In this document: positions 1 through 38,429 of the stretch, in pieces
Layout: every line of letters starts with the position of its first letter
Numbering within the stretch: position 1 is the stretch's first letter
Made by a program: the position numbers and the translations under genes
Notes under the pieces: generated by a model
Told to the model about the DNA's origin: nothing
What the model saw: only the letters and a program-made list of their open reading frames with translations
Database searches by the model: none
From: Planctomycetota bacterium
GTDB taxonomy: Bacteria; Planctomycetota; UBA11346
DNA length: 38,429 nt
Assembly (NCBI GenBank): GCA_003136555.1
Contig: PLEW01000122.1
Location: 1 to 38,429 of the forward strand
Direction of reading: 5' to 3'

Positions 1-488
1 AGCGAGAGCACGTCGCCGATGTTGTCGAAGCCCTCGCCGACATCATCGGAGGGGAAGGACGAGCGCGCGGTGCGCAGGTCGAGCCCGAGCAGGTCGCGGA
101 TGGTATAATCGTATTCGGTGCGGTTGAGGCGGCGGATGGTCACCCGCCCCGGGTCGGGCGGGCCGTCGTAGCGCTTGATGACCTTGATGGTGGCGATGAG
201 GCGGTCGCGCTCCTCGGCCGACGGCTGCTTCTTGGCGGTGTCCGGCGGCATGTCGTGGCTGTGCAGCTGATCGATCACCTCGCGCCACATCTTGAGCGCG
301 TGCTTGGCGGCATCCTCGCTGGCGATCGCGCTGAGATCGAGATCGCCCTTCTTCTTCTCCGGGTTGTGGCAGGCGAAGCAGTAGGTATCGAGGAGCGGGC
401 GGACGTCCTTCATATACGACGGCCCATCGCCCGCCCAGCCGAGGGCCGGCAGCAGGGCCAGCACCAGATTCCGCACGCTCGCACTCAC
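1..488 (-). CDS. Secreted PSCyt1/DUF1587 cytochrome c-type protein, C-terminus outside window
   Basis: The ORF track shows only shadows here; the real frame was read by hand. It starts at GTG 488, with an AAGGA ribosome site five bases upstream, and runs off the left edge. The protein opens with a signal peptide (VRNLVLALLPALGWA). A CFACH heme-binding motif follows at residues 37-41 in the usual planctomycete cytochrome (PSCyt1) context, DVRPLLDTYCFACHNPEKKKGDL. DUF1587-like text then appears (VTIRRLNRTEYDYTIRDLLGL). In this family the full protein continues through DUF1592/1588/1585 and is usually followed by a DUF1552 gene, both of which would lie outside the window. The role is unproven; an exported redox or polymer-associated function is generally assumed. 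It points away from the two-component system at 1.5-4.2 kb, which may control it. Confidence 0.85.
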   Translation of the reverse strand, partial: MSASVRNLVLALLPALGWAGDGPSYMKDVRPLLDTYCFACHNPEKKKGDLDLSAIASEDAAKHALKMWREVIDQLHSHDMPPDTAKKQPSAEERDRLIATIKVIKRYDGPPDPGRVTIRRLNRTEYDYTIRDLLGLDLRTARSSFPSDDVGEGFDNIGDVLS

Positions 489-1234
489 CGCGATCCTTCG
501 GGGCGATGCCCGTGGGAGGTATTCCGGCCGGTTCTGACGTTCCAGCTGGAATGGGTTCCCTTATTGTGTCAAACAAGCGGGCCGGCGACGCACCGGCAAC
601 CGGACGACCAACCAAGGATACCATGGCGGGGCACCGCCGTTGAAGCTGATTGACGCTGCGCTCGCCAGCTGCCTGCCCAGCATCACATCTCCAGGCGGCG
701 CTTTCCCCATCCCCCCCGGTAAAAGGGCATGAACGTTAGTGAATCACCTGACATCGTGACCCCCCCTGCTCTCCAGGTAGATGCCTCATCATGACATCCG
801 TTGCGCACCGATATCCATCGCAGCGTAAACCAACACGCCCATCGAGGTGCTCCTGGTTCGCTGGCCCGCTCATGCCTCAGCGCCATGCAGACGGAGAGCG
901 ACGGAAAGCCCGTTTGGGGATCGCCCGCTGCGCCCCCCCCGACGTACCTGACCGCTGGGCATCGCACCAGACGCTGCCTTGTGGACGTGCACCGCCATCC
1001 ATCCGAACCACGACGCCTCACGCCAGTGCCGGCGGCTTCTCCGTCATGGCCAGGTTCCCGATTGTGTGGGATCGACGATCCGCAGTGATCCTTCCGCATC
1101 GAAGGCCAGAAAATGCGCGCGGTTCCGCGTCACACGTCCACGAAAGCGTCGTGCCACCGTGGCGATGCGCAGTTCAGCCATACTGTCGTGGCGTGACGGG
1201 AGTGGTCGTGGTTGAGCACACATATTATGCCACT

Positions 1235-1262
1235 TTGACACTGCTGGTCGCTCGCATATACA
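1235..1262 (+). promoter_or_regulatory. Strong sigma70-like promoter with no obvious gene behind it
   Basis: TTGACA at 1235-1240 and TATACA at 1257-1262 are separated by 16 bases inside the only AT-rich stretch of this intergenic region. The match to the housekeeping consensus is close. Transcription would run toward 1300-1430, where the response regulator gene lies on the other strand. The product could therefore be a small RNA, an antisense RNA into the regulator 3' end, or a very small protein. Confidence 0.5.
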
Positions 1263-1275
1263 TTGTTGTAACAAT
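1262..1275. promoter_or_regulatory. Operator-like inverted repeat at the orphan promoter start site
   Basis: ATTGTT-GT-AACAAT is a perfect inverted repeat with six-base arms. It begins at the last base of the TATACA element and covers the expected transcription start. A repressor bound here would block the promoter. The binding protein is unknown. Confidence 0.45.
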
Positions 1276-1352
1276 AGCTTACGATTGATTGAACATGAGA
1301 TTGCCATGCTGCGCGATCGAGAATCGTGATGGCCCGCTTGGCGGCGTGCCCG

Positions 1353-1371
1353 TCAGGCAGATGCTGCCTGA
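1353..1371 (+). terminator. Short hairpin downstream of the orphan promoter
   Basis: TCAGGCAG and CTGCCTGA form a perfect eight-base stem with a three-base loop, about 90 bases after the predicted start of the orphan transcript. There is no U-tract, so it may be a structured end of a small RNA rather than a classical terminator. Confidence 0.3.
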
Positions 1372-1485
1372 AATCCATGCAGTGCTTTGCCCTGCAAGCA
1401 GATGGATTCATTCCTTCAATTCACGCGCCTGAACAGTTCGGCCACTGCCGTCAACCACCGCCATCTCGAACCGGGCATCTGGCAT

Positions 1486-2151
1486 CTACGACGTCTTAGG
1501 CGATACGATCTTCTCGTTTACCGCTTTCGCTATGGCGCCGCCTCTGCTGTGCACATGGAGCTTCTCGTAGACAGTCCGTATGTACTCATCGGCGGTGTAA
1601 TAGCCTATCCCCAACTCGGATGCCGCCTGCTTGGTGGTATGCCCGCTCACGAGGAGCTGGAGGATCTGCATCTCACGTGGCGAGAGCCCGTAGTCATGCT
1701 TGGGGGCTGTCGCTTGGGAGACCATCTCCAAAACGCGGCGGGCTATATGGGGATTGATGGGGGAACCGCCGTCCGCCGCGCTGCGGATGGATGCGGCGAC
1801 TTCCTCTGCGCTCGTTGATTTGAGCAGGTAGCCGGTGGCACCGGCGCAAATCGCTCGGAATATCTTATCGTCATCCTCGAAGACGGTGAGGATGATCAAC
1901 GCCGTGGACGGGTAGCGTTGGCGAAAATGCGGAAGCGCCTCGATGCCGCTCATGCCGGGAAGCTCGACGTCGAGGAGGAGCACGTGTGGCGCTGCGGGAG
2001 CGGGCAGCGCGGACAAGGCGTCTTCGCAGCTGAAATAGCGTTGCGGGCAGGAAATGCCATCGCAGCGATTGAGCGCCCGCTGCAGTCGACTGCCATAGAC
2101 CTTGTGGTCTTCGACCAGCCAGACAGTGATGGGGCGGGCTTGGTCAGGCAT
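1486..2151 (-). CDS. NarL/LuxR-type two-component response regulator
   Basis: This 221-aa protein has an N-terminal receiver domain. The acidic pair is E14/D15 (WLVEDHK), the phospho-acceptor is D61 (LLLDVELPGMSG), the switch threonine is T89 and the conserved lysine is K111 (GYLLKS). A LuxR-type DNA-binding domain occupies roughly 153-212 (LSPREMQILQLLVSGHTTKQAASELGIG). All receiver key residues are present, so it should be phosphorylated by its partner kinase. Its ATG lies two bases after the kinase stop, so the pair is one operon. Likely targets, by position only, are the two PSCyt1 cytochrome genes flanking the system. Confidence 0.95.
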   Translation of the reverse strand: MPDQARPITVWLVEDHKVYGSRLQRALNRCDGISCPQRYFSCEDALSALPAPAAPHVLLLDVELPGMSGIEALPHFRQRYPSTALIILTVFEDDDKIFRAICAGATGYLLKSTSAEEVAASIRSAADGGSPINPHIARRVLEMVSQATAPKHDYGLSPREMQILQLLVSGHTTKQAASELGIGYYTADEYIRTVYEKLHVHSRGGAIAKAVNEKIVSPKTS

Positions 2152-2160
2152 GGTCAGGCA
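2141..2160. repeat. 10-base tandem duplication at the kinase/regulator junction
   Basis: TGGTCAGGCA occurs twice in direct succession. On the coding strand each copy carries ATGCCTGA. One copy supplies the kinase TGA stop and the next supplies the regulator ATG start, so the junction sits inside the duplication. Confidence 0.8.
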
Positions 2161-4160
2161 TGGTGCGGCAGGGAGATGGTGATGGAGGTCCCGTGCTGAG
2201 GCGCAGAATCGACGCTGACGATTCCACCGTGCTTCGCGGCACGCCGCTGAAGATTGACCAGGCCCATCCCTCCTCCCTTGAGGGCGGAGGGATCGAAGCC
2301 GCGCCCGTTGTCACGCACGGTCAGGATGAGGGTTTCATCCCCTTGCGCGAGCGTGATGTCGGCATGCGTCGCCTGTGAGTGCCGCACCAGGTTATGCAGC
2401 GATTCCTTGAGCATCAGCACGAGGTCGCGCCGCTGGTCCATCCGCATGCGGTTGAAGGCCGCCGCGGCCGGTTCATGCAGTTCGTGCGGGATGTTGCGGA
2501 GGATGCGGTCGATGATGTCGCGAAGGTGCTCGATCAGGTCACCTTGGCCATATTTCCCGCTCTGGGCGAGTCGCACGAGGTCGCGCATCGTATCGAGCGT
2601 CTGCCGTGCCGTATCGCGGATCTCAGCCAATTCCTGCTGCATGGCTTCGTCTCTCGTGAGCGCGAGCGCCTCTTCGCTTATCAAGACGATGCAGCCGAGG
2701 CTGCTGCCGATGTCGTCGTGCAGATCCTGCGAGATGCGCTGGCGCAAGGCATCCATTTCCAGGCGGCGGTCGCGACGATGCCGGAGATTCGCTCCGAGCA
2801 GCGCAAGCACTACGGCAACGATGGCTGCCGCGAGTATCCACCAGGAGATCATGATGAACCGCGAACGGATGTCGGACGACCTGGTGTCGATTTGGGCGAT
2901 CCTCTGCATGATCTCGCGGCGATGCGATAGGCCGAGAAGCCAGTCCCCCAGATCGAGGATGTTCGCGCGGCTGGTGAAACCGTCCACCAGAGCCGCGCGC
3001 GACCAGCCGTTCCCCTCGATCGAATCGAATGCGCTCACCTCCTTGCCGAGCGCGACATTCGTGTCCCCGGACCAGACCTGCATCTCGGAAAGCGCGAAGA
3101 GGTAGCGCCCATTGGCATTGAACAGCTGCGGTGCGGACACGCGCACATAGCGGGCGGTTTCATCCCGGGCGACGAAGCTGATGGCATTCTCGCCAGGGCC
3201 GACCGGGGCGCGCGGCTCCGCGCCGTTGCCCCCCTCCAGGCCGGACAGCTCGACGGCATTGCGGAAGCTCAGATCATTCGCCAGCTGGACGGTCAACCCA
3301 GGCGGCCAACCGTAGCCTGGACGATGCGAGAATTCTGGCGGATAGGCCGGGAACAGCCGAACTTCATTTACCGGCATGACCTCGCCGAGATCCACCTGGA
3401 CCCAGCGTGGCGATGGGTGAGGCTCACGCTCGAGGACGACTGGCTGGCTGGAATAGCCCAGGGTCGGGCTCGGCCTTGAGCCCTGTGGCGGGCCGAGCAC
3501 CGAATGGCCATCCACGAGATTCGAGAGTCCCCACACCGGCAGCGCACCCATGGTGCGGCTGGAGGTGAAATCGCTGCGGCCAAGTCCGGCGGCGATATTG
3601 CGCTTCCCCTGGAGTACGATGATTTCGCCGAGCGCGAACAGCGCACGTCCGCCATCCTGATACAGCCTGGTTGCCGTGATGCGCACGAAGCGCGCACGCT
3701 TCCCGGCGCACGGCAGATAGACTGGCAGCGTGCCTGGATTGGCGAAATCGGTCGGCGTATCGCCAGCGATCACGGTGCGCCCCGCCTGGTCTGCGCTTTC
3801 GGATATCTCCACACGGAAACGCGCAGGGAAGCCGTAGCCCGGCACTATCGCCCGACCGCTGTCGGAAGCGGCCGGCACCAGCACCACGGCATCGAGCGGC
3901 TCCTCTCGCCGCAGATCCACTTCCACCCACTCCACCGTATTGGAGGACGCCGAGAATCCGCTGTGATAACCGATGCGATCCGTGAGTTGCGGCGTCGGCG
4001 CCGGAGGCAAGGGGACGAGGGCAGCCTCCAGGTCTCGTCGTTCAACGTCGTTGTGCCGCAGTTCGGAACTGAACCAGGAGAGCGACGCGACCTGGGCGAC
4101 GCACCCACCCACCACCAGCGCCGCAAGACCGATCGTCAGCTGGACGGTGCGACGCATCAT
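2154..4160 (-). CDS. Membrane histidine kinase with discoidin-like (F5/8C) sensor domains
   Basis: This 668-aa protein has an N-terminal membrane anchor (about 7-28). Two discoidin-like galactose-binding-fold repeats follow at about 58-186 and 188-365; compare LYQDGGRALFALGEIIVLQG with LFNANGRYLFALSEMQVWSG. A third, truncated repeat begins NVALGKEVSAF near 369. A transmembrane helix spans about 435-457. The HisKA_3 phosphorylation site is H481 (DLHDDIGSSLG). The ATPase domain has an N box near 585-595 and G boxes DNGRGFD (617-623) and GGGMGLVNL (629-637). The domain order implies extracytoplasmic binding of a carbohydrate or glycan signalling inward to the adjacent NarL-type regulator. The ligand is unknown. 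ATG 4160 and 4157 are alternative starts; no clear ribosome site is seen. Confidence 0.9.
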   Translation of the reverse strand: MMRRTVQLTIGLAALVVGGCVAQVASLSWFSSELRHNDVERRDLEAALVPLPPAPTPQLTDRIGYHSGFSASSNTVEWVEVDLRREEPLDAVVLVPAASDSGRAIVPGYGFPARFRVEISESADQAGRTVIAGDTPTDFANPGTLPVYLPCAGKRARFVRITATRLYQDGGRALFALGEIIVLQGKRNIAAGLGRSDFTSSRTMGALPVWGLSNLVDGHSVLGPPQGSRPSPTLGYSSQPVVLEREPHPSPRWVQVDLGEVMPVNEVRLFPAYPPEFSHRPGYGWPPGLTVQLANDLSFRNAVELSGLEGGNGAEPRAPVGPGENAISFVARDETARYVRVSAPQLFNANGRYLFALSEMQVWSGDTNVALGKEVSAFDSIEGNGWSRAALVDGFTSRANILDLGDWLLGLSHRREIMQRIAQIDTRSSDIRSRFIMISWWILAAAIVAVVLALLGANLRHRRDRRLEMDALRQRISQDLHDDIGSSLGCIVLISEEALALTRDEAMQQELAEIRDTARQTLDTMRDLVRLAQSGKYGQGDLIEHLRDIIDRILRNIPHELHEPAAAAFNRMRMDQRRDLVLMLKESLHNLVRHSQATHADITLAQGDETLILTVRDNGRGFDPSALKGGGMGLVNLQRRAAKHGGIVSVDSAPQHGTSITISLPHHA

Positions 4161-4525
4161 AGAAGGGGGGATCGTAGCTGCTCACCCAGTACCTCGCCAC
4201 CCCTTTTGCCTGCTGGCATGCGCACCGGCGAGCGCCTGAGGGATCATCGTCGTCGTCAGGGCGGACCACGGCTCTGCTGGCGTCGAGACAGCGAGACTCA
4301 GCTGCGTCAGCCGCCAGCGGACAGAGCACGGAAGCAGCCCCGCCACCCTCATTGGCCGCCATGGAGATGGGCGACCCCGCTGCAGGGGATCGCCTTAAGC
4401 CGATGATGCGCCAGCCCTTATCCAGGATCATGCAGCGCTGCGGTCGGCAGTCGGATGGTCATGGGGAACCCTGTCCGAATGTTCGGGGGTTCCACGCTCA
4501 CGGTGCCATCGCTACCCTCCAGGCC
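4161..4525. other. Divergent intergenic region between the kinase and cytochrome genes
   Basis: This separates the leftward two-component operon from the rightward cytochrome operon. The ORF track extends the cytochrome back to 4352, but that extension has no signal peptide at its start. The clearest element is the hairpin/palindrome at 4465-4493. No good sigma70 promoter is evident. Confidence 0.6.
4465..4493. promoter_or_regulatory. Nested inverted repeat upstream of the DUF1592 cytochrome
   Basis: GGAACCC pairs with GGGTTCC, and inside it CCGAA-TG-TTCGG is a second perfect inverted repeat. Together they give 12 base pairs with a three-base bulge. The element ends 32 bases before the chosen ATG. 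It could be an operator for the neighbouring NarL-type regulator or a 5'-UTR hairpin; the sequence does not decide between these. Confidence 0.45.
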
Positions 4526-6943
4526 ATGATCCCCCGTCCGCGCACCATCCATCTCGCTGCGATGCTGCACATCGCCGTCTGCGCGTGCTGCGCCGCGGAG
4601 TCCGCGGATTTCGAGAAGACGGTCACACCATTCTTCGCCGAGAATTGCCTCAAATGCCATGACGCGAGGAAGCAGAAGGGCGATCTCCGGCTCGATACGC
4701 TGCCTCTGGATTTCATCGGCGAGAAGAATGCCGGTCACTGGACCGATATCCTCGACCGCCTCACTTCAGGCGATATGCCGCCGGAGAAGGAATCGCGCCC
4801 GAAGCCGAGGGAGACGGCCGCGGTGGTGGAGTGGATCGCCACCCAGCTGGCGGAGGCGGAGTCGGCGCGTCACGCCACCTCGGAGCGCGTCTCCTTCCGC
4901 AAGCTCACGCGTGATGAATACGTGAATACAATCCACGATCTGCTCGGCGTGACCTATGACGCCTTCAGCACCATGGGCATGGGGGAGGACCCGAATTGGC
5001 TCGGCTTCGAGCGCATCGGCTCGGTCCTCTCGTTCGCGCCTGCGCACATCGAGAAGTATCTCAGCGCCGCACAGCAGGTGCTGAACGAAGCCCTGCCACC
5101 AGGACCGAAGCCTCCATGCAAGCTCATCCACTGGGATCCCTTCGGCATGCGTGAAGCCTGGGGTGGGATGAAGAAGGATTTCGAACGCCAGGGCAACGCG
5201 GCAGCGGTCCGCTTGCCGATCATCCCGAGCAGCAATGCCGTCGGGGTGGTCGGCAAGCGGCTGAATCTCCTCATCCCCTCCACCGGCGTCTACCTGCTGA
5301 GAGTGAAGCTCAGCGGCCTGCATCCGGCGCAGCGCCTGCCGCCGCGGTTGCGCATCTATGAGGCGGATATCGACAGCATCCTGGCCGAACAGGATGTGGA
5401 TGCGCCCGAAGATCGGCCCGTGACGCTCGAATTCCGGGTGCATCTGACCGCAGGGAATCACGATATCGATGTGATGAACGCGGTGCCTGGCCTGGCGAAA
5501 CCCATCCAGGACAGCAACCACGCGGTGTTCACCAGCCTGCATGCGCGCATGCCATGGCAGCAGAAGCTCACCGACGATGCCGATCAGCCGCTGCGGCCGT
5601 TCCTGATCCTGGATTTCGTCGAATGGGAGGGTCCGCTCTGCGAATCGTGGCCGACACCGGCGCAGCGTGAGATCTTCGGTAATGGAACCCGCGACGCCGC
5701 CCAGGCCCACGACATCATCGCGCGCTTTGCAACCCGCGCCTTCCGCCAACCGGTGGCGATCGAGGAGATCGAACGCTATACGCAGCTCGTCGAAGCCGAG
5801 ATGAAGGCTGGCAAGGCCTTCGAACCGGCGGTGAAGACCGCGTTGGCCGCGATCCTCTGTGCGCCGAACTTCCTCTACCTCGTCGAAGGCTCACCCGCGA
5901 AGGCGACCACGACCCTCAACGACTACGAGCTTGCGGCGCGGCTGTCCTATTTCCTGTGGAGCACGCAGCCTGATGACGCATTGCGCACTCTTGCGGGAGC
6001 CGGAAGGCTCCATGACGAGGCGACCCTCCGCAGCGAAGTGCGGCGCATGCTCGCTGATCCCAGGGCAGCGGCATTCGCCGAGGCCTTCCCGCGCCAGTGG
6101 CTGCAATTGCGCCGGGTCGGGATGTTCGCGCCGGACAAGGCCCTCTATCCCGACTACGACGACTACCTGCAGAAGAGCATGATCGCCGAGACCACGAGCT
6201 TCTTCCATGAGGTGCTGGCGAAGAACCTCAGCCTGCGCAACTTCCTCGATTCCGACTGGACCATGCTCAACCAGCGCCTTGCGCTCCATTATGGGATCGC
6301 GGGCGTGACCGGAGAGGCCATGCAGCGCGTCTCTCTCAAGCCCGAGGATCATCGCGGCGGCCTGATGACCCAGGCCGCAGTGCTCGGGCTCACCTCCGAC
6401 GGCACCCGTCACCGCCCGGTGCATCGCGGGAAATGGCTGTCCGAATCCATCCTCGGCCGGCCGGTACCGCCGCCGCCGGCCAATGTCCCGGCGATCAAGG
6501 CCGCGCAGGCCGCCGCGCCCAAGACCAGCCTGCGCGACAAGCTCGCTGCGCACCTGGAGAACGCCTCCTGCGCGGCCTGTCATCGCAAGATCGATCCACT
6601 CGGACTGGCCTTCGAGAACTATGACGCCATCGGCCGCTGGCGCACCGAGGAGACCGTGCGCGACGGTTCCGGCGCCAATCCGAAGGTGGACGCAAGCGGC
6701 GAGCTGTCCGATGGCCGGAGATTCGCCGACGTGAACGCCTTCAAGAAGCTGATGCTCGACGATACCGACAAGTTCGCGGCCGCCTTCACGGAAAAGCTCG
6801 CCACCTTCGCCATGCGCCGCGTGATGACCTTCTCCGACCGCGCTGAACTCCAGCGCATCGCCGCGACGAGCAAGGCCGACGATTACCGTCTGTCGACGCT
6901 GATCGAGATCTTCGTGACGAGTGCACTCTTCCAACGACGCTGA
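4526..6943 (+). CDS. Secreted multidomain cytochrome: PSCyt1-DUF1587-DUF1595-DUF1592-DUF1588-DUF1585
   Basis: I start at ATG 4526 rather than the track's 4352 because it gives an immediate signal peptide (IHLAAMLHIAVCACCAA) and an 805-aa product of usual family length. A PSCyt1 heme motif CLKCH sits at 41-45 and a DUF1587 segment from about 121 (FRKLTRDEYVNTIHDLLG). A carbohydrate-binding-like insert lies around 225-350, DUF1595 near 389-452, DUF1592 near 464-532 (YELAARLSYFLWSTQPDD) and DUF1588 near 593-655. A second heme motif CAACH is at 682-686 (HRKIDPLGLAFENYDAIG), then DUF1585 to the end. Such proteins are exported and typically paired with a DUF1552 protein, as here. The biochemical role is unproven. 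It is the first gene of a four-gene rightward run. Confidence 0.92.
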   Translation: MIPRPRTIHLAAMLHIAVCACCAAESADFEKTVTPFFAENCLKCHDARKQKGDLRLDTLPLDFIGEKNAGHWTDILDRLTSGDMPPEKESRPKPRETAAVVEWIATQLAEAESARHATSERVSFRKLTRDEYVNTIHDLLGVTYDAFSTMGMGEDPNWLGFERIGSVLSFAPAHIEKYLSAAQQVLNEALPPGPKPPCKLIHWDPFGMREAWGGMKKDFERQGNAAAVRLPIIPSSNAVGVVGKRLNLLIPSTGVYLLRVKLSGLHPAQRLPPRLRIYEADIDSILAEQDVDAPEDRPVTLEFRVHLTAGNHDIDVMNAVPGLAKPIQDSNHAVFTSLHARMPWQQKLTDDADQPLRPFLILDFVEWEGPLCESWPTPAQREIFGNGTRDAAQAHDIIARFATRAFRQPVAIEEIERYTQLVEAEMKAGKAFEPAVKTALAAILCAPNFLYLVEGSPAKATTTLNDYELAARLSYFLWSTQPDDALRTLAGAGRLHDEATLRSEVRRMLADPRAAAFAEAFPRQWLQLRRVGMFAPDKALYPDYDDYLQKSMIAETTSFFHEVLAKNLSLRNFLDSDWTMLNQRLALHYGIAGVTGEAMQRVSLKPEDHRGGLMTQAAVLGLTSDGTRHRPVHRGKWLSESILGRPVPPPPANVPAIKAAQAAAPKTSLRDKLAAHLENASCAACHRKIDPLGLAFENYDAIGRWRTEETVRDGSGANPKVDASGELSDGRRFADVNAFKKLMLDDTDKFAAAFTEKLATFAMRRVMTFSDRAELQRIAATSKADDYRLSTLIEIFVTSALFQRR

Positions 6944-6957
6944 CCAGAGTGATAACC

Positions 6958-7953
6958 ATGAAATGCCTCGCCGCCCTCCTCTCCACGATACTGTCCATCG
7001 CCGCGCTGTCCGCGGGAGACGCGACCGCGCCGGCGGCTTCCGCACCGCCTGATCTCAGGATCACGCCGGGCAAGGTCATCATCCCGACCGGCACATCCAT
7101 GCGGCGGATCTGGGGCGAACTGGTCAGCATGGATCTGGCCACGCGCACCGGCACCTTCCGCAAGGATGGCACGGACCAGCTGATGCCCTTCGCCGTGATG
7201 CCCTATGCCGAGCTGCTCCATCATGCGACCCTCGGCGACCTCCAGGATTTCCGCATCGGCGAGCGAGCCATCTTCCGCCTCCATGAGGATGGGAAAGGGG
7301 AGTGGGTCGCGCTCACCTACATCCAGGATGAGATGAACATGATGAACAACCACAAAGAGTATTTCTATGTGGATAGCATCGATGCGGCGAAGGGCAGGCT
7401 CATCTGCACCTGGGCGAACGCCGATCAGAGCTTCATCCGCCAGAAAAATGTGCTGATCGAGACCGATCATGACACGCGCTACTGGAAGGCCGCAAAATCG
7501 GCGACCTTCGCGGACATCGCCATCGGCGGCAAGCTGCGCACCAAGACCCATGGCATCGGCAAGGGCAATACGCGCATGTGCTGGGAGGTCTTCCTCGATG
7601 ACGAGAGCCTGATCGCGTTCCAGACCGAGCAGAAGGCCGTCCATCAGCGGCGCATGGTCGAGGAAGGGCTGCCCGGGTACGTGGATGTGGCGGTGGCGGC
7701 AGCAGCGGCGGCGGTCGACAGCGTGGTGCAGTTCACCCTGTTCCCGGAAGGCCGTGGCTTCTTCGCCCAGCTCAAGGTCGGCGGCGCCGCCCGCGTCGCG
7801 CCAGCGGGTCCAGACCGCAAGCCGACCATGCCTCCGGTCCCAGCGATCATCACCGCCGTCAGCGGGGCGGAGGTGAGCGTCAGCCTGCCCTCCGCAGCCG
7901 CCGCCACCTTCCAGGCGGCGGGCATCGCCCGGCTGTGGCCGGGCGCGCATTGA
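6958..7953 (+). CDS. Secreted protein with one copy of an unrecognised module (module A)
   Basis: This 331-aa protein starts at ATG 6958, 14 bases after the cytochrome stop; GTG 6949 is an alternative. It has a clear signal peptide (KCLAALLSTILSIAALSAG). I do not recognise the family. The region about 35-230 matches two regions of the protein at 9515-11491. It opens GELVSMDLATRTGTFRKDGTDQLMPF, continues with an acidic -IGERAIFRLHEDG- segment and ends LPGYVD. The C-terminal 90 residues are alanine/proline-rich and may form a separate small beta domain. Its position between the DUF1592 and DUF1552 genes suggests it acts with them outside the cytoplasmic membrane. Confidence 0.8.
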   Translation: MKCLAALLSTILSIAALSAGDATAPAASAPPDLRITPGKVIIPTGTSMRRIWGELVSMDLATRTGTFRKDGTDQLMPFAVMPYAELLHHATLGDLQDFRIGERAIFRLHEDGKGEWVALTYIQDEMNMMNNHKEYFYVDSIDAAKGRLICTWANADQSFIRQKNVLIETDHDTRYWKAAKSATFADIAIGGKLRTKTHGIGKGNTRMCWEVFLDDESLIAFQTEQKAVHQRRMVEEGLPGYVDVAVAAAAAAVDSVVQFTLFPEGRGFFAQLKVGGAARVAPAGPDRKPTMPPVPAIITAVSGAEVSVSLPSAAAATFQAAGIARLWPGAH

Positions 7954-8013
7954 CCAACGCGGCGCTCCATAGCGGCAACCTCCCACCACCACCAGCGGAA
8001 CCCGAGTGACACC

Positions 8014-9417
8014 ATGAGCAATATCCGATCCCAGCGCTGGCTGCTTGATCGCCGTCACGCCCTGCGCGGCCTTGGCGCCATCATCGCCCTGCCCCTGCTC
8101 GACGCGATGTGTCCCCTGAGCGCTGCGGCCCCCCCCGCCGCTGAGACGGCAGCCAAGCCGCGCCGCAGCGTGTTCGTCTACATCCCCAACGGCGTCAATG
8201 GCATGACCTGGCAGGTAAAGAAGCCTGGTCGCGGCTTCGAGCTCTCCACCGCGCTTGCACCGCTCGCCGCGCACCGGGATGCGCTCACCGTCTTCAGCGG
8301 ACTGCATCACCCCAACGGCATCGGCTCGGCGCACGTCTGCGCCGACCTCTGGCTCACCGGCGCGAAGCTCGACGACAAGGGTCGCAGCGCGCGCAACAGC
8401 GTCTCGTGCGATCAGCTCATGGCCGAGGTCACCTCGCGCCAGACGCGCTTCGCCTCGCTCGAGCTATCGATCACGGCAGGCGTCGGGCAGCCGAACAACA
8501 CCACCACCCTGGCCTTCTCGCGCGACGGCGTGCCTCTCCCGGCGGAGGAGAACCCGCGCACGGTCTTCAACCGCCTCTTCGTCCCCGATCCAGGCGGCGC
8601 GAAAGCCGAAGAAGAGCGGCTGAAGACCGGCCGCAGCATCCTCGATTCGGTGCTCGGTGCCGCGAAATCGCTGCGGCGCGGGCTGGGCAGCGAGGACTAC
8701 TCGAAGCTCGACGAATACCTGCACGCCGTGCGCGATGTGGAACAGCGGACCGAGAGGCTGGAATCCTGGCTCGACGTCCCGAAGCCGGTGCTCGGCAAGG
8801 CTGAAAGCGACAGGTTCCAGCGCAACGTCCCCAAGGCGCAGGCGGGCGAATATTACCGCACGATGTATGATCTCATCGTGCTCGCATTTCGCACCGATGT
8901 GACGCGCGTGGTCACCTACCTGAGCGGCAGCGAGGGCGTCGGCCTGGCCATCCCGGAAATCGGCATCAGCCAGCAGCGCCACTCGCTGTCGCACCACAAC
9001 TGCGATCCTGAGATCCTCGACCGCCTGACCAGGTGCGATGCATTCCTCATGCAGCAGTTCGCCTATTTCCTCGATCAGCTCAAAGCGGTGAAGGAGGACG
9101 GTGAATCGCTGCTCGATCGCACCATGGTCCTGACCGGCAGCGGCATGAGCTACGGTCACGGCCATGGCAACGCCAACCTCCCCATCATCCTCGCCGGCGG
9201 CAGCGGACTCGGACTGAAGCATGGCCAGCACCTCGACTACAATCGCATGGGCGTCGCGGGCTATGCACTCGACAACGACGAGTGGCACTCGCTCAGCTTC
9301 AAGCCCAAGAACGGCGATGCCCGGTTGAGCAATGTCCTGCTGACCATGCTCCAGAAGATGGAAGTCAATGCTGCGCGGTTCGTGGACAGCCTGGGGCCGG
9401 TGGCGGAACTGGGATGA
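8014..9417 (+). CDS. Tat-exported DUF1552 protein
   Basis: This 467-aa protein has a twin-arginine signal (LLDRRHALRGLGAIIALPLLDAM), implying export of a folded protein. The body is typical DUF1552: FVYIPNGVNGMTWQVK near the N-terminus, FSGLHHPNGIGSAHVCADLWLTGA, a YSKLDEYLHAVRDVEQR helix, and MVLTGSGMSYGHGHGNANLPIILAGG near the C-terminus. DUF1552 belongs broadly to the alkaline-phosphatase/sulfatase-like fold, but activity is undescribed as far as I know. DUF1552 and DUF1592 genes are commonly adjacent in planctomycetes, supporting a joint secreted system. The gap to module A is 60 bases. Confidence 0.9.
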   Translation: MSNIRSQRWLLDRRHALRGLGAIIALPLLDAMCPLSAAAPPAAETAAKPRRSVFVYIPNGVNGMTWQVKKPGRGFELSTALAPLAAHRDALTVFSGLHHPNGIGSAHVCADLWLTGAKLDDKGRSARNSVSCDQLMAEVTSRQTRFASLELSITAGVGQPNNTTTLAFSRDGVPLPAEENPRTVFNRLFVPDPGGAKAEEERLKTGRSILDSVLGAAKSLRRGLGSEDYSKLDEYLHAVRDVEQRTERLESWLDVPKPVLGKAESDRFQRNVPKAQAGEYYRTMYDLIVLAFRTDVTRVVTYLSGSEGVGLAIPEIGISQQRHSLSHHNCDPEILDRLTRCDAFLMQQFAYFLDQLKAVKEDGESLLDRTMVLTGSGMSYGHGHGNANLPIILAGGSGLGLKHGQHLDYNRMGVAGYALDNDEWHSLSFKPKNGDARLSNVLLTMLQKMEVNAARFVDSLGPVAELG

Positions 9418-9514
9418 GCTCCAGACCCATGCCCATCTCGTTCGCTGTCCGATCTCGCACGGCGTCCTTCCCCGCCGGCCGCATGGCCTGTGCAACCATT
9501 CCGGACGACCATCA

Positions 9515-11491
9515 ATGAGCTGTCACCGATCCATGAGGGGGGCACCCGCCCGCACACTGCATTGTCCGCACCTCAGCCCACTGCGACTCGCCGTTCTGCT
9601 GTGGTGGCTGGGCATGGTTGCGCCATGCGCCGCGGAGTCGGCGGCGACCGCCGATGCACGGTCGCCTGCCCGCGGCGACATCGCCACCGCAAGCACGCCC
9701 CCGTACCGGCCGAAAGCCGGCGAATTCCCGCCCTTCCACACCGAACATCGCACCGAGGGCACCTTGCTGGCGGTGGATTATGTCCATCGCACGGGCGTCC
9801 TGCGCGATGACGGCACCGGCGACCTGGTCGATTTCTCCATGCCGCCGTTCGCCGGCGTGCGGTATCTCAATGCCCAGGCCGATCTGCGCGACATCCCGCT
9901 CGGCATCAACCTCTCCGTCTTCCTCCACCCGGATGATTCCGGCGCGTTCACCCAGGTCACCTGGCTGTGCGATGATTTCACCAGCATGGCCGCTCGCAAC
10001 GCGACGTATCACCTTGATGGATCGAAGGTTGGAGAGGGGATGCTGATCGCCTCCCTGCAGTATCCGGGAAGGCATGAGATCGCTTCCGGCAGCCAGAAGC
10101 TGCTGGTGGATGCCCGCACCCGGGTGTGGAAGGACGGAAAGCAGATCACGCTCGGCGAGCTGGTCGTGGGCGACGCATTGCTGGTCAACCGCGGCGCGCG
10201 CACCGCCGCTGGGATGGGACCGTGCGTGGATATCTGGGTCGGGGCCGACACCCACCAGCGCGCCACTGCGGGGCAGCGCGCACGCCAGCGCGATTCGCTC
10301 AAGCTGCGTGGCCTGCCTGGCTGGGTGGATAGCGACGATGACACCCATATCGTCATCACGCTCTTCTCGAGCGAGGATCGCAGCGTCGTCCAATCGCTCT
10401 TCACCGACAAGGAATTCCCCGTCGGCAAGGATCTCTATGTCGCCACGACCAACCGCGAACTGCGCACCTACGACGCCAATGTCGACGGCGTGCGGGCGCA
10501 ATTGCTCAGGATCGAATCCGCACCGTTGGATTGCTATGGCAGCAGCGGCATCCGGCTGGTGCTCAAGCCCAACGAAATGCTCGAAGGCTTCCGTCCAGGC
10601 GGCTTGCTGCGGATCTTCAACGCCGAATGGCCGGTGAAGAAGGGCCCGGCGGACCCGCTGTTCGGGGAGGCCCTGGGCAACTATCATCTCGTTCATTCCC
10701 CGGAGATCCTTGACCCGCTCGCGCACGAATTCCCCTTCCGCACCGATTTCGGGAATGAACAGATGCCGTGGTACCAGCTCCAAACCGGCGTCACGCCGCC
10801 GCCGTTCTCCGAGCATCTCGTACTCGGCGAACTGGTCAAAGTGGACGCCAACGGGCATGGAGGGCAATTCCGCAGCGATCGCAGTGGCGACCTGGTCGAT
10901 TTCAACCTCCTGCCCCAGGGCGGCATCCTGCAGCGAGTCGCCTACAATCGCGTCGCCTCCCCGGTGCGGATCACCGAGAGCGTCTCCTCGGTGCTGTACC
11001 TCGACGCCGACGCGACGCTCGCCGATATTCCCCTCGGCACGCGCTGCCGCTTCCAGCTGTATCAGGATGGGATGCATGCCTTCACCCAGGTCGGACTGAT
11101 GATGGACGAGTTCACCCGCCTGGCGCTGAACCACGTTCTCTATCGCATCGAGGATCTGCGCCTGGATGCCGGCAGGCTCCATATCGTCCGGCATCTCCCG
11201 CAGGTGAAGAACTACCACGAGGATATCGCCACACCGCTCGACCTTGGACGTGCGGAACTCGATGTGGATGCCCGAACCCGGGTCTGGAAAGGGGCCAAGC
11301 AGATCGGGCTCGCCGATCTTGCCATCGGTGATGAGCTGCTCATCAACCTATCCGGCCAGAGCCGGCATGATCCTGGCCGCTGCACCGACCTGTGGGTGGG
11401 TGAGGAAGCGCAGAAGCTCGCAACCGCTGCGCAAATGAGGAAGAACGACGCGCGCCTGAAGGCGGCCAAGAAGGCGGCGCCCGCGAATTGA
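9515..11491 (+). CDS. Secreted protein with two copies of the same unrecognised module (modules B1 and B2)
   Basis: I choose ATG 9515 because the track start at 9368 lies inside the DUF1552 gene; ATG 9533 is also possible. The product is 658 aa with a long signal peptide (LRLAVLLWWLGMVAPCAAE). Two tandem copies of the module seen at 6958-7953 are visible. B1 begins GTLLAVDYVHRTGVLRDDG with DLVDFSMPP, -DIPLGINLSVFLHPDDSGAFTQV- and DARTRVWKDGKQITLGELVVGD. B2 begins GELVKVDANGHGGQFRSD with DLVDFNLLP, -DIPLGTRCRFQLYQDGMHAFTQV- and DARTRVWKGAKQIGLADLAIGD. The lysine-rich tail ends the protein. Function unknown; operon position implies work with the DUF1592/DUF1552 pair. Confidence 0.82.
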   Translation: MSCHRSMRGAPARTLHCPHLSPLRLAVLLWWLGMVAPCAAESAATADARSPARGDIATASTPPYRPKAGEFPPFHTEHRTEGTLLAVDYVHRTGVLRDDGTGDLVDFSMPPFAGVRYLNAQADLRDIPLGINLSVFLHPDDSGAFTQVTWLCDDFTSMAARNATYHLDGSKVGEGMLIASLQYPGRHEIASGSQKLLVDARTRVWKDGKQITLGELVVGDALLVNRGARTAAGMGPCVDIWVGADTHQRATAGQRARQRDSLKLRGLPGWVDSDDDTHIVITLFSSEDRSVVQSLFTDKEFPVGKDLYVATTNRELRTYDANVDGVRAQLLRIESAPLDCYGSSGIRLVLKPNEMLEGFRPGGLLRIFNAEWPVKKGPADPLFGEALGNYHLVHSPEILDPLAHEFPFRTDFGNEQMPWYQLQTGVTPPPFSEHLVLGELVKVDANGHGGQFRSDRSGDLVDFNLLPQGGILQRVAYNRVASPVRITESVSSVLYLDADATLADIPLGTRCRFQLYQDGMHAFTQVGLMMDEFTRLALNHVLYRIEDLRLDAGRLHIVRHLPQVKNYHEDIATPLDLGRAELDVDARTRVWKGAKQIGLADLAIGDELLINLSGQSRHDPGRCTDLWVGEEAQKLATAAQMRKNDARLKAAKKAAPAN

Positions 11492-12070
11492 CTGGATCGG
11501 GGGCCAATAGCCCTCCCACTTCCAGTGGTCGTCGTAGCCGCAGACCGCCGCGACGTCCTTTGCGCGCGCTGCATCCCGATTCTGCGCCCCGCAGGCGCTC
11601 CCGTTGCGGCCACGCGTCATGCATCCATGAGGGAGAAGGACGGCCACGGCCATCTCCCGGTTGACCATCCACCGACCGTGACCTGATCGCGCCTGGTCTA
11701 GAGCCTCGACGACGTGTCATCCCGTCCCGGTTGCGACCAGGATCGTCCCGAGGTCAGACGCAGATGGTTGGATGGTCGCTGGCGGACGCCGTCCTCTGTC
11801 GCCACATCCTGCGGCGGGGCTCCGCGGGAGGTCATCGTCGAATCCGCTCGCAGCCAGCGACAATTCGAGAAGCGCCTATCCCGGATCGTGAGGACCGGGT
11901 ATGCGGCGGTACGGAGTGCGATCAGTAGCCGCGTTCACCGGCATCTGCGACGACAATCACCTGGATGCGCGGAGCTTCACTGCCTGCCGCTGAATGCGTG
12001 TGCCGGACGTTCGCGACTGCCGCGCACAGTCCCCCCTTGAGACCCGCTGCCGGCCCTCATCGTCTGACAT
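11492..12070. other. 580-base region without a supported gene; possible gene remnant
   Basis: No ORF here has a recognisable family or ribosome site. On the minus strand, about 11500-11600 reads in coding-like codons as ...KDVAAVCGYDDHWKWEGYWPP..., a tryptophan-rich stretch that looks more like protein than shadow. The frame then runs antisense through the end of the module gene. It may be the remnant of a lost gene. Confidence 0.4.
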
Positions 12071-13780
12071 ATGCCCAGGCGTGAATCCATCGAGCGTCCC
12101 CACCGGGCCATCGACCAGCTTGTGCAGCGGAAGAATGACGAGCTGCAGCGCATGGCCCGGCTGTTCACCTCGAAACCGGCGGCCAACAAGGCTGCGCTGG
12201 CCAAATTCCTGGTCGATCGTGCCACCCCTCCGCTGCTGGCTCAGACGCTGGAGCTGGTCGGCGATGGGGGCCGGAAGCTGCTGGCCCATGCTGCCCATGG
12301 CAACGGCCTGCTGCGCACGGCACAGAAGGCGGTACCCGACTTTCATCTCGGGAGCTGGAAGTGGTATGGATATGGGGAACGCACGGTACGACCGTCCCCG
12401 GTTCTGATCTTCTTCCCCGACGGTGAGCAGCTCCCGTCCGACTATCGAGCCCGGTTGGCGAAGCAGCTTCCAGCCCCCCCATCGCCGCCGCTCGAGCCTC
12501 TGGCGGGGGATCCACCAGGGACCATCGTCCCGAGCGACCCCCTGGCGGATGCGGCCCTTATCCTGCACCTGGTGAAGGAGGGCGGACTGCAGACCGCCGT
12601 CAACGGCTTGAGCCCGGCGTGCCTGAAGCGCCTGGCCGCAAGCGCCATCGGCGTCAGCGGCGAGCGCCGCGGCGATCAGTTGCGCCTGGGGTCCTTCGCC
12701 GCCCTGCTCGAGGAAAGCGATCTCATCTCCAGGACCTACACGGGCTGGAAGGCGAAGCGCACCGCCATCGGCCACGCCGAATTGATGGCCATCTTCACGC
12801 TCTATGCGCGCAGCGAGCTCGATGAGATCGGCCAGATCGTCAGCATCCGGGGCCGCAACCATTCCTATGCTCCGTGGACGGATCCGGCCGTTCGCCGCCA
12901 GGAACTGCTGCGCGTGCTCCGTGGCTGCCGGCCAGGAGCATGGTACGCTACCCGTGATCTCCTCGACCATGCTGCCGCCACCGCTGCGGTCGACACGCTC
13001 CTGAGCACCACCGACCTGGTGCGCATCGGCAGGGATTACGATGGCTCCATGGACAACCTGGGCGAGGCCGGGCTGGACCTGATCCGGGATGCGTGGATGC
13101 GCATGGCCCTGTTCGCCTATCTCACCCCCCTGGGGGTGATCGAGATCGCGGTCGGGGATCCGGAGCCCATCCCGCCAGCGATCCGGGCGCTCACCCGGGA
13201 CGTCGATGACTTCCCCACCTCCCTGTCGCCCGCTGATACGATGACGGCGGTGCGCCTCACCCCGCTGGGTCTGTGGCTGCTCGGTCTCGGTCCGGAGCCC
13301 ACCAGGGCGACGGGGGAGCCGGGCGGTTGGCGCATCCAGGCGGACGGGACCGTCGTCGCCCTGGGACAGCGCGTCGGTCCCCGCGAGCGGCTCCTGCTCG
13401 ATGCCGTCGGCAAGCACCAGGACGAGCGCACGTGGCGCATCGAACGCGCCTCCCTGATCGCGGCCATCGCCGGCGGCCGGACGGCCGCCGCGCTGCGGGA
13501 ACAGCTCGAGTCCCTCTCCCGGACAGCCCTCCCCGATGCGCTGGTGCGTCTCCTCGAGGATGCCAATCGCCGCGCAACCGCGATCGTCATCCATGGCCCC
13601 GTGGTCCTGCTCACGGTGTCCGATCGGACCGCTGCCGAACAGCTCATCCATGACCGCGCCACCGCGTCGCTATGCCGGAGCTTTGGCGACGGGGTCATCG
13701 CCGTGACTCCCGGCAATCTCAATGAACTGCGCCGAGCCGCCCGCAAGCTCGCCTGGCACATACCTGCGTATGACAGCTGA
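12071..13780 (+). CDS. Helicase-associated (Helicase_C_3/XPB-associated-like) protein, paralogue 1
   Basis: This 569-aa protein is clearly related to the 590-aa protein at 15947-17719, which precedes the XPB helicase. The C-terminal third aligns: WRIQADGTVVALGQRV, then ERTWRIERASLIAAIAGGR, LREQLESLSRTALPDALVRLLEDANRRATAI, against VHADGSVVATGVV, ERAWRIDRDRLLRACEEGR, LPDAVSRLMDDAQRRFTAI. This matches the helicase-associated domain found next to bacterial XPB-type helicases (Helicase_C_3, PF13625; for example the pair Rv0861c/Rv0862c). The N-terminal part also aligns with the paralogue (IDQLVQRKNDELQRMARLF). There is no helicase motif, so it is probably a DNA-binding or regulatory partner. The start is supported by the N-terminal alignment; no ribosome site is seen. 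Confidence 0.75.
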   Translation: MPRRESIERPHRAIDQLVQRKNDELQRMARLFTSKPAANKAALAKFLVDRATPPLLAQTLELVGDGGRKLLAHAAHGNGLLRTAQKAVPDFHLGSWKWYGYGERTVRPSPVLIFFPDGEQLPSDYRARLAKQLPAPPSPPLEPLAGDPPGTIVPSDPLADAALILHLVKEGGLQTAVNGLSPACLKRLAASAIGVSGERRGDQLRLGSFAALLEESDLISRTYTGWKAKRTAIGHAELMAIFTLYARSELDEIGQIVSIRGRNHSYAPWTDPAVRRQELLRVLRGCRPGAWYATRDLLDHAAATAAVDTLLSTTDLVRIGRDYDGSMDNLGEAGLDLIRDAWMRMALFAYLTPLGVIEIAVGDPEPIPPAIRALTRDVDDFPTSLSPADTMTAVRLTPLGLWLLGLGPEPTRATGEPGGWRIQADGTVVALGQRVGPRERLLLDAVGKHQDERTWRIERASLIAAIAGGRTAAALREQLESLSRTALPDALVRLLEDANRRATAIVIHGPVVLLTVSDRTAAEQLIHDRATASLCRSFGDGVIAVTPGNLNELRRAARKLAWHIPAYDS

Positions 13781-13792
13781 CGGGCATCACCG

Positions 13793-14206
13793 ATGCCCGA
13801 TGCTATCGTCCATCACCAAGACCATCCGATGCCCAACCATGCGAACCGCAAGCGACGCACCACCTCACGCGCCGGGCGGGCGCGTGCTCGGCCTGGGTCG
13901 ATCGAGACTTTGAATGCGCTCATCGAGGAGGCAACCGTCGACGCCTATGGCGACGAGCAGCAGATCGGTGGTTTCCACAGCTGCCTGGAGGAACGGTTGG
14001 AGGTCCCCTTCGCCACGGTCGTGCTGGGCATACCGGTGCAGGTGACCGGTATCGATTACGACGAGGCAGGACTGCTGGTCGCTACCTGCATCAGGGGGAA
14101 GCTGGTCCAGCGCATCTCGCTGCTTGAGCTTCCACTACCCGAGCCTCCACCCCCCGGGCACGAATGGATCGCCGCCTATCGACACTGGAGTCGCGGCAGA
14201 GGATGA
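13793..14206 (+). CDS. Small CcbP-like protein (possible calcium-binding family)
   Basis: This 137-aa protein begins 12 bases after paralogue 1, so it is probably cotranscribed; ATG 13829 (MPNHANRKRR) is an equally plausible start. It has a basic tail, then EATVDAYGDEQQIGGFHSCLEERLEVPFATVVLG, a small beta segment (VQVTGIDYDEAGLLVATCIRG) and an EWIAAYRHW end. The order 'DAYxxxE...YLEExLxFPF...V.V.G...P...WxxW' recalls the calcium-binding CcbP family (PF11535). The match is by eye and uncertain. Its link to helicase-associated genes is more informative than the family name. It converges on the XPB gene with a 67-base gap. Confidence 0.6.
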   Translation: MPDAIVHHQDHPMPNHANRKRRTTSRAGRARARPGSIETLNALIEEATVDAYGDEQQIGGFHSCLEERLEVPFATVVLGIPVQVTGIDYDEAGLLVATCIRGKLVQRISLLELPLPEPPPPGHEWIAAYRHWSRGRG

Positions 14207-14273
14207 CCCTCAGTGGTGGCGACCGTGGATCGGCAGGAGACCCCGGTCAGGCGTCAGTCGGGCCGGTCGGGGA

Positions 14274-15950
14274 TCAGGCGATGCCGTCAACGATGGCATA
14301 GTGGTAACCCTGCTCGCACAGGAACCGTTGGCGGTTCAGGGCGAAATCCTGCTCGATGGTATCGGCACTGACCAGCGTGTAGAAATGGGCGACGTTGTCA
14401 CCGGGCTTGGGCCGCAGCAGCCGGCCGAGGCGCTGGGCCTCCTCTTGGCGGCTGCCGAAACTGCCACTGACTTCGATGGCGAGCGCAGCATCCGGCAGGT
14501 CGACGGCGAAATTCGCCACCTTCGAGACCACCAGGGCACGGATGCGTCCGGCACGGAAGTCGGCGTACAGCGCATCGCGTCGTGGCTGCGGGGTGCTGCC
14601 GGTCAGCAGCGGCAGGTCCAATGAATCGGCAATGGCGCCGAGCTGATCCACATAGGTGCCGATGACCAGGGCAGGTGACGCAGGATGCCGAGCCAGCAGC
14701 ACCCGGATGGCGTCAAGCTTGGCCGGATTCTCAGCGGCGGCACGCAGCTTGCGCCGGGGGTCCGCCTGGCAATAGGCAGCGAAGGCCGCACCGGTCAGCG
14801 GCAGACGCACCTCGGTGCAGCGTGCACTGGCGATCCAGCCCTGGGACTCCAGTTCGCGCCATGGGGAATCGTAGCGCTTCGGCCCGATCAGGGCGAACAC
14901 CTCGGCCTCGCGCTGGTCTTCCCGTACCAGGGTGGCGGTCAGCCCCAGGCGTCGACGCGCCTGGACTCCCGCAGTGACCTGGAATATCGGCGCGGGGAGC
15001 TGGTGGACCTCGTCGTAGATGATCAAGCCCCAGTCGCGGCGCTGGAACAGATCGAGATGCGGGAAGCCGCCGGTGGCGGAATCGCGATGGGTGAGGATGT
15101 GGTAGGTGGCCACCGTGACCGGACGCAGATCCTTGACGGTGCCATCGAATGCGCCGATCTGATCCGGCGTCAAGGTGGTCTTGTCGAGCGCCTCGCTGAT
15201 CCATTGCCGGACTGCAGTGGTCGAGGTGGTCAGGACCAGGGTGGCAGCGCCCACCTGGGCGGCGGCCGCCAGGCCGATCACCGTCTTGCCCGCTCCGCAG
15301 GCCAGGACCAGCACACCGGAGCCGCCCCGGGTGCTGCCGCCGGCCAGGAAGGCGTCCACCGCGGCATGCTGATAGTCGCGAAGCGCGAAGGGCGCGCCGC
15401 CAGGTAGCTCCTTCCGCATCGCCAGGCTCAGCGCTTCGCCCGGGGTGAACCCGGCCCGGTCATCGACCGGGTAGCCGGCCCTGGTCAAGGCCACCTTCAG
15501 TTTTCCTCGTTCGAGCAGGGGCACCTGGATGGCGCACGCGCTCAGCTGCTCGCCGAGATGGTGGTGGATGCCGGGCAGGGTGCGGATGTGGCCGGCGAGC
15601 GCTGCATCGCGGCACTGCAGCACCAGTCCATCGTCCAGGGGGGATCGTTCCAATGTCAGCTTGCCCCAACGGCCCGCCCATTCGTTCAGGCGCACGGTGA
15701 TCGTCTCGGGCAGCGGGAAGCGCGAGAGCTCCGCCAGCATGCGCAGCGTGGCGCTGACGTCCTTGCCGATGGCGCAGGTGTTCCACACCGACAGGGCGGT
15801 GATGCGCCAGCTATGCACATGCTCGGGCGATTTGACCAGCTCGGCGCAGTGGGCCAGGCATTCGCGTGCATCCGCATAACGCGGATGATCGACTTCAACC
15901 AGGACGGTGAGGTCGCCCTGGATGATGAGCGGCCGGGATGGGTCGTTCAT
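14274..15950 (-). CDS. xpb: XPB/ERCC3-type superfamily 2 DNA helicase
   Basis: I start at ATG 15950, which overlaps the upstream gene's TGA in an ATGA; the track start 16001 lies inside that gene. The 558-aa product has an N-terminal helicase-associated region (PLIIQGDLTVLVEV... to about 160). The helicase core has Walker A ACGAGKT (217-223), DEVH box (313-316) and motif III TAT (338-340). The XPB-specific RED motif is at 343-345 (LVREDQRE), followed by ALIGPKRYDSPWRELESQGWIA, which closely resembles human XPB. Motif VI is QRLGRLLRPK (507-516). XPB is a 3'-5' helicase or translocase in nucleotide excision repair and transcription; bacterial roles are less settled. All catalytic motifs are intact. 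No nuclease partner such as Bax1 is in the window. Confidence 0.93.
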   Translation of the reverse strand: MNDPSRPLIIQGDLTVLVEVDHPRYADARECLAHCAELVKSPEHVHSWRITALSVWNTCAIGKDVSATLRMLAELSRFPLPETITVRLNEWAGRWGKLTLERSPLDDGLVLQCRDAALAGHIRTLPGIHHHLGEQLSACAIQVPLLERGKLKVALTRAGYPVDDRAGFTPGEALSLAMRKELPGGAPFALRDYQHAAVDAFLAGGSTRGGSGVLVLACGAGKTVIGLAAAAQVGAATLVLTTSTTAVRQWISEALDKTTLTPDQIGAFDGTVKDLRPVTVATYHILTHRDSATGGFPHLDLFQRRDWGLIIYDEVHQLPAPIFQVTAGVQARRRLGLTATLVREDQREAEVFALIGPKRYDSPWRELESQGWIASARCTEVRLPLTGAAFAAYCQADPRRKLRAAAENPAKLDAIRVLLARHPASPALVIGTYVDQLGAIADSLDLPLLTGSTPQPRRDALYADFRAGRIRALVVSKVANFAVDLPDAALAIEVSGSFGSRQEEAQRLGRLLRPKPGDNVAHFYTLVSADTIEQDFALNRQRFLCEQGYHYAIVDGIA

Positions 15951-17719
15951 TCCGGGCAGCTCCAGCCCATCGCCCGGATGGCCTTGCGCGCGGCCTTCCA
16001 ATCCGCGTTCCGGACCGCCAGCTGGTCCTTTTCAAGGCGGCGCAGGTACTTCCCGGTGCGGGGATCCCCCAGCAGCAGCTGCGCCAGCTCCTCCGGCACG
16101 TGGAAGGCGCGCCAGCTGCCGGCGTCGGTGATCGCGGTGAAGCGGCGCTGGGCATCGTCCATGAGGCGGCTGACCGCATCCGGGAGTGGTCCGGCCTGGG
16201 CCAGGAAGCCACGCAGATCATCCAGACGGCGGCCTTCCTCGCAGGCACGCAGCAGGCGATCGCGATCGATGCGCCAGGCGCGCTCAGTCTCGGACTGGAG
16301 CCAGCCGTCCAGGAGGATGCGATCGGAGACCGGGACGACACCGGTGGCCACCACGCTGCCATCGGCGTGCACGCGCAGACACGATGGCGCAGGAGGAGGA
16401 GCCGCGAAGGTATCACGGGAACCGAGGATGTAGGCACCCAGGTCCGTGACGCGGAATGCCCGCAGCCCATCATAGCGGCTGAGGAAATCCAGGTCATCGG
16501 CCCCCCACAGGCCACGGTAGTCCGGTGCGGCTCCCCATGGTGGGACCAGCGCCAGATCGACCACCCCAAGGGTCGCCAGATATTCCACCAGCACCACCGC
16601 GAGGTAGCGCATCTCCAGGATCTCCCAGCCATGACTGCCGTTAAAGCCCAGGTTGCCATAGCGCTTCTCGCTCAGGTAGAGCTCCCAGGGTGCGGCATCG
16701 CAGACCCGCAGCCGTTCATCGGCACCCTGCAGCCAGCGTCCGAAGTCGGCCAGCGCCACCCAGCGGCCTGGGGGCACCAGGCGCAGCTGATCGAGGATGA
16801 TGGCCCGGCGATCAGCGGGATCCGAGAACGAGTCGGCACCGCGTCCGCTCTGGCCCTTGATCGCGTCGATGCGGCGGAATTCGTCCACATCGCTGGCCTT
16901 CGACCACCGCTCGCAGCAATCCCTGAGTGCGCAATGGGCGGGCATTGCCATCGCCGCGGTGCCTTCGGACGTCAGCTGCCGTCCACCGGCGGTCATGGGC
17001 GAGTAGCTGCAGGCGTACATCAGGGTCGGCCACGCCACCGGCCGGATCGGGCCGATCGCCTGCGAGGTGCCGCCGCTTCCAGGCAGGTCTGCCACCCCAT
17101 CGTAGACGTCAGGCTCCGCAAGTACCGCCAGGATCGCGCGCTGACTGGACGAGGTGGGGAATCCGGCATCGGTGCAGCGCAGCGCGCCCGTCTCGGCCAA
17201 GCGCAGGACACCATGGAACTCCCGCAGGGCTATGGTGGCGGTGTGGATCAACCGCATCCCGGCTTCAGCGGGCGGATCGCCATCACAGCACCGTAGTGGC
17301 GGCCTAGGCGGAGCCGTGAGCAGGGCCTTGAGCGGCTCGACCAGGGCAGGAATTACCTCCCTGGTGTCGCCAATCAGCACGCAGACCAGCAGGCGGACGC
17401 CATCGTTGCCCGAGCGGTCGACACCCGGATGCCGGGGATCCCTCTCGGCAGGGCGCAGGGTGACCCCGAAGCGGCTCTTCAGGCGCACTGGATCGATATA
17501 ACCCTTGTGATGCACGGCATCGGCGAGCGCGAGCCGCTCGCTCTCATTCATGCGCGCAATGGTCTGCGCGAGGCCGTCCCCGTGCAGTTGGCGCGCGACG
17601 AGATCGGCAAGATCCCCTTGGCGGGTGGGCAGATTCTTCTGCCCAAGCATATAGGCGAGGCTTCTGAGCTCCTTGGCGGTACGTAGCGCGAAGCTGTCGA
17701 TCAGCTCAGGGAGGCTCAT
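15947..17719 (-). CDS. Helicase-associated (Helicase_C_3/XPB-associated-like) protein, paralogue 2
   Basis: Starting at ATG 17719 gives 590 aa; the track's extra 12 residues are upstream noise. The C-terminal 190 residues carry the helicase-associated pattern shared with paralogue 1 (SCLRVHADGSVVATG, ERAWRIDRDRLL, LPDAVSRLMDDAQRRFTAI). The protein ends with a basic segment (YLRRLEKDQLAVRNADWKAARKAIRAMGW). Its stop overlaps the XPB start by four bases (ATGA), so the two are translationally coupled and probably made in matched amounts. Its start overlaps the 199-aa gene's stop by 14 bases. It lacks helicase motifs. This gene order (associated protein, then XPB) parallels the actinobacterial arrangement. 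Confidence 0.8.
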   Translation of the reverse strand: MSLPELIDSFALRTAKELRSLAYMLGQKNLPTRQGDLADLVARQLHGDGLAQTIARMNESERLALADAVHHKGYIDPVRLKSRFGVTLRPAERDPRHPGVDRSGNDGVRLLVCVLIGDTREVIPALVEPLKALLTAPPRPPLRCCDGDPPAEAGMRLIHTATIALREFHGVLRLAETGALRCTDAGFPTSSSQRAILAVLAEPDVYDGVADLPGSGGTSQAIGPIRPVAWPTLMYACSYSPMTAGGRQLTSEGTAAMAMPAHCALRDCCERWSKASDVDEFRRIDAIKGQSGRGADSFSDPADRRAIILDQLRLVPPGRWVALADFGRWLQGADERLRVCDAAPWELYLSEKRYGNLGFNGSHGWEILEMRYLAVVLVEYLATLGVVDLALVPPWGAAPDYRGLWGADDLDFLSRYDGLRAFRVTDLGAYILGSRDTFAAPPPAPSCLRVHADGSVVATGVVPVSDRILLDGWLQSETERAWRIDRDRLLRACEEGRRLDDLRGFLAQAGPLPDAVSRLMDDAQRRFTAITDAGSWRAFHVPEELAQLLLGDPRTGKYLRRLEKDQLAVRNADWKAARKAIRAMGWSCPE

Positions 17720-18305
17720 GGGTGGGCGATTGTTCGCTCCTGATCGTGTGCGCAACCTGGGATATCGTGCCTGCCGCTCGCCCAGAGGCTCCGAGGGGAG
17801 GGTCGCCTGCCACTGCCTGGCTGGTCGATCGAGCCGGGTGCTCGAGGGCCTCGGGATGCTGATTGGCGAAGCTCTGCGGATGCCCGGCGGGATACGTCAT
17901 GGTGTCCTCCATCGCGGGGCTGATGGCATGGGCGGCAGAAACCGTGGTCGGTGTGATCATCGCCGCCGATGATGACCCCTCATCGACGGACAGCAGCCGA
18001 CCCGTCTGCTGGTCATCTCTTCCGTCGGGATTGTAGTACCGGTCCAGCGCTTCGTACTCCTCCATCTGCCACATGGCGATCGGATCGCCGGCAATGAGGT
18101 CCAAGACATCCAAGCAGTGCCGCGTGGTGGTGGAAGGCCGCGGTCGTGGTGTGACGCCCTGGCGTGCGAGCCGCTGTGCGTCGACCAGACGCGCCTCGGG
18201 GATGGAGACTCCGAGCAGGCGCAATTCCAGGATGGCGCACAGGCGATCGGTACCGAACCACCTGCTGTATCCGCGAACGAGATCCTTGCCACGGTAGGTT
18301 GGCAT
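17706..18305 (-). CDS. Unknown 199-aa protein, first gene of the XPB operon
   Basis: I start at ATG 18305 (MPTYRGKDLVRGYSRWF); the track extends to 19028 across a region occupied by a plus-strand gene. I do not recognise the protein. The N-terminal 35 residues (GYSRWFGTDRLCAILELRLLGVSI) look like a compact helical element. A second ordered part is CLDVLDLIAGDPIAMWQMEEYEALDRYYNPDG. The C-terminal 85 residues are low-complexity and probably disordered. Overlap with paralogue 2 (14 bases) places it in the XPB operon, so a role in the same process is inferred. Its real extent upstream is moderately certain. Confidence 0.6.
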   Translation of the reverse strand: MPTYRGKDLVRGYSRWFGTDRLCAILELRLLGVSIPEARLVDAQRLARQGVTPRPRPSTTTRHCLDVLDLIAGDPIAMWQMEEYEALDRYYNPDGRDDQQTGRLLSVDEGSSSAAMITPTTVSAAHAISPAMEDTMTYPAGHPQSFANQHPEALEHPARSTSQAVAGDPPLGASGRAAGTISQVAHTIRSEQSPTHEPP

Positions 18306-18650
18306 CCATGTCTTCGCCTGCTGAAGACGCCCTTCTCGTTTCAGGCGACGGCGTCGTGGGCAGGGCATGTTCCGCATCCTGTGTGACGCGAGCTGAAGGG
18401 AAGCCGCCGCTGACGCAGCGACCCCTGCTACAGAACCGTGCCCCGGGGTGAATGCAGCCAGCCCGACGTCACTGCGGCTTCGTTGCCACCGGGTTCGATC
18501 CGTTGTGATCACCACCAGGGGGGCGCTGCCGCCCATCCGGCGGTCCCTTCCGGACTGCGACGTTGCCCATGGTCGCATGGTCTGATCGCTTGCTTCGCTT
18601 TCTGCTTCGGCTCCAATCGGCAGGAACCTGAAGCGGGACAGCGAAAGACC
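18306..18650. other. Divergent promoter region of the XPB operon and the 122-aa gene
   Basis: No supported gene. A small hairpin GTCTTC-N7-GAAGAC lies at 18310-18328, just upstream of the 199-aa start, and GTGATCAC near 18504 is palindromic. I see no strong -35/-10 pair on either strand. Confidence 0.5.
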
Positions 18651-19019
18651 ATGAACGGAGTACCCGACGACGCCAATCTGGATGTCCTGCAGCATATCGA
18701 ACAGGGCTTGGCAGTAGCCTACAAGTCCGACCCGGCATTGACCGACAGCAGAGTCATGCTGTCCCTCGGAAAGGCAAAGGCGGCGATCAAGCAGCGCTTT
18801 GGCTATGGCAAAGGGCTGAGCATCCAGCCCGATAGCCCCACCGAGGCGACCATCATCGACACGATGGTCGGCATCGGCATGGACAGGATCGGTACCGGCG
18901 GCACGTTGACGCTCGATGACTATGTCAAATGCCTCGACAAGGTGTCGCGGTCGGTGGATACCCATCGAGCCTATGGCATCCGCGGCTATTTCGACTTTAT
19001 CAGGCGCTTCGCCGTTTGA
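18651..19019 (+). CDS. Unknown 122-aa cytoplasmic protein
   Basis: The start at ATG 18651 (MNGVPDDANLDVLQHIEQGLAVAY) follows AGCGAAAGACC; the track's longer form includes non-protein-like text. The N-terminal half resembles small helical proteins with a 'xVLxxIExxIxxVYxxxPxLTDxxVxxAL' pattern (HIEQGLAVAYKSDPALTDSRVMLSLGKAKAAIKQRFG). The C-terminal half (TEATIIDTMVGIGMDRIGTGG...YFDFIRRF) is also ordered. There is no membrane segment or signal. It is divergent from the XPB operon and could share its control region, but nothing fixes a function. Confidence 0.65.
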   Translation: MNGVPDDANLDVLQHIEQGLAVAYKSDPALTDSRVMLSLGKAKAAIKQRFGYGKGLSIQPDSPTEATIIDTMVGIGMDRIGTGGTLTLDDYVKCLDKVSRSVDTHRAYGIRGYFDFIRRFAV

Positions 19020-19082
19020 CGACGGCAATCCCCTCTGCGACAGGTGCAGCTGGTCGCGGCGTCACGATCTGCTTGCTGACGA

Positions 19083-19106
19083 ATGGATCATCGTCGGAAG
19101 ATCCAT
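19083..19106. terminator. Inverted repeat between convergent genes
   Basis: ATGGATC and GATCCAT are seven-base arms around a ten-base loop, about 65 bases after the 122-aa gene stop and 100 bases before the 19206 stop. The position suits a terminator, but there is no U-tract. Confidence 0.25.
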
Positions 19107-19205
19107 CTCGCCGGCTTCGCTGTGCGAATGATCCCCTGCATGCGCTTCCTCGGTCGAGTGAACTGCGCCTGCGCGGGCCGCGGATGCGGACCTCGGCCTA
19201 CCGCT

Positions 19206-19826
19206 TCAGAAACCGATGCCGTAGGCCAGCGCCCAGCGCCACTCGTGCGTGCGCTCATCACGGTAGACGCCAGGTGTCAGCGACAGGCCGGCCACCACCA
19301 GCATGCCCTCGACACCGAGGTAGGTCTGCTTGTCGCGATTCACCCCATACAGCGCCTCCACGCGATGGGCACCGTCGCTCCAGCGGTCGATGATCACCGC
19401 GCGCGCACCGATACCGCCATTGATCTCGTCATCGCCCCGGTGGCCGAGCAGCGACAGCATCAGCCAGTGCTTCTTGGGGTCAGTCAGGTAGATGGCACCG
19501 AGCCCATAGCGCATCCCTGACAGCCCGGCGGAGGCGTCGATGAAGGGGTGGAGATGGGTATTGTCGAGGAATTCGATGGTGACGGTCAGATCCAAGCCGA
19601 TCAGGCCGCCCAGCTGGGCACCGGAAATGGTCATGGAGGTGTGGTCCGGAATCACATGGCTGAAGTCGCCCTCCGCATTCAGGGCCAGGAGGTCGTCCGG
19701 GGCCGGTTCCGCAGCGCACCAGGAAGCTGAGGCCACGACCAGCAGCAGACAGAGCGCGCACAATCCCGGACCGGTCCAGGTCGGCCAGATCAGGGCTTCA
19801 ACCGTTATGCCCGTGGAGCGTCGCAT
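19206..19826 (-). CDS. Putative outer-membrane beta-barrel protein
   Basis: Starting at ATG 19826 gives 206 aa with a signal peptide (GLCALCLLLVVASASWCAAEP); ATG 19847 adds seven residues. The mature part alternates polar and hydrophobic residues in strand-sized blocks (IGLDLTVTIEFLDN, HPFIDASAGLSGMRYGLGAIYL, HWLMLSLLGHRG, YLGVEGMLVVAGLSLTPGVYRD). It ends in phenylalanine (WALAYGIGF), a typical outer-membrane assembly signal. The barrel interpretation is inferred from this pattern; no specific family is recognised. Confidence 0.6.
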   Translation of the reverse strand: MRRSTGITVEALIWPTWTGPGLCALCLLLVVASASWCAAEPAPDDLLALNAEGDFSHVIPDHTSMTISGAQLGGLIGLDLTVTIEFLDNTHLHPFIDASAGLSGMRYGLGAIYLTDPKKHWLMLSLLGHRGDDEINGGIGARAVIIDRWSDGAHRVEALYGVNRDKQTYLGVEGMLVVAGLSLTPGVYRDERTHEWRWALAYGIGF

Positions 19827-20013
19827 GCCGGGAGGTCGTACTTGCATGGGCCGGGCCGGGCAAGGCGCAATCACAGGACGACCTGCGTACGCGGATCCCA
19901 ACTGGCGCTGCGGCCCACCATCGCTAGATCAGCCTCGTCGCCTCCCCTGCATGCCGTTCACGCCCGCTGCGGGTACGGACCTCGGGGATGGACCGGAACC
20001 GTTGCCATGGGGC

Positions 20014-20790
20014 ATGTGCATGCGCATGGCGATCGCCCTGTGGCTGTACTGGCCCCTCACTTCATCCGCACCGGTGCTGGCCAATGCGGATGACGCCGAG
20101 CCCTTCGTCCGGACCGCGCCGGCATCCCTGCCCGATCCTACCGCCACACTCGACGCAGCCGAGTACGCCCAGCTGATGGCGGCAGTAGTGGCGACGGTCG
20201 ACGTCGCCGAACTGAAGCGCTCGGGCATGCCCGCTGCCGGATTGGAGATCATCAAGGTCAAACCGGGCACCCAGGCCAAGACCTTGGGCATCATGGCCGG
20301 CGACATCATCGTCGCCGTCGAAGATGGGAATCCGCGGTTCCAACAGGACTTCTCCGCCGCGCGCGACAAAGGCCCGGACACGCTCGAGCCCTGGGACCCC
20401 ACTCATGGCACCCATCGCCTCGTCCTCGAGAGTGGACTGCTCGGCATCACCTGTGGCGCCGTGTGGCATCCGGAAGTGGGGTACCTGCGCATGGCGCATC
20501 GTTCGGCGTTGTGGCACCGCGAGGTGGGGCGGCGGCACCCTCGTTCAGGAGCGACCCCGAACTCGCCGCCTTGGCCCAGGCCAAGGCCCACGGCTACGAC
20601 GGCATCTCTCTGCGCACCCTGCCGGATTGCGCCAGCTTCCATGCGAGACGGTTCGCAGATGCGCTGGCGCTCGGCGAGGCGAGCACGCGGTCGCTGCCGA
20701 CCGGCGAACGGGCCGAATCGATCTGCGCCATGTACGCAGTACGCATCGGCATTGCGCGGCTTCACGCTGCCGGAAGCGCAATCGATCCTC
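20014..20790 (+). pseudogene. Secreted PDZ-like protein, frameshifted
   Basis: From ATG 20014 the frame gives a signal peptide (MAIALWLYWPLTSSAPVLA). A PDZ-like segment follows (LEIIKVKPGTQAKTLGIMAGDIIVAVEDGNPRFQQDF...HRLVLESGLLGITCGAVW). Around 20540-20565 good coding text switches to another frame (DPELAALAQAKAHGYDGISLRTLPDCASFHARRFADALALGEAS). This second frame has strong GC-ending codons until about 20740. Beyond that both frames look ambiguous, and GFTLPEAQSILARP in the first frame hints at a second shift. The C-terminus is therefore not determined. This is either a decaying gene or a sequencing indel. Confidence 0.55.
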
Positions 20791-20959
20791 GCGCGACCAT
20801 CGTCGCGGCCACAGGTCCCGCTGCAGTGTCCGTGTCCAGACGTGGCACGTGGCGCCGAAGCGGCACCACCAACGAAAGAAGCGGCATTTCGCCCGATTCC
20901 TGCATTATGCAGGGTCCGTGCAGCGTGCAGCGGACCCGACAAAGGATTGTACAAAAAGC

Positions 20960-20987
20960 TTGTCCCGATCCCGCCGGCGGGCATAAT
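20960..20987 (+). promoter_or_regulatory. Possible promoter of the 66-aa gene
   Basis: TTGTCC at 20960-20965 and CATAAT at 20982-20987 are 16 bases apart, ending 12 bases before the ATG at 21000. The surrounding sequence is non-coding. The leader would be very short, so translation may be nearly leaderless. Confidence 0.35.
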
Positions 20988-20999
20988 GAGCAGATCAGT

Positions 21000-21200
21000 A
21001 TGTCGCTCGCCCCTGCACAACTTGCCGTACAAACCGCGAACTTCGTCAGTTCCCGCGCCCTCCATGTCGCGGTGGCCGAGCGCAATCGGCGGCTGTTGGG
21101 GACCGATAGCCCGGAAGCCCGTGCGCGATCCGAGCAGTTCGACCAGGCGGTGCGCGATGAGCTGCACCGGCTCTTCTTCGACATCGACGAGACCGACTGA
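21000..21200 (+). CDS. Unknown 66-aa helical protein
   Basis: MSLAPAQLAVQTANFVSSRALHVAVAERNRRLLG...EQFDQAVRDELHRLFFDIDETD is probably two amphipathic helices with an acidic end. The ORF is open far upstream in the same frame, but the text before 21000 is not protein-like. A promoter-like element and a following hairpin (21208-21231) frame this short gene as its own transcription unit. No family is recognised. Confidence 0.55.
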   Translation: MSLAPAQLAVQTANFVSSRALHVAVAERNRRLLGTDSPEARARSEQFDQAVRDELHRLFFDIDETD

Positions 21201-21207
21201 GCCAGGT

Positions 21208-21231
21208 GCCGCGCGCAGCGCTGCGCGCGGC
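21208..21231. terminator. 24-base perfect palindrome after the 66-aa gene
   Basis: GCCGCGCGCAGCGCTGCGCGCGGC is a perfect 24-base palindrome starting eight bases after the stop codon. It is followed by a C-rich run rather than Ts. As RNA it would be an extremely stable hairpin and probably acts as a transcription end or 3' protection element. Confidence 0.55.
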
Positions 21232-21323
21232 CTCCCCACCGCCCCACGTCCCTCGGCAGCACGCCCATGCGCACTGTCGACGGGGTGGTGGGTGATCGTC
21301 GTCCGCTCATCCGGGAGAGAACG

Positions 21324-21347
21324 TTGACAATTCGTTTGACTACGAAT
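21324..21347. promoter_or_regulatory. MarR gene promoter element with autoregulatory-type operator
   Basis: TTGACA (21324-21329) is immediately followed by ATTCGT-TTGACT-ACGAAT, a perfect inverted repeat with six-base arms at 21330-21347. It lies 21 bases before the MarR start codon, in the spacer/-10 zone where repressor binding would block transcription. A good -10 hexamer is not obvious (AATGAT at 21345 is the closest). MarR proteins commonly bind such repeats in their own promoters. Confidence 0.6.
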
Positions 21348-21368
21348 GATTCATGTCTAAATGATGGC

Positions 21369-21911
21369 ATGGCTCGCAAATCGTCGACGACGACTCCGCC
21401 GATGACCGCGGCCAACCCCTGTTCGCTCGCCATCCTGCGCTCGGTGCGCCGCATCCAGCGGCGCATCGAACTGGCCTCCTACGAACTCGAATCCCAATAC
21501 GCCATCACCGCTCCGCAGCTGCTGTGCCTGCGCGCCATCGTCCTCCACGGTCCGCTGACCCAGAGCGAACTGAGCCGTGAAGTCCACCTCAGCGCGAGCA
21601 CCCTGGTCGGCGTCCTCGACCGGCTCGAGGCCAAGAGCCTGGTGACGCGCACGCGCGACCGCATCGATAGGCGGCGGATCTACGTCGAAGCCACGACCCT
21701 GGGCGAGGTGCGCGAGCGCCACTCGCCCGAGCCGCTCCAGGCCCATCTCGAGCGCCAGCTCGAGACCTTGAGTGCCAGCCGGCAGAAGGCCATCGCCGAT
21801 GCGCTCGATCACCTCGTCATCCTGCTCGAAGCCCAGCACATCGAAGCGCCTCCCGTCCTCGGCAGTGGTCCCATCCCCAAACCCTCCAGCCTGGAAGGAC
21901 GCGATGTCTAG
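21369..21911 (+). CDS. MarR-family transcriptional regulator
   Basis: The start at ATG 21369 (MARKSSTTTPP) gives 180 aa; the track start includes the promoter. The dimerisation helix is about 18-44 (LAILRSVRRIQRRIELASYELESQY). The winged helix-turn-helix is about 47-112: ITAPQLLCLRAIVLHGPLTQSELSREVHLSASTLVGVLDRLEAKSLVTRTRDRIDRRRIYVEATTLG. A long C-terminal helix completes the fold. The wing carries the DRRR/T pattern of the family. It heads an apparent osmolyte/ion transport cluster. MarR-type proteins regulate compatible-solute genes in several bacteria (EctR, CosR and GbsR types), so osmotic or ionic control is a reasonable inference. Confidence 0.9.
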   Translation: MARKSSTTTPPMTAANPCSLAILRSVRRIQRRIELASYELESQYAITAPQLLCLRAIVLHGPLTQSELSREVHLSASTLVGVLDRLEAKSLVTRTRDRIDRRRIYVEATTLGEVRERHSPEPLQAHLERQLETLSASRQKAIADALDHLVILLEAQHIEAPPVLGSGPIPKPSSLEGRDV

Positions 21912-21989
21912 AGGGCGGATGCCTGGCGACCCGCCTGCATGCCGTGCTCGATGCCGTCCGCCTTCCAGCATCCCGTTGCCCAAGCACCT

Positions 21990-22691
21990 ATGTCATTCAT
22001 CTCCTCCGCTCCGACCACCGTCCATGCGCCTGCCGCCGGTGGCCCGCAGGCGACGGTCCGGCTGCTGGTCGGCGGGCAGGCGAGCCCGCAGCTCCCGGAC
22101 GGCCCAGGCCATGCGATCGATGCCCTGGTGGCCGGCGCATCAACCCGCCGGCTGCTCTCCCAGCTGCCGACCAGCGAGCGCTCGACCACCGTCCTGCTGC
22201 TGGTCGAAGCCGCCTCCGCCGCGCTGAGCCAGACCATCTTGGAGCGCCTGACCGAGATCATCCCCATCGTGGCATCCGACAGCACCGTGGTGTCGGCGAC
22301 CGCCACCACGGTGCTGAGCCGCATCATCGCCCAGATCCCCGAAGGACCAGAGGACCTGCATATCTCCGCGGCGGCGATCACCTGGCCGCGCCTGCGCGTG
22401 CTCTACACCGGGGCCAACCGCCATGTCCTGATACGGGGCAATGGCCACAGTGCGATGGTCCTGACCCCGCGCGCAGTCCACAGTCCGGCGCTGGTGACCA
22501 GTTCCCTGGTGCCCGGCGACTGGGTGGTGCTCCTGGCGCGCACCACCAGCGACGCCATCCACCTCTCCGGCACCGGCCTGGCGGTGCGCGATGCGGTATC
22601 CCCGCACTCGGTGTGCACCAAGCTGGTCTCCAGTGCGGCGCATGACGATCCCAGCTCGCACCACGCCGTGGTGGCGCTGGCGGTGCGGTGA
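21990..22691 (+). CDS. Degenerate PP2C-like (SpoIIE/PPM fold) protein, probably catalytically dead
   Basis: The 233-aa product from ATG 21990 has PPM-type landmarks in its C-terminal half. LRVLYTGANRHVLIRGNGHSAMVLTP matches the 'GDSRxYLxRxGxxxxLT' strand pair, VPGDWVVLLARTTSDAIHLSGTGL matches 'GDxLLLCSDGLxD', and a KLVSSAAHDDPSSHHAVVALAVR end matches 'A...GSxDNxTVVVVR'. The metal-binding Asp of the 'DG' motif is replaced (RTTSD) and the DN motif is HH, so phosphatase activity is unlikely. ATG 21939 is an alternative start. It sits 78 bases after the MarR gene. A binding or regulatory role is inferred. Confidence 0.5.
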   Translation: MSFISSAPTTVHAPAAGGPQATVRLLVGGQASPQLPDGPGHAIDALVAGASTRRLLSQLPTSERSTTVLLLVEAASAALSQTILERLTEIIPIVASDSTVVSATATTVLSRIIAQIPEGPEDLHISAAAITWPRLRVLYTGANRHVLIRGNGHSAMVLTPRAVHSPALVTSSLVPGDWVVLLARTTSDAIHLSGTGLAVRDAVSPHSVCTKLVSSAAHDDPSSHHAVVALAVR

Positions 22692-22747
22692 TGCGGCCAC
22701 CTCCCGCCATGACCTCCGCTCGCCACATCTCCTGATCAGGCAGACCC

Positions 22748-23485
22748 ATGGATGGCATCCCCCTCCCGCTGTGGACTCTGGTCGGCGAGCACCTCCATGA
22801 GGTGCTCATGCGCTCGGCCGAGCACCTGGCGCTGTGCAGCGGTGCGCTCGCGGCCGCCTGCCTCCTGGGCATCCCTGCCGGCATCGAACTCGCCCGCCGA
22901 CCGCGCCTCGCCGAGCGCATCCGTGCGGCCAGCGCGGCCATCCACGTGGTTCCCAGCCTAGCGCTCCTGGCGGTGCTGGTGGTCGCGCTCGGCCGCCTGG
23001 GCGATGGTGCCATCCTCGTCGTCCTGACCGGCTCTGCGCTGATCCCGATCGCCCGCAGCACCATCGCCGGAATCTCCACCACCCCGATGCTCGCTCCGGG
23101 CGCTGGCGCCCCTCCACTCGCCTGCGCCACCCACGAGATCAGCTGGGACGGGGGGCTCCCGCTCGCGCCGCAGGCGCTGGTGGGCGGACTGCGCACCGCC
23201 ACCACCTGGACCATCGGCTGTGCGACCCTGTGCGCGCTGGTCGGCGGTGGCGGCCTGGGCGTGTTCATCGTCCGCGGCCTGGCCAGCGGCCAAGGCGGCC
23301 TGATCCTGCTGGGCGCCGTGCCGGTGGCGGCGCTGGCACTGGCCTGCGATGCGGCCTTCCGCCACCTGCTGCGGCGGCTCGATGGCGGCCAGCCACGCCC
23401 CCCCGCGACCGAGACCACCGAGACGGCCCTGGTCGACCCCATCATCGTCGATGACCCGGCTGCGGCCGGGGCAGCGACCCCATGA
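22748..23485 (+). CDS. OpuC/ProW-type osmolyte ABC permease, eroded coupling loop
   Basis: This 245-aa integral membrane protein has about six helices. The family core is recognisable: HVVPSLALLAVLVVALGRLGDGAILVVLTGSALIPIARSTIAGI, then PQALVGGLRTATTWTIGCATLCALVGGGGLGVFIVRGLASGQ and a final LLGAVPVAALALACDAAFRHLL. These match glycine-betaine/choline permeases of the OpuCB type. The cytoplasmic EAA loop, normally 'EAARGMG', reads LACATHEISW and has lost the conserved residues that contact the ATPase. No ATPase gene lies nearby. The tail (ETTETALVDPIIVDD) is acidic and unusual. Confidence 0.75.
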   Translation: MDGIPLPLWTLVGEHLHEVLMRSAEHLALCSGALAAACLLGIPAGIELARRPRLAERIRAASAAIHVVPSLALLAVLVVALGRLGDGAILVVLTGSALIPIARSTIAGISTTPMLAPGAGAPPLACATHEISWDGGLPLAPQALVGGLRTATTWTIGCATLCALVGGGGLGVFIVRGLASGQGGLILLGAVPVAALALACDAAFRHLLRRLDGGQPRPPATETTETALVDPIIVDDPAAAGAATP

Positions 23486-23495
23486 GCCCCTCCCC

Positions 23496-24395
23496 ATGCT
23501 GACCCCACGACAGGTGATTCTCGGAGCGCTCGCCTCGGTGGTGCTGCTGGCGGCCTCCTGCTGGACGCTGCGCGTGCTCGAACGCGACGCGGTGGTGGTC
23601 ATCGGCTGCCTGCCCTCCACCCAATCCCGCCTGCTCGCCGAGATCCTGGCGGCAGCCATCACGCGCAGCACCGGCCGCTCGGTAGCCACCCGCACGTGCG
23701 CGAGCACCGGGGAATGCTTCACCGACCTGCATGCCGATGCGGTCCAGCTGGTGCCGGTCTCGACCGGTCCGCTGCTGAGCGAGATCTTCGGCTTGGCACC
23801 GGAAGCAGATCCGCAGCAGGCCTGGTCCGAGATCGCCGAACGCACCCGCCAGGACACCTGGCTGGCGGTCGGGCCTCCACTGGGGCTGGACGATCGCATG
23901 TCGCTGGCCATGCGCCGCGAGCAGGCGGACCGCCTTGGCATCCGCACCATCAGCGACCTGCTGATGCACCGTGACCTGCGTCTGGGCGGCGAGCGCGCCT
24001 TCCTCGAACGCCCCGATGGATGGCCGGGACTGGTGCACCTCTACCGGTTGCGGCCGGCGCATCCGGCGGTGGCGCTGCAGCCGGCGCAACTGCTGCGCGC
24101 GCTGCATCAAGGCCAGGTCGACCTCGTCGCCATTCCGTGCACTGATCCGGCGCTGGCCGCCGACGATGCCCGGGCGCTGATCGACGACCGCGCCTTCTTT
24201 CCCGCCGATGCCGCGGCGCTGATGATGCGCCGCGACCTGGTCGACAGCGACCCGGCCATCGCCCAGGCGGTGGCGGAGCTGGAGGGCCGCATCGACGACC
24301 GCGCGATGAGCCAGCTGAACGCCGAAGTCGACATCGCCGGCCGCCCGGTCGCCGTGGTGGCCCGGGATTTCGTCCGCCATCTGACGCGGCAATGA
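23496..24395 (+). CDS. Membrane-anchored OpuAC-type substrate-binding protein
   Basis: The start at ATG 23496 (MLTPRQVILGALASVVLLAASCWTLRVLERD) lies ten bases after the permease stop; the track start is inside the permease. The 299-aa product has one N-terminal membrane helix instead of a cleavable lipoprotein signal. The body follows the OsmX/OpuAC pattern: VIGCLPSTQSRLLAEILAAAI, TWLAVGPPLGLDDRMSLAMRREQADRLGIRTISDL, LRLGGERAFLERPDGWPGLVHLYRL, VDLVAIPCTDPALAADDARALIDDRAFFPADAAALMMRRDLV. It probably presents an osmolyte to the adjacent permease. Its stop overlaps the CLC start by four bases, tying solute binding to chloride transport at the translational level. Confidence 0.8.
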   Translation: MLTPRQVILGALASVVLLAASCWTLRVLERDAVVVIGCLPSTQSRLLAEILAAAITRSTGRSVATRTCASTGECFTDLHADAVQLVPVSTGPLLSEIFGLAPEADPQQAWSEIAERTRQDTWLAVGPPLGLDDRMSLAMRREQADRLGIRTISDLLMHRDLRLGGERAFLERPDGWPGLVHLYRLRPAHPAVALQPAQLLRALHQGQVDLVAIPCTDPALAADDARALIDDRAFFPADAAALMMRRDLVDSDPAIAQAVAELEGRIDDRAMSQLNAEVDIAGRPVAVVARDFVRHLTRQ

Positions 24396-26371
24396 TCGCC
24401 CGGTGCCGTGCGACGTGGAGCTGGGTGCTCGCCCAGCCGACCGGACGCTGGCTGGTGCTCGGCGGGCTGGTGGGCCTGGCGACCGGCGTGGTCGGCTCGA
24501 TCTTCCAGATCACCACCGACAGCCTCGCCCGCTTGGTGCTCGGCCGCTTCGCGGGAGTCGATCCGGAGCTGGTGGTGCAGGAGCGCACCGCGGATGCGGC
24601 GACCGTGGCGGCGACCCCGTGGCTGCTGCCGCTGGTGATGGCGGCCGGCGGCCTGGCCGCGGGCCTGGTATGCCATCACCTGGCACGCGCCGCTCGGGGC
24701 GGCGGCACCGGCGCGGCGGTGGCGGCCTTCCACGAGCATCGCGGGCGCATCCCGGCGCGCCTGACCTGGGTCAAGTGGTGCGCCTCGGTGCTGACCCTCG
24801 GCACCGGCGGCAGCGGTGGTCGGGAAGGGCCGATCTCCCTGGTGGGTGCCGGTCTGGGGAGCCTGCTGGCCGAGCGCCTGCAGCTCACTGCGCGCGACCG
24901 GCGCATCCTCCTGGTCGCCGGCATCGCTGGCGGCATCGCCGCGGTCTTCCGAGCACCCTTGACCGCCGCCATCTATGCCATCGAGGTGCTCTATGCCGGG
25001 CCCGATCTCGAGACCGCGGCGCTCATCCCCTGCTTCATCGCTGCCGCGACCGGTTACGTCAGCGGCACCATGGGCACCGATCTCCTGCTCCCGCTGATCG
25101 GCAGCGCGCCGTCGGCTGCCTCGACGCTGTTTCAGCCCATCGGACTGTCCTTCCATCCCGCTGACTGGCTTCAGCTGATCGGCTACACCGCCGTTGCCAC
25201 CATCAGCGTGCTCGCAGCGTGGATCTTCAGCAGCCTGCTGCGGCTGGTCCGCCATGCCTGCGAGCGCGCCAGCGAGCGGCCCTGGCTGGCTCCAGCGGTG
25301 GGTGCCGGACTGGCGGGCGCGACCGCGCTGGCCATGGTCGGCCTGGCGCGCTGGGCGGTGCCGGGGGCGGACATCGGCACCATCGCCCTCTCGACGGTGG
25401 GCAGCGGCTATGGCGCGCTGCACTGGCTCTTCGCCGGTGGCAGCGACACCCTGCCGCCGCTGGTGCTGGCGCTGGTGCTGGTCACCCTGGCGCTGGCGCG
25501 CGCGCTGGCCACGGCACTGACAGTCGGCTCAGGCGGCTCGGGCGGGCTGTTCGGCCCGTCCCTGGTCATCGGCGGCTGTGCGGGCGGAGCGATGGGGGCG
25601 CTGATCGCGCACACCGGCATCGCCCCGCCGGTGCCCGCGTGCGTGCTCATGGGCATGGCGGCGGTGCTGTCCGCCACCCATCGCACGCCGGTGGCGGCGC
25701 TGCTGATGGTCGGCGAGATCGCCGGCACCTGGTTGCTGCTGCTGCCTGCGATGTGGGTCAGCGGCCTGGCCTTCCTGCTCGGACGCTCGACATCGGTGGT
25801 GGCCGGCCAGGTGGAGAGCCAGACGCACAGCGCCGCCCACCGCAGCCATCACTTCGCCGATCCGCTGCGCACTGCGCGCGTACGCGACCTCCTGGGCCAG
25901 CCGCATGCCTGGACCACGCTGCGTCCCGAACAGCCCCTCGGCGAGATCCGCCACGCGCTGCAACGCGCTGCTCACGATGCCCTGCCGGTGATCGGGAACG
26001 ACGGCGCCTTCCTGGGCGTGGTCGAACGCAGCGAGGTCACCCACCTGCCCGATGATGCGCACCTCGACCAGCTGGTGATCGCCCTCGAGCTCGCCAGCGG
26101 GGCCGGCGTCACCCTGCATCCCGACGAGGGCCTGGACCACGCGCTGAGCCGACTGCACGCGCACCAGGTGCAGGAGATGGCGGTGGTCGACGCCGATGGC
26201 CGCTTCCTCGGCATGGTCGGCCTGGCCCAGCTGGCCTCGGCATACCGCACTGCGGTCGATCGCATCGAGCAGGATCGCGCGTCCGAGGAGTCGCTTGCCA
26301 GCGAAATGGCCGCGCGCCCGCGCGGAGCCACCACCGAGCACCGCGACCGCGCGCATACGCTCGCGGATTGA
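24392..26371 (+). CDS. CLC-type chloride channel/transporter with two CBS domains
   Basis: This 659-aa protein has the CLC membrane core. The selectivity segment near T106 (GGGTG) stands where many family members have GSGIP. GREGP at 143-147 supplies the gating glutamate E145. FRAPLTAAIYAIEVL at 186-200 places valine 199 at the position of the internal proton glutamate. GSGGSGGLFGP is at 379-389. Two CBS domains follow at about 495-545 and 565-615 (VRDLLGQPHAWTTLRPEQPL..., VTLHPDEGLDHALSRLHAHQVQEMAVVDADGRFLGMV), which bind nucleotides in this family. ATG 24392 overlaps the upstream TGA. The intact gating Glu with a missing internal Glu leaves channel versus exchanger open. Confidence 0.93.
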   Translation: MIARCRATWSWVLAQPTGRWLVLGGLVGLATGVVGSIFQITTDSLARLVLGRFAGVDPELVVQERTADAATVAATPWLLPLVMAAGGLAAGLVCHHLARAARGGGTGAAVAAFHEHRGRIPARLTWVKWCASVLTLGTGGSGGREGPISLVGAGLGSLLAERLQLTARDRRILLVAGIAGGIAAVFRAPLTAAIYAIEVLYAGPDLETAALIPCFIAAATGYVSGTMGTDLLLPLIGSAPSAASTLFQPIGLSFHPADWLQLIGYTAVATISVLAAWIFSSLLRLVRHACERASERPWLAPAVGAGLAGATALAMVGLARWAVPGADIGTIALSTVGSGYGALHWLFAGGSDTLPPLVLALVLVTLALARALATALTVGSGGSGGLFGPSLVIGGCAGGAMGALIAHTGIAPPVPACVLMGMAAVLSATHRTPVAALLMVGEIAGTWLLLLPAMWVSGLAFLLGRSTSVVAGQVESQTHSAAHRSHHFADPLRTARVRDLLGQPHAWTTLRPEQPLGEIRHALQRAAHDALPVIGNDGAFLGVVERSEVTHLPDDAHLDQLVIALELASGAGVTLHPDEGLDHALSRLHAHQVQEMAVVDADGRFLGMVGLAQLASAYRTAVDRIEQDRASEESLASEMAARPRGATTEHRDRAHTLAD

Positions 26372-26377
26372 AGCGGC

Positions 26378-26408
26378 CTGCTGCACCCGGCGCCTCAAGG
26401 CTCAGCAG
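26378..26408. terminator. Weak inverted repeat between convergent CLC and small membrane genes
   Basis: CTGCTG and CAGCAG flank a loop containing the palindrome GGCGCC. It begins seven bases after the CLC stop and overlaps the end of the opposing gene. A bidirectional terminator is possible, but the stem is only six bases. Confidence 0.25.
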
Positions 26409-26620
26409 AGTCCGAAGCTGATGATGCCGCTGAAGATGCCGATGATCTCAGCCAGCACGTACCCGACCACGATGCCGATGAGCACCAGCAGCGTCCTGAC
26501 GATGGCGAGCCCGATGCTCATGAGCGGGGACGGCTGGCCCAGGAGCGTTCGGGCGGACGTGCGCAGCGGTGTCCGACGTCGACCGTGCGGCGGTGGAGCG
26601 CTGGCGGGCAGAGCGGTCAT
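26402..26620 (-). CDS. Small membrane protein coupled to the DUF442-like gene
   Basis: This 72-aa protein has a basic N-terminus (PHGRRRTPLRTSARTLLG) and one long hydrophobic stretch (SIGLAIVRTLLVLIGIVVGYVLAEIIGIFSGIISFGLC, about 35-72) that could form one or two membrane helices. Its ATG overlaps the upstream TGA in an ATGA. This supports the full-length start and translational coupling with the DUF442-like protein. No family is recognised; a membrane partner or anchor role is inferred. Confidence 0.65.
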   Translation of the reverse strand: MTALPASAPPPHGRRRTPLRTSARTLLGQPSPLMSIGLAIVRTLLVLIGIVVGYVLAEIIGIFSGIISFGLC

Positions 26621-27192
26621 GGCGATGCCCCCGCCGGTGCCGCACGCGCAGCGATGCGCGCCTGCAGCGCCTCCCGGAGATCATCGGCCGCATGCCCGGT
26701 CGACTGCACCAGGTCGAGGATGGTGGCGAGATCCGGCCCGTGCGGATCGGAGGCGAGCGCGAGCGCATAGGTGCGGGCGGCGCGGTTGCCGGTGCGGCAG
26801 TACAGCAGCGCGGGCTTGGGCGACTGCGCCAGCGCCTGCTGCAGCGCGGTCACCGCCTCATCCGGGATCGCGCCGTGCGCGACGGGGATGTAGGCGAAGT
26901 GCAGACCGCTGCCTTCGACCCGCGCCTGCATCTGACGGGACTCTGGTTGACCAGCTTCTTCGTTGTCCGGCCGGATGTCGATCACGGTCCTGATGCCGGA
27001 ATGGATCAGAAAGGGCAGGTTGCCGAACGTGATCTGCTTGGTGACCAGGACGTCGGCGCCCATGGGACGCAGCACGGGGGCTCGTGTCCGGTGATCCGTC
27101 ATGCCGAGGACGATCAGGAAGACCACGGAACTCACCATGACGGTGGTCACGAACAGCCTGGCATGGGAGAGCGTCCGCGGCTTGCGCTGCAC
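26617..27192 (-). CDS. Membrane-anchored DUF442/DSP-like (beta-lactamase-hydrolase-like) phosphatase or sulfurtransferase
   Basis: I start at GTG 27192 because an AGGAG ribosome site lies nine bases upstream (CAGGAGACGGACATC then GTG); the track start at 27315 is upstream of it. The 191-aa product has one membrane helix (about 12-31). The catalytic domain contains ITFGNLPFLIHSGIRTVIDIRPDNEE and the active loop LLYCRTGNRAAR with C132. This fits the DUF442/TIGR01244 group, related to dual-specificity phosphatases and rhodaneses and often linked with sulfide metabolism. The nucleophile and arginine are both present, so it should be active. The substrate is not evident. Confidence 0.82.
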   Translation of the reverse strand: MQRKPRTLSHARLFVTTVMVSSVVFLIVLGMTDHRTRAPVLRPMGADVLVTKQITFGNLPFLIHSGIRTVIDIRPDNEEAGQPESRQMQARVEGSGLHFAYIPVAHGAIPDEAVTALQQALAQSPKPALLYCRTGNRAARTYALALASDPHGPDLATILDLVQSTGHAADDLREALQARIAARAAPAGASP

Positions 27193-27279
27193 GATGTCCG
27201 TCTCCTGGGTCCGTCCGCCGGAGTCGCCTCCCGGCGGACATGTGCACGCTGACGTGTCCAGATCCTGTCGCTGGGCGCA

Positions 27280-27462
27280 GTGGGCGAACGGGAGTTCTGC
27301 TGCGGCGCTCCCCACGACTGTACCTCAGTGCCCAGCGCGCGGCAGGTCGCCATCGTCTGCCTGGACTGCGGATGCTGGTACACTGCCGGCGAGCCATGGT
27401 CTCCCGCCGGGGTCACCTGGGATCGGACCCGCGATCTGGATCCTCGCTGGCCATGCAACTGA
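27280..27462 (+). CDS. Possible small cysteine-rich (zinc-ribbon-like) protein
   Basis: A 60-codon frame from GTG 27280 reads EREFCCGAPHDCTSVPSARQVAIVCLDCGCWYTAGEPWSPAG and ends RWPCN. Paired cysteines (CC...C and CLDCGC) around a short hydrophobic strand look like a zinc ribbon and unlike shadow composition. No ribosome site is seen, and an in-frame stop at 27250 limits the start. It lies in the otherwise empty gap between the DUF442-like and His-rich genes. Confidence 0.4.
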   Translation: MGEREFCCGAPHDCTSVPSARQVAIVCLDCGCWYTAGEPWSPAGVTWDRTRDLDPRWPCN

Positions 27463-27800
27463 TTACCTATGAAGCAGTTGGCGATTGCCACGAGCACCTC
27501 CATAGACGCGGGATATGCGCCTGTCTGCTCCACCAGCGGCTGTCGAGGGATGCCCCTGGACTGCTGCTCCCCCTCAGGACAGACCGGTGGGATGGTCTGG
27601 ACGGCAGCACCCGCTGGGGCCAGGACAGGTCGCGGTGGCAGACGGACGCTCGGCACAGCCTGCGGCGACGAACGACCTCTACTCCAGGGCTGTGCACGCA
27701 ACCGCCTCATGATACAGTAGATGCGCTGTCGCCGCCGGTGTAGGAGAACCCCACATGGTGGTTGCTAGACTTGGGGTCATCATCCTCGCAGGAGCACCCC
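27463..27800. other. Non-coding leader region of the His-rich gene
   Basis: No supported gene. An AGGAG at 27742-27746 precedes an ATG at 27755 by eight bases. That ATG opens a long frame overlapping the His-rich gene out of phase. The His-rich gene has its own AGGAG at 27790-27794. A convincing promoter is not seen. Confidence 0.5.
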
Positions 27801-28079
27801 ATGTTAACCCCACTGCGCATCATCCTGGTCACCGCCATCACCTGCTGCTTCGCGTCAGCAGGAACGACCGGTACCACCGATACGACCACTGGAACTGGTA
27901 CCGGCACCGGCACCACCAACAGCACGCCGCATCATCACCATCACCATCATCATCACCACTGGAAGCATCACCACCATCACCATCACCACCACCACCATTT
28001 CCAGCCTGCCGCGACCGGCAGCACGACTGGTGGTTCGACGGGCAGCACATCGGGCAGCTCGACTTCCACCTCGCACTGA
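27801..28079 (+). CDS. Secreted polyhistidine protein, probable metal binder
   Basis: ATG 27801 follows AGGAG by six bases. The 92-aa product has a signal peptide (LTPLRIILVTAITCCFASA) and a Thr/Gly linker (TTGTTDTTTGTGTGTGTTN). Residues 44-66 are ten histidines, Trp-Lys, then eleven histidines. A Gly/Ser/Thr tail ends in His. Both CAT and CAC codons are used, in mixed order, so this is not a simple trinucleotide expansion. Such clusters bind Ni, Zn, Co or Cu, so a periplasmic or extracellular metal buffer is the natural inference. The flexible Thr/Gly/Ser arms suggest a surface or spacer role. No metal transporter adjoins it. Confidence 0.85.
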   Translation: MLTPLRIILVTAITCCFASAGTTGTTDTTTGTGTGTGTTNSTPHHHHHHHHHHWKHHHHHHHHHHHFQPAATGSTTGGSTGSTSGSSTSTSH

Positions 28080-28093
28080 GCGCAGGCGTGATG

Positions 28094-28129
28094 GCGCATC
28101 CAGGACGGACACGTGCCTCCTGGATGCGC
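28094..28129 (+). terminator. Stem-loop after the His-rich gene
   Basis: GCGCATCCAGG and CCTGGATGCGC are perfect 11-base arms around a 14-base loop, starting 14 bases after the stop codon. There is no T-tract. Its stability and position make it the probable 3' end of the His-rich transcript. Confidence 0.6.
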
Positions 28130-28243
28130 GGCTGATCCCTGCACCAGTCTTCACCACCGGCCAGCTGTGCTCCCGGTCTGACTGCTGAATTGGTGCAGGG
28201 TGATGCCGTTCTCCAGGACCAGGATGTTCCCTCAGGAGTGGTG

Positions 28244-29449
28244 ATGCGCGTCCGTCTATCACCCCGTCCCCTTCTTCATGCCTGCCTGGCGGTGCTGTTG
28301 GCCGGGGCCGGCCTCGCACCGTCACTGATCGCCGAGGAGGAACTGCACCTCGACAGCGGCATGATCGTCGTCGGTGACGTGATCAGCGAGACCCCGGATA
28401 CGGTGGTGCTGCGCACCCAGGCGCTGATCCGCCATACGCCGCTCGCGGCCACCCTGACCTACCGTCGCGATCAGATCGACAGCCGTCGCACGGTCCCCTC
28501 CTTCCACGACCAGTACCTCGCACGCGCACCGCTCTCCCCCGACACCGTCGAGGGCCATCTGGCGCTCGCACGCTGGTGCATGGACTGCTGCCTGGTCCCG
28601 GAGGCGCTGGAGAATGCCCAGCGCGCCGAGGCGCTCGACAGCTACAACCAGGTCGTCGCCCAGCTGTTCAAGGATCTCGGGTACGTCAAGGACCAGGGCC
28701 ACTGGGTCTCGGTCGATGACGCCGGATACAAGGCCAGTCATGGCGCCGCGCTCGCCACCGCGGCGAGCGTCCCGCCGGCATCGTCCGCAGCGACCGCGAC
28801 ACCCCCCATGGTGGCCGCGCGGCGGCCGCTCGCGCCCAGCCCGGCCCTCCCCGCCCGCGATGTCAGCGCAGCGCATCCGGCCCAGCCCGCCGGTGCGGCC
28901 AGCGACGCCGATACCGCGACACCGGTGGCCGTCAGCGCCATCCCGGCGGGCGTCCTGGCGGTCATGTCCGCCGCCGCTGCCGGGCATCCGCTCAGCGATT
29001 ACATCAGCGATACCGAGGACGGCCACCTGGTCTACAGCGCCGAATTCACCCGTGCCGATGGCATCGCCATGGAAGTGACGGTGACCAAGGAGGGCGCCCT
29101 GGTCGATGTCTCGCCTGAGGCCGACGAGGCGCCGACGGGCGCTGCCGGCTCATCCGGGAGCCCCGCACGGGTGACGGGCGCGCCCGCCACTGCGGCGGCC
29201 GGCGCGGACGTCGAGATCACCGCCCGCGCGGTCCCCGCCATCGTGCTCGCCGCCATGACCAAGGCCGCCGGCGGCGCGCCGGTCAGCGATTACGTCCGCT
29301 CGGTCGACGACGGCGAGGTGGTCTTCAGCGCCGAGTTCACCAACGCCGCGGGAACGGTCATGGAGATCACCGTCGGCCGGGATGGAACGGTACTGGATCT
29401 CTCCCCCGAAGCCGCCGATGAGGCGCCCAGCTCCAATAGCCGGCGCTAG
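28244..29449 (+). CDS. Secreted protein with two tandem PepSY-like repeats
   Basis: ATG 28244 follows AGGAG by five bases; the track start 28190 is upstream of it. The 401-aa product has a signal peptide (LLHACLAVLLAGAGLAPSLIA). The N-terminal region recalls planctomycete-type proteins: LHLDSGMIVVGDVISETPDTVVLRT, a helical TPR-like stretch EGHLALARWCMDCCLVPEALENAQRAEALD, and LGYVKDQGHWVSVDDAGYKA. A disordered Ala/Pro region follows. Then come two copies of a PepSY-like domain at about 232-297 and 329-394 (AIPAGVLAVMSAAAAGHPLSDYISDTEDGHLVYSAEF and AVPAIVLAAMTKAAGGAPVSDYVRSVDDGEVVFSAEF). PepSY-like domains are small extracytoplasmic domains, sometimes inhibitory. The exact role here is unknown. 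Confidence 0.8.
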   Translation: MRVRLSPRPLLHACLAVLLAGAGLAPSLIAEEELHLDSGMIVVGDVISETPDTVVLRTQALIRHTPLAATLTYRRDQIDSRRTVPSFHDQYLARAPLSPDTVEGHLALARWCMDCCLVPEALENAQRAEALDSYNQVVAQLFKDLGYVKDQGHWVSVDDAGYKASHGAALATAASVPPASSAATATPPMVAARRPLAPSPALPARDVSAAHPAQPAGAASDADTATPVAVSAIPAGVLAVMSAAAAGHPLSDYISDTEDGHLVYSAEFTRADGIAMEVTVTKEGALVDVSPEADEAPTGAAGSSGSPARVTGAPATAAAGADVEITARAVPAIVLAAMTKAAGGAPVSDYVRSVDDGEVVFSAEFTNAAGTVMEITVGRDGTVLDLSPEAADEAPSSNSRR

Positions 29450-29626
29450 CCGCCGCTGACACGCTGATCTCCCCCTGCGTACCGCACGCCTGGGATGCCA
29501 GTGGCGAGCGGCCGGTGATGCCCCTCCGCGCACACCGGCGTGAACGTATCCTTCGTTCCACCGTTCACCCCCGTACATCAGCCCTGAGGTATGCAGCGCT
29601 CGCGTCGGGACCAGCGACGCCTAAGA

Positions 29627-29647
29627 ACCATGGTCCTGGACCGTGGT
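29627..29647. promoter_or_regulatory. Near-perfect palindrome upstream of the 29687 gene
   Basis: ACCATGGTCC and GGACCGTGGT form ten-base arms around a single T, with one G:T mismatch, about 40 bases before the next ATG. It could be an operator or a leader hairpin. A looser repeat, GTGAACG/CGTTCAC, spans 29540-29568. Confidence 0.35.
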
Positions 29648-29686
29648 CAGGGTGTCATACCACACCAGCCGACGATCGGACCCTGG

Positions 29687-30355
29687 ATGGCATTCCGCAC
29701 CGCGACACCCGTCCAGCTGATCCTGCTCGCGGCAGGCATCTCCATGAGCTGCGCCCTGGTGGGCATCGTCGTGATGATCCTGACCAGTCATGGCCCGCCA
29801 GCGTCCGCGGACACCCTCCAGCAGCAGATCCCGCGACCTGAGCCCAGTGCCCTGGCAGGACCAGCCCCCGGTGCGCCTGCCCCCGCGCGCGCGCCTGAGG
29901 ACACTGATGAGCGTCCCCATGCGGGCGCATTCGGTGGCGTGGTCGGTCAGGACATCCTGAAAAGCGCGACGCACATCGTCCTCTATCGCCTCTACGGGGA
30001 ACGCGACATCACCGATGCGCAAGGACACTATATGGAATTCGATGTCAACGACACGGTCGGCGAGCCCGTCACCCTCAACCCTCATTCCACCGCCGAGGTC
30101 CGCCGACTGTTCACCACTCCCGAGAGCGTCACGCGGGCGGTGAAGGGCTGCGATCCCCAATATGGGGTGAAGTTCCGCTTCGACAGTCCGGCAGGATCTG
30201 CAGAGATCGTGGTCTGCTTCGGGTGCGGCGAAGCCGCCATGATCCTCCAGGGACGCTGGATCGATGAGGTGGACATCGATCCGATGCGCGAGGCCTTGGC
30301 CACCGTGGTCAAGCGCCTGCTGCCCCGCGATGCTGTCATCCAGAGCCTGCGCTGA
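29687..30355 (+). CDS. Membrane-anchored protein of unknown function
   Basis: I start at ATG 29687 (MAFRTATPVQ), giving 222 aa; the track adds 32 unlikely residues. One membrane helix (VQLILLAAGISMSCALVGIVVMIL) is followed by a proline/alanine-rich linker and a soluble domain of about 150 residues. Notable segments are HIVLYRLYGERDITDAQGHYMEF, VTLNPHSTAEVRRLFTTPES, CDPQYGVKFRF and AEIVVCFGCGEAAMILQGRWIDEVDID. The CFxC-type pair in the last block may bind metal or form a disulfide. It resembles unnamed families with a 'C-P-YG' and 'C-xxC' pattern, but I cannot name it. It ends shortly before the TetR gene. Confidence 0.65.
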   Translation: MAFRTATPVQLILLAAGISMSCALVGIVVMILTSHGPPASADTLQQQIPRPEPSALAGPAPGAPAPARAPEDTDERPHAGAFGGVVGQDILKSATHIVLYRLYGERDITDAQGHYMEFDVNDTVGEPVTLNPHSTAEVRRLFTTPESVTRAVKGCDPQYGVKFRFDSPAGSAEIVVCFGCGEAAMILQGRWIDEVDIDPMREALATVVKRLLPRDAVIQSLR

Positions 30356-30412
30356 CCAGGACGAGCATGGGCTACCGGAACCCCAACGCACCTGCCCGGT
30401 GCCAGTGCGTCG

Positions 30413-30439
30413 TTGACAGCATACCGACTCGTCGGCATG
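30413..30439. promoter_or_regulatory. TetR promoter element and operator-like palindrome
   Basis: TTGACA at 30413-30418 is followed by CATA-CCGAC-TC-GTCGG-CATG (30420-30439), an inverted repeat with five-base inner arms and CAT/ATG outer arms. It abuts the ATG at 30442. The placement fits self-repression by the TetR protein. Confidence 0.45.
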
Positions 30440-30441
30440 TG

Positions 30442-31068
30442 ATGCCCGTCATGGAAAGCGATGCCCGGCATGCATCGACGACCAGGCTCCTGGACGCGGC
30501 ACTGCATGTCATCCGGGCCACGGGCTCTGCCGCGACGACGGTCGATGACATCTGCCGCACAGCAGGGGTCACCAAGGGGAGCTTCTGTCACCACGTCGCC
30601 ACCAAGGATGCGCTGGCACTGGCCGCGGCTGCGCATTTCTCGGCGCGCTCAGACGGCGTCTTCACCACCGCACCGTGCCGCTCCATGCCCGATCCGCTGG
30701 ATCGCCTGCTCGGCGACGTCGCCTTCCGTGGTGAGAGCCTGCATGGCGGACTGCCCGACTACACCTGCCTGCCGGGCACCCTCGTCCAGGAAACCTACGC
30801 CACCCACCCGGATATCCTCGCCGCATGCGATTCCGGCATGTCTGGGCATATCGCCGCATTGACCAGCGATGTCGAAGCCGCACAAAGGCTCTGCGCGCCG
30901 ACGGCCACCTGGAGCGAGGAGAGCGTGGGCTACGTCATCCAGGCGATCCTGCAGGGCGCGTTCATGGTCGCCAAGGCGAAGCAGGACCCCGCGGTCGTGC
31001 ATGAGAGCCTGGCCCATCTCGCCCGCTATCTCGAGTCCCTCCTACCTCGACCACCCACCACCAGATGA
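30442..31068 (+). CDS. TetR-family transcriptional regulator
   Basis: The 208-aa product from ATG 30442 has the TetR N-terminal helix-turn-helix: TRLLDAALHVIRATGSAATTVDDICRTAGVTKGSFCHHVATKDALALAAAAHF. A ligand-binding helical domain follows (LPDYTCLPGTLVQETYATHPDILAACDSGMSGHIAAL ... SVGYVIQAILQGAFMVAKAKQDP), close to regulators with a TetR_C-like fold and a Cys-containing pocket. It is cotranscribed with an AHSA1-type protein 11 bases downstream, a common pairing. A palindrome lies directly upstream. Confidence 0.9.
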   Translation: MPVMESDARHASTTRLLDAALHVIRATGSAATTVDDICRTAGVTKGSFCHHVATKDALALAAAAHFSARSDGVFTTAPCRSMPDPLDRLLGDVAFRGESLHGGLPDYTCLPGTLVQETYATHPDILAACDSGMSGHIAALTSDVEAAQRLCAPTATWSEESVGYVIQAILQGAFMVAKAKQDPAVVHESLAHLARYLESLLPRPPTTR

Positions 31069-31079
31069 CAGGAATCCCC

Positions 31080-31523
31080 ATGACCACCATCACCGTTGAA
31101 GCGACCATTGCAGCCCCCCTTGCCGCGGTCTGGGACGCCTGGAATACGCCGGAAGACATCAAGCAATGGAATGCGGCGTCTGACGATTGGCACACCACGA
31201 GATCCCAGGTGGATCTGCGGGTTGGCGGGACCTTCTCATCGCGCATGGAGGCCAAGAATGGCAGCATGGGCTTCGATTTCGCCGGAACGTATACCAAGGT
31301 CGTCGAGCATGCCTTGATCGAGTGCGCTTTCGGCGGCCGCGTGCTGGTGGTCGAATTCATCTCCGGCAGCGATGGTGTGACGGTGCGCGAAACCTTTGAC
31401 GCCGAGTCGACGTATCCCATCGAGCAGCAGCGGGGCGGCTGGCAGTCCATCCTGAACAATTTCAAGACGCATGTCGAGTCGCGCCATCGCCTGGCTGCCG
31501 GCCGGACGACCTCCGCTCCGTGA
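31080..31523 (+). CDS. AHSA1/SRPBCC-family protein
   Basis: The 147-aa product starts at ATG 31080, with AGGA seven bases upstream. It shows the AHSA1/activator-of-Hsp90-like START fold: TITVEATIAAPLAAVWDAWNTPEDIKQWNAASDDWHTT, then DLRVGGTFSSRMEAKNGSMGFDFAGTYTKVVEHALIECAFGGRVLVVEF, VRETFDAE and a C-terminal helix QQRGGWQSILNNFKTHVES. These proteins bind hydrophobic ligands. It forms a two-gene unit with the TetR regulator, which probably senses a related compound. Confidence 0.92.
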   Translation: MTTITVEATIAAPLAAVWDAWNTPEDIKQWNAASDDWHTTRSQVDLRVGGTFSSRMEAKNGSMGFDFAGTYTKVVEHALIECAFGGRVLVVEFISGSDGVTVRETFDAESTYPIEQQRGGWQSILNNFKTHVESRHRLAAGRTTSAP

Positions 31524-31710
31524 CTCCCGGCTCCAGGTCAGCGACGGGCTGATACCGCTCGCCCGGGCGCATCGCGGTGCAGGGGCGCCGATGCCGGTGG
31601 CTGGTGCTGGTCCAGATGAGCATCGGACGGCCAGCATCGGCGGACATCGCCCTCTGCTCTGTTCGGCATCGTCGCAGGCTGAGGCGTCGCCGTCCAGCAG
31701 GGCCGACAGG

Positions 31711-32610
31711 TCAGCTCGGCTGGACGGTACCGGAGTTCGTCGGCAGACCGCTGCTCACCGTGGAATTCAGCAGCGGCCGCCCTTGCTGGCAGTACCTCGC
31801 CGGAGCGGCGCCGACCACCCTGCGGAACAGCTTGTTGAAATGATGGGGATCGGGAACGCCCACATGGGTGCGCACCTCGGAGATCGTAAGCCTGGTCGTG
31901 TCGAAGAGCCACCTGGCCCTGTCGATGGTGCAGCGGTTGCGATAGGCGATCATGCTCTCGCCGTAGCGGAGGCGGAATGCCGCAGTCAGGCGATTATGGC
32001 TGACTGAGCAGCGGCGCGCCACCTCGGTCATCGCCAGATCGTGGCTTTCCGGATGGCGGAGGATCTCGGCGGCCTGCACGGTCGCACGCTGCATCCTCGT
32101 CAGCGACTGGATGCTGCCGGCAGCACCCGCCTGATCCTGCATGACGCCCGCCAGCCATGTTATGAATGAGGCCGCTCCCGTGCGCGCGGCATACATGAAG
32201 GCGTGCCGCTGATCGCCGCTGGCGGCCATCCAGTCCTGGGTGATGGCATTCAGCCTCCGCTGCGCTTCGAAGCGGTGGAGATCGAGCCGGCAGAGCACGG
32301 GCAGACGGACGGTCCCACCGCTGGGGTCTGGGATCCCCGGCAGCAGGCGCAGGCACCAATGGCTGCCCGGTCTCGGGAAATGGTAGCGGATGTCGGCATG
32401 CGCAGGGAAGAGGACGACGTCTCCAGGTTGGATGCTGAAGTCGTCGTCGCCGATGCGCACCATCGCCACATACGAAAAGAGCGTGACCATGAAGGTGTGA
32501 TTGCGATGGTTCTCCCGGAAATGCTGGGCGGGATGGCTGAACCGGCCGCAGCCGAATACCGTCGGGGCCAGATCGATCGGCACCACCATGCTGGGAACGG
32601 TTGATTTCAC
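31711..32610 (-). CDS. AraC-family transcriptional regulator
   Basis: This 299-aa protein starts at GTG 32610; a GGAGG lies 16 bases upstream, further than usual, and an internal ATG (MVVPIDLAPT) is possible. An N-terminal cupin-like sensor (HTFMVTLFSYVAMVRIGDDDFSIQPGDVVLFPAHADIRYHFPRPG) precedes two helix-turn-helix units at about 185-285 (LAMTEVARRCSVSHNRLTAAFRLRYGESMIAYRNRCTIDRARWLFDTTRLTISEVRTHVGVPDPHHFNKLFRRVVGAAPARY). Cupin-type AraC proteins often sense sugars. It is divergent from the GH71-type hydrolase gene, which makes that gene a likely target. Confidence 0.92.
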   Translation of the reverse strand: MKSTVPSMVVPIDLAPTVFGCGRFSHPAQHFRENHRNHTFMVTLFSYVAMVRIGDDDFSIQPGDVVLFPAHADIRYHFPRPGSHWCLRLLPGIPDPSGGTVRLPVLCRLDLHRFEAQRRLNAITQDWMAASGDQRHAFMYAARTGAASFITWLAGVMQDQAGAAGSIQSLTRMQRATVQAAEILRHPESHDLAMTEVARRCSVSHNRLTAAFRLRYGESMIAYRNRCTIDRARWLFDTTRLTISEVRTHVGVPDPHHFNKLFRRVVGAAPARYCQQGRPLLNSTVSSGLPTNSGTVQPS

Positions 32611-32731
32611 ACCAACAGGGTAGATTCCTCCGGATGGCGTTCAAGCATCCTGGCGTGACAAGATAGGGTTGCTGCCGCGACCGCTGGATGGCACTCCGCC
32701 CTCGACCCGATGATCACGGTGACGGGAGCCC

Positions 32732-34636
32732 ATGGATCATTGTCTCACCTCCCTCTTCCCGCACTGGATGCGGATGGGATTGCTCTGGGGGGCGCTGGCG
32801 TGCGCGCTCCCGGTCAGCTTCGCCGCGGACATCGGTGATGGCTTGCGGGAGTGGCTGATCACCAATGCCGCATCCGGGATCGATGTCGGCGTGACGGCGC
32901 GCATCGCCGGGCAGGAATTCCCGTCCGCCACCATCCAGGAGGTCGACGCCAGTGGCGTGCGCCTCAGGGCCAGCGGCCTCAGCGCCACGGTGCCGTGGAA
33001 GGCATTCGATGCCGAGTCGATGTACCTGCTGACCTCGACCCTGCTCAAGCGCATGCCCGCCGGAGTGGCGGTGGAAGCGCTGCTCCTGGGTGCCAGGACC
33101 AGCCGACGCGACGATCCGCGCTTCCGGCAAGCACTCGATGATCTGCGCCAGCGCTCGCCAGCCGACGCGCACCAGGTCGACGTGATCATCGAGCAGGTTC
33201 GCCAGAGCATCTCCGCCGCCAGTGCCGCAGCGCCCGCGCGTCCGGTCACCCAGGCGAAGCCGAAGGCGGATCCGAGCCCGCTCGCCAACCAGGTTCCCTG
33301 GGACCTGCCGGGGCTCTCGGCGATGCGCCCCTCCAAGCACAAGGTGTTCGCGCATTATTTCCTGCCGTTCCCCGTCTCCATCGACAACCTGCCCCCGGCA
33401 TCCGATTATTACGCGCGCAATTACCTGCTGCCCGAGGGCGAAAACGGGAAATTCGCCGCGCGCGGCGGGTTCCTCCGCGAGCGTCCCCTTCCGCGGGCGC
33501 CGGTCGCCGGTGCCGATTGGCGCCTGCACGACCTCATCTACGAAGCGCATCTGGCGCGTGACGCCGGACTCGACGGTTTCGTGGTCGACCTGCTCGGCGC
33601 CGATGATCATGAGGGCTCGGTGCGCCGTCTGCTCGATGCCGCGCAGGCCGTCGATCCGGATTTCAGGATCATGCTCATGCCGGATATGACCTCCGAGCTG
33701 CGCGCGAAGCCGGATCGGCTGGTGCCCCTGATCACGGAGATCGGCCATCATCCCGCCTGCTTCCGCCTGGCCGACGGCCGCCTGGTCGTCGCGCCCTATT
33801 GCGCCAACATCTTCCCGGTGGACTGGTGGCGGGAGCGTCTGAAGCAACTCGAATCCGCTGGCCTGCCCGTGGCCCTGGTGCCGCTGTTCCAGGGATGGAC
33901 GGTCCCGGCCCCGTTGTTCGCACCCATCTCCTACGGCTTCTCCGAATGGGGGGGCAGGACGCCGATCGAGAGTCGCAGCATCGAGGCCACGGTCGCCACC
34001 ATCCACCGATACGTCCCCGTATGGATGCAGCCGGTGGCGCCGCAGGACATGCGGCCGAAGGACGGCGCATTCCTGGAAGCCGCCGGCAGCCTGACCTTCC
34101 GCACCCAGTGGGAGAATGCGATCCGCGGCGGCGCCGACTGGGTGCAGCTGATCACCTGGAACGACTATTCGGAATGCACCGAGATCGCGCCTTCGACCGG
34201 CATCGGCTATGCGTTCTACGACCTGACGGCCTTCTACACGGCCTGGTTCAAGACCGGGGTCGTGCCAGCGATCAGGCAGGATGCCTTGATGGCCTTCCAC
34301 CGCATCCAGCGCTCCGATGTGCGCCTGCGGCTGCAGAAGAGCCCCTGGATCAACCGCTTGGCCTCGGAGCCGACCCGTGATGAGATCGAACTCCTGGCAT
34401 TCCTGACCGCACCTGGCGAGGTGGAGATCTCCATCGGCAGCGATGTCGTCCGAAGCCATGCCGAGGCGGGCCTGACCATCGTGCATGCACCGCTGCGCAT
34501 CGGGACTCCGACCTTCACGCTGGCGCGCAATGGCAAATCGGTGATCGCGATGAGAAGCCCGTGGACGGTGGTCGCGGAGGCCGATTACCAGGACTTCCTC
34601 TACCATGCGGTGGTCAGCTACCGTTCCTCGAAATGA
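32732..34636 (+). CDS. Secreted GH71-type glycoside hydrolase (alpha-1,3-glucanase-like)
   Basis: This 634-aa protein has a signal peptide (MRMGLLWGALACALPVSFAAD) and an N-terminal region typical of planctomycete secreted enzymes (ATIQEVDASGVRLRASGLSATVPWKAFDAESMYLL). A (beta/alpha)8-type catalytic domain occupies about 198-515. Segments are KVFAHYFLPFPVSIDN, AHLARDAGLDGFVVDLLGADDHE, FRIMLMPDMTSELR, VVAPYCANIFPVDWW, GGADWVQLITWNDYSECTEIAPS (W476-E481) and TAFYTAWFKTG. These match family GH71, known for alpha-1,3-glucanases. The C-terminal 110 residues form a beta-rich domain. It is divergent from the AraC gene, 121 bases away. Confidence 0.82.
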   Translation: MDHCLTSLFPHWMRMGLLWGALACALPVSFAADIGDGLREWLITNAASGIDVGVTARIAGQEFPSATIQEVDASGVRLRASGLSATVPWKAFDAESMYLLTSTLLKRMPAGVAVEALLLGARTSRRDDPRFRQALDDLRQRSPADAHQVDVIIEQVRQSISAASAAAPARPVTQAKPKADPSPLANQVPWDLPGLSAMRPSKHKVFAHYFLPFPVSIDNLPPASDYYARNYLLPEGENGKFAARGGFLRERPLPRAPVAGADWRLHDLIYEAHLARDAGLDGFVVDLLGADDHEGSVRRLLDAAQAVDPDFRIMLMPDMTSELRAKPDRLVPLITEIGHHPACFRLADGRLVVAPYCANIFPVDWWRERLKQLESAGLPVALVPLFQGWTVPAPLFAPISYGFSEWGGRTPIESRSIEATVATIHRYVPVWMQPVAPQDMRPKDGAFLEAAGSLTFRTQWENAIRGGADWVQLITWNDYSECTEIAPSTGIGYAFYDLTAFYTAWFKTGVVPAIRQDALMAFHRIQRSDVRLRLQKSPWINRLASEPTRDEIELLAFLTAPGEVEISIGSDVVRSHAEAGLTIVHAPLRIGTPTFTLARNGKSVIAMRSPWTVVAEADYQDFLYHAVVSYRSSK

Positions 34637-34842
34637 TGACGATCCGTCGGCTGTCCGCGAGCGGGGAGGGCGGCGGGGGTCGCTGGTGCGGCCATGATCA
34701 TCGGCCTGCCGGCGGCGATCCCCTGTGCCGGATGCAGCCATGCACCATCCGCCCCGCCTCCATCCAGCCTCCTGGGCGGAATCCGGTGACGCCTCCAGCA
34801 TCCCGTGTGGTGATCAGATCGGCGAGCGTTCGCAGCGCGCGG
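34637..34842. other. Convergent intergenic region
   Basis: It lies between the convergent GH71-type and Asp-box genes. No gene and no clear terminator hairpin with a T-tract were seen. Confidence 0.4.
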
Positions 34843-35919
34843 TCATTGCGGCGTCCTCTTCGCCTTGCCGTCCTTGGGCAGATTCGCCAGCGGGATGCCA
34901 TAGACGATCGAGCAGACGCCCGTCTGGTCGATCGGCACCGTCGCCTTCCTGTAGCTCTTGCCATCGGTCGACCAGGTGATCCCGCCCCAGCCGCAATCGA
35001 CGGCGATGCCGGCTGGCGATACCGCCTTCGGGAGCTGCGGCGGATTGGCCACCGCCATCCAGTGCACGCCATCGGATGAGGTCTGCACGCCCTTCTTGCC
35101 GCGCAGGTAGAACAGCCCATCGCGGAAATGCAGGCAGCTGTCGTCGTGCTGGTCACCCGAGGTCCCGGTCAGGGTGAACTGGAGGCCATCGTTCGACAGG
35201 ATCAGGGCGCCGGTCTTGGTGCAGGCGACGAAGCGCTTGTTGCCGAAATCGAGGCCGCACACATCGGCCTCCTCGCGCGTCATCGCCAATGGCGTGTCGC
35301 CATCCTTGCTGCCGCCGATCCAGCCGATGCGCGGCTGGTTGCCGGGCAGGGCGTAGTCGCCGGCGAACACGGCGGCGCCGTTGCCGGCCACCCAGCGGCG
35401 GAAGTAGGCGTTCTGCCAGCCGGGACCCGCATTGGGCAGGATCATCTTGGCCTCGGCCGCCTGCTTCCAGGTGATGCCATCCGCGGAGAGCTGGAAGTGG
35501 TCATCGAAGGCGGAAAGCAGACGGTCGCCGAGATCGATCACCACCGACACCCGCCATTTGTTGGTGACCACCTCGTCCCAATGCTTGCCGTCGACCGAGC
35601 GCAGGATGAATCCCTTCGGCGGACCGAAGGGTCCCCCTCCGCCGCCCCCGGCGGCATAGAACACCCCCGCGCGGTAGACGAGCGTGAAAATGACATTGCA
35701 GTCGTCGGCGTTCTTGTCCGACCAGCGCTCGGCAGTCCAGTTCTGCCCATCGATGGACCATCCGCGGAAGCCGCCGTAGCCGACGGCGACGAAGACGCCC
35801 TGGCCGGGGACCGGCTTGTCGGCAGGCGCTGCCCCGGCAGCGCTCGGCTGGGCGGCATGGAGCAGCGGGCCCATCAGGGCGAGGGCGACGGCGAGGTGCA
35901 GAGAGAGCGGGCGGATCAT
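34843..35919 (-). CDS. Secreted Asp-box beta-propeller (sialidase/Ycf48-like) protein
   Basis: This 358-aa protein starts at ATG 35919, with AAGGA four bases upstream, and has a signal peptide (LSLHLAVALALMGPLLHAAQ). At least six Asp-box-like repeats occur: SIDGQNW, SVDGKHW, SADGITW, SNDGLQF, SSDGVHW and STDGKSY, which predicts a six-bladed propeller. Catalytic arginines typical of true sialidases are not evident, so it is more likely a binding or scaffold propeller than a sialidase. The C-terminus is basic (KDGKAKRTPQ). It points toward the GH71-type gene, suggesting a shared theme of extracellular glycans. An AT-rich, palindrome-bearing region lies upstream. Confidence 0.8.
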   Translation of the reverse strand: MIRPLSLHLAVALALMGPLLHAAQPSAAGAAPADKPVPGQGVFVAVGYGGFRGWSIDGQNWTAERWSDKNADDCNVIFTLVYRAGVFYAAGGGGGGPFGPPKGFILRSVDGKHWDEVVTNKWRVSVVIDLGDRLLSAFDDHFQLSADGITWKQAAEAKMILPNAGPGWQNAYFRRWVAGNGAAVFAGDYALPGNQPRIGWIGGSKDGDTPLAMTREEADVCGLDFGNKRFVACTKTGALILSNDGLQFTLTGTSGDQHDDSCLHFRDGLFYLRGKKGVQTSSDGVHWMAVANPPQLPKAVSPAGIAVDCGWGGITWSTDGKSYRKATVPIDQTGVCSIVYGIPLANLPKDGKAKRTPQ

Positions 35920-36089
35920 GGCATCCTTGTCGCAGAGCCTGGTACAGGCGACATCGATAGGCTGGTGGTCACCCGTCCGCCCCAGTGTCCGGTCACGTCA
36001 TGCCGGGCAACCAGGATGCCGAGCGTCTCGGTGCCGTCGGCATCGCGACAACGCACCGCGACAATGAATGGCAACGAGGCGGCCACCAT
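35916..36089 (-). CDS. Possible 57-aa small protein overlapping the propeller start
   Basis: A frame below the track's length limit runs from ATG 36089 to a TGA overlapping the propeller ATG (ATGA). It reads VAASLPFIVAVRCRDADGTETLGILVARHDVTGHWGGRVTTS. Codons mostly end in G or C like real genes nearby, and the four-base overlap is the coupling seen elsewhere in this window. There is no ribosome site and no family match. It may be a leader peptide or chance. Confidence 0.25.
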   Translation of the reverse strand: MVAASLPFIVAVRCRDADGTETLGILVARHDVTGHWGGRVTTSLSMSPVPGSATRMP

Positions 36090-36097
36090 GTCAGCAA

Positions 36098-36170
36098 TTT
36101 TAAACGTTTCAAAAGCGGCCGGCGTGGGGTCGGTTTAATTTTCATGTCATTTAATAACATATAGTTATGT
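36098..36170. promoter_or_regulatory. AT-rich control region with LacI-operator-like palindrome
   Basis: TTTTAAACGTTTCAAA (36098-36113) is a palindrome around a central CG with one mismatch, like LacI/GalR-family operators. Fifty bases further, ATAAC-ATATA-GTTAT and ACATA-TAGT-TATGT overlap at 36154-36170. This AT-rich patch is conspicuous in a GC-rich window. It lies upstream of the leftward propeller gene. Confidence 0.5.
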
Positions 36171-36792
36171 ACTATCCCAGGTGATCGAATCAGCGCTCCT
36201 GGCCAACCCCATTGCTGCGCCATGATCGGCCTCGCCGGTAGTCGTGGCGGTGATGCGCGGCAGATCCCGGGTATCCCGGGTCTGGACATCGGCTGGTGCG
36301 ACGGCGGCGACGGGGGAACCGGCGCTGGGCTGCTCGCAGAAGCGGGCGCTGTGCGTCGCCGCTGCTGCGTCCAGGCCGATTGCCAGGACCGCGCCAGCGG
36401 TGCCGATCGACGCACGGATCGCCGCCGCATGGTCGCTCAGGCGCTTCCGGCTCCCGGAGCGAGCGCTACGACGTGATGCCTGATGGGAACAGGCAGATAT
36501 TCACGCCCCGCATGATCCGCTGACCATCTGCGGATCCATCACCATGTCAGCACCTGCCTGCATGCGTGTGGCTGCGGTGCCTACGATGGCTCTGATCGCC
36601 CCTTGGACGGATCAGCCCGTCAGCACACGCACAGCGCAACCGATGGCGCGCGCATGGTCGTTCAGGCGCGGCCAATGGCGGTCATCATGCTGACAGGGTC
36701 TCGCGCTATGATGGCCACCATCGCCATACTGCTGTCCCCATGGCTGCACCGAGATGGCGACGCGGCGTTCCATCCCTGCCGGAGCCTGCTCG
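36171..36792. other. About 620 bases without a supported gene
   Basis: The ORFs here (36222-36476, 36244-36483, 36603-36983, 36612-36908) overlap each other in several frames and show no family, signal peptide or ribosome site. I see no RNA gene or repeat. Confidence 0.5.
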
Positions 36793-37326
36793 ATGATGCG
36801 TGTCACCACCCGGCTGCTCCTGGCATCCGCATGCCTGCTGATGTGCGGCTGCAGCAGCGACAGCCCTCCAACCGGTCCCACCACCAGTGCCACCGAGGTC
36901 GGCTTCACGACGGGATTGAGCTATCTGCCGTCGTCGCCCGCTCCCGGCGACACGGTGACCATCTCATTCACGCTCGGCGATGATACCACCGACGGCACCG
37001 CAGTCTCGGAGATCCCCTATGAGGTGACCCTCGATGGCACCGTCGTCTATCAGGGTGACAGCAGCGCCATTCCCGCCAATGGCACCTCGGTCACCTCGAT
37101 CGGGTTCCAGATCGCCACCTCCGGCGATCATACCATCGTCGTCACCCTGGACCCCGATGGCGTCACCGGCTATGTCGATCCCCAGAGCGACTCGCAGTAC
37201 ATCACCATCTTCGTCTTCGCCGCGGTGGTGGCAGAGTCCCGCCAATGGCCCAGTCCCGCGACGACGCCACATCAGGCGCGTGATGCCGGACCACAGCGGT
37301 CAGGGATGGGCACGCCAGCGTTGTGA
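36793..37326 (+). CDS. Lipoprotein with CARDB-like adhesion domain
   Basis: ATG 36793 (or the next ATG) follows GGAG by eight bases. The 177-aa product has a lipoprotein-type signal (MRVTTRLLLASACLLMCGC-SS) with the lipidated cysteine at about 20. After a Ser/Thr/Pro linker comes an Ig-like CARDB-type domain: LSYLPSSPAPGDTVTISFTLGDD...SEIPYEVTLDGTVVYQGDSSAIPANGTSVTSIGFQIATSGDHTIVVTLDPD. Such domains support adhesion or protein scaffolding at the cell surface. The last 30 residues (RQWPSPATTPHQARDAGP) look atypical and may follow a frameshift near 37230. Confidence 0.75.
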   Translation: MMRVTTRLLLASACLLMCGCSSDSPPTGPTTSATEVGFTTGLSYLPSSPAPGDTVTISFTLGDDTTDGTAVSEIPYEVTLDGTVVYQGDSSAIPANGTSVTSIGFQIATSGDHTIVVTLDPDGVTGYVDPQSDSQYITIFVFAAVVAESRQWPSPATTPHQARDAGPQRSGMGTPAL

Positions 37327-37570
37327 GGCGGGGCGAACCCGGTCCCTGCCGCTTCGTCCACCCTCAACGCCAGCGCCTGCGCCCGGGCCTTCACCTTCTC
37401 TGGAACAGATCGCGCAACGATGGTCGCGATGGTCGCGTTCGCGAGCGGATCGCTCCCATCGATGCCGGGTCTGTGACGGCACTCATGTCACGCGCCAGCA
37501 GGGCGCTTGGCCATGATGGCACCATCCCGGGTAGCGGAAACGGCCCGACACGATGGGCAGAGCTCATCGG

Positions 37571-38429
37571 TCAGGGTGCAGGTCCTTGACGGCCGATCGC
37601 ATCCCGAGTGGCATCGATCTGAGTCATGCAGCGGACGATGTCCCGCATCACCGCCCCCAGATCGGAGATGAAGGCGCTGGTATCGCACGCAGCACGGCCT
37701 GAAGCCCACTGGCTGGCGACCTGGCGCGCATCCGTGCACAGGCGCAGCGCGCCGGCGCTGCCGACGCGCACGGGCTGGCCGATGGCGATGCCCTGGGCGC
37801 AGAGCGCGCGGTAGACCTTCAGGCATGCGTCGAAAGGCGCGATCGCACCCTGGTGGCGCAGCAGGAACGGGACGATGGTCGGCGGGAAGGCGTCGCTCCC
37901 GCCAGCGGATGCGAGCGGTGCTGGGACTGCCAGCGGCACGAATTCATCCTGGACGCCGAGGCCCTGTCGCAGGCTGGCGGCACAGGCGAGGAGATGCTCC
38001 CGGCGATAGGCCGCGGGCACTGCCGCATAGGCGCGCATCTCGCTGAGCGCAGCCATCCAGCGGAGCACGAGCCCGTCATTGCCGACCTCCGGCAAGGCAG
38101 CGCGGACCCCCGTCCAGCTGCGCGGCCACGCGTGCGCCGAGGCATAGTCGCGAAGACCGCAGGGCACCTCGCGCAGTGCTGCGCAGCGCCCTGCGAGAGC
38201 CTCGGGCACCAGGAGCGCCCCGCTGAACGATGGCCCGCAGAAGAACTTCGATCCGGTCAGCATGACCATGCGGCCCTGCTGCAGATGCTCGGACAGGCGC
38301 TCACTGCTGATCCTCCCCTGGCAGGCATCGACCAGGAGCAGCAGCCGATCGTCAGCACGGGAGGCGAGATCATCGAGGCAGGCGCGGCTCGGATAGCCCG
38401 TGCCGAGCTTCGAGCAGTCCATGACGATC
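37571..38429 (-). CDS. Class-V aminotransferase-like PLP enzyme, N-terminus outside window
   Basis: The track begins at an internal Met; the frame is open to the right edge (IVMDCSKLGTGYPS), so the true start lies beyond it. The visible 286 residues are the C-terminal two-thirds of a fold-type I PLP enzyme. LLLLVDACQGR is the PLP-contacting Asp strand. MVMLTGSKFFCGPSFSGALLVP contains the Schiff-base lysine in a TGSK context. The cofactor Asp and Lys are present, so activity is likely; the substrate cannot be told. The final segment (TDARQVASQWAS...FISDLGAVMRDIVRCMTQID) is the usual small-domain end. The gap to the lipoprotein (37327-37570) holds no supported gene. Confidence 0.75.
   Translation of the reverse strand, partial: IVMDCSKLGTGYPSRACLDDLASRADDRLLLLVDACQGRISSERLSEHLQQGRMVMLTGSKFFCGPSFSGALLVPEALAGRCAALREVPCGLRDYASAHAWPRSWTGVRAALPEVGNDGLVLRWMAALSEMRAYAAVPAAYRREHLLACAASLRQGLGVQDEFVPLAVPAPLASAGGSDAFPPTIVPFLLRHQGAIAPFDACLKVYRALCAQGIAIGQPVRVGSAGALRLCTDARQVASQWASGRAACDTSAFISDLGAVMRDIVRCMTQIDATRDAIGRQGPAP

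Follow-up and report, generated by a model that had tools for sequence, protein, structure and literature searches.

Two helicase-associated proteins (HAPs) encoded beside an XPB helicase gene in a planctomycete genome resemble p52, as their predicted structures suggest. This likeness, which is absent from the preliminary description of the DNA, is the main discovery of the present analysis. In humans, p52 anchors XPB within the transcription and repair factor TFIIH. The locus lies in a window of 38,429 nucleotides, the whole stretch of DNA that was analysed (Planctomycetota bacterium, contig PLEW01000122.1), and contains one XPB gene and two HAP genes, HAP1 and HAP2, whose respective types are designated H1 and H2. 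HAP1 and XPB together are probably the bacterial equivalent of TFIIH's XPB-p52 module.

The XPB/ERCC3 helicase gene occupies positions 14274–15950 of the minus strand and encodes 558 amino acids. It had been described as intact, and the gene is indeed complete, with all motifs present (Walker A ACGAGKT, DEVH, the RED motif VREDQRE and QEEAQRLGRLLRP). The protein belongs to the NCBIfam DNA repair helicase XPB equivalog NF045503, scoring 767 bits against a cut-off of 610. Its N-terminal clutch-type domain (PF13625, E 5.2e-26) covers residues 14–141 of the translation (15546–15929, minus strand). In the XPB tree, the protein is placed beside the XPBs of its family (100/98), on a longer branch. 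The same genome also carries, at 2945–4513 and 4542–5801 of contig C19 (L231), a DRD-containing XPB of archaeal type, which adjoins a Bax1-like nuclease that matches 6p66_B (E 3e-13); two different XPB systems thus coexist in this genome.

HAP1 (590 amino acids; 15947–17719, minus strand) precedes XPB, and its stop codon shares an ATGA with the XPB start (15947–15950, minus strand), an overlap that bears out the earlier report of coupling between the two genes and points to translational coupling. HAP2 (569 amino acids; 12071–13780, plus strand) faces this pair. As the preliminary description held, it is a second, diverged copy, 27% identical to HAP1 across almost the full length (E 5e-32), and its frame is intact with codon use of the coding type. 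HAP2 passes the gathering score of PF13625 (Helicase_C_3; 43.7 vs 34.2 bits) through a clutch domain at residues 422–534 (13334–13672, plus strand), which is also recognised by structural match to the XPB N-terminal domain (NTD) plus DRD. HAP1 falls below the same score (17.8 vs 34.2 bits), and at E values up to 1 the profile matches 51 of 52 H1-type members. The HAP1 clutch domain was located at model residues 444–529 (16130–16387, minus strand) by its structural match to XPB NTD 6ro4_A. In a 35-row HAP tree, which omits most single downstream HAPs, ten H1 proteins form one group (89/80) and four H2 proteins another (100/100). The two are sister groups (100/99), separate from the downstream HAPs. 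HAP1 represents a type found across phyla (H1) and HAP2 a family-specific type (H2).

The likeness to p52 emerges from the predicted structures. The AlphaFold2 model of HAP1, built from 52 sequences, has a pLDDT of 89 and a pTM of 0.85; the corresponding values for HAP2 are 80 and 0.71. When the HAP1 model was compared with the PDB by Foldseek, p52/Tfb2 chains took all of the first 19 places (E from 1e-5), and the XPB NTD came next. TM-scores were low (0.20–0.34 by query length for 17 matches with E up to 0.001), since domain order agrees better than overall arrangement. VIA-align superimposed HAP1 on p52 8ebs_D with Z 15.6 over 306 residues (rmsd 5.0), model residues 141–586 aligning co-linearly to p52 130–461. 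It also found the XPB NTD 6ro4_A (Z 12.4, 84 residues, rmsd 1.7), the C-terminal domain of Tfb2 (Z 5.0) and, at the N-terminus, a SAP domain (Z 4.0). The first unrelated protein in these lists, which cannot exclude other families, was FokI (Z 4.7). For HAP2, the top Foldseek match was p52 8ebt_D (E 7.6e-6), and VIA-align gave p52 8ebu_D at Z 12.7 over 234 residues; its top-ranked match for HAP2 was not p52 but the XPB NTD plus DRD 7egb_6 (Z 14.2), which aligns to model residues 413–568. In both predicted models the domains follow the p52 order (winged helices, then the clutch, then a p52-CTD-like tail), and HAP1 is predicted to bear an additional SAP-like N-terminus.

Sequence profiles add to this picture in the relatives. 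The Tfb2 profile PF03849 matches neither HAP in the window nor any protein elsewhere in the same genome, so the p52 link of HAP1 and HAP2 themselves rests on fold. Among sister-group HAPs, 9 of 51 match Pfam Tfb2, mainly in the clutch. One of these, from L140, exceeds the cut-off (37.5 vs 34.5 bits), and it is the only one to do so. Most such matches are confined to the clutch, a domain that XPB also carries; the L116 HAP matches outside it too (profile 187–356, E 0.0044). A profile built from sister HAPs (A5) retrieved from the PDB Tfb2 6trs_A (E 4.1e-6) and, of human proteins, XPB (E 7.6e-6) and p52 (E 4e-4). Two tandem clutch domains of the PF13625 type occur in the HAPs of L140, L117, L111, L107, L109 and L214, and weakly in that of L039.

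Among known systems, the locus is close in plan to TFIIH. As in XPB-p52(-p8), the helicase has a clutch-type NTD, and its partner, judging from the predicted models, combines winged helices, a clutch and a p52-CTD-like tail in the same order. The locus differs from TFIIH in that genes for p8, p34, p44 and p62 were not recognised among the genes examined, HAP1 adds its SAP-like N-terminus, two paralogous partners are present, and the host is a bacterium without RNA polymerase II. A pair of XPB and one HAP is known from actinobacteria, and the pairing of XPB with a HAP is in itself no new gene order. With the bacterial pairing of XPB and a single PF13625 HAP, the locus shares adjacent genes that often overlap. 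That pairing usually has one downstream HAP (53 of 66 loci), whereas in the window HAP1 precedes XPB, an order shared with 17 of 80 H1 loci, and is faced by a second paralogue. Archaeal XPB-Bax1 likewise joins an XPB-type helicase to a neighbouring partner gene, but Bax1 is absent from this locus: none of its five genes scanned is Bax1-like, the one such gene noted being that on contig C19.

What is new, relative to the open PMC literature, is the p52 identity of the HAPs and the paralogue pair. A 2012 paper reports that bacterial p52 homologues were not found (PMC3353954). In the sections seen of a 2026 review, the function of bacterial and archaeal XPB is described as more elusive and a bacterial p52 is not named (PMC13024598), and the portions consulted of two papers on p52 do not mention bacteria (PMC7708078, PMC9557730). 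A search of the open PMC literature found no description of bacterial HAPs as p52-like. Through the predicted folds of its HAPs, the locus in the window suggests a bacterial XPB-p52 unit of the kind reported missing in the literature searched.

Gene pairing with XPB is a further property shared with p52/Tfb2. A survey of XPB neighbourhoods found a HAP adjoining XPB in 60 of 66 XPB loci, a chosen sample that favours different families and HAP1-type genomes. The HAP is downstream only in 53 loci, upstream only in three (including the window) and on both sides in four; three loci lack a HAP despite sufficient room, and another three are cut by a contig end. The neighbourhood is not due to chance, and an adjacent HAP is the rule. 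A HAP2 on the strand facing XPB was seen in one of the 66 loci, the window itself; outside this sample, a HAP also faces XPB in L214. Two HAPs beside one XPB, usually co-directional, occur in G017, G015, G344 and G212 within the sample and in L193, L201 and L214.

XPB matches with an E value of 1e-20 or lower occur in 17 of the 40 related genomes; in some of these the match is solely to a different XPB-like helicase. Four genomes of the window's family carry this XPB type (G006, G015, G017 and G021). In three of them a relative of HAP2 lies directly upstream of XPB, with identities of 52% (G017), 43% (G015) and 36% (G006). G017 and G015 have a further HAP downstream of XPB (HAPdown), giving the operon HAP2-XPB-HAPdown; for G006 and G021, the downstream HAP and the last part of XPB fall on another contig. 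The G015 HAP2 is interrupted and occupies two frames. No HAPdown turned up in the genome of the window, which is 86% complete. In another planctomycete, G303, XPB and after it the beginning of a HAP stand at one contig end (L092), and the end of a HAP with a HAP1-type gene after it at another (L078); these are probably a single XPB-HAP-HAP1 operon cut by the assembly. The earlier suggestion that absence of the convergent pair from relatives would signal chance adjacency applies to the facing orientation, which is missing there, but not to the association of HAP2 with XPB, which is kept in three of four family genomes.

HAP1-type genes are far more widely distributed. At E 1e-10, H1 was counted in 16 of 392 genomes from the phylum; HAP2-type matches in genomes of the family are part of this number. 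A contig scan with the HAP1 type retrieved 242 relatives, 80 of them retained, from Proteobacteria, Acidobacteriota, Cyanobacteriota, Planctomycetota and others; the same scan with XPB alone retrieved no relatives. Five H1 loci probably lie on the same contigs as planctomycete loci (L155/G303, L186/G080, L200/G212, L208/G232 and L212/G259), so the two sets overlap. Of the 80 loci, 17 have XPB immediately after H1, two have it upstream and five elsewhere within the stretch. The examined stretch of the other 56 contains no XPB, although 47 of these extend at least 1 kb downstream and nine are cut short. The adjacent H1-XPB pairs span several phyla, and 6 of the 17 show the same ATGA overlap. The HAP1-XPB pair of the window is thus an ordinary cross-phylum pair, and HAP2, whose relatives sit upstream of XPB in the family, is the family's own XPB partner, here displaced to the facing strand.

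Among sampled lone H1 genes no conserved neighbour was found, the surroundings consisting largely of overlapping shadow ORFs as well as unrelated housekeeping genes. Individual loci deserve mention in their own right. Lone HAP1-type genes overlap a gene for a large SNF2 helicase in L202 (9760–13947) and L226 (9707–13951), both from purple sulphur bacteria, and L156 has an SNF2 helicase by a weaker match. In L064 (G037), a RES-domain gene at 11343–12011 adjoins a lone HAP1-type gene.

Two small genes flank the HAPs, and the preliminary description had joined them with XPB and both HAPs into one five-gene system. After HAP2 lies an open frame of 125 amino acids (13829–14206, plus strand) that had been called CcbP-like. 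The frame is present, but its match to the CcbP calcium-binding profile PF11535 (E 0.0049; 17.8 vs 21.5 bits) is below the gathering score, and its membership of the system is uncertain. Of the 40 relatives, eight carry a CcbP-like gene. G017, the sole family relative with both this gene and the HAP2-XPB operon, has it on a different contig, and in G037 it lies on contigs other than that of XPB. Among 48 H1-type genomes, picked from the 80 loci and mainly with longer stretches, seven have a CcbP-like gene, two of them directly beside H1 (L156, 6155–6517; L171, 6299–7093). This exceeds what chance would easily give, yet does not suffice for a claim. In L171 the protein carries an additional C-terminal part, which resembles the gene upstream of HAP1 in L207. 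On the other side, a small gene described as a 199-residue unknown overlapping HAP1 does exist as a frame (17706–18377, minus strand), with its start corrected from 18305 to about 18377. Its first 70 or so residues match a 150-residue protein of G057 (49%) that is not near XPB. Its last 50 or so codons score below chance for coding and this tail has no match, so the C-terminal part and with it the overlap with HAP1 are doubtful. Relatives of this gene were found near none of the 80 H1 loci, nor did it match plasmid or viral contigs; it would be at most a candidate member of the system. A single system of all five genes is thus not supported. Elsewhere in the window (2154–9417) are typical planctomycete genes: a histidine kinase with an F5/8 type C domain, a DUF1592/1588 cytochrome protein and a DUF1552 protein.

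Several other explanations bear on why two HAPs accompany one helicase. HAP2 may be a leftover of a rearranged HAP2-XPB-HAPdown operon, redundant or decaying since HAP1 took the place beside XPB. The operons of G017 and G015, the failure to find HAPdown in the window's genome and the broken HAP2 of G015 are all consistent with such a course, and it is a possibility to be taken seriously, if a doubtful one: the HAP2 of the window is itself intact, has coding-type codons and retains 52% identity to the G017 protein, and two HAPs per XPB recur in further lineages. This recurrence makes the earlier idea of two adaptors for one helicase reasonable, even if the five-gene unit around it is unsupported. 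A stricter version, in which one XPB needs two clutch partners acting jointly, as two proteins or as one double-clutch protein, would account for the loci with paired HAPs and for the double-clutch HAPs listed above. It is rather unlikely, given that 53 of 66 XPB loci have a single downstream HAP, mostly with one clutch, and that HAP1 and HAP2 of the window do not share an operon.

It is improbable that the HAPs look p52-like merely through the clutch shared with XPB and common winged helices, while having some other role, for instance as DNA-binding regulators. Such a reading draws on the confinement of most Tfb2 sequence matches to the clutch, and on the many H1 genes whose fetched stretch has no XPB, two of them beside SNF2 helicases; it is countered by a co-linear match of about 300 residues with a Z score far above that of FokI, and by the L116 match that extends outside the clutch. 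The suggestion that the locus is an anti-phage defence module fares worst and is highly improbable. The scatter of H1-type HAPs across many phyla would fit it, as would the PbeA models of PADLOC, which match XPB weakly. These matches are only partial and fall in the helicase core, and PADLOC found nothing for the HAPs, the CcbP-like protein or the small unknown. The neighbours of sampled lone H1 genes look mutually unrelated, and the XPB of the window branches with those of its family.

For the XPB-p52-like module, a role in DNA repair is most likely, as judged from what is known of the family. The clutch of a HAP would pair with the XPB N-terminal domain as a pseudo-symmetric dimer, in the manner of p52, and its p52-CTD-like tail may contact RecA2 of XPB. 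The winged-helix and SAP-like parts could bind DNA or other proteins and so guide XPB on DNA. The HAP would thereby load and regulate XPB as an ATP-driven translocase on double-stranded DNA, opening damaged or blocked DNA. HAP1, coupled to XPB by its gene, would be the main partner, and HAP2, the separately expressed family-type partner, may be either an alternative p52-like subunit or a second one.

The chances are about even for a broader proposal, namely that the p52-XPB translocase core spans bacteria as an XPB-HAP operon, with two p52 paralogues, or a double-clutch protein, per XPB here and in several other lineages. Since two-HAP loci recur and some HAPs have a double clutch, XPB may in general have the option of several clutches, and these loci would raise the question why a single helicase should require a pair of clutch partners. 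Human repair disease affects the way p52 regulates XPB; if the HAPs indeed are partners of the p52 kind, this regulation would become open to study in a bacterial system of two or three proteins, and the origin of TFIIH would become traceable. Should the XPB-p52 core indeed span bacteria, the p52-XPB clutch would not be a eukaryotic invention.
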